Positions 1 through 53,783 of a DNA stretch of 53,783 nt are shown here, piece after piece. A model generated the notes under the pieces. The model saw only the letters and a program-made list of their open reading frames with translations. It ran no database searches and had not been told where the DNA came from. Each line of letters begins with the position of its first letter. Position 1 is the stretch's first letter. Both the position numbers and the translations under genes were made by a program. The stretch lies in contig JAKAOK010000012.1 of the NCBI GenBank assembly GCA_021812245.1, forward strand, positions 1 through 53,783, given 5' to 3'. Source of the stretch: a bacterium. GTDB taxonomy: Bacteria; SZUA-79; Acidulodesulfobacterales; Acidulodesulfobacteraceae.

Positions 1-411
1 AACGTACGAACTTCCTCTTGCGCGCTCCGCTTTCGCTTCGCGCTATCGAGGGTTCGACTCCGTCCCTATTCTGCCTTAACTAAATAATTTATCAAATTCG
101 TTTCATAGCTGGCGGAGAGAGAGGGAGGAACTTTTCTTCGAAAAGTTTTAAAACGTACGAACTTCCTCTTGCGCGCTCCACTTTCGCTTCGCGCTATCGA
201 GGGTTCGACTCCGTCCCTATTCTGCCTTAACTAAATAATTTATCAAATTCGTTTCATAGCTGGCGGAGAGGGAGGGAGGAACTTTTCTTCGAAAAGTTTT
301 AAAACGTACGAACTTCCTCTTGCGCGCTCCGCTTTCGCTTCGCGCTATCGAGGGTTCGACTCCGTCCCTATTCTGCCTTAACTAAATAATTTATCAAATT
401 CGTTTCATAGC
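1..411 (-). repeat. 151-bp tandem repeat array in the tRNA-Ser 3' trailer
   Basis: Units start at 1, 152 and 303, so the period is 151 bp; the third unit runs into the tRNA-Ser gene and the array may continue beyond the window start. Copies are almost identical: two differences seen are at about 180 and 271. Each unit carries the last 18 nt of tRNA-Ser in the tRNA orientation (110-127; 261-278 with one mismatch; the real gene end is 412-429). It also carries a 19-nt stretch, CTATCGAGGGTTCGACTCC on the plus strand (43-61, 194-212, 345-363), which is the reverse complement of what the tRNA gene shows at 426-444. A small AACTTTTC/GAAAAGTT hairpin lies in each unit. No gene is seen here. The arrangement resembles the E. 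coli tyrT/rtT repeats, where each unit also begins with the tRNA 3' end. Confidence 0.9.
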
Positions 412-501
412 TGGCGGAGAGAGAGGGAGTCGAACCCTCGATAGACTTACATCTATACATGATTTCCAATCATGCTCCTTCGGCCTCTCGGACATCTCTC
501 C
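412..501 (-). tRNA. tRNA-Ser (anticodon GGA)
   Basis: A 90-nt minus-strand cloverleaf with a long variable arm, as expected for class II tRNA-Ser. The 7-bp acceptor stem is GGAGAGA/TCTCTCC. The anticodon loop TTGGAAA sits between CATGA and TCATG and gives anticodon GGA, reading UCC/UCU. The T-loop is GGGTTCGACTCC, and CCA is encoded at 414-412. The 3' flank is tandemly repeated, see the array at 1-411. Confidence 0.95.
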
Positions 502-597
502 TAAAAATTATTGCTTGCAATATTATTGCTAATATATAATTTATCATTATTTCAAAATATATTCAAAGATTATTTTTAAAATAATCTAAAAAGATAA

Positions 598-617
598 CCC
601 TAATCCCGATTTAGAAA
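598..617. repeat. Solo terminal repeat of the CCCAAATCCCGATTTAGAAA family
   Basis: The sequence CCCTAATCCCGATTTAGAAA differs by one base from the 20-bp terminus of the inverted-repeat elements at 3721, 16648, 20228 and 44124. No partner end is found nearby, so this is probably a decayed or half element. It lies just upstream of the rfaE2 promoter. Confidence 0.6.
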
Positions 618-634
618 TTTTAGAAATTTTTATA

Positions 635-664
635 TTGACACAAAAATATATATTTTGGTAAAAT
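635..664 (+). promoter_or_regulatory. Sigma70-type promoter for rfaE2
   Basis: TTGACA at 635-640 and TAAAAT at 659-664 are separated by 18 bp. Predicted start is near 671, giving a leader of almost 100 nt before the rfaE2 start at 768. Confidence 0.6.
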
Positions 665-691
665 AAACTTAGTAATTCTTTTCTCCATTTT

Positions 692-722
692 CCCCCTGAT
701 ATATGCCGAATATGTCAGGGGG
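692..722 (+). promoter_or_regulatory. Leader hairpin upstream of rfaE2
   Basis: CCCCCTGA (692-699) and TCAGGGGG (715-722) form a perfect 8-bp stem with a 15-nt loop, followed by TTTCTAATTT. It lies between the predicted promoter and the ribosome-binding site. The left arm, as TTTCCCCCTG, can alternatively pair with CAGGGGAAA at 748-756 (one bulged C), which covers the rfaE2 Shine-Dalgarno. The two pairings are mutually exclusive, which would fit a leader that controls translation or terminates early; this is inference. Confidence 0.4.
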
Positions 723-767
723 TTTCTAATTTATATATATATATTTGCAGGGGAAACAAAAACTGTT

Positions 768-1253
768 ATGGAAAACGGAAAAATAATAGAATCTGGTAAT
801 ATAAAGCAAGAATTATCCAAACTCAGGGAAAAATCCAAAAAAATCGTATTTACAAACGGCTGTTTCGATATTATACATGCCGGACATATAAGCTATCTGA
901 ACGAGGCAAAAACTCTCGGGGATATTCTTATAGTAGGATTAAACAGCGATGAATCCGTCAGGCGTTTGAAAGGTGTGGACAGACCGGTAGTAAGCGAACA
1001 GGATAGAGCATACGTCCTCGCAAATCTTAAACCGGTGGATTATGTCGTTATGTTTGACGAAGATACTCCTTATGAACTTATAAAAAAAATTAAGCCTGAT
1101 ATTCTGGTAAAAGGCGCCGACTATGAGGAAAAAAACATAGCGGGGAGCGATATCGTCGAATCTTCGGGAGGCAAAACGGTTTTAATAAATTTTATCGAAG
1201 GAAAATCCACAAGCGGCATAATTAAAAAAATAAAGTCTAAGGCCGATATATAA
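768..1253 (+). CDS. rfaE2: D-glycero-beta-D-manno-heptose 1-phosphate adenylyltransferase (RfaE domain II)
   Basis: This cytoplasmic nucleotidyltransferase transfers AMP to heptose 1-phosphate, making ADP-heptose for LPS inner core. At 161 aa it matches the stand-alone domain II form; in E. coli the domain is fused to the kinase in HldE. The nucleotidyltransferase signature is clear: [12 protein letters not shown] at 29-40 with the HxGH motif at 37-40, then [12 protein letters not shown] and the VKGADY motif near the C-terminal third. An AGGGG Shine-Dalgarno at 749-753 precedes ATG with a rather long 14-nt gap. No kinase-domain partner lies in the window. It is transcribed away from the minus-strand tRNA-Ser and has its own promoter and leader hairpin. 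The gene before the plus-strand diguanylate cyclase is not obviously co-transcribed with it. Confidence 0.92.
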
Positions 1254-1313
1254 TAATATTCAAAAAACTTTCATTTTTTAGAAAATAAGCCGGATAATTT
1301 AATAAAAAATAAT

Positions 1314-1347
1314 AAAAAATAATTCTTGATAATTAAGATTATTTTTT
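1314..1347. terminator. Weak AT-only stem-loop between rfaE2 and the diguanylate cyclase
   Basis: A run of six A, then TAATTCTT, loops back on AAGATTATTTTTT with one bulged T. It gives a T-rich tail on both strands. It could terminate rfaE2 transcription, but it contains only one G-C pair, so support is weak. Confidence 0.3.
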
Positions 1348-1466
1348 GTAGAATTAAAACAATCTATTATTTTTATATAAATTATAATATTAATCAATAT
1401 TTATTGTCATTCCCGAATACAATATAATTTTTAAAAGGAATTTTTTTCAAAAAAGGAGATAAAATA

Positions 1467-2444
1467 TTGGCCAGCGCGAAATTTAACGATTTAGAGCATG
1501 ATTTATTCGAAAATATAGAAATTAAAAATTTACTTAATTCTTTAGACGAAGGAGCATTTGTTATAGATAACGAGGATAATCTGGTTTTTTATAATAACAA
1601 CGCTTCGCTGGCTCTAAAAACAAATCTGGAAGAATTTTTAAATAAAAATATAAGACCCGTTTATTATTTTAAAAATCTATTTAAAGAACAGATAATACCG
1701 GCGCATATCAGGGACCTTGCATCGGGATACAAGATATCTAATATTTATATAATCGACGAACAGAGCCACTATTTCGAAAACGAAAGGATAGAACTTTACA
1801 ACTGCTCGGGCGAGATTAAAGGAACTTTATATCTAGTCAGGGATATTACCAAAGAAATACAGCTCGAAATATCTTTGTCAAACGAAATTAAATTAGACAA
1901 TCTTTCGGGGCTTTATAACTCAAAATCCTTTCATGAAGAAATAGAAAAAGAGATATCGAGGAGCTCGAGATACGGACATGACTTCTCCATTCTTTTTATC
2001 GACATAAATAATTTTAAAGTTTTTAACGACACGCTCGGGCATAAAGCCGGAGACGAAATTATAAAGTTTACGGGAGAATCCCTTAAAAACGCTATCAGAA
2101 AAAACGTGGATTCGGCATACAGATACGGCGGAGACGAATTTACGGCAATACTGCCGAACACCCCAGCAAAAAGGTCAACTATCGTCGCTAATAGAATTTT
2201 ATCTAATTTTCAGAACGGATTTAAAGAAAAATTAAAAGCTATAATCTCCGACGAGGCTTATGATTTAAATTTCGATAATTTTATTTTAAAAGGCGGTAAA
2301 TCCAAAAAAATAGGATTATCGATAGGCATAGCGGGGTATCAGATAGGCAAACCTGTTGACAAACTAATTAAAGAAGCCGATATTGCTATGTATAAGGCAA
2401 AAAGGGGGCAGGATGTTCCTATCTGCATTTACGACGAAGATTAA
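1467..2444 (+). CDS. PAS-GGDEF diguanylate cyclase
   Basis: A predicted cytosolic enzyme that condenses two GTP into cyclic di-GMP. It starts at TTG, chosen because AAGGAGAT (1453-1460) sits at ideal spacing. The N-terminal ~130 residues read as a PAS sensor (LLNSLDEGAFVIDNEDNLVFYN), followed by a GGDEF domain with an intact GGDEF at residues 221-225 and the upstream FIDINNFKVFNDTLGH block. The allosteric I-site position holds KNVD instead of RxxD, so product inhibition may be altered. About 30 extra residues sit between the GGDEF motif and the conserved GLSIGIAGY strand. No membrane segment is seen. It ends 8 bp from the convergent cbiB gene. Confidence 0.88.
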   Translation: MASAKFNDLEHDLFENIEIKNLLNSLDEGAFVIDNEDNLVFYNNNASLALKTNLEEFLNKNIRPVYYFKNLFKEQIIPAHIRDLASGYKISNIYIIDEQSHYFENERIELYNCSGEIKGTLYLVRDITKEIQLEISLSNEIKLDNLSGLYNSKSFHEEIEKEISRSSRYGHDFSILFIDINNFKVFNDTLGHKAGDEIIKFTGESLKNAIRKNVDSAYRYGGDEFTAILPNTPAKRSTIVANRILSNFQNGFKEKLKAIISDEAYDLNFDNFILKGGKSKKIGLSIGIAGYQIGKPVDKLIKEADIAMYKAKRGQDVPICIYDED

Positions 2445-2452
2445 TTTTCGGC

Positions 2453-3595
2453 CTAAAACAGTTTAAGCGATATGACGCAGATTAGTGTCGCGGTATAAAA
2501 AATAATAAGAAGTATAGACGTCAGCTCCATAATTCTGACCGCATCTATAATGCTTTCTTCGCCGGCAGGTTCGTAATTTTCAAATCCGATAACAGGTCTT
2601 TTGCTTTCAACGCCGCCGTAATAATTCACGCCGCCTAACTTTATATTCAGCGCGCCTGCCGCTATAGACTCAAGCTGTCCGCCGTTAGGACTGGGATGGT
2701 TTTTTCTGAATCTGATCCAAGACCTAAATCCATCTATTAGATAATAACGCTTTTTAGATTTATTTAAAGTAAAACTTAAAATAATGACAGATAAAAGCAT
2801 AAAAAAAGAGGTTAATCTGAATGGAATATAGTTTGCGGCATCGTCTAACCGGGCGGAAAACTTCCCAAATTTTTCATATTTTTCGCTTTTGTATCCTACT
2901 AAAGAATCCAGCAGATTTACGCTTTTATAAATAACCGCGGATAAAACGCCGAAAAAAACGATTTCGGCCGTACCATTATAATAATTAATAGCCGATTTTA
3001 ATATCAACCCCGATATTAGTCCCGCCGAGAAGTAGAAAATAACGGAGCCGATTCCGTCACCGGTATTTTCGGAAACGGATTCGACGACGGCCCTTGAAAT
3101 TTCCGATGCGCAAAGATTGCCGCCGTCTCTGCCGGCAAGAGACAAAAGGTCTTTTTGCGCGCCGGCTATATCTTTTGATTTTAACAGCCTGTATATATTC
3201 AGGCTTTCATATCTTAAACCCCCGGCGGAAAGAAAAGACGAAAGAATATATAAAGAAACCGCGTAAAAAAGCAGGGGCGAAATATTAAAAGCGGCAAAAC
3301 TTATCCCTGCGAAAACTATAGATATAGCAAGAATGGTCGAAATATTAAAAAAAAGACCGGATATAAATCCGTTTGAAACGGAATAAAATAACTTTTCTAA
3401 ATATACCGCCGCCCGCGCCATTATGTTTAGAGGATGAAATTTGTATTTTAACGAACCGGCATAAAACTCGATTATAAAAGCTGAAGGAAATAGTAAAAGG
3501 AGAATACAAACAGCGGCCATTTTAATTTTTGAAACTTTCGGGAATAGCGCATGAATCTTCCGCCATAAGTTCCATAAATACATCATTACATACAA
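2453..3595 (-). CDS. cbiB: Adenosylcobinamide-phosphate synthase (CbiB/CobD family)
   Basis: An integral membrane enzyme of late cobalamin assembly that attaches the aminopropanol arm to adenosylcobyric acid. The diagnostic block HPSPNGGQLESIAAGAL with HPSPNGG at 300-306 is present, followed by LGGVNYYGG. The upstream SLVGYKSEKYEKFGKFSARLDDAANYIP segment is also typical, as are several hydrophobic helices, including one at the C-terminus. At 380 aa it is longer than usual (about 320); the extra is N-terminal, and a start at the internal Met before AAVCILLLLFPSAF (about residue 27) is possible. No other cobalamin gene or cobalamin riboswitch is visible next to it, so it is an isolated pathway gene in this window. 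Confidence 0.85.
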   Translation of the reverse strand: MYVMMYLWNLWRKIHALFPKVSKIKMAAVCILLLLFPSAFIIEFYAGSLKYKFHPLNIMARAAVYLEKLFYSVSNGFISGLFFNISTILAISIVFAGISFAAFNISPLLFYAVSLYILSSFLSAGGLRYESLNIYRLLKSKDIAGAQKDLLSLAGRDGGNLCASEISRAVVESVSENTGDGIGSVIFYFSAGLISGLILKSAINYYNGTAEIVFFGVLSAVIYKSVNLLDSLVGYKSEKYEKFGKFSARLDDAANYIPFRLTSFFMLLSVIILSFTLNKSKKRYYLIDGFRSWIRFRKNHPSPNGGQLESIAAGALNIKLGGVNYYGGVESKRPVIGFENYEPAGEESIIDAVRIMELTSILLIIFYTATLICVISLKLF

Positions 3596-3720
3596 TACAA
3601 GGAAAGGGCATCGAGTTTTTCGGGCAATATTTTTCCGACATTAGCAAATCTAATTTATTAAGTTTATATAGTAAGAATATTTTGCAGTAAAATCTTAAAA
3701 AAGTCAAGCGGTTTAGTTTA

Positions 3721-3903
3721 CCCAAATCCCGATTTAGAAAATATTTATAAGTTCTAATACTAAATAACACTGGATTCCCGCTTCCGCGGGAATGACACCC
3801 GTTGGGTGAAATCTTAAATTCCGGAATTGTCATTCCTGCGTAGGCAGGAAACGAAGTACAGCGAAGCTCATCCAGAAAATAAATTTCTAAATCGGGATTT
3901 GGG
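3721..3903. repeat. Inverted-repeat element, family A (183 bp)
   Basis: Perfect 20-bp terminal inverted repeats, CCCAAATCCCGATTTAGAAA at 3721-3740 and its complement at 3884-3903. Inside lies a palindromic module built on GGATTCCCGC and GCGGGAATGAC, facing a degenerate second copy (GTCATTCCTGCGTAGGCAGGAA). No coding capacity, so it is MITE-like. It occupies most of the 3596-3936 gap, in which nothing else is seen. Confidence 0.8.
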
Positions 3904-3936
3904 GGGTATTTTGTTAATAACCTTTTATACCGTCGC

Positions 3937-4464
3937 TTATAATCCTGTTAATCTTACCGAAAAGAAAAGCTCGTTTGCAACATTATCGCCCGCTATGTAT
4001 CCGGCGGGAATAAAATCAATCTCGAAACGTCGAACTATTATAACGGCAATGCCGACTACCGGAAGTAAACCATCGAACCGGTCGGCAATTTTCACCTTAT
4101 CATGATAACCGCTTGCTATGGCGGCAGCCATATCGAATCGAACCTGTCCGATATTGCCTATTTCGTGATATGCCGAGATATATACCGAAGGTACGCCGAA
4201 GCTGTTTTTTAATATATATGTTATGCCGATTTTATCGATAAGCGGAAATGATTTAACTTTAAAATATGCCGTAAGACCGGGGTTAAACTCGTTATAATGC
4301 GAAGTCGGCGTACGCCATGCATGACTTCCGTCGTTATTGAAGTGATAACTGCCAAGCACGACTCCTATGCCGTTGAACGCAAAGTTTGACTCTGCGGCGG
4401 CAGAAACAGGGATAAAATAAAGTATAACGGCAGCCAGAAATAAAACAACAGTCTTTTTAATCAT
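3937..4464 (-). CDS. Exported protein of unknown function, possibly outer membrane
   Basis: A 175-aa protein that I do not recognise. It begins with a clean signal peptide (MIKKTVVLFLAAVILYFIP then VSAAAES, with likely cleavage near residue 24). The mature part is rich in alternating hydrophobic/aromatic segments (LTAYFKVKSF, GVPSVYISAYHEIG, VRFDMAAAIASGYHDKV, FEIDFIPAGYIAG, ELFFSVRLTGL), which would fit a small beta-barrel or a lipid-binding beta-sandwich; this is inference. It stands alone between an inverted-repeat element and a long palindrome. Confidence 0.6.
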   Translation of the reverse strand: MIKKTVVLFLAAVILYFIPVSAAAESNFAFNGIGVVLGSYHFNNDGSHAWRTPTSHYNEFNPGLTAYFKVKSFPLIDKIGITYILKNSFGVPSVYISAYHEIGNIGQVRFDMAAAIASGYHDKVKIADRFDGLLPVVGIAVIIVRRFEIDFIPAGYIAGDNVANELFFSVRLTGL

Positions 4465-4556
4465 TTAATACATATTATATCAAAATATATCGTCAATATT
4501 AAAAAATTAATAAATAATTTCTTAACGAAATTGTCTTATGATACTGGGTGGGGTGG

Positions 4557-4599
4557 GGCAGATGGAGGGGCAGATTTAAAATCTGCCCCTCCATCTGCC
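4557..4599. repeat. 43-bp near-perfect palindrome
   Basis: GGCAGATGGAGGGGCAGATTT (21 nt arm) is followed by one A and then its exact complement, giving a 21-bp stem. It lies about 60 bp downstream of the large lipoprotein gene stop and upstream of the exported protein gene. There is no T-tract on either side, so it is not a standard terminator. It could stabilise an mRNA end or be a small mobile palindrome. The rest of 4465-4657 holds nothing recognisable. Confidence 0.75.
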
Positions 4600-4657
4600 A
4601 TTTTGCATTGGCGTAGTAAATATTATATAGTAGGTACGCCTTTTTACCATTTATATT

Positions 4658-7375
4658 TTACACTATACTCGAAGTATGCCCCGAATAGAAAAATTCGTAT
4701 ATTTGAATATTTGCTGAAGATGCATTTGCGGGAATTATAGCCCCACCGCTATTCATAGCGGTTAAACTGGAAGATGTAATTTGTATTCCGTAAAAACCAA
4801 GATTAGTAGCATTAATATTATATCCATATCCATAAATAGCCTGTAAAGGTTCGAACCTGCATGCATTTTCAACCTCGGAACAAAATACGTTTGCAATATA
4901 ATTTGTATCCGGCGAGAGATTACTTGGAAGAAAAGGAAAAGGAAATTGAACTGTGGACGCTAAATAATTAACATTACTTAACGTCGTCGCATTGCCGACC
5001 TGATTTAACATGCCTGAAGCGCCTGAAAAAAGATAGTCATAGATGGTAGAGGTAGAAACGCTTGATGTATTATTATATGTAATAAAATTACCGTTTTCCC
5101 AATCATCGCCGACGTTATTTGAAAAAGCTGATTTAACAGGATTACTCGATTCAATTAAACCGGCGGTATCTACCGGATAAGCATATAATTGACTCTGATT
5201 TGTTCCCGGATAAAAAGATATAATATGATTAACCGGAAAACCGACTGCATAAAAGCCTCCTTTTCCGCCAGAACTGATATTGCCCACAACGCTCGGAAGC
5301 GAAGTTAACGATCCGTCGTTTCCTATGGTAAACGGAAATAATTGCCAAGTATATGTCGAACCGGTGGACAATAAAGCTGATGCATATAAGGTATTACGGA
5401 CGAAGAATAATGAATCTTCTCCATTATAAACGCTATCTCCGGAAGGAATATACGATGAAGCAGGCTCGCTTTCGGAACATGAAATCGAAGACGAAGTATT
5501 ATTGCATAAATAAATGTCGCCCGCGTTATCGGTATAGTAAAGGTAACTCTGATTTGGAACTACGACATTATTAAAAAGGCTCGTGCTTCCGTTATTTGTG
5601 GTAATGTTGCCGGATGTTTCGTTTAATTGACCGTTAGAGCTATAAGTAAATTTATATATCCCCGCCCCCCCGGTATTATTGCCAAAAGTATAGGCAAAAT
5701 AAAAACCGCCGTTCGGCGCATACGGGATATAACTAACGAGAGGAGCGACTGCGGTTATATTACCGGAAGTGACAGTGCCGGAAGTATATGCGACGGTAGC
5801 GAATTTTATCGGGGATATAATCGGTGCCGAAGAAATCATACCGCTGGAGTTTACAGAATATGCGTTTAATTCGTAAGAGCCTACCGAAGGGTCGTATGTT
5901 TCGAGCACGACATTGCCGTAAAAACTGTTTGTATTGTTATAATTATAAAAATGGTAATTGCCTTGGTAATCAGGGATTTGTATTTCGCCGCTCACGTTTA
6001 AACTGCCGTCGGAGTTTGTAGGTATGAATATAATCGTCGAGCCGTATTTGCTTGTGCTTGGTAAATTAACATATAAAGTATTTAAATTTGTATCTAAAAG
6101 TCCATTTGCAGTAGTCCCGGGGTAACCGCTTGGAAGAGAATTATAATTAGCCGAAGTTAAATATTGACTTAATGAATATTCGGCATCTTTTGTTAAAATT
6201 CCGTTAACGGCGGAATAAACCCATATATTATCGCTGCTATCGATAGCATAAGCGTAAGAGTTATTCTTATTAAACACTAACCCTGACACTCCTTCGCCGG
6301 TTGGAACCGACTGCGGCGAGGCGGTAATGACCCCCGTCGTCGTATCGATAGAATATTCGTTAACGGTATCGCCGGAAGTGCCGGAAGTATTATATTGATA
6401 CATAACCGCCGCGCTTATGCCGGATGTGGATGGAGTAGTCATAGAGGTTGACGAAGGAATAGCAATATTTTGCAAAGGTGCCACAATAGGGGTTTCGGTA
6501 GTGCCTGAATTAAATTCAGGGGAAGAAGAAGTTGAAGCATCCGAAGTTAACTTGCCGGTCGATACACTGCTATTGTTATTATAAACGTTTACTACGACGT
6601 TTAAAATATTACCGCTGGAAGAACCGCCGTCTAAAAGTACTGTTGAACAGTTAGCGGTAGAACTAACGCACTCCGATAAATCGTTTGCAAGCGTGTCTAA
6701 AACGTTGACTAATGATTCTATTTGCGTGGCGTTGTTTGAGGTTGTGGCAGCCGAAGTAACGTTTCCAATAGTATTATTGCCATTATTGTCCGTAAAATGA
6801 ATATTGCCTGCTATCGAGGTAATATTGTTCGCCGCCTCGGTAATAGCGGCAGAAGAATTAGCCGGCGGCGTGGGAGCGCTGCCGCTCGAAACTCCCGTAA
6901 ACTGAGCCTGCTTTAATGCATCCGTGGCGGCAACCGTCGTAAGTTCGTTTACGGGTATAGTTGAATAACTTTTATTTGAAATAATATTCGGGGTTATTAG
7001 ATTCGTCATTACTACGTTAGAACCAACGCTGCTTCCGCTGCCGCCGGTAACCGTTATATAGAGAGGAGTGTTAGAAGAAGGAACCGGAGAAACGGTACAG
7101 GTATATGAACCGGAACCGGAAGATGTTTGAGTGCATTTAATACCTACTGTATTGCCTAACTCATACATCATTACCGTAGCGCCTGTTACTGCAGGACCTC
7201 CTGTAGGAGTAACGGTATAGGTTTGACTGGAAGCCGAACCGCCGCCGGTTGTTCCTCCTCCTCCGCCGCAGCCGGACAACGCAAGAGTTCCGGTAAATAA
7301 GAACATTCCTAAAAGAAGCAAAGAGAAACTAAATTTGGTAAAACGCTTAGAAAATTTTAATTTTTCGTCTTTCAT
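4658..7375 (-). CDS. Large Ser/Asn/Gly-rich lipoprotein with beta-propeller-like repeats
   Basis: A 905-aa predicted lipoprotein. Lipobox LALSGC puts the lipidated cysteine at residue 36, and it is followed by a poly-glycine tether. The first ~300 residues resemble a carboxypeptidase-regulatory-like or Ig-like start (GGPAVTGATVMMYELGN) followed by a Ser/Thr/Asn-rich section. From about residue 320 on, segments such as YSIDTTTGVITASPQS, YVNLPSTSKYGSTIIF and FTIGNDGSLTSLPSV recur, the pattern of YVTN/lactonase-type beta-propellers. Function and ligand are unknown; surface or periplasmic display is likely. An AGAGGGGG Shine-Dalgarno precedes the ATG. The gene is monocistronic with its own promoter at 7417-7446. 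Confidence 0.8.
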   Translation of the reverse strand: MKDEKLKFSKRFTKFSFSLLLLGMFLFTGTLALSGCGGGGGTTGGGSASSQTYTVTPTGGPAVTGATVMMYELGNTVGIKCTQTSSGSGSYTCTVSPVPSSNTPLYITVTGGSGSSVGSNVVMTNLITPNIISNKSYSTIPVNELTTVAATDALKQAQFTGVSSGSAPTPPANSSAAITEAANNITSIAGNIHFTDNNGNNTIGNVTSAATTSNNATQIESLVNVLDTLANDLSECVSSTANCSTVLLDGGSSSGNILNVVVNVYNNNSSVSTGKLTSDASTSSSPEFNSGTTETPIVAPLQNIAIPSSTSMTTPSTSGISAAVMYQYNTSGTSGDTVNEYSIDTTTGVITASPQSVPTGEGVSGLVFNKNNSYAYAIDSSDNIWVYSAVNGILTKDAEYSLSQYLTSANYNSLPSGYPGTTANGLLDTNLNTLYVNLPSTSKYGSTIIFIPTNSDGSLNVSGEIQIPDYQGNYHFYNYNNTNSFYGNVVLETYDPSVGSYELNAYSVNSSGMISSAPIISPIKFATVAYTSGTVTSGNITAVAPLVSYIPYAPNGGFYFAYTFGNNTGGAGIYKFTYSSNGQLNETSGNITTNNGSTSLFNNVVVPNQSYLYYTDNAGDIYLCNNTSSSISCSESEPASSYIPSGDSVYNGEDSLFFVRNTLYASALLSTGSTYTWQLFPFTIGNDGSLTSLPSVVGNISSGGKGGFYAVGFPVNHIISFYPGTNQSQLYAYPVDTAGLIESSNPVKSAFSNNVGDDWENGNFITYNNTSSVSTSTIYDYLFSGASGMLNQVGNATTLSNVNYLASTVQFPFPFLPSNLSPDTNYIANVFCSEVENACRFEPLQAIYGYGYNINATNLGFYGIQITSSSLTAMNSGGAIIPANASSANIQIYEFFYSGHTSSIV

Positions 7376-7416
7376 CTTTTCCCCCTCTAAAAGTTAAGGT
7401 TTTATTTGATAGAATT

Positions 7417-7446
7417 ATAATACTCTCTCCCCCAAAGATATGTCAA
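7417..7446 (-). promoter_or_regulatory. Sigma70-type promoter for the 905-aa lipoprotein
   Basis: On the minus strand TTGACA (7446-7441) and TATTAT (7422-7417) are 18 bp apart. Predicted start is about 35 nt before the ATG at 7375. Confidence 0.6.
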
Positions 7447-7470
7447 TAATTTTTTTACTTTGCAGTTTAC

Positions 7471-7494
7471 ATAATGTTCCTTATGGGACATTAT
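7471..7494 (-). terminator. Stem-loop after the GH57 gene
   Basis: ATAATGTTCC and GGGACATTAT pair over 10 bp (one G-T) around a TTAT loop, starting 7 bp after the GH57 stop. There is no immediate T-run, so termination efficiency is uncertain; it could also be an operator for the adjacent lipoprotein promoter. Confidence 0.35.
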
Positions 7495-7500
7495 TTGAGT

Positions 7501-9894
7501 TCATACGAGCCAGTTGGCTATTTCGAAGTTTTTGTCGGGAATAACGGTTTCAAAATAACCGTTGACCGGGAAACGCTCTATCTCGACTAAGGGGTTTTCT
7601 TTATACGTAAGAACGGCATAAAAATCTAAAGGATTATTAGGCAACACGCCTAAAACAAAAATCGGCATTGATATCTCCAGAATGTTTTTATAGACGGCTT
7701 TTATAAGCGATATCCCGTTGTTATTGTTGTCCGGACTTGCATTGTCGCCATTATTAATCGTAGGTGAATTAAGTAATATATTTAAATTGTTATTGGCATT
7801 AAATTCAAGTTTTACTTTAATGTTTGCGGATTCAACGTTTGCTGAATCGACAAACTTTAATTCGATAACTTTATCTGATAGTTCGTCTATTCCTTTATTA
7901 TCCAAAAAATCAAATCTTATAAAAAACTCGGATGCATTAAATCCATACTGCATTTTTCTAATAAATCTGTCGGTATGCGCCATTGTCTTGCCCGATAAAA
8001 TACTTGGAAAATATACCGCGCTTCCGAGCCATTCGAAATAATTACCGGCTATGCCGTCTATTTCAGGATATATAAACGATACAATATCCAGATTGGGTTT
8101 CGCCGTCCGTTTTTTCTCTATAATCGGTATATAATAGTCATCCGGCGGATTATCCTTTAAAATTTTATAGACGTTAATAAGATGCGTTCTGTAAAGATTG
8201 TCGTATTGTTCGTCAATACCAGACGTCCTGTCTTCGCCGTACCACCAGTTATAATCGCTTCCTTCGGCTATAAAAATCTGTTCCCACGCGGCTTTTAAAT
8301 CTTCTTTATCTTTATCAAATAGTTTAGTTTTTTGAATAAGATAATCCCGCGTTTTAGAAAGCAAGTCCCACGCTTTATTGTCTTCCCTGTCCCCTATCCA
8401 TATCCTGAAGTTATGATTAATCCATGAACCTGGATAAATCGTCGGTATATTATAAATTCTAGAAAAATCGAATTCGGGGTCGGGCTCAGGGTTCCATTTG
8501 ATATCTAAAAACTGTTTAATTTTAACGCCGGTTTTGCCCTCTTCATACGGAACAGCCGCATCCCCTGTTGATTTTAAGACTTCTTCGGCTTTTTTAATGT
8601 ATTCGTTGACAGTAAAGGTATTAATTGTTTCGGCATTGTCGGACAAGCCCTGATATAAATAATTAAAAAAATCGTATCCATTATTTTTATAGTATTCCCA
8701 TGCATTCTCGCCGTCTAATATTATCGTAACTACTGCTAATCCATTTTCATTGTAATTTTGCAAACTTAATGATATATTATTCAAGTTATTTATTAAATCT
8801 TCGGCAGCGGCTTTCGGCTCATAATTAGAATATTTAAATCCGATTAAATCCGAAAGTCCCTTGTCCCTGAAAAATATGTATGAATATTTCCCGTCCCTTT
8901 TTAACGTATACGGTCTATAAAGCAGTTTTCTATTGCCGGGAGCCGAGAAATTTATACCTATCGAATTTGAAAGAATCTCTTCGTCGGTAGCTATCCAGTT
9001 AAGCCCGTTATCCGTAAAAAGTTTTAATGTTCTTTCGCTGACGCTTCCTTCCGACGGCCACATTCCTTTAATATCGTATTTTAATTTTTCCTTGAAATAT
9101 TTTTTCGCGCTTTCAATCTGAAAATTCGCATCTTCCGGATGCCTGAACGGCGCGGGCAGTTTTATGCCGTCGTGAAAATCCGCTATATCGGTATCGCATA
9201 ACAAAGGCAGTATCGGATGATAGTAAGGGCTTGCGGAAAGCTCGACCTGGCCGCTTTCCGCAAGCCCCGTTATTAAAGGAAATATTTTATTTAAAACCTG
9301 AGGAATTTTTTCTCTTATTAGTTTATCTTTTTCTTCTTCCGTAAATTTTTTATCCTTATTCTTTAATGCCGTCAAAAACTCATCAGAATTTATTGAGACG
9401 GGGTCAAACCAGAGAAGGTTGAATAGTACTATTATATCTAAGTAATCCTGTAAATCGAACAAGTCTATTTTTTCTTCAAACCCTTCCGCATCGGCGGTTT
9501 TTAATCTGTAATAAAGCTGTTTAAATCTATTGCTTTTTTCTATAAAATGTTTGCTCGAGGAGCAGGCCGGAAAAAATTTTTCGATTATAAATAATTTGTC
9601 TTTATGGGAGAGTTCGGATATTTTTTTATCGGATATGCTTAAAAATTCTTCGTTTTTAAGCATATCTTTGTAATTGCCGGTATAATCTTCCAACTGGCGC
9701 AGCAAAGACGGTGAATAATTAAAGGTTGCGTGTATTTTAGGATAATTCTTTAAAAGCACCCCCATGAAGTAATAATCTTTGGTGGCATGGAGCCTTGTCC
9801 ATGGCATTAACATTTCGCCGGTGAAATTATCTTTATAATAGGGCTGGTGAAAATGCCACAGAAATATTACGTTTATCGAATTAACGAAATCCAC
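7501..9894 (-). CDS. Glycoside hydrolase family 57 protein (alpha-glucan active)
   Basis: A 797-aa cytosolic member of GH57, retaining enzymes that act on alpha-glucans (amylase, amylopullulanase, glucanotransferase or branching activity). The conserved regions are visible: LWHFHQPYY near the N-terminus, MWPSEGSVSE at about 278-287 with the probable nucleophile E282, and DGENAWEYY with the probable acid/base D394. The C-terminal ~250 residues are an additional beta-rich region. No signal peptide. The start is GTG at 9894, whose G is shared with the TAG stop of the chemoreceptor gene, so translation is probably coupled. Exact substrate cannot be told from sequence. Confidence 0.87.
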   Translation of the reverse strand: MDFVNSINVIFLWHFHQPYYKDNFTGEMLMPWTRLHATKDYYFMGVLLKNYPKIHATFNYSPSLLRQLEDYTGNYKDMLKNEEFLSISDKKISELSHKDKLFIIEKFFPACSSSKHFIEKSNRFKQLYYRLKTADAEGFEEKIDLFDLQDYLDIIVLFNLLWFDPVSINSDEFLTALKNKDKKFTEEEKDKLIREKIPQVLNKIFPLITGLAESGQVELSASPYYHPILPLLCDTDIADFHDGIKLPAPFRHPEDANFQIESAKKYFKEKLKYDIKGMWPSEGSVSERTLKLFTDNGLNWIATDEEILSNSIGINFSAPGNRKLLYRPYTLKRDGKYSYIFFRDKGLSDLIGFKYSNYEPKAAAEDLINNLNNISLSLQNYNENGLAVVTIILDGENAWEYYKNNGYDFFNYLYQGLSDNAETINTFTVNEYIKKAEEVLKSTGDAAVPYEEGKTGVKIKQFLDIKWNPEPDPEFDFSRIYNIPTIYPGSWINHNFRIWIGDREDNKAWDLLSKTRDYLIQKTKLFDKDKEDLKAAWEQIFIAEGSDYNWWYGEDRTSGIDEQYDNLYRTHLINVYKILKDNPPDDYYIPIIEKKRTAKPNLDIVSFIYPEIDGIAGNYFEWLGSAVYFPSILSGKTMAHTDRFIRKMQYGFNASEFFIRFDFLDNKGIDELSDKVIELKFVDSANVESANIKVKLEFNANNNLNILLNSPTINNGDNASPDNNNNGISLIKAVYKNILEISMPIFVLGVLPNNPLDFYAVLTYKENPLVEIERFPVNGYFETVIPDKNFEIANWLV

Positions 9895-11270
9895 TAATTT
9901 TTGTGCCTGTTGTAAATATTGTTTGCTTTAACTTTATTGTTTAGGTCGTCAAGAGTTTTTATTACCTGATTTTTATAGTCCATTAACTTATCGGCAAGAT
10001 TATTCGCCTTATCCAAATCTTTTGCGTTTAAAGCGTCAACTAAAGCTTTTCCGGTTTCGTGGACTTTCGGATGAATTTGTCCTAACTCTATGAATTCTTT
10101 GTAATCTGCGTATTTTTCTCGTCCTGCGCCATCGTACCACTTACCGAGCCTGCACTGATGATGGTCTGTTAACTCGCCGCTGTTAAGAGATATCTTTTTA
10201 TCGCTAAGGACGTCCAACACTTTGGTTACCCATAATAAATGGTCGGCTTTAACGATATTTAAAAGCATGCAGTCGAATTTCCAATCGGAAAAGGTTTTTA
10301 AAGAATTGGACTGTTCTTTGACTATCCTGTCAAAAGAAGAAGCGATAGCATCAAATGTTTTATGTATATCTTCCATGCCGGAAGACAGGGTCGAAAGGTT
10401 ATTAGCCATTTCCGATGCAACCTGCGACTGCTCTTCCGCCGCCGTGGCAATATAGGTTACCTGTTCGCTCGTCTGAGTGGCGGCTTTATCTGCTATAGAC
10501 ATAACGTTTGTTACCACGTCCAACGATTCCTGGGAGTTCTTAAGATGCGAAAGTCCCTCCTTTACTTTAATTTCTACTTCTTTAGACTGGCCGCCGATAT
10601 CCTGAGTTACCTGTTCTATTTCTTTAGCCGCCTGCGCCGATTTTTCCGCCAGCGTTCTTACTTCGTCCGCTACGACGGCAAAACCTCTGCCGTGCTCCCC
10701 GGCTCTTGCCGCTTCGATTGCGGCGTTTAAAGACAGCAGATTCGTCTGGGCCGCTATTTCTTTTACTTTATCCGTAAGTTCTACTATTTTCTGAGTCCTC
10801 GCCACAAACTGGTTTATGGATTCACCCATGGTTTTAACAGCTTGTTCGACCTGTTCCATTCTTGAAATAAGTTCTTCCAGCGCCGCCGAACCTTCTTTGG
10901 TTTTTTTTACGGTATCTCCGGCTTCGCTTGCCGCCGCCTGAGCGTTTTTGGCTATTTCTTTTGCCGTGGAAGACATCTCTTCCGTTGCAGTAGCTACGCT
11001 CGTTATTCTTTGGACCGACATTTCTACCTCGCCCCTGAAAACTCCGGCGGTCTTTTTGGTATCTATGGTGATTTCCATAATATCTACCTGGCCCGAAGCA
11101 AGCGATAATAGTCTGTCTCTCCATTCATTTACTAAAGATAGAGCCGGAAAGGAGGCGTTAAAAACGCCGGTATCGGTCTTCTGAAGTTTTTCCAATTCAT
11201 CGTCTTTATCGGTTAGCGCCAAATTCATAACCGCCATGCATTGTTTATTGCCTTTATCGAATAATCTCAT
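9894..11270 (-). CDS. Soluble methyl-accepting chemotaxis protein with C-terminal CZB zinc domain
   Basis: A 458-aa chemoreceptor without transmembrane segments, so cytosolic. The signalling hairpin tip is textbook ([20 protein letters not shown] then [15 protein letters not shown], about 170-205), flanked by long coiled coils ([20 protein letters not shown]). The last ~110 residues form a CZB domain: candidate zinc ligands are the His of KADHLLW, the Cys of CRLGKWYDG and the two His of [11 protein letters not shown] domains in other bacteria bind zinc and respond to oxidants. A ligand domain is not recognisable in the first ~60 residues. It forms a 1-nt stop/start overlap with the GH57 gene downstream, an unusual pairing. 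Confidence 0.92.
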
Positions 11271-11314
11271 AGATATTTTTTCCTCTATATTATTTTTTTA
11301 TTGTATTATATTGA

Positions 11315-11950
11315 TTACGAATTCAGCTGAATTAAGTTTTCTATGTATCCTCTGTCTTTAGTCATTGCGTCGTTAGTGAGCATAGTTTTATAAATTGCAA
11401 CGGCTTTTTCAGGTTTTTTGATTTGCGTGTAAACCGCCGCTTCTTCCAGCATAGCATACTCCTGTAATTTAACGTCGTCTATTTTAGACATTGCGGCAAA
11501 ATCGGCAATTGCGTTTTTGTAATTTTTTTGCAGTATGGAAATAGTTCCAAGATTGCTGCAGGCAAGATACGTTAAATTATTGGAACCGGGTTTCGGATAA
11601 GCCTTTGCGTAATCGGCAAGATAAGCCGAAGCTTTTTTAAATTTGCCTATTCTCATATAATCGAGCCCGAGATAGAAATTCGAGATTTTAGAAGATTTTG
11701 TTCCGCCATATTTGCTTTTAACTTTCTTAAGATAAGAAATAGACTCTGCAACAGCTTCAGGATTTTTCCCGTTATACGACATATACAGGCTTACGCCTTT
11801 CCATAACATTTTGCCTGCGTTTTTGTTTAACCCGTAATAATAAAACCGTAAGCCGAAAATAGAGCCTATTATTAAAACAATAAGCGTTAATGAACCGATT
11901 AAAATAAGTTTATTTTTGATTAAAAATCCTTCCAAATCTATTTTATCCAT
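11315..11950 (-). CDS. Membrane-anchored TPR protein, YfgM-like
   Basis: 211 aa with a short cytosolic N-terminus, one membrane helix (about 15-37) and a periplasmic helical repeat region of TPR type (AESISYLKKVKSKY, FYLGLDYMRIGKFKKASAYL, YKNAIADFAAM, PEKAVAIYKTML). This topology matches YfgM-family proteins that work near the Sec translocon with BamB-type chaperones; no bamB or der gene is adjacent here, so that role is only suggested. An AAGGGA Shine-Dalgarno precedes ATG. Confidence 0.65.
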   Translation of the reverse strand: MDKIDLEGFLIKNKLILIGSLTLIVLIIGSIFGLRFYYYGLNKNAGKMLWKGVSLYMSYNGKNPEAVAESISYLKKVKSKYGGTKSSKISNFYLGLDYMRIGKFKKASAYLADYAKAYPKPGSNNLTYLACSNLGTISILQKNYKNAIADFAAMSKIDDVKLQEYAMLEEAAVYTQIKKPEKAVAIYKTMLTNDAMTKDRGYIENLIQLNS

Positions 11951-12029
11951 TATTATTTCCCTTATTTATCTATTAATGAGATAACTAATATTATAAGATA
12001 ATAAAATAAAAATCAAGCATATTTTTTTA

Positions 12030-12194
12030 CCTTAATTTTGCAATAGAAAATATTTAAATGTTTCTTTTATATGTAAATACTGGATTCCCGCTTTCGCGGG
12101 AATGACATCTTTTGGGTTAAAACCTCAATCTCTGCATTGTCATTCCCGCGAAAGCGGGAATCCAGAAGATTAAATTTCTATTGCAGGATTAAGG
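12030..12194. repeat. Inverted-repeat element, diverged family (165 bp)
   Basis: Terminal repeats CCTTAATTTTGCAATAGAAA (12030-12049) and TTTCTATTGCAGGATTAAGG (12175-12194) match in 18 of 20 positions. The right terminus also matches family A in 14 of 20 positions, so the two look related. Inside are two facing copies of a palindromic module (12080-12106 and 12138-12165) with cores CCCGCTTTCGCGGG and CCCGCGAAAGCGGG. It ends 2 bp from the stop of the PHP gene and fills the 11951-12196 gap; in RNA it would fold into a long stem that may act as the 3' end. Confidence 0.75.
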
Positions 12195-12196
12195 TT

Positions 12197-12862
12197 TTAA
12201 CGTTTTTTTAATAAGCCTGCGGCATTTTCTTTTATTTTTTCAAGCTCTTTTGCGGTCAGACCCGCTCCCAATCCAACGCCGTCGTATTCTTTTTCGCCCA
12301 TAATATCCGAAGGAGAGTGGGCATCGCTTGAAATAATGAGTCCGGCTCCGGTTTTTCGGGCAATTCCGGCTATATGTCCGTTTGCGAGACAGTGTCCTTT
12401 CCTATAGGAGAGTTCTATATATATGCCGTTTTTCTTTGCGAGAAGCGCCTCTTTCTCCGTAATCAAACCGGGGTGCGAAAGTATGTCTATGTTTTCTTTT
12501 AAAGCGGCGGAATTTGTCCCTTCTTCCACCGGCTCGCTCAGAGTTTCGCCGTGGACTACGACTATTTTAGCTCCCGATTTTCTCGCAAGGCTGACCGCGT
12601 CTTTTATCAGCGCAGGAGGAACATGGGTGAGCTCGACGCCCGGAAGAACTTTAAAATTGTTTTTATTCTTTTTGTCGTAAAGCCCGTTTATTTTTTCGCA
12701 AATTTTTTTTATGCCGTATAGATTATGTTCTATATTGGAAAAATCGGCATGGTCGGTTATGGCGATACCGTCAAGACCGGCATATATAGACCGCCTGATT
12801 AGTTCCGCCGGAACTAATTCTCCGTCGGAAAAAACGGTATGCATATGAAAATCTATGAGCAT
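12197..12862 (-). CDS. PHP-domain phosphoesterase
   Basis: 221-aa metal-dependent phosphoesterase of the PHP superfamily. Metal-binding motifs in order: DFHMHTVFSDG at the N-terminus, ITDHAD, the Glu of PGVELTH, VVHGE, DILSHPG, and the C-terminal SSDAHSP. Family members act on histidinol phosphate, nucleotides or pAp-like substrates; the substrate here is not evident and no his genes are near. The start overlaps the end of miaB by 10 bp with an AAGGA Shine-Dalgarno inside miaB, so the two are co-transcribed. Confidence 0.82.
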   Translation of the reverse strand: MLIDFHMHTVFSDGELVPAELIRRSIYAGLDGIAITDHADFSNIEHNLYGIKKICEKINGLYDKKNKNNFKVLPGVELTHVPPALIKDAVSLARKSGAKIVVVHGETLSEPVEEGTNSAALKENIDILSHPGLITEKEALLAKKNGIYIELSYRKGHCLANGHIAGIARKTGAGLIISSDAHSPSDIMGEKEYDGVGLGAGLTAKELEKIKENAAGLLKKR

Positions 12863-14010
12863 AATATTTCCTTTTGTTTTTGAAATACCCTTTCGAGCCT
12901 CTCTTTTTTGACTTCTAAGGAAATATCGTCGACAATTTCAAAAGCTTTAGTAAAAGGCCTAGGGGAATACTTAAATCCAAATATAAAATTGAATTTAACC
13001 TCTCCCATTAAAGAAACGGTCATTTGAAAATCTTCTTCGGTTTCCCCGGGGAAACCGACTATTATATCGGTGGAAATAGAAATATCGGAGAGCCCGTTTC
13101 TTAGTTTTTCAATTAATTTTAAATAATCTTTCCTATTATAACCCCTGTTCATAGCCGAAAGTATCTTATCGGAACCCGCCTGAACAGGCAGATGAATCTC
13201 CTTGGAAATCTTGCCGTTTCCGCAAACCGTTTCTATTAAGCCGTCGTTAAAATCTTTAGGGTGAGAGGTTAAAAATTTAATCTTTGTTATGCCGGGGATA
13301 TCGGAAAGCGCGTTTAAAAGGAAGCAAAAATCTTTTTTGCCGCCTTCCGGAGATAAATAAGAATTAACGTTCTGCCCTAAGAGAAGTATCTCTTGGACCC
13401 CTTTTGAAACCTGTTTTTTAACGGTATTATATATTATTTCAAACGGTATAGACCTTTCTTCTCCCCTGACATAAGGCACTATGCAGTAAGAGCAAAAATT
13501 GTTGCATCCTTCGGTAATTTTAACGGCCGCCGCACCGTTTTCCAATTTTTTATCTGAAAAATATTCTTCTATTAATCCAACATCTTTATAATCGTCGTTA
13601 TAGCTTTCTTTTACATATCTGTTTTCGTATTTAAGCATATCCGGTATAGACATAATTTCGTCCGGACCAAAGCAGTAATCGAAAAATAAGCCCGTCTCCG
13701 TCTTATGTTTTTCGGATTCCATCTTTAACTTAATCTGTTTGGCAAAACAACCGGCGAGGACTACTTTTTTATCCGGACCGTTTTTTTTTAATCTGCCCAA
13801 TTCCGATAGTATCTTATGGTCGGCATGGTCGCGGACGCTGCAAGTATTAAGGATAACGATACCGGCATCGGCGACGGAATCAGCTTTATAAAAACCGTTC
13901 TTTAAAAGGCCGCTTTCTATTAAACCGGAATCGTGAGAATTCATCTGACAGCCGTAAGTCTTTATAAAAAATCTTTTATCTATCTTATTTAATTTATTTA
14001 ACGAGGTCAT
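12853..14010 (-). CDS. miaB: tRNA-2-methylthio-N6-dimethylallyladenosine synthase, TRAM-less
   Basis: Radical SAM methylthiotransferase that converts i6A37 to ms2i6A37 in tRNAs reading UNN codons. The N-terminal UPF0004 domain has its three cluster cysteines (YGCQMN, LNTCSVRD, LAGCFAKQ), and the radical SAM cluster is CNNFCSYC in the motif ITEGCNNFCSYCIVPYVRGE. Later LGQNVNSY, HLPVQAGSD and STDIIVGFPGE are all MiaB-typical. At 385 aa it is shorter than the usual 440-470: it stops at FQKQKEILCS, just where the RNA-binding TRAM domain should begin, and the PHP gene follows directly. It overlaps the upstream IHF/HU gene by 17 bp. Confidence 0.9.
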   Translation of the reverse strand: MTSLNKLNKIDKRFFIKTYGCQMNSHDSGLIESGLLKNGFYKADSVADAGIVILNTCSVRDHADHKILSELGRLKKNGPDKKVVLAGCFAKQIKLKMESEKHKTETGLFFDYCFGPDEIMSIPDMLKYENRYVKESYNDDYKDVGLIEEYFSDKKLENGAAAVKITEGCNNFCSYCIVPYVRGEERSIPFEIIYNTVKKQVSKGVQEILLLGQNVNSYLSPEGGKKDFCFLLNALSDIPGITKIKFLTSHPKDFNDGLIETVCGNGKISKEIHLPVQAGSDKILSAMNRGYNRKDYLKLIEKLRNGLSDISISTDIIVGFPGETEEDFQMTVSLMGEVKFNFIFGFKYSPRPFTKAFEIVDDISLEVKKERLERVFQKQKEILCS

Positions 14011-14269
14011 TTTTATAAATTTTGCTGATTTTGAACAGAGGGGCTATTTTTTTTTGAACTTCTATTTTGTCTCCGGTTTTTGGGTTCCTTCCGGTATAAG
14101 TTTTATATTCTTTTACCGAAAAACTCCCGAACCCCCTGATCTCGACCCTTTTTCTCTGAATAAGGGATTCTTTTATTTCGTTAATTATCGTATCGGCTAT
14201 TTTATCCGCAATCTTTACGGGGATATCGTTTTTATCCGCAAATTTTTCCGTAAATTGAGCTTTGTTCAT
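13994..14269 (-). CDS. HU/IHF-family DNA-bending protein
   Basis: 91-aa nucleoid protein. The DNA-binding arm signature RGFGSFSVKEYKTYTGRNPKTG is present, with the NPKTG tip whose proline intercalates DNA, followed by IAPLFKISK. The arm resembles IHF subunits slightly more than HU, but subunit assignment is not safe. Strong AAGGAG at 9-nt spacing. First gene of a likely operon with miaB and the PHP gene. Confidence 0.9.
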   Translation of the reverse strand: MNKAQFTEKFADKNDIPVKIADKIADTIINEIKESLIQRKRVEIRGFGSFSVKEYKTYTGRNPKTGDKIEVQKKIAPLFKISKIYKNDLVK

Positions 14270-14318
14270 TAATCTTTGCTCCTTATTATATTTTAACTAT
14301 GTTTAAGCTTTAAGTTTA

Positions 14319-16604
14319 TCACATAAGAACGTCGGGGTCAACATCTACGGAAATCTTTTCGGATGAAAAATTTTTGGATAAGCGCTCATCCATCCTTAGC
14401 ATATTTATCAACCTGTGAAGGTTGACTGCCGGAGGAGGCGCTTTTAATATCAATTGATACCTGAAATCGTTTTTTATTTTTTCAATCGGGCATGGCGAAG
14501 GCCCTAAAATAGATATATTATTTGCAAAATTACCCGAATTAATATTTGCTTCTATAATCCTGCCGATAATTTTTTTTAAATTTAAAGCCGTTTCTTTCAA
14601 TGTTTCAATATTTTTATCGATTAATTTTAGGGCTATTATTTTGGTATAAGGCGGATATCCGTATTCTTTTCTGATTTCAAGCTCCTTTTCGTAAAAGCCT
14701 TTTGTGTCATGCGATGCCGTATATCGCAACAAATAGTTGTCCGGTATAAATGTCTGAATGGCTATTTCCCCGCGGTCTTTCCCTCTGCCGGCTCTTCCTA
14801 AAACCTGCGTAAGAATCTGAAAAGCCTTTTCCGCGCTCCTGAAATCCGGTATATTCATCAAACCGTCGGCAAAAATTACGACCACGAGTCCGACGTCGGG
14901 AAAATCATGCCCCTTAGTTATAATCTGTGTCCCGATTAATATATCTATTTCTTTTCTGTGCATTTTTTTAAATATTTCGGCGCCGGCTTTTTTGCTTTTC
15001 GCAATATCGGAATCTATCCTCTCTATTCTGACTCTACCGTTCGCATTATTATCAGCACCTCCGAATAAAGTTTTTACGCCGTCTTCCAATTTCTGGACTC
15101 CCACGCCGTAAGGTTCGATAGCGTCCATTCCGCATTCCGGGCAGAGTTTAGGGACGTCTTCCGTGTAGCCGCAGTAATGGCATTTCAAAGAACCTGCGTT
15201 TATATCCCGATAATTGCCGTAGCGCGGATTCTCCTCTTTCTTATGCTTATTCTTATGATGAACGAGGGATATCGCGCAGTTTTTACACAAAAATAAATGT
15301 CCGCATGAAGAACAGATTAAAAACGTCGAAAATCCCCTTCTGTTTAAAAAAAGCAGTATCTGTTTTTTATTTTTAATATTTTCTTTTATTAACAGGATTG
15401 TTTCGTCCGATAAAACTTTATTTTTAAATTCTCTTTTGCCGGAACTTTTAAATTCCGGTTTGAGGTCAATGATGTTTACTTGGGGCAGGGATTTTCCACT
15501 TACCCTGTTTTTTATATAAATATACTCGTATTTTTTAAGTGCGGTAGCATTGTAATAAGATTCGAGCGAAGGGGTCGCCGAGCCAAGCACGCAGACGGAT
15601 GAAGATTTTTTCGACATCATAACCGCAACGTCTCTTGCGTTATAAAGAAGACCGGACTGCTGTTTATAAGAAGCGTCGTGCTCTTCGTCGATTATTATAA
15701 GTCCGGGGTTTTTTAACGGAGAAAATATAGCCGATCTCGCTCCAAGAATCAGCTTAATACCGCCGTTCATTATTCTTATATGGTTTATCAGTTTTTCTTT
15801 TCTTGAAATTTTACTGTGAAATACGGCGAAACAGTTATTTTCGACAAGAGTCTTAAATCTTTTTTTTATTAGGTAAATAAATTGATTCGTAATAAATATT
15901 TCCGGAACGGTTATTATGACCTGCTTATTTAAATTTAAGGCAAAGTCTAACAGGTTAAAATAAATCTCGGTTTTGCCGCTTGCGGTAACCCCGTGCAGTA
16001 AAAATGTTTTATAGAAACCTGCCCCCATTGATTCGCGTATCAGGTTGACGGCATTTTCCTGCTCCTGCGTGAGATTGTAAGGGGCATCCGAAAGAAATTT
16101 ATGTCTGCCTTCCGGATACGGGGTATCTTCTAGGACATCTTTGCCGCTTTCTCTTTTACCGGCGGCTTCGAGAAACATAGCTTCATCGTAATATTTATCT
16201 AATAAATCAAAATGCTTAACGTCTAAGGAAGGCAGAACCGCCTCAAAAACCCCGGATATATTTTCATGATAATACGAGGAAAGAAAATTAAAAATATCTT
16301 TGCGGGATTCGTCGAAAAAACGAGGTCTGGAAATGCGGAGTATCCTTTTTAACTTTATCTTTTTGTTTTCAATCTTATCGATTTTACCGGCATATTTACT
16401 TTGAGGAGGTTCCACATATGCTTTTTCCGTCCGGTCGTTACCGTCCTGCCTTATATCGTATATGAAACCGTATAATGTTCTGTTTTTAAAAGGAACCAAT
16501 ACGGCTTTTCCTACTTCCGCATCGGCTTCAAATTCTTCGGGCATTAAATAGGTAAATTTAATATCCGTTCCGCTTTTAGGAATTACTATGTCGGCTGTCG
16601 TCAT
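14319..16604 (-). CDS. priA: Primosomal replication-restart helicase PriA
   Basis: 761-aa superfamily 2 3'-to-5' DNA helicase that reloads the replisome at stalled forks. Visible: N-terminal 3'BD-like region (ADAEVGKAVLVPFKNRTLYGF), Walker A GVTASGKTE, DEEH box (IIIDEEHDASYKQQ), GSATPSLES motif, and the zinc-binding cysteine array (CSSCGHLFLCKNC, CHYCGYTEDVPKLCPEC), then GTQIITKGHDFP and QVLGRAGRG. Length is normal. The start is ATG with little Shine-Dalgarno support. Confidence 0.95.
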   Translation of the reverse strand: MTTADIVIPKSGTDIKFTYLMPEEFEADAEVGKAVLVPFKNRTLYGFIYDIRQDGNDRTEKAYVEPPQSKYAGKIDKIENKKIKLKRILRISRPRFFDESRKDIFNFLSSYYHENISGVFEAVLPSLDVKHFDLLDKYYDEAMFLEAAGKRESGKDVLEDTPYPEGRHKFLSDAPYNLTQEQENAVNLIRESMGAGFYKTFLLHGVTASGKTEIYFNLLDFALNLNKQVIITVPEIFITNQFIYLIKKRFKTLVENNCFAVFHSKISRKEKLINHIRIMNGGIKLILGARSAIFSPLKNPGLIIIDEEHDASYKQQSGLLYNARDVAVMMSKKSSSVCVLGSATPSLESYYNATALKKYEYIYIKNRVSGKSLPQVNIIDLKPEFKSSGKREFKNKVLSDETILLIKENIKNKKQILLFLNRRGFSTFLICSSCGHLFLCKNCAISLVHHKNKHKKEENPRYGNYRDINAGSLKCHYCGYTEDVPKLCPECGMDAIEPYGVGVQKLEDGVKTLFGGADNNANGRVRIERIDSDIAKSKKAGAEIFKKMHRKEIDILIGTQIITKGHDFPDVGLVVVIFADGLMNIPDFRSAEKAFQILTQVLGRAGRGKDRGEIAIQTFIPDNYLLRYTASHDTKGFYEKELEIRKEYGYPPYTKIIALKLIDKNIETLKETALNLKKIIGRIIEANINSGNFANNISILGPSPCPIEKIKNDFRYQLILKAPPPAVNLHRLINMLRMDERLSKNFSSEKISVDVDPDVLM

Positions 16605-16647
16605 AGCTTTATATTATAATATAAATAAGCGCAATATAAAACTATAC

Positions 16648-16931
16648 CCCAAATCCCGATTTAGAAACTATTTAAAGAAATTCCAAGAACCCGTCATTGC
16701 GAGCATATCTTTGACTGCGTTTATAAAACCAACGGTTTTATGCAGGCAAAGATGGGACGGACGAAGTCCAGCGTAGCTAACTCCAGCGCAGCTAACCAAT
16801 CTCGCTTTAGATTGGTTAGCTGCGCTGGACTTCGTCCGCTGCGCTCGCAATGAAGAAATAGTGCGCCGACAATGACATTATTAAGTGATTCAGGTAATTC
16901 ATATATAAAAATTTCTAAATCGGGATTTGGG
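16648..16931. repeat. Inverted-repeat element, family A with internal module (284 bp)
   Basis: 20-bp terminal repeats at 16648-16667 and 16912-16931, identical to the family consensus. The outer ~100 bp equals the short element at 20228. An internal insert carries CATTGCGAGC ends and a palindrome around GATTGGTTAGCTGCGCTGGA, i.e. a REP-like module. It fills the 16605-16944 gap; no gene is seen in it. Confidence 0.8.
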
Positions 16932-16944
16932 TGATTTTTACCGA

Positions 16945-16973
16945 TTGCATTTTTAATATTTTTTTGGGATAAT
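16945..16973 (+). promoter_or_regulatory. Promoter for tRNA-Ala
   Basis: TTGCAT (16945-16950) and GATAAT (16968-16973) are 17 bp apart, placing the start about 20 nt before the mature tRNA. It begins 13 bp after the end of the inverted-repeat element. Confidence 0.5.
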
Positions 16974-17002
16974 TATTATTGAAGTAAAAATAAAATTAAA
17001 GT

Positions 17003-17078
17003 GGGGGGTTAGCTCAGTTGGTAGAGCGATGCCTTCGCATGGCATAGGCCAGGGGTTCGAATCCCCTATCCTCCACCA
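17003..17078 (+). tRNA. tRNA-Ala (anticodon CGC)
   Basis: 76-nt cloverleaf with encoded CCA. Acceptor stem GGGGGGT/ATCCTCC contains the G3:U70 wobble pair that identifies alanine tRNAs. Anticodon loop TTCGCAT between ATGCC and GGCAT gives CGC. T-arm AGGGGTTCGAATCCCCT is canonical. Confidence 0.95.
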
Positions 17079-17095
17079 CTCAAAATTAATGCCTA

Positions 17096-18382
17096 TTAGA
17101 ATATCTTATTTATTGCTTCCGAAATAATAGAAACGGTTTTATCTATATCCGATTTAGTATGCTTCGAGCTTAAAAACATCGCTTCATACTGCGAGGGAGC
17201 CATAAATATTCCTGCATTTAATACCGATGCGAAAAATTCCTTAAACCTGTTTACGTCTGATTTCATAACATCTTTAAAATTGTTAACGCTTCCGCCTTTA
17301 AAAAATATTGTCAGTATGGAAGAAATATAATTTATCGTAATTTTGCCGTTAAAATTTTTGAGTTCATCTTTGAGGCTTCTTACTAAATAACTTGCGGCTT
17401 CGTCCGCTTTCGATACGGCATCGTCCCTCTCTATCGCTTTTATCGTTGCAATGCCTGCGGCAACGCATACCGGATTGCCGGAAAGGGTGCCGGCCTGATA
17501 AACGGGACCGAGCGGAGACAGATATTCCATTATATCCCTCCTGCCGCCGAAAGCGCCTATAGGAAGTCCGCCGCCTATTATTTTGCCGAGGCAGGTAATA
17601 TCCGGTTTTAAACTGAATAGACCCTGAGCTCCGCCTAGAGAAAGCCTGAAACCGGTAATAACTTCGTCGAATATTATAAGAGAACCGTTTTCATGGGCTA
17701 AATCTATTAAATTTTTTAAAAAACCTTCTTCCGGTAAAACTACCCCCATATTTGCGGCTACCGGCTCTATTATGACGGCGGCTATTTCCCCTTTATGCGC
17801 CGCAAACAAGCCCTTAACCGAAGATATATCATTATAAACCGCAACAAGGGTGTCTTTCGACACGCTTTCAGTAATGCCCGCGCTTGAGGGGACGGATGTC
17901 GTCAGCGCCCCCGAACCTGCCTTAACAAGCATGGAATCCGAATGACCGTGGTAGCATCCTTCAAATTTTACGATTTTGCTTCTTTTCGTAAAACCTCTTG
18001 CCAGCCTAACGGCGCTCATCACGGCTTCCGTGCCGGAATTTACGAGCCTGACCGACTCTATGGAAGGAAAATGTTTATTGATTAAACCGGCAAGTTCTAT
18101 TTCCGCTTCCGTAGTAGCGCCGAAACTGAATCCGTCCGCCGCCGAGTACGAAACCGCTTTTACTACCCTTTCGTCGGCATGCCCCAAGAGCATGGGTCCA
18201 TAAGACATTACATAGTCGATATATTCGTTTCCGTCTATATCGTAAATTTTGTTGTCTTTAGCCTTTTTTATTACGACCGGCGATAAGCCTACCGATTTAA
18301 AAGCCCTGACCGGGCTGCTGACGCCGCCGGGCATTAATGCTTCGGCACGCTTTACGGCATTTAAGCTGTTGATATTTTTCAT
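17096..18382 (-). CDS. hemL: Glutamate-1-semialdehyde 2,1-aminomutase
   Basis: 428-aa PLP enzyme that makes 5-aminolevulinate in the C5 tetrapyrrole pathway. Family motifs in order: PGGVSSPVRAFKSVG at the N-terminus, NSGTEAVMSAVRLARG, FEGCYHGHSDSMLVKAGSG, IIFDEVITGFRLSLGGAQ, and the PLP-lysine motif LGKIIGGGLPIGAFGG. Normal length. The ATG overlaps the stop of the upstream hydrolase (ATGA-type) and has AAAGGA at 8 nt. It supplies precursors for haem and cobalamin; cbiB lies in the same window but in another unit. Confidence 0.95.
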   Translation of the reverse strand: MKNINSLNAVKRAEALMPGGVSSPVRAFKSVGLSPVVIKKAKDNKIYDIDGNEYIDYVMSYGPMLLGHADERVVKAVSYSAADGFSFGATTEAEIELAGLINKHFPSIESVRLVNSGTEAVMSAVRLARGFTKRSKIVKFEGCYHGHSDSMLVKAGSGALTTSVPSSAGITESVSKDTLVAVYNDISSVKGLFAAHKGEIAAVIIEPVAANMGVVLPEEGFLKNLIDLAHENGSLIIFDEVITGFRLSLGGAQGLFSLKPDITCLGKIIGGGLPIGAFGGRRDIMEYLSPLGPVYQAGTLSGNPVCVAAGIATIKAIERDDAVSKADEAASYLVRSLKDELKNFNGKITINYISSILTIFFKGGSVNNFKDVMKSDVNRFKEFFASVLNAGIFMAPSQYEAMFLSSKHTKSDIDKTVSIISEAINKIF

Positions 18383-19491
18383 AGAAATTTCCTTTCATTT
18401 TTTTTATTTTCTGTGCCTTTTTTTGAACCGTCGGCGACAGATTTAGGCAGATAAGGGGCAAAAAATTTAAAAACTTCCATATTCCAGCCGGGAAGAACGA
18501 CGTGGCCGCTGTTTTTCGCTATAAATAGCTGCTTTTTAGATTTAATTAATTTATATACGGCAAAAGTGCCTTTGGGCGGACAGTCTTCGTCCTTAAGCCC
18601 TACTCCGATTAAAACCGGCGACTTAATCCAAGTCGCAAAATGTTTTGTATCGACATAATAAAGAGACCGCATAACTTTAGCTCTGTCTTCGGGATGCTTT
18701 TTCAAGAATGCCTTTACTTCCATATATGGACCCATTTTTGCCAGCGGCATCTGGACGGGAATATCGCTCAAAAACGGAACGTCTCCGGCAACGGCAACAA
18801 TATGCGGGTCTATAGCGGCGTCTATCAAAGGAAGTGCCCCTCCCATGCTTCCGCCGGTAACGAATATATATTTAGAATTTATATTTTTAAAATGTTCCAG
18901 AAATCTGAGCGATGCAAGGGAGTCCATTACTATTTTTACCATAGAAAAAGTTTTAATATGCAGAATGCCGTTCGTCATAAGCCCCGGAAAACCCGGATGA
19001 TAAACTGCCCCGCTTCTCCCATGCCCTCTCAAATCTATGGAAAGAGCGGCATAGCCCCTTCTTGCAAAGAAGTGCGCCCAGCCCGGAGTTCCGAATGAGC
19101 CGTAACCATGCAGTAAAAGAACTCCGGGGTATTTTTTGTCTTTAATCCCGTAGGGAATTGCGAAATACCCTTTTAATTGAAGTCCATCGTAAGACGTTAG
19201 CGTCAGATCATATGTTTCGATTTTATTGATTTTATCGTTATAAAGAGGTTTTATGGAATAAACTACCTTTTCTTTTCTAAGATGCGCGTACATTTTATGC
19301 CAGAATTTTTTGAACTTCCGGTATTTCGTAAGTTTAATGCTTTTATTTTTAAGGGATTTAACGGCGGAAACCGCAGGCACGACGGTTTTTGTTTTTTCGT
19401 TAAGGTTTTTGTATAAAAATATTCCCAAAACTAAAACGACGACTGCGATTAATAATATTATTAAAACGGTTTTGTTTTTATTGGTTTTCAT
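18379..19491 (-). CDS. Membrane-anchored alpha/beta hydrolase (prolyl oligopeptidase / acetyl-esterase-like)
   Basis: About 370 aa from the start chosen here. One N-terminal membrane helix (about 8-26) followed by a serine-hydrolase domain on the periplasmic side: LLLHGYGS oxyanion strand, DLRGHGRSG, nucleophile elbow GGSMGG, late acid region GLKDEDCPPKG and catalytic His in KNSGHVVLPGW. Substrate unknown; such folds include esterases and peptidases. A start at 19518 is possible but would lie inside the terminator stem of the upstream gene, so ATG at 19491 is preferred. Overlaps hemL by 4 bp. Confidence 0.75.
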   Translation of the reverse strand: MKTNKNKTVLIILLIAVVVLVLGIFLYKNLNEKTKTVVPAVSAVKSLKNKSIKLTKYRKFKKFWHKMYAHLRKEKVVYSIKPLYNDKINKIETYDLTLTSYDGLQLKGYFAIPYGIKDKKYPGVLLLHGYGSFGTPGWAHFFARRGYAALSIDLRGHGRSGAVYHPGFPGLMTNGILHIKTFSMVKIVMDSLASLRFLEHFKNINSKYIFVTGGSMGGALPLIDAAIDPHIVAVAGDVPFLSDIPVQMPLAKMGPYMEVKAFLKKHPEDRAKVMRSLYYVDTKHFATWIKSPVLIGVGLKDEDCPPKGTFAVYKLIKSKKQLFIAKNSGHVVLPGWNMEVFKFFAPYLPKSVADGSKKGTENKKNERKFL

Positions 19492-19508
19492 TATAAAATA
19501 TTTAATAT

Positions 19509-19548
19509 AAAAAGGCATCTATGAATTTTAGATTAATTCATAGATGCC
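19509..19548 (-). terminator. Rho-independent terminator of the cytochrome c gene
   Basis: On the minus strand GGCATCTATGAATT (19548-19535) pairs with AATTCATAGATGCC (19527-19514) over 14 bp with a 7-nt loop, followed by TTTTT. It lies 47 bp after the cytochrome stop. Confidence 0.85.
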
Positions 19549-19595
19549 TGTTAAATTTAAAGGTTATCGTCTTTATTATTATTGAGTTATTGAAC

Positions 19596-20069
19596 TTATT
19601 TTAAAGATTCGAGATACTCCGCTAACGTTTTTAACTGCGACGGATTAAGGTCATGGTTCGGCATCATAGTATTCGGAGAATGAACTTTAGGGGTATTTAT
19701 CTGAACTTCTAACCAGTGGATAGAATGGCCTTTTGTTCCTTCTTTGTCGAGATTAGGACCTATCGAACCGCCTTTGCCGTTTATAATATGACATCCTGCG
19801 CAACCCTGAGCGTTTATAATTTTCATTGCGGCGGCTTTTAAATTTTTAGAAACAGCCGGTTTAGCGGAAGTATTACCTGCGGCAGCTTTAGCCGGCGTTT
19901 TTGAAGCAGGAACGGCGGTCGCGGCGGGAGTGCTTGGCGCGGCAGGTTGAGCGGCCGGTTTAGACGGCGCAAGTTTTTTTGCGCAGCCGTAAAGGCCGAA
20001 GCTTATAGTTAATAAAAATAATGCGGCAAATAAAACGGTTAAGCCTTTTTTTCCTTTTAACGCTTTCAA
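19596..20069 (-). CDS. Lipoprotein monohaem cytochrome c
   Basis: 157-aa predicted lipoprotein electron carrier. Lipobox LYGC gives lipidated Cys29, followed by a ~45-residue Ala/Pro/Lys linker typical of tethered cytochromes. A single haem-binding CAGCH is at 90-94, and the distal ligand is probably a Met of PNTMMPNHDL. Class I cytochrome c fold. The start is TTG at 20069 behind a strong GGGAGGGG Shine-Dalgarno. Monocistronic: promoter at 20160-20187 and terminator at 19509-19548. Confidence 0.88.
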   Translation of the reverse strand: MKALKGKKGLTVLFAALFLLTISFGLYGCAKKLAPSKPAAQPAAPSTPAATAVPASKTPAKAAAGNTSAKPAVSKNLKAAAMKIINAQGCAGCHIINGKGGSIGPNLDKEGTKGHSIHWLEVQINTPKVHSPNTMMPNHDLNPSQLKTLAEYLESLK

Positions 20070-20159
20070 TTTTTTCCCCTCCCTAATTAATTAAAGATTA
20101 AATTTATTGTTTTACCATCACAAATTCAATGAAAATTCAATTTAGGACATATCGTATAT

Positions 20160-20187
20160 ATAATATATCTATTTAAAATTTTGTCAA
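20160..20187 (-). promoter_or_regulatory. Promoter for the lipoprotein cytochrome c
   Basis: Minus strand TTGACA (20187-20182) and TATTAT (20165-20160) are 16 bp apart, about 85 nt before the TTG start. Confidence 0.5.
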
Positions 20188-20227
20188 TAAAAATTTACAT
20201 AAAAATTTAACGCCTGCAATTTAACGC

Positions 20228-20326
20228 CCCAAATCCCGATTTAGAAACTATTTAATAAATTCCAATATCCCGTCATTGAGTAATTCAGGTAATTCATATA
20301 TAAAAATTTCTAAATCGGGATTTGGG
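20228..20326. repeat. Inverted-repeat element, family A, minimal form (99 bp)
   Basis: Terminal repeats at 20228-20247 and 20307-20326 match the 20-bp consensus exactly. The interior (AACTATTTAATAAATTCCAA ... TAATTCAGGTAATTCATATA) equals the outer parts of the element at 16648 but lacks its palindromic insert. This is the likely core unit of the family. Confidence 0.8.
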
Positions 20327-20350
20327 TAACATGAAAGTTAATGTTGCACA

Positions 20351-22645
20351 TTACGGCAATTTGATATTAATATCCAGAATTCTTACTCCGTCCGGCAGAA
20401 TTGCGTTGATTTTTTCCCGCAGAACGTTTAATGCCGTCGAAGCGGCATATTCCGCGGCTACCCGCGCCTTAATATATAACTCGTCGCTTTCGCTCATAAA
20501 AGGAATCGGATTGGAAAAGCTCAGCCTTGGTCTGGACGTAAATTTCGATTCCCTGTAAATTAGCGGGATACCGGCTACCCTAAAAGCCTTAAGCAATATT
20601 TTTACGGTTTCTAAATGTCCAAGGTATTTTACTGCTCCCCTTTTAGAATATATAAACGTAAGTTCGGAAAAAGATTTCACGGGATTATTTTGAATTATTT
20701 TGACTCCTTCGACGGCTGTTTCCGTATTTTTATTTTTGCACTTTTTTTTATGCATTTTTATATTTTCCGCTTTTGACGAATAAACGGGGTTTACGGTTTT
20801 AAAATCGCATACTCCGCATAAATAACAAATTTTTCTGCAATTCTCCGTTAAAAGGTCCTCCGTAGAATCGCCGGTCGAAGATGCGTTGCGCGGATAAATG
20901 GATTTTAAATTCTGCATATAAGATTTTTTATATTCGTCTTTTAAAAAATCCTTATCCACGAGAATATCTATAAAATCCCATGGAAGCGGAACATCTATAT
21001 TTTTTTCTTCGTATAAATATTTATGATAATCGTATCCGTATTCAAGGGCCTTAACCCAAGCACCATAGTTTAACAATTTGGATTCGCTGTCGTAAACCGC
21101 GCCGAATTTATAGGCATTATATATGATTTTAGGCGTAAAATCGTCCCCTCTCGATATGAGCCCTTCGATAAAACTTATTTTAGGGTCCTGATATCTAAAA
21201 TTCACGTTTAAGGGTTTTAATATTTTTTTTAAATAATTAATTTTAAAGTTAAGCTCCGGTTCTTTTTCCATAGGATGCCACTGAAAGGGGGTATGGGGCT
21301 TCGGCACGAAGTTATTGACGTTTACCGTAATATTCAGCCCTTTTGCAGCTTTTTTTATTTTTATTATTAAACCTGCTATCCCGTCCAAATCCGCCATTCT
21401 TTCAAACGGAAGCCCGAGCATAAAATATAATTTCAAAGTTTTAAAGCCTTTTTGTGAAAGCCCTGCCGCTTCCTTCAGTAGGTCGGCCTCGGAGATATTT
21501 TTATTTATGATATTCCTAAGTCTTTGCGTTCCGGCTTCGGGAGCAAGGGTAAAATTGGTCTTTTTGACGGCGGCCGTTTTTCTAAGAATATTTTCGCTCA
21601 AAGAGCCTATTCTCATAGAAGGAAACGACATCGAAATTTTCTCTTCGGATGTTAAATCGGCTAATTCGGAAAGCAATGCTTCGATATCGGAATAGTCCCC
21701 CGTCGAAAGAGAAGACAAAGATATTTCTTCCAGTCCGGTAGTCCGCAAACCGTGTTTTACGGCATTGACGACGATATCCTTTTTCCGCTCCCTAACCGGC
21801 CTGTAAATATAACCCGCCTGGCAGAAGCGGCAGCCGGACGAACAGCCTCGGGCTATTTCTACGGCAAGCCTGTTATGGACGGTTTCTATAAGCGGTACTA
21901 TATGCTTGCCTATATATATATGTTTATTAAATTTACGGTTTAAGTCTATATCGTATAATATCGATTTTTTTACGCTTTTGGAAAAACCGGGCACGTAAAC
22001 GCCTCTTATTTCGGCGAGTCTGTTTTTTACGTAATTTCTATAATCCGCTTTATCGACCGCTCCGGATTCAAGGCCTCTTTTGGCCTTTAATACGGTATCA
22101 CATACTTCAACCGTCGTAATTTCTCCGTCGCCTATTATAAAAAAATCCATAAAGTCGTTCAATGGAAGAGGGTTAAAAGCACATGGGCCGCCCGCTCCGA
22201 TAAAAGGGACGCCATGACCCGTCCGGTCTTTAGAAAAAACGGGAATACCGGAAAGTTCGAGCATAAATAATACATTTGTATAGGAAAGCTCGTATTGTAA
22301 AGAAAAGCCGGTTACGTCGAAATTTTTAATCTCTTCAAACGATTCCAGGGAAAATAAAGGAATATTATGCTCTTTTAATTTGGCGTTCATATCTGGATAA
22401 GGCAGATAAACCCTTTCGCATGCAATATAATCGACGGAATTTAATATGTCGTATATTATACCCATTCCTATATGGCTCATGCCAAGTTCATAAAAATCGG
22501 GAAAAGCAAGCGCAAATTTTAAAGGAATAGTTTTAATATCTTTGACGGTAGTCCCTGTTTCCAACCCAAGATATCTGACGGGTTTTTGCACGAACGGAAG
22601 AACGGCTTCGTTCAGCTTGCGGTATAATTCATGGTTTACTTTCAT
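20351..22645 (-). CDS. TIGR03960-family B12-binding radical SAM protein with C-terminal DUF2344 domain
   Basis: 764 aa. N-terminal region is of the B12-binding-like type (LGLETGTTVKDIKTIPLKFA; ALAFPDFYELGMSHIGMGIIYDIL), the radical SAM cluster is CSSGCRFC in EIARGCSSGCRFCQAGYIYRP, and LAPEAGTQRLRNIINK is family-typical. From about residue 590 a second domain begins: FIYSKRGAVKYLGHLETVK and RPRLSFSNPIPFMSESDELYI, the DUF2344/TIGR03936 part, here fused. In other bacteria this pair is encoded near rng or ribosomal protein genes; the reaction is not established. No such neighbour here. Confidence 0.87.
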   Translation of the reverse strand: MKVNHELYRKLNEAVLPFVQKPVRYLGLETGTTVKDIKTIPLKFALAFPDFYELGMSHIGMGIIYDILNSVDYIACERVYLPYPDMNAKLKEHNIPLFSLESFEEIKNFDVTGFSLQYELSYTNVLFMLELSGIPVFSKDRTGHGVPFIGAGGPCAFNPLPLNDFMDFFIIGDGEITTVEVCDTVLKAKRGLESGAVDKADYRNYVKNRLAEIRGVYVPGFSKSVKKSILYDIDLNRKFNKHIYIGKHIVPLIETVHNRLAVEIARGCSSGCRFCQAGYIYRPVRERKKDIVVNAVKHGLRTTGLEEISLSSLSTGDYSDIEALLSELADLTSEEKISMSFPSMRIGSLSENILRKTAAVKKTNFTLAPEAGTQRLRNIINKNISEADLLKEAAGLSQKGFKTLKLYFMLGLPFERMADLDGIAGLIIKIKKAAKGLNITVNVNNFVPKPHTPFQWHPMEKEPELNFKINYLKKILKPLNVNFRYQDPKISFIEGLISRGDDFTPKIIYNAYKFGAVYDSESKLLNYGAWVKALEYGYDYHKYLYEEKNIDVPLPWDFIDILVDKDFLKDEYKKSYMQNLKSIYPRNASSTGDSTEDLLTENCRKICYLCGVCDFKTVNPVYSSKAENIKMHKKKCKNKNTETAVEGVKIIQNNPVKSFSELTFIYSKRGAVKYLGHLETVKILLKAFRVAGIPLIYRESKFTSRPRLSFSNPIPFMSESDELYIKARVAAEYAASTALNVLREKINAILPDGVRILDINIKLP

Positions 22646-22748
22646 AAGTCTATATGATACCTTAAATCACCCTTAAAGACTATTAAAATTGTTTCAACAT
22701 ATTATAAAATGCAGAATGAGCCGTCTAAAAAAACTAACAATAAAAAAG

Positions 22749-22778
22749 TTGATTTATAAAGGAAAATAATCGTATAAT
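22749..22778 (+). promoter_or_regulatory. Promoter of the site-2 protease gene, probably leaderless
   Basis: TTGATT (22749-22754), an 18-bp spacer and a perfect TATAAT (22773-22778). The expected start lies within a few bases of the ATG at 22787, so the mRNA would be leaderless or nearly so. An AAAGGA upstream is 23 nt away and inside the spacer, so it cannot serve as Shine-Dalgarno. Confidence 0.6.
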
Positions 22779-22786
22779 AAAAAAAT

Positions 22787-23503
22787 ATGAATAATACGAT
22801 TCAGCTTATAGTAATTGCGATAATTCCGGTTTTATTCGCCATTATACTTCATGAGGTTTCACACGGCTATGTAGCTTATCTTTTCGGTGACGATACGGCA
22901 AAAAACGCAGGAAGATTAACTCTTAATCCTATAAAACACATCGACCCTTTCGGAACGATTCTGCTTCCCCTGCTTTTAATCCTCATAGGTTCTCCTTTTC
23001 TATTCGGTTACGCAAAGCCGGTTCCGGTAAATTTTAACGGACTTAAAAATCCTAAAAGGGATACCGGATTTGTCGCGGCGGCTGGACCGGTTACCAACTT
23101 CATACTGGCTTTTATATGTTTTGTTTTTCTGAGGATTATACTTTTTGAGTTTCCGGTTATGAATTTATATCTGGCTTACTTTATAAGTAATCTTCATTTT
23201 CAGACGGTTTCCGGCAGTTTGTTGTTTAAATTTTTTATTTATCCGGTAACTTTTATGCTTTTCATAGGCATAATGATAAATATCATACTCGGAACATTCA
23301 ATCTCATACCGATTCCGCCGTTAGACGGAGGAAGGGTTGCCGTAAGCCTTCTGCCCGAACCGTTTTCCGGTTATTTAAGCAAATTAGAGCCGTTTGGAAT
23401 ATTTCTGCTTTTAATATTGCTTTTAATAGACCCGGGGAATTTTCTGACCGCTTCATTTGATTTTATAGTAAACAATATCGTTTTAAGAAATCTTAGCTTA
23501 TAA
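22787..23503 (+). CDS. Site-2 protease family membrane metalloprotease (M50)
   Basis: 238-aa polytopic protein. The zinc motif HEVSH (22-26) lies in the first membrane helix, and the third ligand is the Asp of NLIPIPPLDGGR. GYAKPVPVNFNGLKNPKRD and AAGPVTNF are typical of the short YwhC-like subgroup, which lacks a PDZ domain, in contrast to RseP. Substrate unknown. Its TAA stop shares one base with the ATG of scpA, so the two form an operon. Confidence 0.88.
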   Translation: MNNTIQLIVIAIIPVLFAIILHEVSHGYVAYLFGDDTAKNAGRLTLNPIKHIDPFGTILLPLLLILIGSPFLFGYAKPVPVNFNGLKNPKRDTGFVAAAGPVTNFILAFICFVFLRIILFEFPVMNLYLAYFISNLHFQTVSGSLLFKFFIYPVTFMLFIGIMINIILGTFNLIPIPPLDGGRVAVSLLPEPFSGYLSKLEPFGIFLLLILLLIDPGNFLTASFDFIVNNIVLRNLSL

Positions 23504-24342
23504 TGAAATGCAATGAAAACGGAATAAGTATATCCTTTTATCCAAAAGTGAGCCTCGAAGCTTACGACGGCCCTTTAGACCTGCTTTTAACCCTGATAAA
23601 AAAAAATAAAATAAATATTTACGATATTCCTATAGTCGAAATAACAAGGCAGTATCTTGAAGCGATAGGCTTAAACGAAAACGCCGCCGTATCGTCTTCC
23701 GATACCTTTAATCTTGATTTAGGCGGCGATTTCATAGTAATGGCGGCTCAGCTTATATATATTAAATCCGTAATGCTTCTGCCTAAGTATGATGCCGAAA
23801 ATGAGGAGGGCGGCGAAGAAGATATAAGCGACCCGAGGACGGGACTGACGGATATGCTCATAGAATACCGAAGAGTCAAAGAAGTAGCCGACTTTTTAAA
23901 TAACAGGCCTATATTGGGACGCGACGTATTCGGAATAAAAATGTTTAAAACAGATGAAACCATGCTTGAAAAAGTTTCCGATAACGCCGGCGTTATTTTT
24001 GACGCAAATATCTTTATTCTTTCGAAATATTTCTACAACAAGATGACGGAGGCGCAAAACAGGATAAATATATACGAGGTGGAAAGAGAAAGTTTTTCCG
24101 TAAAGGAAAAAATAATGGAAATAATGGAAATGTTTAATACGGTTCATAATATAACTTTTAGCGAAATCGTTAAAAACAGTAGAAGTAGAGATGAATTCTT
24201 TACTTATTTTCTTGCGCTTCTTGAAATGGCAAGATTAGTTCTGATAAATTTAAGCCAGATTCAACTATTCGGCGAAATATATATTGCACCGACATCAGGC
24301 AGTCTTGCCCTATACCGCTCTAAAATTGCGAGTATGAATTGA
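23503..24342 (+). CDS. scpA: Segregation and condensation protein A
   Basis: 279-aa kleisin that bridges SMC heads in bacterial condensin. N-terminal LEAYDGPLDLLLTLIKKNKINIYDIPI is diagnostic; the middle is acidic and the C-terminal winged helix includes FFTYFLALLEMARLVLINLSQIQLFGEI. Coupled to the site-2 protease by a TAATG overlap. The partner scpB does not follow: instead the 3' end overlaps the convergent rluB by 33 bp. The scpB and rluB genes are often neighbours of scpA, so the locus looks rearranged. Confidence 0.93.
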   Translation: MKCNENGISISFYPKVSLEAYDGPLDLLLTLIKKNKINIYDIPIVEITRQYLEAIGLNENAAVSSSDTFNLDLGGDFIVMAAQLIYIKSVMLLPKYDAENEEGGEEDISDPRTGLTDMLIEYRRVKEVADFLNNRPILGRDVFGIKMFKTDETMLEKVSDNAGVIFDANIFILSKYFYNKMTEAQNRINIYEVERESFSVKEKIMEIMEMFNTVHNITFSEIVKNSRSRDEFFTYFLALLEMARLVLINLSQIQLFGEIYIAPTSGSLALYRSKIASMN

Positions 24343-25194
24343 TTTATCCGCATTATTGATGGCCAATTCGGCGGTTTTACGGTTTAATATGCGGTATTCC
24401 CCTGACGGCAGGTCGCCTATATAAAGTCCGCCTATCCTGACTCTCCTAAGCATTAAAATTTTAAGGTTAAAAAACTCCATAAGCCTTCTTATTTCGCGGT
24501 TTTTTCCGTGCGATAAATCTACCGACAGTATAAATTTGGAAGGATTTTTTCTTACGACTCTGACGTCATCAGGCTTCAAAAGACCCGTTTCTTCAAGTCT
24601 GACGCCTTTTCTTATCCTATTGAAAAGGTCGGGGGTCAATTCCCCCTTAGCCTCGACTATATAGGTTTTCGCTACGTCGAATTTCGGGTGGGTTAATTTA
24701 TACGCAAAGTCGCCGTCGTTGGTAAGCAAAAGCAGACCTTCGCTCATAAAATCCAATCTTCCCGCCGGAAATATATGTTTATATTTTAAGGTTTCTTTTT
24801 TAATTAGTTCCATAACGGTTTTAAAACATATTCTTCTACCGAAAGAGCATGCTCTTTCGGAACTCGTAGAAGAATATATTTCCGATTTTACGGCGGTAAT
24901 ATACCCTTGAGGCTTGTTAAGCATAATATAAATTTTAGGCTCTTCTTTATATTTAATCTTTTTGCCGTCAACGGCAACCTCGTCTCCTTCCTTAACGGCG
25001 GTGGCGAGATTTTTAATTTTTTTACCGTTTATTAGGACTCTTTCCTCTTTTATTATATCGTCGGCGTTTCTCCTCGAAACGCCTGTATGCATAGCGATAA
25101 ACCTATTTAATCTTATGCCGGCGTTTGCCTTTACCTTAGTTTTAGCCCCTGTTTTTTTCATGGTTTCCTTTTCAGTTATTGTCCTGTCGGTCAA
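24310..25194 (-). CDS. rluB: 23S rRNA pseudouridine synthase of the RluB/RsuA family, with an in-frame insertion
   Basis: 294 aa. N-terminal S4 RNA-binding domain ([20 protein letters not shown]), then the pseudouridine synthase domain with catalytic Asp in [29 protein letters not shown], and the C-terminal [18 protein letters not shown]. Probably modifies U2605 of 23S rRNA. The TTG start overlaps the thiG stop (TTGA) and is preceded by GGAGGG at 9 nt, so it belongs to the thiamine operon; an alternative ATG at 25161 has AAAAGGA. Between AVKSE and KTVMELI there are about 17 extra residues ([17 protein letters not shown]) encoded by a palindrome at 24828-24877; relatives have only a few residues there. 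Confidence 0.9.
24828..24877. repeat. 50-bp nested palindrome inserted in the rluB reading frame
   Basis: Outer arms ATATTCTTCTA (24828-24838) and TAGAAGAATAT (24867-24877) enclose a perfect 22-bp palindrome centred on GAGCATGCTC (24839-24860) plus a 5-bp asymmetric spacer. It is translated in frame in RluB. Arrangement recalls the palindromic elements that insert into coding genes in Rickettsia. No second copy was noticed in this window. Confidence 0.7.
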
Positions 25195-25985
25195 AATACT
25201 ATTCCCTCCATTTGAGTAGAAGCCTGAGCATAAAGTTTCATAGGGATGCGTCCCGACAAATATGCAAGTCTGCCCGCTTCTACGGCGTTTTTCATAGCGG
25301 CAGCCATATTAACCGGATTAACGGCTCCGGCTATCGCCGTATTTATAAGAATGCCGTCAACCCCAAGCTCCATAGTTTTACAGGCGTCAGAAGCGGTTCC
25401 TACTCCGGCATCCACTATTACCGGAACGGATACGGTTTCTTTAATTATTTTAATATTATAAGGATTTCTGATGCCGAGACCGGAACCTATAGGCGAAGCA
25501 AGAGGCATCACTACCGGACATCCTATATCTTCGAGCTTTTTGGCAAGAACGGGGTCGTCCATCATATACGGCATAACGGTAAATCCTTCCTTAACTAGAA
25601 TTTTGGCGGCTTTTAGCAGTTCTTCGTTATCCGGATAAAGCGTTTTAGGGTCGCCTATAACTTCCAGTTTTACGAGATCGGTTCTAAAAACTTCCAGTTC
25701 TCTTGCGAGCCTGAGGGTATTTACTGCATCCTCCGCCGTATAACATCCGGCGGTATTAGGTAAAAGGATATATTTGTCAAGGTCTATATAAGACAGCAAA
25801 TTTTCTTTTGCGTTAAAATCTATTCTTCTGACGGCAACGGTTATTATTTCGGCGCCGGAAACGTCTGCGGCGTCTTTCATAGTTTGAAAATCCGGATACT
25901 TTCCCGTTCCTATAAGAAGTCTCGATTTAAAAATATATTTTCCTATTTTTAATACGTCGCCGTTTTCTTTTATATTGCTTTCCAT
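25191..25985 (-). CDS. thiG: Thiazole synthase
   Basis: 264-aa TIM-barrel enzyme forming the thiazole of thiamine from 1-deoxyxylulose 5-phosphate, ThiS thiocarboxylate and dehydroglycine (iminoacetate). Motifs: [39 protein letters not shown], the Schiff-base lysine in [25 protein letters not shown] and [11 protein letters not shown]. Normal length. AAGGAGGG Shine-Dalgarno at 5 nt. Downstream of thiS in the TPP-riboswitch operon; the iminoacetate source would have to be the CofH-like protein if no ThiH exists elsewhere. Confidence 0.96.
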
Positions 25986-26056
25986 GGACCCTCCTTATGT
26001 TTATATATTATATATTATTGATAATTCCGGTTATACGATAAAATCCTGCACATTTT

Positions 26057-26257
26057 TCATCCGCCGGGAGCTATCGTTACCATATCTATTTTGTCGTTTT
26101 CGTTTAAGGCGAATACGGCGTAAGAGCTTTTTGGAACTATCGTCTTATTGACGGCTACGGCGGTACTTTTAATATTAAGTCTCAGTTCGTCGATTAAATT
26201 TTGAACCGTAATGCCGTTTCCGGCAACATATTCATTTCCATTTAATTCGATTTTCAT
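26057..26257 (-). CDS. thiS: Sulfur carrier protein ThiS
   Basis: 66-aa ubiquitin-like protein. It starts MKIELNGNEYV, has the central TVQNLIDEL and ends in IAPGG, with the C-terminal Gly-Gly that is adenylated and thiocarboxylated. Only 8 bp after the CofH-like gene. No thiF is adjacent, so activation must come from another locus. Confidence 0.93.
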   Translation of the reverse strand: MKIELNGNEYVAGNGITVQNLIDELRLNIKSTAVAVNKTIVPKSSYAVFALNENDKIDMVTIAPGG

Positions 26258-26265
26258 AAATTTTA

Positions 26266-27399
26266 CTAAATACTAACGTTTATATTTATATAATTATACA
26301 ACGTATCCCTTCTCGCCGGAATTTTGCCTGCTTGTTTTATTAAATTTATAATTTCGCCTTCTGATAGATATTCGCCGAAATTACCTCCGGCGCTCTTTGT
26401 AATATTCTCTTCCATTAAAGTTCCGCCGAAATCGTTAGCACCGCAATCCAGCGATTTAACAGCGGCATCCTTTCCTATTTTCGGCCAGCTTGCCTGAATA
26501 TTTTTAAAATTGTCTAAATATAATCTTAAAATTGCATAAAACTTAAGCACGGCTCCATTATCGTAAATTTTAGCCTGATTTACCTGTTTCCTTAGGGACG
26601 TTTTAGGCGAAATGAACGGCAAAGCGATAAATTCCGTAAATCCGCCGGTTTCATCCTGAATCTGCCTTAAAAGGCTTAAATGATACGCCAAATCCTCGTT
26701 TGATTCTATATGCCCGAAAAGAACCGTAGCCGACGTTTTAACTCCAAGCATATGAGCCGTTTTTATAATTTCGACCCAGACCGCCGTATTTATCTTTTCG
26801 GGGCAGATTTTTTTTCTCGTTTCTTCGGCTAAAATTTCCGCCGCCGTTCCGGGTATAGAATTCAGTCCGCAATCGACTAATTTTTCGATAACCCCGGCGT
26901 AAGACTTGCCGGTTGCTTCGGCAAGTTCATAAATTTCCTGCGGAGAAAATGCGTGAATATGTAGATACGGAAAATTATTTCTTACCGTTCTAAGGAGATT
27001 GAAATAATAATCCGGATTTGATTTCAATTCCGGGTTTATTCCGCCCGTAACGCATATTTCGTCGATTCCTATTTGTTTTTTGCCTTCCGAAATCTTTTCG
27101 AGTATTTTATCGTAATCCAGCAAAAAAGCATCTTTAGAATTTTTTGTCCTTTTATACCCGCAAAATCTGCAATTTAAAGCGCATATATTGGTAAAATTAA
27201 TATTTCTGTTTACGACATAGGAAACTTTGTCCGAGTTAATATGCCGATTAAGGGTATCCGCGGCCGAAGCTATTTCTTTAAAGGCTTCGCCGTCTTTTTC
27301 TTCGAGCAAAAAGAGCAGGCCGCTATCCTCAAGCCTTCCCCCTGATAAAACTTCTTGTAAAATATTATCTAATCCTGATTTATTCGATAAATGGAGCAT
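26266..27399 (-). CDS. CofH-like radical SAM protein in the thiamine operon
   Basis: 377-aa radical SAM enzyme with cluster motif CALNCRFC. Of the CofG/CofH/MqnC/MqnE/ThiH group its signature residues point to CofH: HIHAFSPQEI, SIPGTAAEIL (MqnC and MqnE have GGGAEI), TSATVLFGHIE, GGFTEFIALPF and GGTLMEENITKSAGG. CofH couples tyrosine to a ribityluracil for F420/FO and releases iminoacetate. Here the gene is the first in an operon with thiS and thiG under a TPP riboswitch, exactly where the tyrosine lyase ThiH would be expected. It could therefore act as the iminoacetate source for ThiG. No CofG domain or other F420 gene is in the window. Confidence 0.75.
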   Translation of the reverse strand: MLHLSNKSGLDNILQEVLSGGRLEDSGLLFLLEEKDGEAFKEIASAADTLNRHINSDKVSYVVNRNINFTNICALNCRFCGYKRTKNSKDAFLLDYDKILEKISEGKKQIGIDEICVTGGINPELKSNPDYYFNLLRTVRNNFPYLHIHAFSPQEIYELAEATGKSYAGVIEKLVDCGLNSIPGTAAEILAEETRKKICPEKINTAVWVEIIKTAHMLGVKTSATVLFGHIESNEDLAYHLSLLRQIQDETGGFTEFIALPFISPKTSLRKQVNQAKIYDNGAVLKFYAILRLYLDNFKNIQASWPKIGKDAAVKSLDCGANDFGGTLMEENITKSAGGNFGEYLSEGEIINLIKQAGKIPARRDTLYNYININVSI

Positions 27400-27440
27400 T
27401 CTATTTCATTGCCGTTTAAGTGAATTAGGTAAGCCTGCAT
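27369..27440 (-). CDS. Short upstream ORF resembling a ThiS N-terminus
   Basis: A 23-codon frame from ATG 27440 to TAG, with AAAGG just upstream. It reads MQAYLIHLNGNEIECSIYR near its start; the stretch I-x-LNGNE matches the ThiS start (MKIELNGNE). It overlaps the beginning of the CofH-like gene in another frame, between the riboswitch and that gene. It may be a remnant of a second thiS or a translated leader; expression is not shown. Confidence 0.3.
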   Translation of the reverse strand: MQAYLIHLNGNEIECSIYRINQD

Positions 27441-27493
27441 AAAGCCTTTGGGGAGGGAAGTGAGACTGCCGAAAAGAAATAATATGTAGATAA

Positions 27494-27590
27494 TCCTGCT
27501 TCCCTACGACGGCATTACCCGCATCAGGTTCAAAGGGTTGCGGGTCGTAACCGCCCCGCTCTCAGCCGTAGTTTTATACGGCACCCCACT
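27494..27590 (-). promoter_or_regulatory. TPP riboswitch (THI element)
   Basis: Minus strand carries the conserved aptamer pieces in order: GGGGTGCCG, GGCTGAGAGCGG, ACCCGCAACCCTTTGAACCTG, ATGCGGGTAATGCC and CGTAGGGAAGCAGG. It lies about 95 nt upstream of the CofH-like gene. The following CTTCCCTCCCC may be part of the expression platform. It should repress the cofH-like/thiS/thiG unit, and possibly rluB, when thiamine pyrophosphate is high. Confidence 0.95.
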
Positions 27591-27627
27591 TTTTAATTGT
27601 TTTATTTTGTATTTATTATACCACCTA

Positions 27628-28383
27628 TTATTTTATAATTCCAACTAAAAAATTTTTGCGTTTACTATTGTAAACCTTAACGCAGGAAACGCCCACCGTT
27701 AAAACATTATGTTTTGCGCTCAAAGGAACAAAACCGTATTCGAGGAAAACCGATTTCTTTATGTGTCCAAACGTTCCCGTCCTTTTATTGATAAACTTTT
27801 CTGCCGCCTTGGGCGGAATGCTTAGAAAGTTAAACTTTCCGGCATTTTTATAAACAATAGCTAAGCGGTGGAAAAAATAATAAATATTGCCGTTTTCGGG
27901 TTTTATAAAATCTATATTTCTATGAGTTTGCATTCCATCGCTTATCACTCTGTTTTTCGTATGATACAGCAGATAGAACCCCTGTTTCTTCATTACATAG
28001 TTGCCTAGAGACGCTTTTATATAGTTTTTAAAATATTTGACGGAAGTTACATAGCTTATAAGCCTGCTCAATCTTGCCTTGTCTTTAGAGTATAATTTAT
28101 TCCACAAAAAAATGTTATTCCTGTCATGCTTGTATTTTGCCGGATTGACGATTTTAATATACGTGATTACATCGTTTTTGCCGATAGCCTTACCTCTTGC
28201 TTTTAAGTAAAGTGCGTAAATTATCGAATTTGAAGCATATACTCCGTTACATGCGGTAGAGCCTTTCCCGTCTGCAAGCGATTTTTTAACCGATAACGGA
28301 TTAAGAAATATAAATGCCGTTAAAGTTAATAAAAAAACTTTTTTAAATATCGACCGGCTTTCGTTTCTTCTATCTGCCGCCAT
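27628..28383 (-). CDS. Exported protein of unknown function
   Basis: 251 aa from the start chosen here. The ATG at 28383 is preferred over 28407 because AGGAGGG lies 8 nt before it. A signal peptide follows (FKKVFLLTLTAFIFLNPLSV ... SLADG). The mature part is basic and tyrosine-rich (VITYIKIVNPAKYKHD, IYYFFHRLAIVYKNAGKFNFL, KFINKRTGTFGHIKKSVFLEYGFVPL). I do not recognise the family. Monocistronic, upstream of the riboswitch operon and downstream of the restriction-modification pair. Confidence 0.6.
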   Translation of the reverse strand: MAADRRNESRSIFKKVFLLTLTAFIFLNPLSVKKSLADGKGSTACNGVYASNSIIYALYLKARGKAIGKNDVITYIKIVNPAKYKHDRNNIFLWNKLYSKDKARLSRLISYVTSVKYFKNYIKASLGNYVMKKQGFYLLYHTKNRVISDGMQTHRNIDFIKPENGNIYYFFHRLAIVYKNAGKFNFLSIPPKAAEKFINKRTGTFGHIKKSVFLEYGFVPLSAKHNVLTVGVSCVKVYNSKRKNFLVGIIK

Positions 28384-28519
28384 TTTATACGCCCTCCTAC
28401 ACAGCATATGTTTAATTAATTTTACATTTTTAGTAAATTTACTTAATTTTAATAAACTTAGCCCTAATTTGTCAAATTAAATAAATTTTTAATAATATTT
28501 TAATAAATAAGCCTTTAAA

Positions 28520-29422
28520 TTATGGAGCAAATAATAAATTTTGTTTATTTAAAAGCTGTGAAATTCTTTTTTCCGCAAGGTTGATATATTCTTTGTTTAT
28601 ATCATAGCCCACATACTTTCTCCCAGACTTTAACGCCGCCAACGCCGCCGTTCCGCTTCCCATGAAAGGATCAAGAACAATATCGTCTTTAAAAGAATAC
28701 AATTGAATTAAACGAAAAGGCAGTTCCTCTGGAAACGGCGCCGGATGTCCGATTCTTCTTGCACTCTCGGCTTTCATTGTCCATATGGATTTTGTCCATT
28801 CCATAAATTGCTCTCTGGCAATTGTATTTTGCTTTCCTTTTCCTATTCTACTGTAATCCCCTTTTGAAAAAACCAAAATATATTCATGAATATCCCGAAG
28901 AATCGGATTTGCAGAGCTTAACCAACTACCCCAAGCAGTCGATGGACTTGCGCTCGCCGCCTTGTTCCAAATTATTTCTCCCCGCATATTAAAACCGATG
29001 TTAATCATCATAGTAGAAATATAATCTGAAAGCGGAATATAAGGTTTGCGCCCGAGGTTCGCAACATTAATACAGGCTCTGCCGCCGTTTACCAGAACCC
29101 TGTAAGTTTCTCTAAATGAATTCTCAAGTAATTGCAAATACTCTTCTAACGAAAGGTCGTTATCATATTCTTTTGAAACATTATAGGGAGGTGACGTTAT
29201 CATTAAATGAATAGAATTGTCCGGTAATTCTTTCATATTTTCGGCAGAACCGAGAATAAATTTATTAACTAATTCTTCCGGCATTTTCCTCTCTATTTTG
29301 TCTTCTATTTCTTTAAACTCGAGAGTTGAATATAATTTAGAATTGTAAAATCTAGAACTATCGTGATTAATTCTTCCGTTTGTGCCGAATGCGCTTGTTT
29401 CTGTTCCTTTTATTATTTTCAT
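28520..29422 (-). CDS. Type II DNA methyltransferase (N4-cytosine or N6-adenine, beta-type order)
   Basis: 300-aa SAM-dependent DNA methyltransferase. The catalytic motif IV TSPPYN (near residue 84) precedes the SAM-binding motif I DPFMGSGTAALAALKSG near the C-terminus, which is the permuted beta arrangement. TSPPY is common in N4-cytosine enzymes, but N6-adenine cannot be excluded. Its ATG shares a base with the TAA stop of the endonuclease gene (TAATG), so it protects against that enzyme. Recognition site unknown. Confidence 0.9.
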   Translation of the reverse strand: MKIIKGTETSAFGTNGRINHDSSRFYNSKLYSTLEFKEIEDKIERKMPEELVNKFILGSAENMKELPDNSIHLMITSPPYNVSKEYDNDLSLEEYLQLLENSFRETYRVLVNGGRACINVANLGRKPYIPLSDYISTMMINIGFNMRGEIIWNKAASASPSTAWGSWLSSANPILRDIHEYILVFSKGDYSRIGKGKQNTIAREQFMEWTKSIWTMKAESARRIGHPAPFPEELPFRLIQLYSFKDDIVLDPFMGSGTAALAALKSGRKYVGYDINKEYINLAEKRISQLLNKQNLLFAP

Positions 29423-30282
29423 TATAAATTCCGAATTAAATTTAAAAATTTTTCTGCCTTTGCAATATTTGTAGATTCTTTATTAGCCGTTGAAATTAAT
29501 TCTCCAAGATTTTGCTTGGAAACCATTGACGAGAAATAGTTCATATCGCTTTCGACAAGTTGTTTTGATAGCTCAAAAATAGTATCCAGCATTTCTATGG
29601 TTTGAAAACCCCTCTTTGGAGTTATTTTAACAAAATCTCCTTCTGCCGGCATAGGATTAAGCGACCAGAAACCCTGAATAACTCCTGAAGTTTTCAAAAA
29701 ATCTACTTTTTTAATATAACTTTCCGTAATCGGGCTATTACCTAAAATAACAATAGGAATATTGGCGGAAGCCTGCCCCGAAACCCTTATATTAATCGAT
29801 TTGCCAGTCGCTTTTAACATAGAATCCGACCTGAGCAAAGAAGGATTACCTTTATGTTGTTTATAATCTCCTATAAATTCTATTTTATCCGGCTTATGCA
29901 ATCTATAATTAGAGACTATGCTCATTTTAATTTCGAAAATTAATTTTACATTTTCGAATTGCTGAATATTATTATCCGTTGTGCAAAACGCAAGGTCTGC
30001 GCTTGATCGTGGCGTCAATCCTAGTTCCTCGCAAATAACTCCATTTACTGCAAATAGTCCTAATTTTTCGGCAACAGGCTCAAACAGAGTTTTACACCAT
30101 TTTTCTGTAAATTGTCCTATCAGCGAATTTCTGCTCTGCAAAGTCTGCCCCTCCGAGTAAGACCCGTTAGGAACATATGCATAATAGCCATCCTTAAGAT
30201 TATAAAAAAGTTGCTCGGGTGAAGCAAAATTTTTTAACCCCTCTTTGAAAAATTTAATTTCGACATCGTTATTCCAGAGCAT
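29422..30282 (-). CDS. Type II restriction endonuclease, PD-(D/E)XK-like
   Basis: 286-aa protein without named homologue in my recognition. A PD-(D/E)XK core is suggested by SSADLAF, followed 20 residues later by KLIFEIKMS, i.e. D ... ExK. It lies directly upstream of, and overlaps by one base, a DNA methyltransferase, the usual context of a type II endonuclease. Transcribed first; regulation may use the tandem repeat at 30306-30327. Confidence 0.75.
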   Translation of the reverse strand: MLWNNDVEIKFFKEGLKNFASPEQLFYNLKDGYYAYVPNGSYSEGQTLQSRNSLIGQFTEKWCKTLFEPVAEKLGLFAVNGVICEELGLTPRSSADLAFCTTDNNIQQFENVKLIFEIKMSIVSNYRLHKPDKIEFIGDYKQHKGNPSLLRSDSMLKATGKSINIRVSGQASANIPIVILGNSPITESYIKKVDFLKTSGVIQGFWSLNPMPAEGDFVKITPKRGFQTIEMLDTIFELSKQLVESDMNYFSSMVSKQNLGELISTANKESTNIAKAEKFLNLIRNL

Positions 30283-30305
30283 AAAGTTACCTATACCGTC
30301 AATTA

Positions 30306-30342
30306 TTTAATATCGATTTAATATCGATTTTACGATATTATA
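30306..30342 (-). promoter_or_regulatory. Candidate promoter with tandem operator for the restriction-modification operon
   Basis: TTTAATATCGA occurs twice head-to-tail without a gap (30306-30316 and 30317-30327) and a partial third copy follows. On the minus strand a TATAAT (30342-30337) sits directly upstream, so the repeats would lie at and just after the start site, a position suited to repression. No convincing -35 is seen. Confidence 0.4.
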
Positions 30343-30403
30343 ACATATTTATCGACAGATTTGTTTTGTCTTTTTATAATATTTCGTCCTTGCGTTATTG
30401 CGC

Positions 30404-30922
30404 CTATTTAAATAATTTCCTATAGTAATTATAATACTTATACACCCGCATAATATAAATTTCGGTCTGGCGGTAAGGCGGAATTATAAATTTCCGGCGG
30501 TTCTTTATATATACCGTCCTGACGGAATCGGGGCCTGCGTTATAGCATGCCAATGCCGGAACAGGTTCATAGCCGAAACGCTTAAGGCAGTAATGCAGAT
30601 ATTCGGCTCCGGCTATTATATTTGACGGCGGACTTTTGATATTCATATCAAGTTCCCTGCCGGTTTCCGGCATAACCTGCATAAGACCTACGGCGCCTTT
30701 GGAACTTAAAGCATATACGTTAAAACCGCTTTCCGCCTTCATGACCGCGACAAGAAAAGGAAGCGGCACGCCGTATTTTTTAGAGGCGTATATTGCGGTC
30801 TTGTTCAAATCGTTTTGACCGATACCCGCCGAAGCGGAAATCAGGGATAAGACAAGCAGAAAGAAGATTGCCGCCGTTACGATTTCCGGTAAGCCCGTTT
30901 TAAGATATTTAACTATTCTCAT
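30404..30922 (-). CDS. Lytic transglycosylase (VirB1-like) of the T4SS locus
   Basis: 172 aa. An N-terminal membrane/signal segment (about 13-33) leads to an SLT domain: catalytic Glu in [21 protein letters not shown], then MPETGREL and LACYNAGPDSV. It cleaves peptidoglycan glycan strands, making room for an envelope-spanning machine. Last gene of the T4SS run and 20 bp after the lipoprotein gene, hence a VirB1-like role. Confidence 0.85.
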   Translation of the reverse strand: MRIVKYLKTGLPEIVTAAIFFLLVLSLISASAGIGQNDLNKTAIYASKKYGVPLPFLVAVMKAESGFNVYALSSKGAVGLMQVMPETGRELDMNIKSPPSNIIAGAEYLHYCLKRFGYEPVPALACYNAGPDSVRTVYIKNRRKFIIPPYRQTEIYIMRVYKYYNYYRKLFK

Positions 30923-30941
30923 AATGTAAACAGTATATTTT

Positions 30942-31700
30942 TTATAGTTTTGCGAATAATTTTAAAAAATTAATGCCGCCGCCAAAACGGCTTTTACGCA
31001 ATGCCGAAATGCCGAACGCTAAGCCGGATATTCCGGCCTTATAAGGTTTGTTCCGCTTCTTTAAGAATATTATCTTTCCTTTTATTTCGCTTAATCCCTG
31101 CAGAGTAAAATAATTTTTACCCCCGGAGCCGGTTTCGATATTTGATTTAAAAGGAATGCCGATATATTTGTATTTACCGCCTACATCCGATTTTTCTAAA
31201 AGCGACGGTCTGTATTTCACAGGCGACGGATAAAGATTTGCAAGAGAAAACGATATGATTTCAAAAATTTTCTCAGATTTTACGCTTAATATTCTTAAAA
31301 TTATTTTTCCGTTTCTGCTTTTAGCGGTTTTATTTAATGCAATGCGAAAATTTTTAGCCGTACTATTAATAATATTCGATTCTCCTTTCATAAAAGAAGG
31401 GTCGATACAATAACCGCCGCCTCCGTTTTTTTTAACAGGCTTAGTCTTTCCGTTAGAAGTTATTACGGTTTTTATTTTTTCTTTTGAAACGCCCGTTAAT
31501 CTTAAAGAGGCGGTTAATACTTTATTTTCTAATTTTTTTCGATAGCCGGTACTGCCGCCGAAACCTTCATTGCCGTTATTGTCTTTTAAAGCGGAAACCG
31601 GCGCGCATCCCGTAAGGACGGATAAGGAAGATAAAATTAATATAAAACATAAATAATATATTATTAAGTTATTAAATTTATTATTATTTTTAATTTGCAT
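30942..31700 (-). CDS. Lipoprotein of the T4SS locus, unknown family
   Basis: 252 aa with a signal sequence and lipobox LTGC (Cys32). The rest is Lys/Gly-rich with predicted beta strands (KIILRILSVKSEKIFEIISF; YKYIGIPFKSNIETGSGG). Its place directly downstream of the VirB9-like gene suggests an outer-membrane-complex lipoprotein in the VirB7 position. VirB7 proteins are usually much smaller, so this is positional inference only. Confidence 0.6.
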   Translation of the reverse strand: MQIKNNNKFNNLIIYYLCFILILSSLSVLTGCAPVSALKDNNGNEGFGGSTGYRKKLENKVLTASLRLTGVSKEKIKTVITSNGKTKPVKKNGGGGYCIDPSFMKGESNIINSTAKNFRIALNKTAKSRNGKIILRILSVKSEKIFEIISFSLANLYPSPVKYRPSLLEKSDVGGKYKYIGIPFKSNIETGSGGKNYFTLQGLSEIKGKIIFLKKRNKPYKAGISGLAFGISALRKSRFGGGINFLKLFAKL

Positions 31701-31725
31701 TTTAATTTTAATTTAATTTCAAAGA

Positions 31726-32754
31726 TTAAGGCTGAATTCCGCCTATTCTTAGTTTAATCAACTTTTTTCGCGCAAGAATATGAAAAGATAATTTTAAACC
31801 GCCGGAATAACCTTGTCCTGACGCATATCCTGATTTTGGCGCCGACGAAACATATCCCCCCTGTTTTTTAAAAATTATTACGTTTTTTATTATTTTATAA
31901 GGCATATAGCGGACGTTATGCGGCGTCCGGTTTATTGCCGGTATTTCTTTTAATTTATCGGGGCTGTATCCGTTAAAAAAATTTCCGCCGTATTCTTTAT
32001 AAAGATAAACATTTCTTACAAAAAAACTCCTGCCGGAATTATTAGTAAGCTGATATTGCAGATAATATAAGTTTTTTATGCGGCTTATCGAAATTACGGC
32101 CAAGGTTATCCCGCCTTTAGTAATTGATGCGTTTATTTTTTTTCTGTTAATCAGAAGAATAAGGTCGATGACCTCTTTTTTTTCCTTCTTTAACGCTTGC
32201 GCTTTTTTATCGAGCAAAAGATTTTTTACCTCATATTTTCTTAACAAAACGGCGTTTAACCCGATTATTTTATTTTTTATATAATTCTTTACAAAAACGT
32301 CCTTCACGGTATTTGCGATGTCTAAATTATACGTAACGGTTTTTGGGTTTCTTATCCGCAAAAGCACGTTTATAAGTCCGTATTTAGTGTATATTTCAAG
32401 ATTGCTATCCACACTAGTATCGTATGTTATAGGTTTTATAAATATCTGCCTTCCGACTATCTGCTCCGAAAACGCTCCCGTATTTCCGAGCGCAACGTCT
32501 AAAGGTATGACCGGCAGAGTTATAACCGAAACATAGCCGGGAGCGGTATTGAGCTTATAAATTATGCCGGATTTTATCTTCAATTTATGCACCCACAGCC
32601 TCTTTTTAAGTACGTATTTTTTTAACGGCGAATAATTTATGCCGTAAGAGGATGATGCGGCAAAATTTATATAAAATATCATTATAAATGATAAAATATA
32701 ATAAATAAAATTACTTATATCATAATATTTAAACTTTAAATTTAATATTAACAC
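31726..32754 (-). CDS. VirB9/TrbG-like outer membrane complex protein
   Basis: 342 aa. Start is GTG with AAGGAGG at 9 nt. After an N-terminal hydrophobic export segment, residues about 60-130 read GYVSVITLPVIPLDVALGNT, then GRQIFIKPITYD and SNLEIYTKYGLINVLLRI, the pattern of the VirB9/TrbG N-terminal domain (target strand, KP turn, NL-V-T strand). A C-terminal beta region with YQLTNNSGRSFFVRNVYLYKEYG matches the outer-membrane-binding part. With VirB10 and a lipoprotein it would form the outer core. Confidence 0.7.
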   Translation of the reverse strand: MLILNLKFKYYDISNFIYYILSFIMIFYINFAASSSYGINYSPLKKYVLKKRLWVHKLKIKSGIIYKLNTAPGYVSVITLPVIPLDVALGNTGAFSEQIVGRQIFIKPITYDTSVDSNLEIYTKYGLINVLLRIRNPKTVTYNLDIANTVKDVFVKNYIKNKIIGLNAVLLRKYEVKNLLLDKKAQALKKEKKEVIDLILLINRKKINASITKGGITLAVISISRIKNLYYLQYQLTNNSGRSFFVRNVYLYKEYGGNFFNGYSPDKLKEIPAINRTPHNVRYMPYKIIKNVIIFKKQGGYVSSAPKSGYASGQGYSGGLKLSFHILARKKLIKLRIGGIQP

Positions 32755-32778
32755 TAAATAATACCTCCTTTTACGCTT

Positions 32779-33111
32779 TTATTTTCTACCGCCGTTATTA
32801 TTGTTATATTTTTCAAGTTTATTATACATTTTAAGTTTGGAGCCGCTAACCCTGATTTCAAAAATCCCGACGTATAAACCGTGGAGTCCCGCAAGAAATA
32901 AAAACAAATTGACCGCGTACAAAATTATAATTGCCGGATAAACTTTAAAAGAATACGATATAAAAATATAAAATGCATTTACGCAATATTTAAAATTTTG
33001 ATTCGTAAAATAAAAAAGAGCGAATAACCCGCCGAATACAAGAAAAGCTATTTCTAAAATATCGAGTTCGTAAGCCTGCCCCGTCCCGCTTCTTCCGTAA
33101 TTATTGTTCAT
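32779..33111 (-). CDS. Small membrane protein of the T4SS locus
   Basis: 110 aa with two hydrophobic segments (IAFLVFGGLFALFYF and YPAIIILYAVNLFLFLAGLH) and a basic, Asn-rich C-terminus. I cannot assign a family. GAGGA Shine-Dalgarno. Sits between VirD4 and the VirB9-like gene with an inverted-repeat element just upstream. Confidence 0.55.
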   Translation of the reverse strand: MNNNYGRSGTGQAYELDILEIAFLVFGGLFALFYFTNQNFKYCVNAFYIFISYSFKVYPAIIILYAVNLFLFLAGLHGLYVGIFEIRVSGSKLKMYNKLEKYNNNNGGRK

Positions 33112-33170
33112 CTTTTGAAGTCCTCTTTAATTTTTATAATAATTTATAATAATTTTTGCATATATACTTT

Positions 33171-33256
33171 CGGAATTATGCGCTTGGCAAAGCAATCTCG
33201 CTTTAAGAAAGAGAAAGGAATTAAAATTATATTGCTTTGCCAAGCGCATAATTCCG
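33171..33256. repeat. Inverted-repeat element, family B, minimal form (86 bp)
   Basis: 26-bp perfect terminal repeats starting CGGAATTATGCGCTTGGCAA at 33171 and the complement ending at 33256. The interior is about 34 bp and non-coding. It separates virD4 from the small membrane protein gene. Relatives at 36005 and 50096 have the same ends with CACTTGACA (or CACTTAACA) instead of CGCTTGGCA. Confidence 0.8.
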
Positions 33257-33268
33257 TTTTATTTTAGG

Positions 33269-35071
33269 TCAAACATTGTCGAAATAGCTTTTCGCTTTCG
33301 GCCTGTATATCGGATGAAGATATACTATGCCCGGCCCTTTTACTTCTCCGCCGGAATAAATCCTGTAAACCGCCTGATTTAATTTTAAACCCGCAAAATC
33401 GTCGGTGTCGAAGGACGGTATTTTTTCGTAAGTCTTTGTAGTTCCCTGCGAAATAGTATTGTCGTCGGACAGCAGTTTTCCGATATACGGATTAAAAACC
33501 GCCCTGTCGTCCTGCTCCGTTATGTTTTCGGTAATTTTTAACTTGTATTCCTTATCGCATATTTTAGAGGCTTTTTCTCTCGAATAGTCGTCGCTTAAAG
33601 CGAGCCAGACCGACGACCTTATATTTCCGATTAAAGAATTAAGCTTTTCTTCGGAACCGAGTTTCAGCTTTAACGAACTGTAACTCTGGGTAAGGACTAT
33701 ATTAATTGCCTTAGACTGCCTGCATCTTGCGAAAAATTCGGCATCTGATTCTATATCCCCTGACGTCACGTAATTCTGGTACTCGTCGCAGATAAATAAA
33801 ACCGGTCTTTTAACATTGACGGAATTATCTACGACCGCTTTATAAACCCTGTTCAATACCGTCCTGAAATAATCGAGTTTCAAAATAATGCCGATAATTT
33901 TTCCGATTAAACCGTATTTAGATTCAGGCATACTTAATATAACTATTTTTCCCGAATTTACTACTTCCTGAAAACCGGGAAAATTAAGTTTTTGTTCAGG
34001 AGCGCAGAAAGTTTCTTTAAACGCCGGCTTGATAAAATCGGAACATACCCTTAAGGATTCGCTCTTTATTATCGCCTTTGTTCTTTCGTCCAAACCGGCG
34101 TAATCGGCCCCGTAAAAATAAGAAACGGTAAGTTTTAGTTCGTTTAAGTCTATTCCGATATTTTTAGATTTTAATTTTATTAAATTCCGTGCATAATCAA
34201 GCATATTTTTTAATTTGCCTTCGTCCGAAACTATTTCATAAACATCGCTCAAAGTAACATAGCCCATACACAGCCTTATAATGTTTAACGAGTTGGCAAG
34301 GAGGTTTATAGATTTGTCTTTCCAGAAACTGTCCTGCCTTCCGTCGTTAGAGTTCATATTCTCGAGAACCGAATATAACCTTTCCGCTATAATTTTAGTA
34401 TCCAGATGAGGATAATGAACGGGATTAAAATAATAGCCCGAGCCCGGTTCGATTATAACGGCGTCTTCTCTTCTGCCGTTGCGCTCAAGTATATGGACGG
34501 CTTCTTTCCAAAAATCGCCTTTAACATCTAATATTAAACCTCCGATTCTTTCGTCCGGCGATTCTTTTCCATATTTTGCCAGCTGGTCTAAAAAAGGATA
34601 CGCGCAGGCGGTGGTCTTTCCGGCACCGGTAGAACCGAAAACGATAATGCCGGTAAAAAGCCCGTTTTTATCTATAATAAGCCATTCCGGTTTTTCCTTT
34701 CTCGTTCCGTCTTTTTCGTGAATTTCGCCTATAACTAACTGAAGTTCTTCGGACTCGGGCCATATCATTGCGTTTCCGGCAGAGACCTTTTTATCCGCGA
34801 AGATGTTTTTCTTTTTATTATCTTCTTCAGGCTTTAAATATAAATATTTATTATAAGCGATATTCGATAAAGTGTAGGAAGATGCAAACCATGTCGATAG
34901 CGGAATAAAAATAAAAACAAGTTTAACCCCGTTAAAATAAGAAAAATAATAACTTATTTTTTTATCCGAAAAAAATCCCGATATGAAAAAAAGGTAAATA
35001 ATCTCCGAAAGGAAAACTCCTGCGGATACCGATATTTTTATAATAAAGGCTTTATTGCCGCATTCTTTCAT
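33269..35071 (-). CDS. VirD4/TraG-like type IV coupling ATPase
   Basis: About 600 aa from ATG 35071. Two N-terminal membrane helices, then a RecA-like motor with Walker A GSTGAGKTT, GLILDVKGDFW, Walker B-like VLFICDEYQNYV and the QSYSSLKLKLG motif with IGNIRSSVWLALSDD, typical of coupling proteins that select substrates for T4SS export. The ATG at 35071 is preferred over an upstream start at 35128, because it overlaps the MoxR stop as ATGA and has GGGGAGAG upstream. Confidence 0.85.
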   Translation of the reverse strand: MKECGNKAFIIKISVSAGVFLSEIIYLFFISGFFSDKKISYYFSYFNGVKLVFIFIPLSTWFASSYTLSNIAYNKYLYLKPEEDNKKKNIFADKKVSAGNAMIWPESEELQLVIGEIHEKDGTRKEKPEWLIIDKNGLFTGIIVFGSTGAGKTTACAYPFLDQLAKYGKESPDERIGGLILDVKGDFWKEAVHILERNGRREDAVIIEPGSGYYFNPVHYPHLDTKIIAERLYSVLENMNSNDGRQDSFWKDKSINLLANSLNIIRLCMGYVTLSDVYEIVSDEGKLKNMLDYARNLIKLKSKNIGIDLNELKLTVSYFYGADYAGLDERTKAIIKSESLRVCSDFIKPAFKETFCAPEQKLNFPGFQEVVNSGKIVILSMPESKYGLIGKIIGIILKLDYFRTVLNRVYKAVVDNSVNVKRPVLFICDEYQNYVTSGDIESDAEFFARCRQSKAINIVLTQSYSSLKLKLGSEEKLNSLIGNIRSSVWLALSDDYSREKASKICDKEYKLKITENITEQDDRAVFNPYIGKLLSDDNTISQGTTKTYEKIPSFDTDDFAGLKLNQAVYRIYSGGEVKGPGIVYLHPIYRPKAKSYFDNV

Positions 35072-35967
35072 TTCAGTTCTCTCCCCAGAATATTTTTGAC
35101 CGCCCTTATATCCGAATAATACGTCCACAGAGACGGTTCAAGCATTTTTATATCTTCCTTAGCGACGTAAGAACGCTTATTTAATACCGCGTTCGTTTTT
35201 AATATTTTAACCGTTTCCCGCCATCTTCTGTCCGAAACGCTTACCTGCTTGTTTTTTAATTCTTCCCTGATTTTATGCAGGCAATCAAAAATTTCTCCGC
35301 CCATTTCGACGTTTTCCGCTTCGGAACTTAAAATTTCTATATCTTCCTTGCCTAATACAGTTTCGCCGCTGTTATTTCCGTTAAAACCACCTTCTTTTTT
35401 TTCTTTTAATTCTAGCAATCTTTTGAAATTTTCTCCGTCTTTTACCGGTAAAATCTCCATTCTGAATAAAAATCTGTCGTAAAGAGGCAGTAAATTTGAA
35501 TCGGAAGATTTGTCGGGTCTTTCGTTGGAAGCGGCAAAAAGGCTTACTAAAGGAATTTTGCGCGGCTCCGGATTATATATTATCCTTTCATTCATGATGG
35601 ATAAAAGCGAATTCAGCGTATGGTGCGGACCTTTGAAAAATTCGTCTATAAGCGCTATATCGCAGTTATCTATACCGGTTTTACTTTGGCCGGTTTTATT
35701 TTGCGGGCGATTTGAAATAAGCTCTTCTATTTTAGTCGCAGGAGTCATCTGAAAGTCGAAAAACCTCAAACCTTTTACGCGGTATGCCAACTCTTTTAAC
35801 ACGGCGGTCTTGGCAAGTCCTGGTCCGCCTATTAAAATTGAATGTTTTTTTGAAATAACCGATAAAATAATCATATCCACCGCGTTTTTTCTTTCCAAGA
35901 AATTTAAATTCAGGCTTTCTTTAATGCCGTTGACCTTTTCGGCAATCGAATATGCCGTTTCATCCAC
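35068..35967 (-). CDS. MoxR-family AAA+ ATPase embedded in the T4SS locus
   Basis: 299 aa. AAA_5/MoxR features: Walker A GGPGLAKT at 47-54, FDFQMTPATKIEEL, Walker B IALIDEFFKGPHHTLNSLL, sensor region SLFAASNERP and the lid arginine area PLYDRFLFRMEIL. MoxR/RavA proteins remodel partner complexes, often with VWA proteins; none is seen here. It is translationally coupled to virD4 (ATGA). T4SSs normally use the VirB11 hexamer, which was not found in the window, so this ATPase may take a related energising or assembly role. Confidence 0.85.
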   Translation of the reverse strand: MDETAYSIAEKVNGIKESLNLNFLERKNAVDMIILSVISKKHSILIGGPGLAKTAVLKELAYRVKGLRFFDFQMTPATKIEELISNRPQNKTGQSKTGIDNCDIALIDEFFKGPHHTLNSLLSIMNERIIYNPEPRKIPLVSLFAASNERPDKSSDSNLLPLYDRFLFRMEILPVKDGENFKRLLELKEKKEGGFNGNNSGETVLGKEDIEILSSEAENVEMGGEIFDCLHKIREELKNKQVSVSDRRWRETVKILKTNAVLNKRSYVAKEDIKMLEPSLWTYYSDIRAVKNILGRELK

Positions 35968-36004
35968 CTTTTAACCCTCCGCTTTATCGCTATTATTAAA
36001 AGTT

Positions 36005-36182
36005 CGGAATTATGCACTTGACAAAGCAATATTTGGGTATTTTCATAATAACCTCGAGATTGCTTCGCTATCGCTCGCAATGACCGTATATTGTCATTGC
36101 GAGCGATAGCGGACGGACGAAGTCCAGCGCAGCTAACTCCAGCTCAGCTAACCAATCCCGCTTTGTCAAGTGCATAATTCCG
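36005..36182. repeat. Inverted-repeat element, family B with internal module (178 bp)
   Basis: Termini CGGAATTATGCACTTGACAA (36005) and its complement ending at 36182. Interior holds ATTGCGAGCGATAGCG in two facing copies plus an AGTCCAGCGCAGCTAAC stretch also found in the family A element at 16648. Located between the VirB10-like and MoxR genes; nothing else is seen in that gap. Confidence 0.8.
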
Positions 36183-36193
36183 TTAAAGTTTTA

Positions 36194-37381
36194 TTATTTC
36201 ATTTCATGTTTAAACCTGTTTACATAAACCGGTTTTAAAAAAATTATTTTAATAGAAGCGCCGGCAGGCAAAGTTATGCTTATGTTTTGATTTGATTCGG
36301 CATAACCGTTCAGTCCATTCTGCGCTGAATTAAGTTCGTTTTGGGCGACGTTTTCCCTTACCTGATTCTGAAAGGTGTAAGGATTGGAAGAATTTACTCC
36401 TGAACCCCCGCCTGCAAAAATTGACGCCGCTCCGACTATTCCCTGCGCTATAGACGTCAAAATATTTCCGGCATAATGCTCGCGAACATCTCCTTTGACC
36501 CCGCCCGACCCGTCTGGCATCATTGCTATCGCATCTATGGTTAATGATTTTCCGGAACGTTCTATAATTTTATCGAAATTTATATTCAAACGGTTCAAAG
36601 AATGCTTTACGCTTACCGTTCCAAAAAACTTATCCCCTTTTTTAAAAATGGTCTTACCGCCGAAATAATAACCGAACGTAGCTACGGCTATGACGGGAAC
36701 GGAGGTGTTGTAAGAAAAAATCTTATACTTCGTATAAGCGTCTATTACCGTTCCTTGAGGTACGGCTATCGCGGAGTTGTCGCCGCTTTGAGCCGCGCCG
36801 CTTCTTCCTTCGTTTCCGGCGGGTTTTAAAGCATAATTTTTATTCCGCCCCGTATTTTTTATCCCCCTCTCCGAATCTAAAATATATTTTCCATAGCTTG
36901 CTTTTATGAATACTACGGTTTTTTTTGTAATCTGCGGTAAGGCGGCCGCCGTAGGCGCGAAATGAGAATTTAATTTATCCGTTTCTTTTTTAAATTTAAT
37001 ATGAAATTTGCCGGATTTTTTTATTTCGCCTTTGGGTTTTGCGCTGTAATCGAAAACGGACGGTGAAAACCTTTTTTTATCGGTTATCAAGGTATTGCTT
37101 TTCATCGTTTTTTTTACGACGGCTGAAGGTTTGCCGCTAAATATATATTTCAAAACAAGACCTGCGGCAATTAAAAAAACTATTATTATCAGCGGCAGTT
37201 TAAAAAAACCGAAAAAATCCTTACTCGAAAATTTCTTTTTAACCTCCATATCAGAGTTATAAATATCGCCTTCCGGAACGGAAACGCCCGAGACCGAGGT
37301 ATTGCCGGCTCTTCCGCCGCCGCTGTTTATATTGTCCGCTAAATCTTCTTCTTTTATGACGTGCGGATTATTAAGCGGCAT
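36194..37381 (-). CDS. VirB10/TrbI-like inner-to-outer membrane scaffold
   Basis: 395 aa. Cytosolic N-terminus, one membrane helix (about 60-80), a Lys/Pro-containing periplasmic linker, and a C-terminal TrbI/VirB10 beta-barrel domain: PQGTVIDAYTKYKIFSYNTS, KKGDKFFGTVSVKHSLNRL, LTIDAIAMMPDGSGGVKGDV and SIAQGIVGAASIF. Spans the periplasm and links motors to the outer core. GGAGGGG Shine-Dalgarno; its ATG overlaps the VirB8 stop (TAATG). Confidence 0.8.
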   Translation of the reverse strand: MPLNNPHVIKEEDLADNINSGGGRAGNTSVSGVSVPEGDIYNSDMEVKKKFSSKDFFGFFKLPLIIIVFLIAAGLVLKYIFSGKPSAVVKKTMKSNTLITDKKRFSPSVFDYSAKPKGEIKKSGKFHIKFKKETDKLNSHFAPTAAALPQITKKTVVFIKASYGKYILDSERGIKNTGRNKNYALKPAGNEGRSGAAQSGDNSAIAVPQGTVIDAYTKYKIFSYNTSVPVIAVATFGYYFGGKTIFKKGDKFFGTVSVKHSLNRLNINFDKIIERSGKSLTIDAIAMMPDGSGGVKGDVREHYAGNILTSIAQGIVGAASIFAGGGSGVNSSNPYTFQNQVRENVAQNELNSAQNGLNGYAESNQNISITLPAGASIKIIFLKPVYVNRFKHEMK

Positions 37382-38043
37382 TATGCCCCTCCGAGTTTTA
37401 AACTGCTGAAATAAACTACCTCTAGACCGAACGGAAATTGAACGCTTCTTTTTATTCTTTTAAGAATGAGCTTGTCTTCATATGCGGCGCTATTTCTTAT
37501 AGACGTATCAGAATTAGATATTACCGTCCTTACGACATACAGTTTTAATTCGTCGTGGTTTACGGTCTGCCTTATTAATTTTATTTTTTTAAATTTGATT
37601 TTAGACGTTATACCCGCTTCTTCCATTTTATTAATAAATTTGCTCCTGATAATCATAACAAGGGTCTTTTTACCGTAATCTTCGGACATTTTATTTAATG
37701 CTCTAGAAAGTTCCGTCTTAATCATTATCGAATTAAATCCGGTAAATTCTCTTACGAAGCTTTTAGAAAAATATATTATTTCGCCCATACCCGTCTTGTT
37801 GTTAAACGGCAGGTTTCTTAAAACCTTTGCGTCTCCGACCGAGTTTACTCTTATCACCACCGGAATCCTATTTGCTTTATATGTATAAAAAGCCGTAAAA
37901 AGCGAGATTGCGGTAATTAAAGACATTAAAATTATCACTATTTTAAGTGCGGTATTCTGAGCTTCAAGGTCGCCCCATATTTCGTAAAACAGTCTGCCGT
38001 TTCTTTTTTTATAACCGTCTTTGTAATTAAAAAGATTCGACAT
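37381..38043 (-). CDS. VirB8/TrbF-like inner membrane component
   Basis: 220 aa: a short cytosolic tail, one membrane helix (about 33-53) and a periplasmic alpha/beta domain of VirB8/TrbF/TraE size. Sequence match is weak (IRVNSVGDAKVLRNLP, then a long helix region with SFVREFTGFN), and the call relies on topology, length and position between VirB6- and VirB10-like genes. Confidence 0.7.
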   Translation of the reverse strand: MSNLFNYKDGYKKRNGRLFYEIWGDLEAQNTALKIVIILMSLITAISLFTAFYTYKANRIPVVIRVNSVGDAKVLRNLPFNNKTGMGEIIYFSKSFVREFTGFNSIMIKTELSRALNKMSEDYGKKTLVMIIRSKFINKMEEAGITSKIKFKKIKLIRQTVNHDELKLYVVRTVISNSDTSIRNSAAYEDKLILKRIKRSVQFPFGLEVVYFSSLKLGGA

Positions 38044-38087
38044 ATTTAATTTTGATATTCATTTTAATATTAATAAATCAAGGGCCT

Positions 38088-39248
38088 TTAAGAACCTGCG
38101 GCAAGACCAGCTCCAGCAAATTTACCCTTAACAGTTTTAATTTTTTCGTGCGCCTCTCCGCTTATGCCGTCGAATAATTTGGCGACTAAAAAAGGAACCG
38201 AAACGTTTATAACCATCATGATTATGAAAACCGTTATAACCTCCGCAAACGTAAACATTCCTAAAATATTTCCTATACCCGTTCCCGTAGAAGGCATATC
38301 TGCCGATTCCATCTTGCTTAAAATAGTAAAGAAGATAAACTGTTCGAGAGCCGCCATTACTCCCCAGAACGAAATTTCGACGAACATTTTAAGCCATTTG
38401 GCGAATATGCCCCTCGTATAAGGTATGGCTTCAAAACCAAGTATTATCGGACAAAGAGAAAACAACAGCCCCAGAAATACGAGCTGGACTAATGCCATAA
38501 AAAGCTGTATTGCCAGATATAAAATATTAAACAAAAACCATATTATGCCCATAAGAACGGCTCCAGTTAAAGCGTGTACAGCGCCCGCAAGCCATGAAAC
38601 CGGATTCAGATTCCACCCGCTATGAACCGATGAAGTTCCGTTGGAAGAAATAGTAGGAATGGAAACCGAATGAAGACTGCCTGAAATAGAAGAAACTACC
38701 TGCGATACCGATTGCCCTAAACCGTAAATGTTTTGCTTTATAAGATAAAGCTGCATCCTGTCGGCAAGGGTTAATATCAGCTGGGCAAAGTTAGACTGTC
38801 CTGTTTGCTTCCATGAAAGAAAGCCGATAGCTATTAATACCGTCCTTAAAAATAATCCGTAATAATTAAAAACCGCTCCCGTTAATTCGGCTCTGTATCC
38901 TTCAAAAAAAGACAGGACTATGCCGAGTGCAAATAAAAAATAAAACATATACGCGACAAAACCGCTCAATGCAGAATCATTATTCAGCGCGGGCGGAATT
39001 GAATCGATGGAAAGCATACTTAAGTCTTCCCCGTTGTTTAACTTTGAAATAGACATCGCCGATTCGTTGACGCCGCCGGTACCTGAAGACGAAGCGGCGG
39101 CGCCCGAACTTGCCGATGCCGGAAGAGTCGGACTTGAAGCGGCATAAGCGGTTTTTATCAAAATAAAACCGATAAACAAAAATATAAAACCGCAAATTAA
39201 TAAAGTATACGGCGAATACTTTATGATATGCTTTAAATATATGCTCAT
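38088..39248 (-). CDS. VirB6/TrbL-like polytopic channel protein
   Basis: 386 aa with an N-terminal signal/membrane segment, a Ser/Ala-rich periplasmic stretch, and five or six further hydrophobic segments (FVAYMFYFLFALGIVLSFF; GIIWFLFNILYLAIQLFMAL; VITVFIIMMVINVSVPFLVA). Arrangement and the EGYRAEL / GFEAIPYTRGIFAKWLKMF loops fit TrbL/VirB6. Forms part of the inner-membrane translocation pore. Confidence 0.75.
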   Translation of the reverse strand: MSIYLKHIIKYSPYTLLICGFIFLFIGFILIKTAYAASSPTLPASASSGAAASSSGTGGVNESAMSISKLNNGEDLSMLSIDSIPPALNNDSALSGFVAYMFYFLFALGIVLSFFEGYRAELTGAVFNYYGLFLRTVLIAIGFLSWKQTGQSNFAQLILTLADRMQLYLIKQNIYGLGQSVSQVVSSISGSLHSVSIPTISSNGTSSVHSGWNLNPVSWLAGAVHALTGAVLMGIIWFLFNILYLAIQLFMALVQLVFLGLLFSLCPIILGFEAIPYTRGIFAKWLKMFVEISFWGVMAALEQFIFFTILSKMESADMPSTGTGIGNILGMFTFAEVITVFIIMMVINVSVPFLVAKLFDGISGEAHEKIKTVKGKFAGAGLAAGS

Positions 39249-39291
39249 AAGTAACTGTATTTAATTAATGTTATATTTAATGTTTTATCGC

Positions 39292-40449
39292 CTACATAGT
39301 CGTTTTGCCGTAAAAATCCATACCCGGCTCAGCGTTGGTTTGAGGCAATATTACGGCGCCGGTGTGTTCTTTTTTTATTTCTTCGGCAGATTTAGCCAAT
39401 TCTATCTGTTTCAACTGGCTTTCCATATATCCTAAATTTTTTAAATTTGCGGCGCTTTCCTCTGCCATAATCGTTAAAATAGAACTCTGATAGGCATAGT
39501 AATTGGAACTGTTTTGGAGAGCGTCTCCCGAAATTTCGTTCATAAATTCGCTGCCTTCAAGTTCGGCTTTGTGCGCCCTTGCCGCCGAAAGTCCGGCGTT
39601 ATAAAGACCGGATGACGCGGTATCGGCGGCAAATCCGTTAACGGCATCGATACAGCCGCCTATAGGATTGCCGTCTGCGTCAAAATAATAACCTCCGTCT
39701 AACGACGAACAGTTTAAAAGTTCCGCCGCCGTTCCCGAATTTCCGCCGGAATTAAAAATAGCCCCTTCGGAAAACAGGGAAGAACCGTTTTCGAGAATTG
39801 ATTTATTTAAGCCCCCTGCCGCCGAAGAAGAAATTCCGGAAATAAAAACCTGAGGATCAAACGTTTCTCCAGTCGTATTCAGGTTGCCGTATTCCGAAGA
39901 TTCCGAATTAATATCGGAATTAATTCCGGATATAAGGTTTTGAACGGAATTTGCGTTAACGTCGCTCGAAGTCAAATCCTGAGGAATTTGATTGAAAGCC
40001 GAGTTTATCTGCTCATTCAGGTTGTTTATGCCGCTGACCGCATTTTCTACCGAATTAACGAGATGATTTAATTTATCGTAGTTAATAACTATATTCTGAT
40101 ATTCTTCCTGCATATTGGAAACATCGGCGGTAAGTTTGTCCACGGTTGCCATCGCCTCCGAAAGTCCCGGACCCGGATTAAACAGAGGTCCTCCGCCTGC
40201 GCCCGGAGCATATCCGAGCGTTCCGGCGAGCCCTTGCAGGGCAGAAAACGCCCCGCTTGCGGCTGTTTCGACCGACTGAATCTGACCCGATACCGCGCCT
40301 ATATCCGGAAGAGGAAGGGCAAGTCCGTAAGATACGCCTGCCAAGCAGGCGGAAACGGCAAACACGGCTATTGCCGACGGTAAAAACAGTTTCGTTTTTT
40401 TTGCCTTTTTAGTGGGCAGACTTAAGTCCGTCCCCTTTCTATTATTCAT
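39292..40449 (-). CDS. VirB5/TrbJ-like periplasmic protein
   Basis: 385 aa with an export signal (LFLPSAIAVFAVSACLAGVS) and long helical, coiled-coil-prone regions (TADVSNMQEEYQNIVINYDK; AANLKNLGYMESQLKQIELA). This, and the place between VirB4 and VirB6, match TrbJ/VirB5, which lie at the pilus base or tip. AAGGAGGG Shine-Dalgarno. Direct homology is not obvious, so confidence is moderate. Confidence 0.65.
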   Translation of the reverse strand: MNNRKGTDLSLPTKKAKKTKLFLPSAIAVFAVSACLAGVSYGLALPLPDIGAVSGQIQSVETAASGAFSALQGLAGTLGYAPGAGGGPLFNPGPGLSEAMATVDKLTADVSNMQEEYQNIVINYDKLNHLVNSVENAVSGINNLNEQINSAFNQIPQDLTSSDVNANSVQNLISGINSDINSESSEYGNLNTTGETFDPQVFISGISSSAAGGLNKSILENGSSLFSEGAIFNSGGNSGTAAELLNCSSLDGGYYFDADGNPIGGCIDAVNGFAADTASSGLYNAGLSAARAHKAELEGSEFMNEISGDALQNSSNYYAYQSSILTIMAEESAANLKNLGYMESQLKQIELAKSAEEIKKEHTGAVILPQTNAEPGMDFYGKTTM

Positions 40450-40464
40450 TTTGCGACCCTCCTT

Positions 40465-40484
40465 CCCAAATCCAGATTTAGAAA
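40465..40484. repeat. Solo family A terminus next to the virB5 ribosome-binding site
   Basis: CCCAAATCCAGATTTAGAAA differs by one base from the family A terminus, and the following TTTATAAGTTCT matches the inside of the element at 3721. The other end is missing. It lies in the 46-bp gap between virB4 and virB5, directly upstream of the Shine-Dalgarno. Confidence 0.65.
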
Positions 40485-40495
40485 ATTTATAAGTT

Positions 40496-43072
40496 CTATT
40501 TATTCCGTTCTATTCCGTAAGGTCCGTTCGGATATTTTTCAGCTAATATATAAAGCCGTTCTTTTAAAGACTTATCCGGATAAAGACGTTCTATAAGCCT
40601 TTCTATTTCTTCGTCTTCGGACGATTTACAGCAGAGCCAGTATTCAAAGGGATCGGGTGAATTTCTTATTACCGCCGAATCTTTTCCGAATTTTAAAAAG
40701 TATTCGGCATAATGCCCTTTAACCACTTTAAGGTTTTTTACTATATCCATCTCTTTTCCATTCAGGCCGCATAGTCTTAAATCATCCGTCGAAACGCCGC
40801 CGTCAAGCTGGCAGAATATTTTTACCGACGAATTTTCTATAATGCTTTTGCCGATGTTGCCCGCCTTTAAAAGGTCGCCAGGTTCCTGAGTTATGCTCCA
40901 TACCATAGAACCCCACTTTGCCGAAGTCTTATAAAGGTGCATTATCAGCTCCGAAATCTTCGGGTCGTTCATAAATTCCCAGCATTCGTCGTAAAAGAAA
41001 AAAACTTTTGCCGATTTATCGTACATTTTTTTAAAAGATATATTTTTTATAATAGCAAATACTACTTTTTGAAGGTCTTCATGCCCTTTTAACTTTTGAA
41101 GGTCGAATATTACTATTTTATTATCTATATTTATGCCGTTTTTTCTGTTAATCAGCATTCCGTAAGGGGAAGAAATATCCGTCCATTGAAATAAATTTTT
41201 TCCCATTTCCATAGCTCTTTTTTTATCCGAAATATCCCTTGCCTCTCCGTAATCAAACAAAATATTGTTAATATCGGATATTACCGGCATATCGTCCATA
41301 TCGGCTATTCCGTCGTATGCCGCCTGAATAGCCCGTGTTATGATAGTCTTATCGTTCGGCGATAAATTTTTTTCCGGTTCAACCATTAATCCAATTATTC
41401 CCGTCAGGAAAACCATAATATCCGGGTCAAACGTCTCCTCGCCGTTCACTCCCTTAACGGCGTATTTCTTCGGAGGAAACGGATTTATACAATAGCTTCC
41501 GTCCAAATCTATCTCTATATAATCGCCTTTGAATATTTTGCAGAATTTTTTATAAGTTCCTCCTATATCGACCCCTATAATATGATAATTATCTCCCGAT
41601 ATATAAAAATTGCTTAGAAATCCGTTCAGCATGAATCCTTTTCCGCTTCTCGTCTTTCCGAAGACTATTCCGTGCTTTGACGGGAGGCGGTTGTTGTAAA
41701 GGTCTAATTTTACGGCTTCTCCCCTGTCGTTTATCAACGGAACGGCGCAATTTTCGGTTCCGGCGAAACCCTCGTTCAACGGAAAAAATGCCGCCGCCGA
41801 AGAAGAAATAGAGGTTTTAAAGCGCCTGTTAAAACGGGACTGGCCGGGAAGAAAAGATAGAAAAAGGTTGTGGTGCTCCATATTGTCTATTATGCCTTCC
41901 ATTCCGTTATAGTTTTTAAACGATTCAAGAAGCTTTACGGCTCTCAAACCAAGTTCGTCTAAATTTTTAGATTTAATTCTTGCGCATAAAGAAAACTCTA
42001 CTACTTTCTTTTGGAGTTTAGAAACAGATTTTAAAAACTCATCCAACTGCTCCGTAATATTTGCGCCCTTATAATCCGTATATCCCCCGCCTGCCGCTTC
42101 GGTCAGGCTTGCCTTTATATTTCTGTCCGTTTGTATTTTTTCTATCGTTTTTTCCTGTTCGGGAATATTAAAGGCGACGGAAATATCGTAAGGAAAAAAA
42201 TCTTCCGCAGAACCGCCGACATTTAAAACGGATGTTATGCCGAAAGAATCGACGCGCGACGGAAGCCTGTGCATATTTATAAATTTATAATAGTATCCGT
42301 CGAGATAGAAAAAATCCTTTTTAACTTCCGCACAGGAATATATGAGCTGGCTCCTGAAAGTAGAACCGTCGAGCATATTTTCCCACCGCGGCGCTTTAAC
42401 GCATAGAGACCTGCAGGGATTCAACTCGGCATAAAAATAATCGATAAGCTCCTGATTTCCCATTCTCTTCAAGCCTATATCGAGTCTTGAAGATATAAAG
42501 CTCAGATTATTTTCGATATTTATTAATTTTTTTTCTATAATCTTTTTGTCCGCAAGCGCATTATTTCTCGAAACGGAATTAACGGCTCCGGCAAAATTCA
42601 ATTTAAACAGTCCGGCGGCGTAATCCGAAATTTTAGGCAGAATATTTATTCCTTCCTCTTTTGCATGTAAATTCAAGCCGTTAAAAGAACAAAACAGATA
42701 TATCTTAATATTTTTAATGGGTTTTGCTTTTAAATGTTTAATTTTATTTTCTTTAATATATTCAAAGTCTTCGGGGGGCGTCGAAGACGTTTCGTAATTG
42801 GAAATAAAAGGGTCGTTTTTGTCTTCTATTTTATAAATCCATTGTAGGTTTATATTTTCGTCCAGAAGATTCAGCATAAGGTCGTTTACGTATGCCGCAT
42901 CGTTAATAATTTCGTTTCCGGCAAGATAATAATCGAAACCCCTGACTGAGAAGCCTATGGTAAACGACCCGTCTATCCCTGCGGCTATGCCGTCGTTTAT
43001 GGACAAAAGGTTGACGTAATGATTTAAAGAACTGTCCGCATCTATTTTTTTTAAAACCGAATTTAAAAACAT
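40496..43072 (-). CDS. VirB4/TrbE-like T4SS ATPase
   Basis: 858 aa. N-terminal VirB4 domain, then a motor domain with Walker A GKTRSGKGF, IIGVDIGGTYKKFCKIF and DLDGSYCINPFPPKK, Walker B FFFYDECWEFM, and SMVWSITQEPGDLLKAGNIG near the C-terminus. VirB4 energises pilus biogenesis and substrate transfer at the inner membrane. Normal length for the family. Confidence 0.92.
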   Translation of the reverse strand: MFLNSVLKKIDADSSLNHYVNLLSINDGIAAGIDGSFTIGFSVRGFDYYLAGNEIINDAAYVNDLMLNLLDENINLQWIYKIEDKNDPFISNYETSSTPPEDFEYIKENKIKHLKAKPIKNIKIYLFCSFNGLNLHAKEEGINILPKISDYAAGLFKLNFAGAVNSVSRNNALADKKIIEKKLINIENNLSFISSRLDIGLKRMGNQELIDYFYAELNPCRSLCVKAPRWENMLDGSTFRSQLIYSCAEVKKDFFYLDGYYYKFINMHRLPSRVDSFGITSVLNVGGSAEDFFPYDISVAFNIPEQEKTIEKIQTDRNIKASLTEAAGGGYTDYKGANITEQLDEFLKSVSKLQKKVVEFSLCARIKSKNLDELGLRAVKLLESFKNYNGMEGIIDNMEHHNLFLSFLPGQSRFNRRFKTSISSSAAAFFPLNEGFAGTENCAVPLINDRGEAVKLDLYNNRLPSKHGIVFGKTRSGKGFMLNGFLSNFYISGDNYHIIGVDIGGTYKKFCKIFKGDYIEIDLDGSYCINPFPPKKYAVKGVNGEETFDPDIMVFLTGIIGLMVEPEKNLSPNDKTIITRAIQAAYDGIADMDDMPVISDINNILFDYGEARDISDKKRAMEMGKNLFQWTDISSPYGMLINRKNGINIDNKIVIFDLQKLKGHEDLQKVVFAIIKNISFKKMYDKSAKVFFFYDECWEFMNDPKISELIMHLYKTSAKWGSMVWSITQEPGDLLKAGNIGKSIIENSSVKIFCQLDGGVSTDDLRLCGLNGKEMDIVKNLKVVKGHYAEYFLKFGKDSAVIRNSPDPFEYWLCCKSSEDEEIERLIERLYPDKSLKERLYILAEKYPNGPYGIERNK

Positions 43073-43092
43073 AAATTAAAATTAAAATTAAA

Positions 43093-43407
43093 TTAAATTA
43101 AATTTTTATCTTGCTCCGGGTCTAAAACATAAAGCTCTTTTTTAGCAAATATAAAAGACAACAACGAACTTGTGTAAAAATCCGGCTTATTCTTTTTATA
43201 TTTTTTTAAGAAAATTAAAACGGCGGCATCTAATAATATTGCAATAATAATAATTTTTTTTAATAAAAGGATAGAAACCATAGTAAAAAATATAAAAAAA
43301 CCCCAGTCGTAAATTTCCAATCCGAACCTCGTTACTTTGCCGTATATACCGCTATAAATTTTAAATTCGGTATAACCGCCGCCGTTGTTTTGATTTTGAT
43401 TTTCCAT
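43093..43407 (-). CDS. VirB3-like membrane protein
   Basis: 104 aa with two hydrophobic stretches (WGFFIFFTMVSILLL; IIAILLDAAVLIFL) and a C-terminal FTSS-like/FAKKELYVLDP segment. Size, topology and place immediately before virB4 fit VirB3/TrbD. Family match is positional. Confidence 0.65.
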   Translation of the reverse strand: MENQNQNNGGGYTEFKIYSGIYGKVTRFGLEIYDWGFFIFFTMVSILLLKKIIIIAILLDAAVLIFLKKYKKNKPDFYTSSLLSFIFAKKELYVLDPEQDKNLI

Positions 43408-43424
43408 AAAAAATTATAATTAAA

Positions 43425-43913
43425 TTAAGGCTGTCCCACCGTAGTAGCTCCATTTCCGCCGCCCATATTAATTCCCGCCGCGGAACCTCCTGCGTTCTGG
43501 ACTATTCCGAGTATAGCTCCGGTTATCGTGGGAGCAAGCATGACTCCAGTGCCTGCGGCGGCGGTTATAAACGCTTTTCTAGCCGCATCCGGCTTATGCT
43601 GTTTTATGTCATAAAATCCTTTAATAAGGCCTATTGTAAGCGTAGCCGGGGCAAGCCTGTAACATATCCATGTCGTAGCCTCGTTTAAAATTCCCGAAGC
43701 CCCAATTCCCAAAGACCCCTGATTTAAATTTATAACGGCAAACGCATGCGAACCGACGGATAAAATAGAGCCGAAAGTAAAAGCGGATACTAAAATTTTT
43801 TTCCAATTTTTTTCGTAATAAATCCCTGTCTGAATTTTTGCGGCAATTTTGAGCAAATAACCGTTAATAACGGCTAAACGGCTGGAAATCTTAACCTTGA
43901 CGTTCTTTAACAT
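43425..43913 (-). CDS. VirB2/TrbC-like pilin
   Basis: 162 aa. A long basic N-terminus leads to a signal-like helix ending SVGSHAFA, then a mature part with two hydrophobic helices (LAPATLTIGLIKGFYDI; AFITAAAGTGVMLAPTITGAIL) separated by a basic loop and ending in a Gly-rich tail. This is the TrbC/VirB2 pilin layout. GGAGGA Shine-Dalgarno. First gene of the T4SS transcription unit. Confidence 0.75.
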   Translation of the reverse strand: MLKNVKVKISSRLAVINGYLLKIAAKIQTGIYYEKNWKKILVSAFTFGSILSVGSHAFAVINLNQGSLGIGASGILNEATTWICYRLAPATLTIGLIKGFYDIKQHKPDAARKAFITAAAGTGVMLAPTITGAILGIVQNAGGSAAGINMGGGNGATTVGQP

Positions 43914-44123
43914 TTTTCCTCCGGCAATATAAATAAAATTAAATTAATTTCGTGTTAAGAATATTTATATCATTTTAATGTTTCGGTATTATGAAGGAAT
44001 TGTTAAAAACAGGTTAAATTTTTATTACATTCCGGTTACAAAATACCGGAAATAATTTAATTTATAAGGTTTTGAAGGAGAATGACGTAATTTTACTTAT
44101 AAGAAATAACGCGGAAAATGAAT

Positions 44124-44288
44124 CCCAAATCTCGATTTAGAAATTTTTATATATGAATTACTTAATAATGTCATTGCGAGCGCAGCGAAGCAATCTCGTT
44201 TTAGATTGCTTCGCTGCGCTCGCAATGACTGGTTCTCGCAATGACGGGATATTGGAATTTATTAAAATTTTCTAAATCGGGATTTGGG
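44124..44288. repeat. Inverted-repeat element, family A with GCGAGC module (165 bp)
   Basis: Ends at 44124-44143 (one mismatch) and 44269-44288 (consensus). The interior has the facing modules CATTGCGAGCGCAGCGAAGC and GCTTCGCTGCGCTCGCAATG. Orientation is opposite to the elements at 16648 and 20228. It fills the far side of the 43914-44303 gap; the near side (43914-44123) should hold the T4SS promoter, but I see no convincing -35/-10 there, only a short TCCGGT/ACCGGA stem. Confidence 0.8.
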
Positions 44289-44303
44289 ATAAATTGGATA
44301 CCT

Positions 44304-44741
44304 TTAGAAATGTTCGAAATCACGGATTGCTTTTCTTAAATACTCGGGGATACGGCGGGGTTTAAAATCGGCATTATCGACGCAGACGAGGACGGTACTG
44401 CCGGAGGCTATTTTCACGTCCGGTCCGGTTCCATTTTTGCCGGTTTTTACGATATTATAAATGAAGTTAAAACTGGAGTTTTTTATATATTCTACTCTTG
44501 TAAATATTTTTAAATCATCGTCGTATCTTGCGGGATTGAAATATTTGCAGTTCGACTCGGCAACCACAAAATAAAAGCCTTCCTTCTCTATATCGGTATA
44601 ATTATAGCCTATATTTTTAAGATATTCCGTTCTTGCCACTTCGAAAAAAACGAAATATTTGCCGTAATAGACGACGGACATCGCATCGGTTTCTTCATAC
44701 CTAACCTTCAGCTCCGTATAAAATTTAAAGTTATCGGTCAA
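44304..44741 (-). CDS. YbgC/4-hydroxybenzoyl-CoA-type acyl-CoA thioesterase
   Basis: 145-aa hotdog-fold thioesterase. VRYEETDAMSVVYYGKYFVFFEVARTEYL contains the catalytic Asp region (TDAMSVVYY) and the family ExxR helix. Hydrolyses short acyl-CoA or acyl-ACP; YbgC of proteobacteria acts with Tol-Pal or phospholipid enzymes, none present here. Start overlaps the end of the receiver gene by 11 bp, so it is co-transcribed with signalling genes. Confidence 0.85.
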   Translation of the reverse strand: MTDNFKFYTELKVRYEETDAMSVVYYGKYFVFFEVARTEYLKNIGYNYTDIEKEGFYFVVAESNCKYFNPARYDDDLKIFTRVEYIKNSSFNFIYNIVKTGKNGTGPDVKIASGSTVLVCVDNADFKPRRIPEYLRKAIRDFEHF

Positions 44742-45108
44742 GTTTAAGATATTCCCTTATTTTTTCGTAAAGTACTTTTTTATCGATCGGTTTTGCGACG
44801 AAATCGTTAAAGCCTAAGGACATAAGATGCTCTTTGTTGCCTGCCATAGCGTGTGCGGTAATCGCGACAACCGGAATATCTTTAGACGCTTCTATGTATC
44901 TCAACCTTTTGAACACTTCTGTCCCGTCGATTCCGGGAAGTCCGATGTCAAGCAGTATCAAAGAGATATCAGGGTTATCGTACGTTTTTTTCAACGCCTC
45001 GTAACCGTCTTCCGCCGTTATTATATCTAAATCAAACGGCTCCAGCATAGCCGTTATTAAATCCAAGTTAATAGCGTTATCTTCTACTATGAGAATTTTA
45101 TGGCGCAT
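44731..45108 (-). CDS. Single-domain response regulator
   Basis: 125-aa CheY/DivK-type receiver with no output domain. Acidic pocket in ILIVEDNAINL, phosphoacceptor Asp in LILLDIGLPGIDG, conserved Thr/Ser in VVAITAHAMAG and Lys in DFVAKPID. Downstream of the hybrid kinase by 35 bp, so a phosphate acceptor or donor in that relay is likely. Confidence 0.92.
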   Translation of the reverse strand: MRHKILIVEDNAINLDLITAMLEPFDLDIITAEDGYEALKKTYDNPDISLILLDIGLPGIDGTEVFKRLRYIEASKDIPVVAITAHAMAGNKEHLMSLGFNDFVAKPIDKKVLYEKIREYLKLDR

Positions 45109-45143
45109 ATTAATTAATTTAATTTTGTTAATTTATTTTATAA

Positions 45144-48104
45144 TCAACTTACTTCGGCTACGGCATTTCCGCCTGAATTTTTAACGTCGCACAACCTGTT
45201 GTATATTTTAGAAATCAGCTCCTCCGGAGTTTCTCCGTCTTTGGGAAACGAAGCGACTACAAAAGAAGCCGTTAATTTTTTTGATTTCAGTTCTTCTTCT
45301 TTATAAAAAGGATAATCCCTGACGACCGAACAGAATCTGTTTGCAACGAAAGCCGCCGCTTCTTTTAAAGTATTGTTAAGTATGATGGCAAATTCGTCAT
45401 AACCGAACCTGACCACGACATCCGAACCCCTCAGAAGCTTTTTTAACATTTCCGATATTTTTTTAAGGGCTATGTCGGAATGAAAATTTCCGACTAAATC
45501 GCAATACTCCTTAAAATGGTCAATGTCTAAAAAAACTACGCTGAAAACGATATTGTATCTTTTGGCTCTGTTAATTTCCTGCGCGAGCCTTATGTTAAAA
45601 TAGTTATGGTCTAAAAGTCCCGTAATTTCGTCGAATAAACCGGCTTTTTGAGGGTATATAAGTTCGAGTTCCCTTATGGAGCGGCTCAGTTCTTCGGCCG
45701 AAAAAGCTTTTTTGCCTATTATTCTTTCTATGTTGCCGGAAAGCCTCAGCCTTTCTTCCACGGTCAAATCTTTGGACGTTATTATAAATATAGGTATCTG
45801 GGCTGATATAGGATGCTTTTTGATATTTTCCGCCACCTCGAATCCGTCTATATCCGGCATAATTAAATCCAGCAGTATTAAATCGGGCTTAAGTTCTATC
45901 GCCATTCTAAGCCCTTCTTCGCCGTTGTAAGCGTGGACTAAATTAAAGCCCTCCCCGACAAGCAGTTTTTCTATCATTTTATGGATGACGGGGTCGTCGT
46001 CCACCAATAAGATATTTACCTGCCTTCTTTTCCTTTTTGAAGTAAGGGTGAACTGCGACAATGTATGGATAAGGGTTTCTTTGTCGATAGGCTTTATGAG
46101 ATAATCCGTAGCTCCAAGAGCAAATCCTAAATCTTTATTGTCTATAATGCTCGCGATAATTACGGGTATATTTTTTGTATCTTTAAGCGATTTTAAATCG
46201 CTCAGGACTTCCCAGCCATCTTTTCTGGGAAGCATTATATCTAAAAGAATAGCGAACGGCTTTAGACTTTTAGCTTTTTCCACAGTTTCGATGCCGTCGT
46301 ACGCATGGGCGACCGAGTAACCTGAATTTATTAAATTTATCGTAAAGATTTCGGACGTCGGCCTGTCGTCTTCCGCCACTAAAACAAGAGGCTTATTTCT
46401 TTTTACGTTATTGTCCCTGAAAAAGGTTTTTGCATCGACGGTTATTAAGGTTTTTTCGGCGTCTTCGCCGCTTATGGCCGATACTTCGACTTCAAGTGGA
46501 TTTGGAAGAACGAACGTAAAATCGGTAAAATCATTTTTAACGGATTCAAAATTTATATGTCCTCCGTGCAGTTCTATTATTTTTTTTGTAAGGGCAAGTC
46601 CCAGACCAGTTCCCTCGTACTGTCTTGAATAATTATTGTCCGCCTGAGTAAACTCCTCGAATATTTTATTTTTAAAATTGTTGTCTATGCCGATGCCGAG
46701 GTTTATAACGTCTATCTGTATATATTCGAACAATTTATCATGCAGCTTATTATATCTTTTTAAATTAAAGTTGGTCGTGGTTTTAATATCCAAAGAAGGT
46801 GGAATATTTTTACATACGACTTTTATCTCGGTATTTTCAAATGAAAATTTGATGGCATTGCTTAGCAGGTTATACATTATCTGTTTAAATTTAACCCTGT
46901 CGGAATATAATTTATAATCGTCGGAACATTCATATTTTACTGTTATAGAAAGGTTCTTTTTCCCTGCAAGCGATTTTAAAACGACGATAGCTTCGCCTAT
47001 AGCTTCTTTAATTGAAAACACCGAATATTCCAGTGAAAACATTCCCGCTTCGATTTTAGATATATCGAGTATATTGTTAATAAGCTGAAGCAGATGTTTG
47101 CCGGATATTAATATATTATGAGTATATTTTTTATATTTTTTGCTTAGATCCGTCGAGTCGGACAGAAGGTCGGAATAGCCTATTATTGCATTAAGAGGCG
47201 TCCTGAGTTCATGGGACATATTTGCGATAAATTTAGATTTTAACTCGTTAGCTCTTGCAAGCTCCTTAATACTTTCCTCGAGCTGTTTTGTTCTCTCGAT
47301 GACCTTATTTTCAAGGCTCTCATTTAGTTCCCTAAGATTTTTTTCCTGAAGTTTTTTATCCGTAATATCTTTTGAAATTCCGATAGTTCCTATTATATCC
47401 CCGTTTTTATCCATAATGCGGGATATCGTAAGAGAAATATCTACTTGACCACCGTCTTTTTTTCTGAGGATTGTTTCGTAGTTTGCAACAAATTTGTCTT
47501 TTTTAAGTTTTTCTAAAATATCGTCTCTTTCTTCGGGATTAATATAAAACTCGGAGGCATGCTTATCTATAACTTCTTTCTGGGAATAACCAAGCATATT
47601 CTCGCCGCCTTTATTGAATTCCGTGATTACGCCGCGGCGGTCGGTAACCATAATCATATCGAAAGAATCGTCGAGGATATTTTTAAAATATGCTTTCTGC
47701 TCTCTTAACTGCTTAATAATAGTTTCTTTGTCTATATGATTTTTATGCCTGTCGTAAAGGAGTTCGTAAATAAGTTTAGAGCTGACGGAATTGACTATCT
47801 CTGCCCCGCCGCCATGAAGCCCGGTAAGTTCCGGTAATTCCCGTTCCGACTGCCCCGTCAGATTAAAAATTATATTGAAATCTATACCGTTATCTTTAGC
47901 TTCTTTAACAGTTTTAAAAGATTTTATATTTAATTCTTTGGCTAAAAGAGCCCCTTCTTTGCCTAAGTTTCTGGCAACTAAAGCGGCTATCTCGACGTTT
48001 TTGTCGCCCCGAAACATATCGATAAGAGTTTTTGCGGCATTTCCGCCGCCGTATATCAAGATTTTTGCCATGATACCGTTCATAAAATTATTCTGTCTCT
48101 TCAA
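45144..48104 (-). CDS. Hybrid sensor kinase: Rossmann-like domain, PAS, HisKA, HATPase, two receivers, degenerate GGDEF
   Basis: 986-aa soluble signalling protein. Domains in order: a Rossmann-like N-terminus (AKILIYGGGNAAKTLIDMF, NIIFNLTGQ; about 12-130), PAS (DSFDMIMVTDRRGVITEFN), coiled coil, HisKA (FIANMSHELRTPLNAIIGYSD), HATPase (TGLGLALTKKIIELHGG), receiver 1 (AILLDIMLPRKDG), receiver 2 (LILLDLIMPDIDG) and a GGDEF-like domain whose signature is GYDEF, so cyclase activity is doubtful. The N-terminal GGGNAAK motif could bind a nucleotide cofactor. Start is TTG with AAGGGGA; an ATG at 48071 is an alternative. Confidence 0.9.
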   Translation of the reverse strand: MKRQNNFMNGIMAKILIYGGGNAAKTLIDMFRGDKNVEIAALVARNLGKEGALLAKELNIKSFKTVKEAKDNGIDFNIIFNLTGQSERELPELTGLHGGGAEIVNSVSSKLIYELLYDRHKNHIDKETIIKQLREQKAYFKNILDDSFDMIMVTDRRGVITEFNKGGENMLGYSQKEVIDKHASEFYINPEERDDILEKLKKDKFVANYETILRKKDGGQVDISLTISRIMDKNGDIIGTIGISKDITDKKLQEKNLRELNESLENKVIERTKQLEESIKELARANELKSKFIANMSHELRTPLNAIIGYSDLLSDSTDLSKKYKKYTHNILISGKHLLQLINNILDISKIEAGMFSLEYSVFSIKEAIGEAIVVLKSLAGKKNLSITVKYECSDDYKLYSDRVKFKQIMYNLLSNAIKFSFENTEIKVVCKNIPPSLDIKTTTNFNLKRYNKLHDKLFEYIQIDVINLGIGIDNNFKNKIFEEFTQADNNYSRQYEGTGLGLALTKKIIELHGGHINFESVKNDFTDFTFVLPNPLEVEVSAISGEDAEKTLITVDAKTFFRDNNVKRNKPLVLVAEDDRPTSEIFTINLINSGYSVAHAYDGIETVEKAKSLKPFAILLDIMLPRKDGWEVLSDLKSLKDTKNIPVIIASIIDNKDLGFALGATDYLIKPIDKETLIHTLSQFTLTSKRKRRQVNILLVDDDPVIHKMIEKLLVGEGFNLVHAYNGEEGLRMAIELKPDLILLDLIMPDIDGFEVAENIKKHPISAQIPIFIITSKDLTVEERLRLSGNIERIIGKKAFSAEELSRSIRELELIYPQKAGLFDEITGLLDHNYFNIRLAQEINRAKRYNIVFSVVFLDIDHFKEYCDLVGNFHSDIALKKISEMLKKLLRGSDVVVRFGYDEFAIILNNTLKEAAAFVANRFCSVVRDYPFYKEEELKSKKLTASFVVASFPKDGETPEELISKIYNRLCDVKNSGGNAVAEVS

Positions 48105-48149
48105 GCTAAATTTAATTCCCCTTTATTTTATTTTTAAACAGGCAGACAT

Positions 48150-48560
48150 TTATTTATACCGCTCCATTCCACCGAGCAAAATGCTAATCTTATCCTTAAG
48201 CACTTCGTTTTTTATCGGTTTAAAAGCATAATCCGTAGCTCCTTCGACATAGCTTTTATCTATTGTTTCCTTATCGCTCAATGCGCTAAGCATTAAAACG
48301 GGAACTCTATCGTACGCTTTTCTAATCGTTTTAAGCACGTCGAGCCCGTTTATCTTCGGAAGCATTATGTCTATTATTATAAGGTCGAAAATACAGCCTT
48401 CCGTAATTTTATCTAAAGCATCCCTGCCGTTTTCCGCAATGACTATATCGACGTCGAAAGAAGACTGTATAATAATTTTTAAAAGTTCGGAATGTATCCT
48501 GTTGTCTTCCACGATAAGCACCCGCTTGCGCGGACAAATTTTATTCGAAGGGTTTATCAT
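48150..48560 (-). CDS. Single-domain response regulator
   Basis: 136-aa receiver domain: VLIVEDNRIHSELL, phosphoacceptor Asp in LIIIDIMLPKINGLDV, LMLSALSDKETI and the Lys of YAFKPIKNEV. It precedes the hybrid kinase gene by 45 bp and follows dksA, and lacks an output domain. Confidence 0.92.
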   Translation of the reverse strand: MINPSNKICPRKRVLIVEDNRIHSELLKIIIQSSFDVDIVIAENGRDALDKITEGCIFDLIIIDIMLPKINGLDVLKTIRKAYDRVPVLMLSALSDKETIDKSYVEGATDYAFKPIKNEVLKDKISILLGGMERYK

Positions 48561-48576
48561 TATTTATCCTACTTTA

Positions 48577-48939
48577 TTACATATTGGATTTTTTTTCAAG
48601 CTCTTCTTCCTTGGTTTTGCAAACAATGCACATTGCAGCCTCCGGTCTCGATTCCAGCCTCTTTTCCGAAATTTCTTCGCCGCATTCTTCGCATATGCCG
48701 TAAGTTCCGTTATCTATTCTTTCGAGCGCTTCTTTTATTTTTGGAATAAGTTTTCTTTCCCTGTCGCGGATTCTCAGCTCGAAATTTCTGTCCGATTCCA
48801 GCGTCGCCCTGTCCGTAGGATCGGGAAAGTTATCGTCTTCTTTCGTCATCGTATCTACGGTCTTTAAAGCTTCACCGAGCAGGGAATCCAGCTTTTTGGT
48901 AAGTATGTTTTTAAAATATAGCAGCTTTTCTTCGGTCAC
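48577..48939 (-). CDS. dksA: DksA/TraR-family transcription factor
   Basis: 120-aa protein that binds the RNA polymerase secondary channel and acts with ppGpp. Long coiled-coil N-terminus, the acidic tip region DNFPDPTDRATLESD, and a four-cysteine zinc finger (CEECGEEISEKRL ... CIVC). Start is GTG with GAGGA. Slightly shorter than E. coli DksA (151 aa). First gene of the signalling cluster. Confidence 0.9.
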   Translation of the reverse strand: MTEEKLLYFKNILTKKLDSLLGEALKTVDTMTKEDDNFPDPTDRATLESDRNFELRIRDRERKLIPKIKEALERIDNGTYGICEECGEEISEKRLESRPEAAMCIVCKTKEEELEKKSNM

Positions 48940-49022
48940 CGCGCTATTTTCCTCTATTTAATTTAATTTGACATTTTTATATTTTTATTAAGTGAAATTA
49001 TAACATAATTTTATAATAATTT

Positions 49023-50078
49023 TTAATAAAGTTTTATTATATCATAATTATTAATTCTTTGCGCGGGAATAAATCCCGCGTCTTTAATCAGCTTTACCAT
49101 TAATTTCTCGTCAACGGCGCTGTTTGCAGTTCCAGCCGCTTTCACGACGTTTTCTTCAAGCATAGTCGAACCCATATCGTTTGCGCCGAAACTTAATGCG
49201 GTCTGCCCCATTTTTGCCCCCTGCGTTACCCACGATGCCTGAATATTATCGAAGTTATCTAAAACTATCCGTGAAATCGCGAGAACTTTCAGATAATAAT
49301 GACCATAGACGCCTCTAGGATTAAGAGCCGTATTTTTACTCTGAAAACTCCATGGAATGAAGGCCTTAAAACCGCCGGTTTTATCCTGAAGTTCTCTGAT
49401 TTCGAAAAGATGCTCTATAATGTCTTCGTCGGTTTCTATCGTCCCGAACATCATGGTCGCCGACGAATTTAGACCGGCGCGGTGAACTTCTTCCATAACT
49501 TCGAGCCACCGGCGGCTGTTAATTTTATTTGGACTGATTTTTTTTCTGACCCTGTCAACGAGTATTTCCGCTCCTCCGCCGGGCACCGAACCCAGCCCCG
49601 CTTCTTTCAAGAGACCTATTGTTTCTTTAACGGTAATGCCGTTTGAATCTGCAATAAAAATAATTTCAGGAGGAGAAAAAGCGTGTATATGGATACTAAA
49701 TTTTTCTTTTATATCGTTTAAAAGTCCAAGATAATAATCGATGCCGATATCGGGATTCAAACCGCCCTGAAGAAGAATCTGCGTACCGGAAAGTTCTTTC
49801 GTTTCGCGGATTTTACCGAAGATTTGCTCTTTGGAAAGGATGTAAGCCTCTGCATCCCGAACGCCGTATTTTTTATAAAAAGCGCAAAACTTGCATTCCG
49901 AAACGCATATGTTTGTATAGTTAATGTTTCTGTCGATAATAAAAGTTACGACGTCATCGGGATGTTTGGCCTTTCTTACGCCTTCGGCTATTTTCCCAAG
50001 TTCCAGAAGATTACTATTTTTAAATAAAGATAAGGCATCTTCTTTGTTAATTCTATCGCATTTCATATTTTTATCCAT
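49023..50078 (-). CDS. mqnC: Cyclic dehypoxanthinyl futalosine synthase
   Basis: 351-aa radical SAM enzyme of the futalosine menaquinone pathway. Cluster motif CVSECKFC in NICVSECKFCAFYKKYG; HIHAFSPPEI, SVPGGGAEILVDRVRKKISP, SATMMFGTIE and the MqnC-typical FIPWSFQ. The GGGAEI form separates it from the CofH-like paralogue at 26266. Monocistronic here; other mqn genes are not in the window. Confidence 0.9.
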   Translation of the reverse strand: MDKNMKCDRINKEDALSLFKNSNLLELGKIAEGVRKAKHPDDVVTFIIDRNINYTNICVSECKFCAFYKKYGVRDAEAYILSKEQIFGKIRETKELSGTQILLQGGLNPDIGIDYYLGLLNDIKEKFSIHIHAFSPPEIIFIADSNGITVKETIGLLKEAGLGSVPGGGAEILVDRVRKKISPNKINSRRWLEVMEEVHRAGLNSSATMMFGTIETDEDIIEHLFEIRELQDKTGGFKAFIPWSFQSKNTALNPRGVYGHYYLKVLAISRIVLDNFDNIQASWVTQGAKMGQTALSFGANDMGSTMLEENVVKAAGTANSAVDEKLMVKLIKDAGFIPAQRINNYDIIKLY

Positions 50079-50095
50079 CTATTTAATTATTTAAT

Positions 50096-50237
50096 CGGAA
50101 TTATGCACTTAACAAAGCAATGCTTGATATTTGTCATGCAATAACAGCGAGATTGCTTCGCTATCGCTCGCAATGACTGCATATTGTCATTGCGAGCGAT
50201 AGCGAAGCAATCTCGCTTTGTCAAGTGCATAATTCCG
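50096..50237. repeat. Inverted-repeat element, family B with internal module (142 bp)
   Basis: Ends CGGAATTATGCACTTAACAA (50096) and the complement of CGGAATTATGCACTTGACAA (ending 50237). Interior shows facing ATTGCTTCGCTATCGCTCGC and GCGAGCGATAGCGAAGCAAT modules. It ends 4 bp before the fliI stop codon, so it could serve as the transcript end of fliI. Confidence 0.8.
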
Positions 50238-50240
50238 TTA

Positions 50241-51587
50241 TTAATTAAGCAGTTCACCCATTTCCTCAAGGCTTTCGTCGAAAGAATATTTTTCGTCCGG
50301 CGTCTGTTTTATGAAATTTTCTATATTCGATATATGGTCTATGGCAAAATCTATTTTATCGTTGGAACCTTTAGAATATGCGCCTATATTTATAAGGTCT
50401 TCGTTTATCCTGTATTCGGAAACTACTTTTAGGACCTCTCTCGCTTTAAGCAAATGGTCTTCGGAAACGACGTCCGGCATAACCCTCGACAAGCTGTTCA
50501 GAATGTCTATGGCCGGAAAAATACCGTTTTCCGCTATCTTCCTCGAAAGAATAATGTGCCCGTCGAGAATAGACCTGACCGTATCCGAAACCGGTTCGTT
50601 CATATCGTCGCCCTCTACCAAAACCGTATATATTCCGGTAATACTACCCTTGTCCGAAATAGCCGCCCTTTCGAGAAGCTTTGGTAGAACGCTGAATACG
50701 GACGGGGTATAACCCCTGACGGTCGGAGGCTCGCCCGCCGATAAGCCTATTTCGCGCGACGCCATGGCAAATCTGGTTATAGAATCCATTAAAAACAAAA
50801 CATTGCGTCCTTTATCCCTGAAATATTCGGCAACGGCGGTAGCGGCAAAAGCGCCGCGCAGTCTGACGAGAGGCGATTTGTCCGACGTTGCTACTATGAT
50901 AACCGATTTTTTCAACCCTTCTTCTCCAAGGCTTTTTTCTATAAATTCTTTAACCTCGCGCCCTCTTTCGCCTATCAGGGCTATAACGTTCACGTCGGAT
51001 TCGGAATATTTCGTGAACATGCCCAGAAGAGTGCTTTTGCCCACCCCGGAACCCGCAAAAATACCGATTCTCTGACCTTTGCCTATAGTAAGAAACGAAT
51101 TAACGGCCCTGACACCGACATCCATAACTTCGTTGATTCTTTTTCTCGAAAGCGGAGACGGGGGTTCGGCGGATATTTTCGCGTAATCTCCGCAAAAAAT
51201 TCTGCCTTTTTCGTCCATCGGGTTGCCGAAGGGGTCCAGAACTCTTCCTAGAAGCTCTTCTCCCGCCGGAAATTTCTCTTCCTCGTCTAAAAGAAGAACC
51301 TCGCTTTCTAAACTTATGCCGGAGATATCTCCGTAGGGCATAAGTATAGCTTTATCGTTATTAAAACCGATAACTTCGGCGGTAATATCCGAAGTAATAT
51401 CCGAAGTAACGCCGGCAAAAATGCCGGATTTTTTACTTTTTATCCTGCATATCTTTCCTATAGAAAGACCGGGATGCTTGGTTTCGAGGACAAGACCCAC
51501 CGCCTTGGTAAGTTTTCCTTTAACCAATAAGGTATTTGCGTTATCCAGCGCATCGCCGTATTCTTTTAAACTAAGAAGCCTTCCCAT
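50241..51587 (-). CDS. fliI: Flagellum-specific ATPase FliI
   Basis: 448-aa ATPase of the flagellar type III export apparatus, related to F1-beta. Walker A GIFAGSGVGKST, ALIGERGREVKEF, Walker B NVLFLMDSITRFAMASREIG and GEPPTVRGYTPSVFS are present. An 18-nt tandem duplication in the N-terminal domain encodes the repeat SDITSDIT. Partners FliH and FliJ are not in the window. The gene is 14 bp downstream of the FlgJ-like gene. Confidence 0.93.
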   Translation of the reverse strand: MGRLLSLKEYGDALDNANTLLVKGKLTKAVGLVLETKHPGLSIGKICRIKSKKSGIFAGVTSDITSDITAEVIGFNNDKAILMPYGDISGISLESEVLLLDEEEKFPAGEELLGRVLDPFGNPMDEKGRIFCGDYAKISAEPPSPLSRKRINEVMDVGVRAVNSFLTIGKGQRIGIFAGSGVGKSTLLGMFTKYSESDVNVIALIGERGREVKEFIEKSLGEEGLKKSVIIVATSDKSPLVRLRGAFAATAVAEYFRDKGRNVLFLMDSITRFAMASREIGLSAGEPPTVRGYTPSVFSVLPKLLERAAISDKGSITGIYTVLVEGDDMNEPVSDTVRSILDGHIILSRKIAENGIFPAIDILNSLSRVMPDVVSEDHLLKAREVLKVVSEYRINEDLINIGAYSKGSNDKIDFAIDHISNIENFIKQTPDEKYSFDESLEEMGELLN

Positions 51588-51601
51588 ATTAATTATACAA
51601 T

Positions 51602-52456
51602 TTAAGATTTAGGTTTGTAAGCCCCTGCATCATACTCCCTGTAATACGAAAGAACCGTTTTTACGTAATTTTCGGTCTCCTCGAACGGCGGTACGCCGTT
51701 ATATTTATCGACATTTGCCGTTCCGGCATTATAAGCGGCAAGCGCAAGCTCTTCATTTCCGCCGTAAAGGTTTAAGAGGCTCTTAAGATACATCGTTCCG
51801 CCGAAAACGTTTCCTTCCGGGTCGTACGGATTGACGCCCAGTTCCTTTGCCGTAGCCGGCATAATCTGCATAAGCCCGACGGCTCCTTTGCCGGAAACCG
51901 CGTAAGGGTTGAATCCGGACTCGGTTTTTATTACGGCTTTTATCAGCCCGTAAGGAACGCCGTATATCTCCGAAGCTTTTTTTGCCAATCCGTCGGCCGT
52001 AACGTAATCTCCGTTTAAATTGCCGCCGTCTCCGCCGTTACCGCCGCCGCCTTTATTTTTTTCTAGATTATACGCCTGAAAAAGATTGTTGGACGCGGAA
52101 AGTTTAGATACCGAAGAACTCAATTCTTTAAGGCCGTCCTGCGCGATTAAAGAAGGGTGCTCTTTGAAATAATCCACTATCATCCTCGCAATGCCTATAC
52201 CTTTTCCGTAGCTTTCGTTGTTGGCCACGGCTTCGTAAAAAAGGGAATTAAAGATTTTATAACCCGTCCCTTTATCGACAAAAGAGCCCTTCCCTACTTC
52301 TTTCGACATAGAATCGAAAATCATATTCAAAAAAAGGCTTTCGAATTTAGTAGCGACGGTCTTTATTTCTTTAAGCTCCGCCGGAGAAACAGCCGGCGCT
52401 CCAGCTTTCAAAGAATTCGCCGCCTCCGAAGAATTTAAAGCATCCGTTATATTCAT
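51602..52456 (-). CDS. FlgJ-like protein: rod-binding domain fused to an SLT lytic transglycosylase
   Basis: 284 aa. The first ~110 residues match the rod-binding FlgJ domain ([53 protein letters not shown]). After a Gly/Asn linker comes an SLT domain with catalytic Glu in [31 protein letters not shown] and LALAAYNAG. In E. coli FlgJ the second domain is a glucosaminidase, so this is the transglycosylase version. Opens the peptidoglycan for the flagellar rod. Confidence 0.88.
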
Positions 52457-52715
52457 ATAGTTTTAAAATTTGCCGATATAATATATTAAAAAATTATATC
52501 ACAATCGGATTATTAATAAAAGTTTGCGGAAATTATTTTAATTCTTTAAAAATACCCCAACCGCCTTAGCTTGTCCATAGCCGCTTCTTTATTGCGGTTT
52601 CAGTTTGAACTTTATTTTATTTTTCTGTTCTTGCCGATTCTGCAAATCCCGGGCGAAGGCGTCGAGTTTAGGGAGTATTTGGTTCCGGCGCCGGTTTAAT
52701 GACGGTGGAGTTCTC
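52457..52715. other. Intergenic stretch upstream of flgJ
   Basis: Between the FlgJ-like gene and the HEPN gene. A stop-bounded minus-strand frame without a start codon (about 52570-52720) could encode SLNRRRNQILPKLDAFARDL, but no start, family or support is found. GC is higher than in its surroundings. No clear flgJ promoter was identified. Confidence 0.3.
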
Positions 52716-53138
52716 TTAGGAGAGGTTTTGCTCGATATTTATTTTTTCGTTGATAAATGTCTTTACCTGCCCGGCAATGGAAATAGCTTCTTTTGCGTCT
52801 TCCAATGTTATAATCTTTGAGGTAAACGGATATCTTGAATTTACGGCGTGCTTAGATAAAATATCAGGGTTAAATTTAAAAAGACTATTAAAACTTGGAT
52901 CTATTTTTTCGCAATCATTAATTAATCTCCCGATATCATGTATTTTGTTTTTATTAGTTTCTTTAATTTCAATGTCGTTAGAAACCAAGTATGCCTTAAG
53001 AAATTTCTCTACCGCCTGCTGCATAAGGAAACACACCGTAGTTTTAAACTCATTTGGGTTATTTTCAAAAAGTTGTTTTCCGGCGTTTAAGTTTTCATCC
53101 GCATATTTAATCCACTCCTCAACAGTCTCCTTATTCAT
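52716..53138 (-). CDS. HEPN-domain protein of a HEPN-MNT pair
   Basis: 140-aa all-helical HEPN protein: VEEWIKYADENLNAGKQLF, VCFLMQQAVEKFLKAYLV, HDIGRLINDCEKI, and the C-terminal NSRYPF. HEPN partners of MNT nucleotidyltransferases are toxins or substrate-binding partners. The canonical R-x4-6-H RNase motif is not obvious; SRYPF is the subgroup hallmark instead. ATGA overlap with the MNT gene and a GGGAGG Shine-Dalgarno. Confidence 0.85.
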   Translation of the reverse strand: MNKETVEEWIKYADENLNAGKQLFENNPNEFKTTVCFLMQQAVEKFLKAYLVSNDIEIKETNKNKIHDIGRLINDCEKIDPSFNSLFKFNPDILSKHAVNSRYPFTSKIITLEDAKEAISIAGQVKTFINEKINIEQNLS

Positions 53139-53467
53139 ACCGCCTCCCCATATTTAAGAGCATAATAAGTGATATTTCCAACATTATTATTCTTTTTAAG
53201 TTCACTATTAGAAGTTATTATTATATCGTTGCTTATATTTAATTTATTCATCCTTCTATTTAAAGTTACAAACAAACTGTTTTCGGCATCATGAGATATA
53301 TTTTGTTTTAATATGATAAAAAAATCGTAATCGCTGTCTTCGCGGAAATCGCTCCTTGCGCGTGAACCGAATAAAATAATCTTATCGACCTCATATCCGG
53401 CTTTTTCGACTTCTTCGGTAATTATTTTTTTTGCTATTTCTATGTTTTTATCTAATATCTTTTCCAT
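53135..53467 (-). CDS. MNT-type minimal nucleotidyltransferase
   Basis: 110-aa minimal nucleotidyltransferase: LFGSRARSDFREDSDYDFFII holds the GSxARxDxxxDSDxD catalytic signature with both metal-binding Asp residues. In characterised pairs the MNT protein AMPylates and silences the HEPN toxin. Translated before, and coupled to, the HEPN gene. Confidence 0.9.
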   Translation of the reverse strand: MEKILDKNIEIAKKIITEEVEKAGYEVDKIILFGSRARSDFREDSDYDFFIILKQNISHDAENSLFVTLNRRMNKLNISNDIIITSNSELKKNNNVGNITYYALKYGEAV

Positions 53468-53631
53468 AATAGTTAATTATAGCATATTTTTACTTTATAA
53501 AATAACCGCTTAAATCTTCGATATCTGAACTGAACCCAATGTCAAGATAGTTTTTTTGTTTTTCTTATTCCTGATATTTTTATATGGTCTTTATACATGC
53601 ATTAGTTAATTTAACTGCGGGTAGCTTCTCC

Positions 53632-53783
53632 TTAAAACCTCGCCTCTACCGCGATATCCTCGAAGAGCCCCTTGCCGTAAACACCGTAAGGGACGCGCCT
53701 AAGCCTCCAGCCCAGCGCGAAGTTTAAACTCAGGCTGCTTCCTATGTTTGCCTTAAGCCTGCCCCCTATGCTCTCCAATACCG
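53632..53783 (-). CDS. Partial outer-membrane beta-barrel-like protein (C-terminal end)
   Basis: An open frame enters from the right window edge and ends at TAA 53634-53632, giving 49 residues: SIGGRLKANIGSSLSLNFAL, then GWRLRRVPYGVYG and the end FEDIAVEARF. Alternating polar/hydrophobic strands and a terminal Phe are the outer-membrane barrel signature; it could be an autotransporter or an OmpA/porin-like barrel. The stretch is clearly more GC-rich than the rest of the window. The N-terminal part is outside, so family cannot be named. The gap 53468-53631 shows nothing else. Confidence 0.55.
   Translation of the reverse strand, partial: VLESIGGRLKANIGSSLSLNFALGWRLRRVPYGVYGKGLFEDIAVEARF

Follow-up and report, generated by a model that had tools for sequence, protein, structure and literature searches.

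Tandem hairpin units behind tRNA genes of an Acidulodesulfobacteraceae bacterium resemble the Escherichia coli rtT trailer and may be small palindromic DNA elements

Introduction

The closest described counterpart of the locus reported here is RtT (rttR, RF00391), encoded in the tyrTV operon of E. coli, and in the literature surveyed rtT has been described from enteric bacteria alone. Excerpts of published work give covariation support for the helices of RtT RNA (PMC8250186, PMC7657543), describe a 175-bp variable-number tandem repeat in Salmonella Paratyphi A, a case of variable rtT copy number (PMC2658671), and report rtT-like sequences of enteric bacteria also upstream of protein genes, counting them among the BIMEs (PMC2965389). 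Confinement of such sequences to tRNA ends may therefore not hold everywhere.

BIMEs and REPs are palindromic repeats of bacteria, and the Rickettsia RPE and similar families are comparable. Elements that encode tyrosine integrases use tRNA and tmRNA genes from the T-loop to the CCA end, the classic integrase target, and leave a duplicated 3′ fragment downstream. In the literature searched, outside which most of the original rtT work fell, we found no description of units like those below beyond rtT.

We analysed a stretch of 53,783 nt, referred to as the window, which is an entire contig (G000:C49:1-53783) of a 1.78-Mb draft genome from the family Acidulodesulfobacteraceae. At its start lies a tandem array whose layout is common to that of E. 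coli rtT, yet the two have no common Rfam family. Using this array as a starting point, we describe the anatomy of its units, their distribution within and outside the family, and the explanations that may account for them.

Results

A tandem array forms the trailer of a tRNA-Ser gene

A tRNA-Ser gene with anticodon GGA and an encoded CCA end occupies positions 412-501 of the minus strand (ARAGORN; 53.3 bits for the Rfam tRNA model), and the array beyond it, directed at the contig start, is thus its 3′ trailer. The 151-bp period and the copies of the tRNA 3′ end that the preliminary description had noted were both recovered: TRF gave a period of 151, 2.8 copies and 98% matches over positions 1-429, and matches to the terminal 18 nt of the tRNA stand at 261-278 (unit 1, 17/18) and 110-127 (unit 2, 18/18). 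Two units are complete at 151 bp (unit 1, 261-411; unit 2, 110-260) and a third (1-109) is cut by the contig end, all on the minus strand. The array therefore holds at least 2.7 copies and runs off the contig start, a lower bound because the window is the whole contig. There are 2 mismatches in 151 positions between copies 1 and 2, and copies 1 and 3 are identical over their first 109 nt; with a self-identity of 98.6% over 278 bp, chance is excluded as the source of the self-match.

We built a covariance model, R1, from 26 units, among them both complete window units, which it matches at 261-383 (102.4 bits) and 110-232 (99.6 bits); the truncated unit gives a partial match, scored at 29.5 bits in one scan and 49.6 bits in another. 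Rfam yielded no family for the unit, RF00391 was absent among its matches up to E=5 in positions 1-1000, and no terminator-like site was found within the array, the single one lying at 692-722. A small basic protein of the Tpr type, as known from E. coli, was not supported. The open reading frames listed for the array reach at most 33 aa, a 29-aa minus-strand frame overlapping it is listed for one copy only, and 151 is not a multiple of 3; given this period and the short frames, we rejected a protein-coding reading.

As 151 is also a common Illumina read length, the period raises the concern that the array is an assembly artefact, the more so as it stops at a contig end and several other contigs end inside arrays. 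However, a single copy of the window unit is present in a second genome (G009) at 98% identity, units at other loci measure 102-194 nt, and arrays with other periods occur, also inside long contigs such as G019:C3. These observations speak against a pure artefact, which we consider hardly credible, and the window copy number is given as assembled.

The window also contains further short dispersed repeats in both orientations, at 3689-3850, 12008-12160, 16645-16994, 20227-20327, 35992-36185, 40465-40498, 44124-44293 and 50086-50240.

Each unit combines inverted and direct parts of the tRNA with two hairpins

The unit had been described as the tRNA 3′ end plus its 3′ flank. Both parts are present, but this composition is incomplete, since each unit also carries an inverted T-arm copy and two hairpins. 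On the tRNA strand, the order is a spacer (about 30-50 nt), the inverted T-arm, hairpin C, a T-arm remnant, hairpin D and the last 18 nt of the tRNA. In unit 1, on the minus strand, the inverted T-arm copy (GGAGTCGAACCCTCGATAG, compared with CTATCGAGGGTTCGACTCC in the tRNA) lies at 345-363, is seen in the sequence and as an opposite-strand self-match (345-444), and recurs 151 positions lower. Folding predicts hairpin C (GCGC...GCGC) at 324-345, with stems of different sequence in other units, and hairpin D (AACTTTTC-GAA-GAAAAGTT) at 280-298, at the position that corresponds to the T-loop in the copied tRNA end. Between them, at 309-319, the direct T-arm remnant GAGGAAGTTCG is predicted to pair with the inverted T-arm (stem B); across units this remnant has the form GAGG..GTTCG.

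The same anatomy occurs behind four tRNA-Ser isoacceptors, and in several relatives the inverted copy also covers the acceptor 3′ strand (AGAGAGGG). Stems C and D vary between units as complete pairs. A simple search of 55 distinct matches, of which a few are weakly scoring tRNAs, returned GCGC/GCGC, GGGC/GCCC, GCCC/GGGC and GCCAC/GTGGC for stem C, and AGCGTCC, AACTTTTC, AGCGCCC and others for stem D, leaving 8 matches without a perfect stem for C and 7 for D. When 26 units were aligned, 83.1% of cells paired, compared with 77.6% in shuffles, and both sides of a pair had changed in 53 cells, compared with 20.9 in shuffles; standard pair types showed no excess (20 vs 20.1), and stem D was poorly placed in the alignment behind these counts.

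Minimum-energy folding of a tRNA together with its trailer (four full and four half units) paired the inverted copy with the tRNA's own T-arm in 8/8 cases; one example precursor reached −90.6 kcal/mol, against −32.1 for the tRNA and −46.2 for the unit folded apart. As genuine tRNAs are the first to fold and tertiary contacts hold them in shape, this predicted pairing may matter only for slow or late folding.

Two variants of the anatomy were also observed. In L004, L036 and L051, a nested hairpin (around GCAGGCGTTTACAAAAGC..GCTTTTGT) sits within hairpin D, like a second small repeat that has been inserted. Five tRNA-Ser loci (L013, L015, L017, L054 and L089) have an inverted T-arm and no downstream copy of the tRNA end, and strong folding onto the tRNA is predicted for the first four of these.

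The E. coli rtT trailer has a comparable architecture

The K-12 tyrV trailer consists of three 178-nt units. Its first unit contains GGGGAAGGATGAGAAGCTTCGA, which is identical at 19/22 positions to the inverted 3′ half of tRNA-Tyr (1/1000 shuffles was as good), and a weaker T-arm remnant, equalled by 42/1000 shuffles. The remnant is followed by hairpins and then by the tRNA end, and the annotated end of rttR RNA coincides exactly with this 3′-end copy. The analogy to tyrT/rtT drawn in the preliminary description thus holds for the architecture: in both systems, tandem units lie in the trailer on the tRNA strand and end in the tRNA 3′ end from the T-loop, an inverted tRNA 3′ half is able to close a stem, a T-arm remnant and hairpins are present, and copy number varies. 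In the window, units stand in tandem behind a tRNA and hold that tRNA's 3′ end along with an inverted 3′ half, a part that is absent from some units elsewhere. The systems differ in the tRNA and the unit length (tRNA-Tyr and 178 nt in E. coli, tRNA-Ser and 151 nt in the window), in the lack of a Tpr-like open reading frame in the window array and in the multiple tRNA genes per genome that bear units here. At the gathering threshold, RF00391 matched the E. coli locus (L126) alone among 17 loci scanned.

This likeness raises the question of whether the units are kept for a functional trailer RNA, either as structured, CCA-ended small RNAs of the rtT type or with the inverted T-arm as a folding competitor that would gate tRNA maturation. 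The same-strand placement of the units, the excess of pairs changed on both sides, the coincidence of the rttR end with the 3′-end copy, the published covariation for the RtT helices and the pairing of the inverted copy in every folded precursor are all consistent with it. The strand comparisons are less so. G-U pairs showed no sense bias (12 vs 14 for hairpin C and 9 vs 16 for hairpin D, 7 weak loci being left out); the sense strand folded better for C in 32/37 cases and the antisense strand for D in 33/40; and over 55 units the sense fold was the more stable in 26. Pair types did not exceed shuffles, 9 of 30 family genomes have no R1 match, and relatives differ in copy number. The absence of a sense-strand G-U bias fits palindromes at the DNA level, and because the strand test did not favour a sense RNA, we prefer DNA-level palindromes to a selected RNA. 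A selected trailer RNA, which we regard as doubtful, is compatible with mobile elements, so the odds given to the readings need not sum to one.

Units are common in the family and vary in number

R1 matched 21 of 30 family genomes; in 356 genomes from outside, scanned under stricter filters, it had no match. Every one of the 16 home-genus genomes has a match; none was found in genus g2 (7 genomes), genus g3 (1 genome) or one g5 genome, and the negative genera are two of six (g2 and g3). In g2 and g3, 3′-end copies were found at 0/9 and 0/4 testable tRNAs, respectively. The places read either follow a tRNA-Ser gene (anticodon GGA, GCT, TGA or CGA) directly on its 3′ side and share its orientation, or sit at contig edges; L085 and the weak L109 are exceptions. 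In loci inspected by eye, a tatA-like gene follows closely behind the GGA gene.

Related genomes differ in copy number, as the comparison suggested in the preliminary description brought out: among 67 tRNA-Ser loci, 27 have no unit, 27 have one, 10 have two, 2 have three and 1 has four. These counts come from a simple string rule that undercounts, giving zero for L009, L090, L091 and L104 despite their R1 matches; at L053 the CGA count is inflated by a neighbouring tRNA, and L045 has masked bases and a second tRNA. Tandem arrays with periods of 138, 139, 143, 149 and 150 bp were also found, and in two family loci read by eye the unit repeats 22 nt (L032) or 33 nt (L040) of flank. Draft contigs end in or beside arrays in G014:C41, G014:C49, G024:C41, G018:C7, G012:C31 and G010:C67, so copy numbers in drafts are probably underestimated.

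Several tRNA genes of the home genome carry units

Behind 5 of 28 testable tRNAs of the home genome, we found a copy of the 3′ end (≥15/18). Exact 18-nt copies occur not only at tRNA-Ser but also behind tRNA-Asn (142-nt unit) and tRNA-Gln (105-nt unit, which repeats 15 nt of flank); an inverted T-arm was not recognisable in these two units. Over 49 nt, the GCT unit and the second TGA unit have spacers that are 87.8% identical (maximum in 200 shuffles, 64.8%), and the spacers of the two TGA units are only 46.8% identical to each other. From the GCT/TGA likeness, this type of unit seems to have moved between tRNA genes. The inverted copy fits its host tRNA best, ties allowed, in 2/5 home units, and the TGA unit matches the T-arm of one other tRNA better than its own.

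Placement from the T-loop to CCA, together with a direct repeat that starts in the tRNA and ends downstream, is also what integrative elements would leave behind had they used the tRNA 3′ end as attB, and the preliminary description had offered stacked attachment-site remnants as an alternative. We weighed this against matches to PF00589, which occur in 30 of 30 family genomes (285 in all); the stronger part was listed and compared by eye with the tRNA-Ser places. Among these listed matches, every one lies more than 10 kb from every tRNA-Ser array, the nearest being at about 10.1 kb (G005:C3) and about 16 kb (G002:C53). The far side of the window array is beyond the contig end. Moreover, the units as read by eye contain no genes and often include inverted copies, and their ends are tailored to each host tRNA. 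A 6-kb home segment between two tRNA-Ser(TGA) units is bounded by a 75-nt direct repeat, as an integrated element might be, but it has inverted ends, and no recombinase was found among 5 of 6 listed open reading frames searched with Pfam. With no PF00589 neighbours among the matches listed, we rejected the integrase reading and regard attachment-site remnants as quite unlikely.

That segment (L125, G000:C22:172500-180500, about 759-6838) deserves description in its own right. It encodes an N6/N4 methyltransferase, an unassigned 300-aa open reading frame, a D12 methyltransferase and an AAA_13 protein like PADLOC PDC-S06, and its inverted ends are 47 nt long and 83% identical. From its predicted genes, it looks like restriction-modification or defence cargo without a recombinase, the Pfam search having covered five of the six listed frames, one of those five outside the segment. 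Arrays of this kind may be landing sites for larger elements.

Similar units occur behind tRNA and tmRNA genes of other lineages

A looser pattern, consisting of a tRNA end followed by an inverted T-loop, matched 17 of 30 family genomes and 10 of 356 outside. The preliminary description had suggested that a second such locus in an unrelated lineage would point to a recurrent mechanism, and 3′-end copies in G324, its kin and G061 support this. In G324, a copy of at least 15/18 lies downstream of 12 of 34 testable tRNAs (Ser, Asp, Glu, Gly, Arg, Thr, Leu, Gln and Lys), and in 9/12 units no other tRNA is a better match to the inverted copy than the host, ties being allowed. The pattern was found in 12 of 42 further relatives of G324 that had not been searched before; within 15 fetched loci, 7/16 testable genes carry copies and the host ranks first in 6/7, fractions that are not prevalences since the loci were chosen by pattern. 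In G061, copies (≥15/18) occur at 6/29 genes, the hairpin type is mostly different, and the host is the best match to the inverted copy, ties included, in 1/6.

Among the pattern-matched genomes outside the family, a 3′-end copy accompanies a matched gene in G324, G061 and G228, in G096 the copy belongs to a nearby tRNA-Asn and not to the matched tmRNA, and G127, G190 and G233 have none. Across three other loci, one of four testable tRNAs has a copy, at 16/18 in G037, a pattern-matched genome of another lineage in which downstream copies follow both tRNA-Ser(CGA) (16/18) and tRNA-Arg(TCT) (15/18; L034 and L175). As a control, 0/30 testable tRNAs in eight genomes had a 3′-end copy; this control, which used the 30 best-scoring tRNA places alone, is soft, as all eight genomes were negative for the looser pattern beforehand.

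Several candidates were discarded. The match in G198 is a convergent tRNA pair, and that in G111 has no tRNA in its locus. A whole-unit pattern matched 28 of 386 genomes (19 in the family), and its 9 matches outside, with no tRNA in their loci, were attributed to chance, as were L140 and L141, from other phyla in a scan of 20 stretches of named genomes, with no tRNA near the match. R1 itself scored weakly on foreign units (30.3 bits at the G061 tmRNA locus and 30.2 in L316), partly because of the shared tRNA-Ser end, and a strong match was absent from most of the 21 loci scanned for foreign units.

Among 18 units from genomes outside the family, 9 match the tRNA end without a difference over 18-21 nt, starting at the T-loop, and in the other 9 the identity is shorter or interrupted. 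Past the tRNA end, the repeat extends into the flank by 11-53 nt in 5 units and by 0-6 nt in 13, under a boundary rule that yielded no copy at 6 further genes and picked a decoy at the G324 tRNA-Glu, where a better copy exists. Such boundaries look like those of a tandem duplication, or of a target duplication that starts at a fixed point and ends at a variable one.

The 111-nt inner sequence of the G061 tmRNA unit has 7 genome-wide matches of 34 to 111 nt, all of which (7/7) follow a tRNA or tmRNA gene on its own strand, no more than 185 nt beyond its 3′ end. No other observation points as strongly to a dispersed element tied to tRNA ends, and this one also bears on an origin by mutation alone, in which template switching during replication, with no mobile element, made the direct-inverted-direct order and tandem duplication followed. 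Two switches could yield that order of tRNA end, inverted copy and tRNA end, and compact cases such as L317 hold little else. However, inner sequences are common to different tRNA and tmRNA genes, which in G061 argues against template switching as the only process; it could start a unit, and the common inner sequences would stay unexplained by it. We therefore consider a purely mutational origin unlikely.

Discussion

The array behind tRNA-Ser(GGA) is real and the finding is more general than was claimed at first: units of one type recur behind different tRNA genes. Our main reading, to which we assign a probability of roughly 0.55, is that the array is a series of small palindromic elements of DNA that reside at the ends of tRNA genes, spread between genes and multiply by means of their 3′-end copies. 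A unit would enter behind or within the T-loop and duplicate the tRNA end, leaving the upstream tRNA whole. Units could then multiply or vanish by recombination or slippage between tRNA-end copies, and pass from one tRNA gene to another. The inverted copy may fold onto the unit's own 3′-end copy and so prevent the extra tRNA ends from becoming rivals of the genuine end. Transcription of the trailer, should it occur, would yield one rtT-like, CCA-ended RNA per unit, probably as a by-product.

Several observations weigh against mobile elements. No enzyme that might move the units, whether a transposase, an integrase or another kind, was identified in this analysis; the inverted copy is found in some units and not in others, and the proportion of units in which it fits the host best drops from G324 and its kin to the home genome and G061; and the length of repeated flank varies between 0 and 53 nt, unlike an ordinary target-site duplication.

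Compared with known systems, the units are like BIME and REP sequences in being short, hairpin-rich, non-coding and repeated. They differ from these in carrying tRNA copies fitted to the host and in their position, since the R1 units of the family and those of G061 sit on tRNA or tmRNA 3′ ends, bar the two exceptions given above. With integrative elements they have in common the use of the segment from T-loop to CCA and the duplication of a 3′ fragment downstream, whereas they are tandem and small, at roughly 90-190 bp, have ends fitted to each host and, in most types, an inverted copy, and no integrase was seen near tRNA-Ser arrays among the PF00589 matches listed.

A bolder reading is that these units belong to a widespread, as yet unnamed class of mobile DNA hairpins that occupy bacterial tRNA and tmRNA genes at their 3′ ends, with both ends of the hairpin element built from the host gene, one inverted and one direct, and with E. 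coli rtT as a domesticated or relic member. Several lineages speak for it and the control is small and soft; we hold it tentatively, at somewhat less than even odds.

If the architecture does recur in unrelated lineages, tRNA gene ends would host a general kind of palindromic element. This could bear on the evolution of tRNA trailers and on tRNA ends as hot spots of recombination, and it could also bear on how an element gains ends that match each new host gene.
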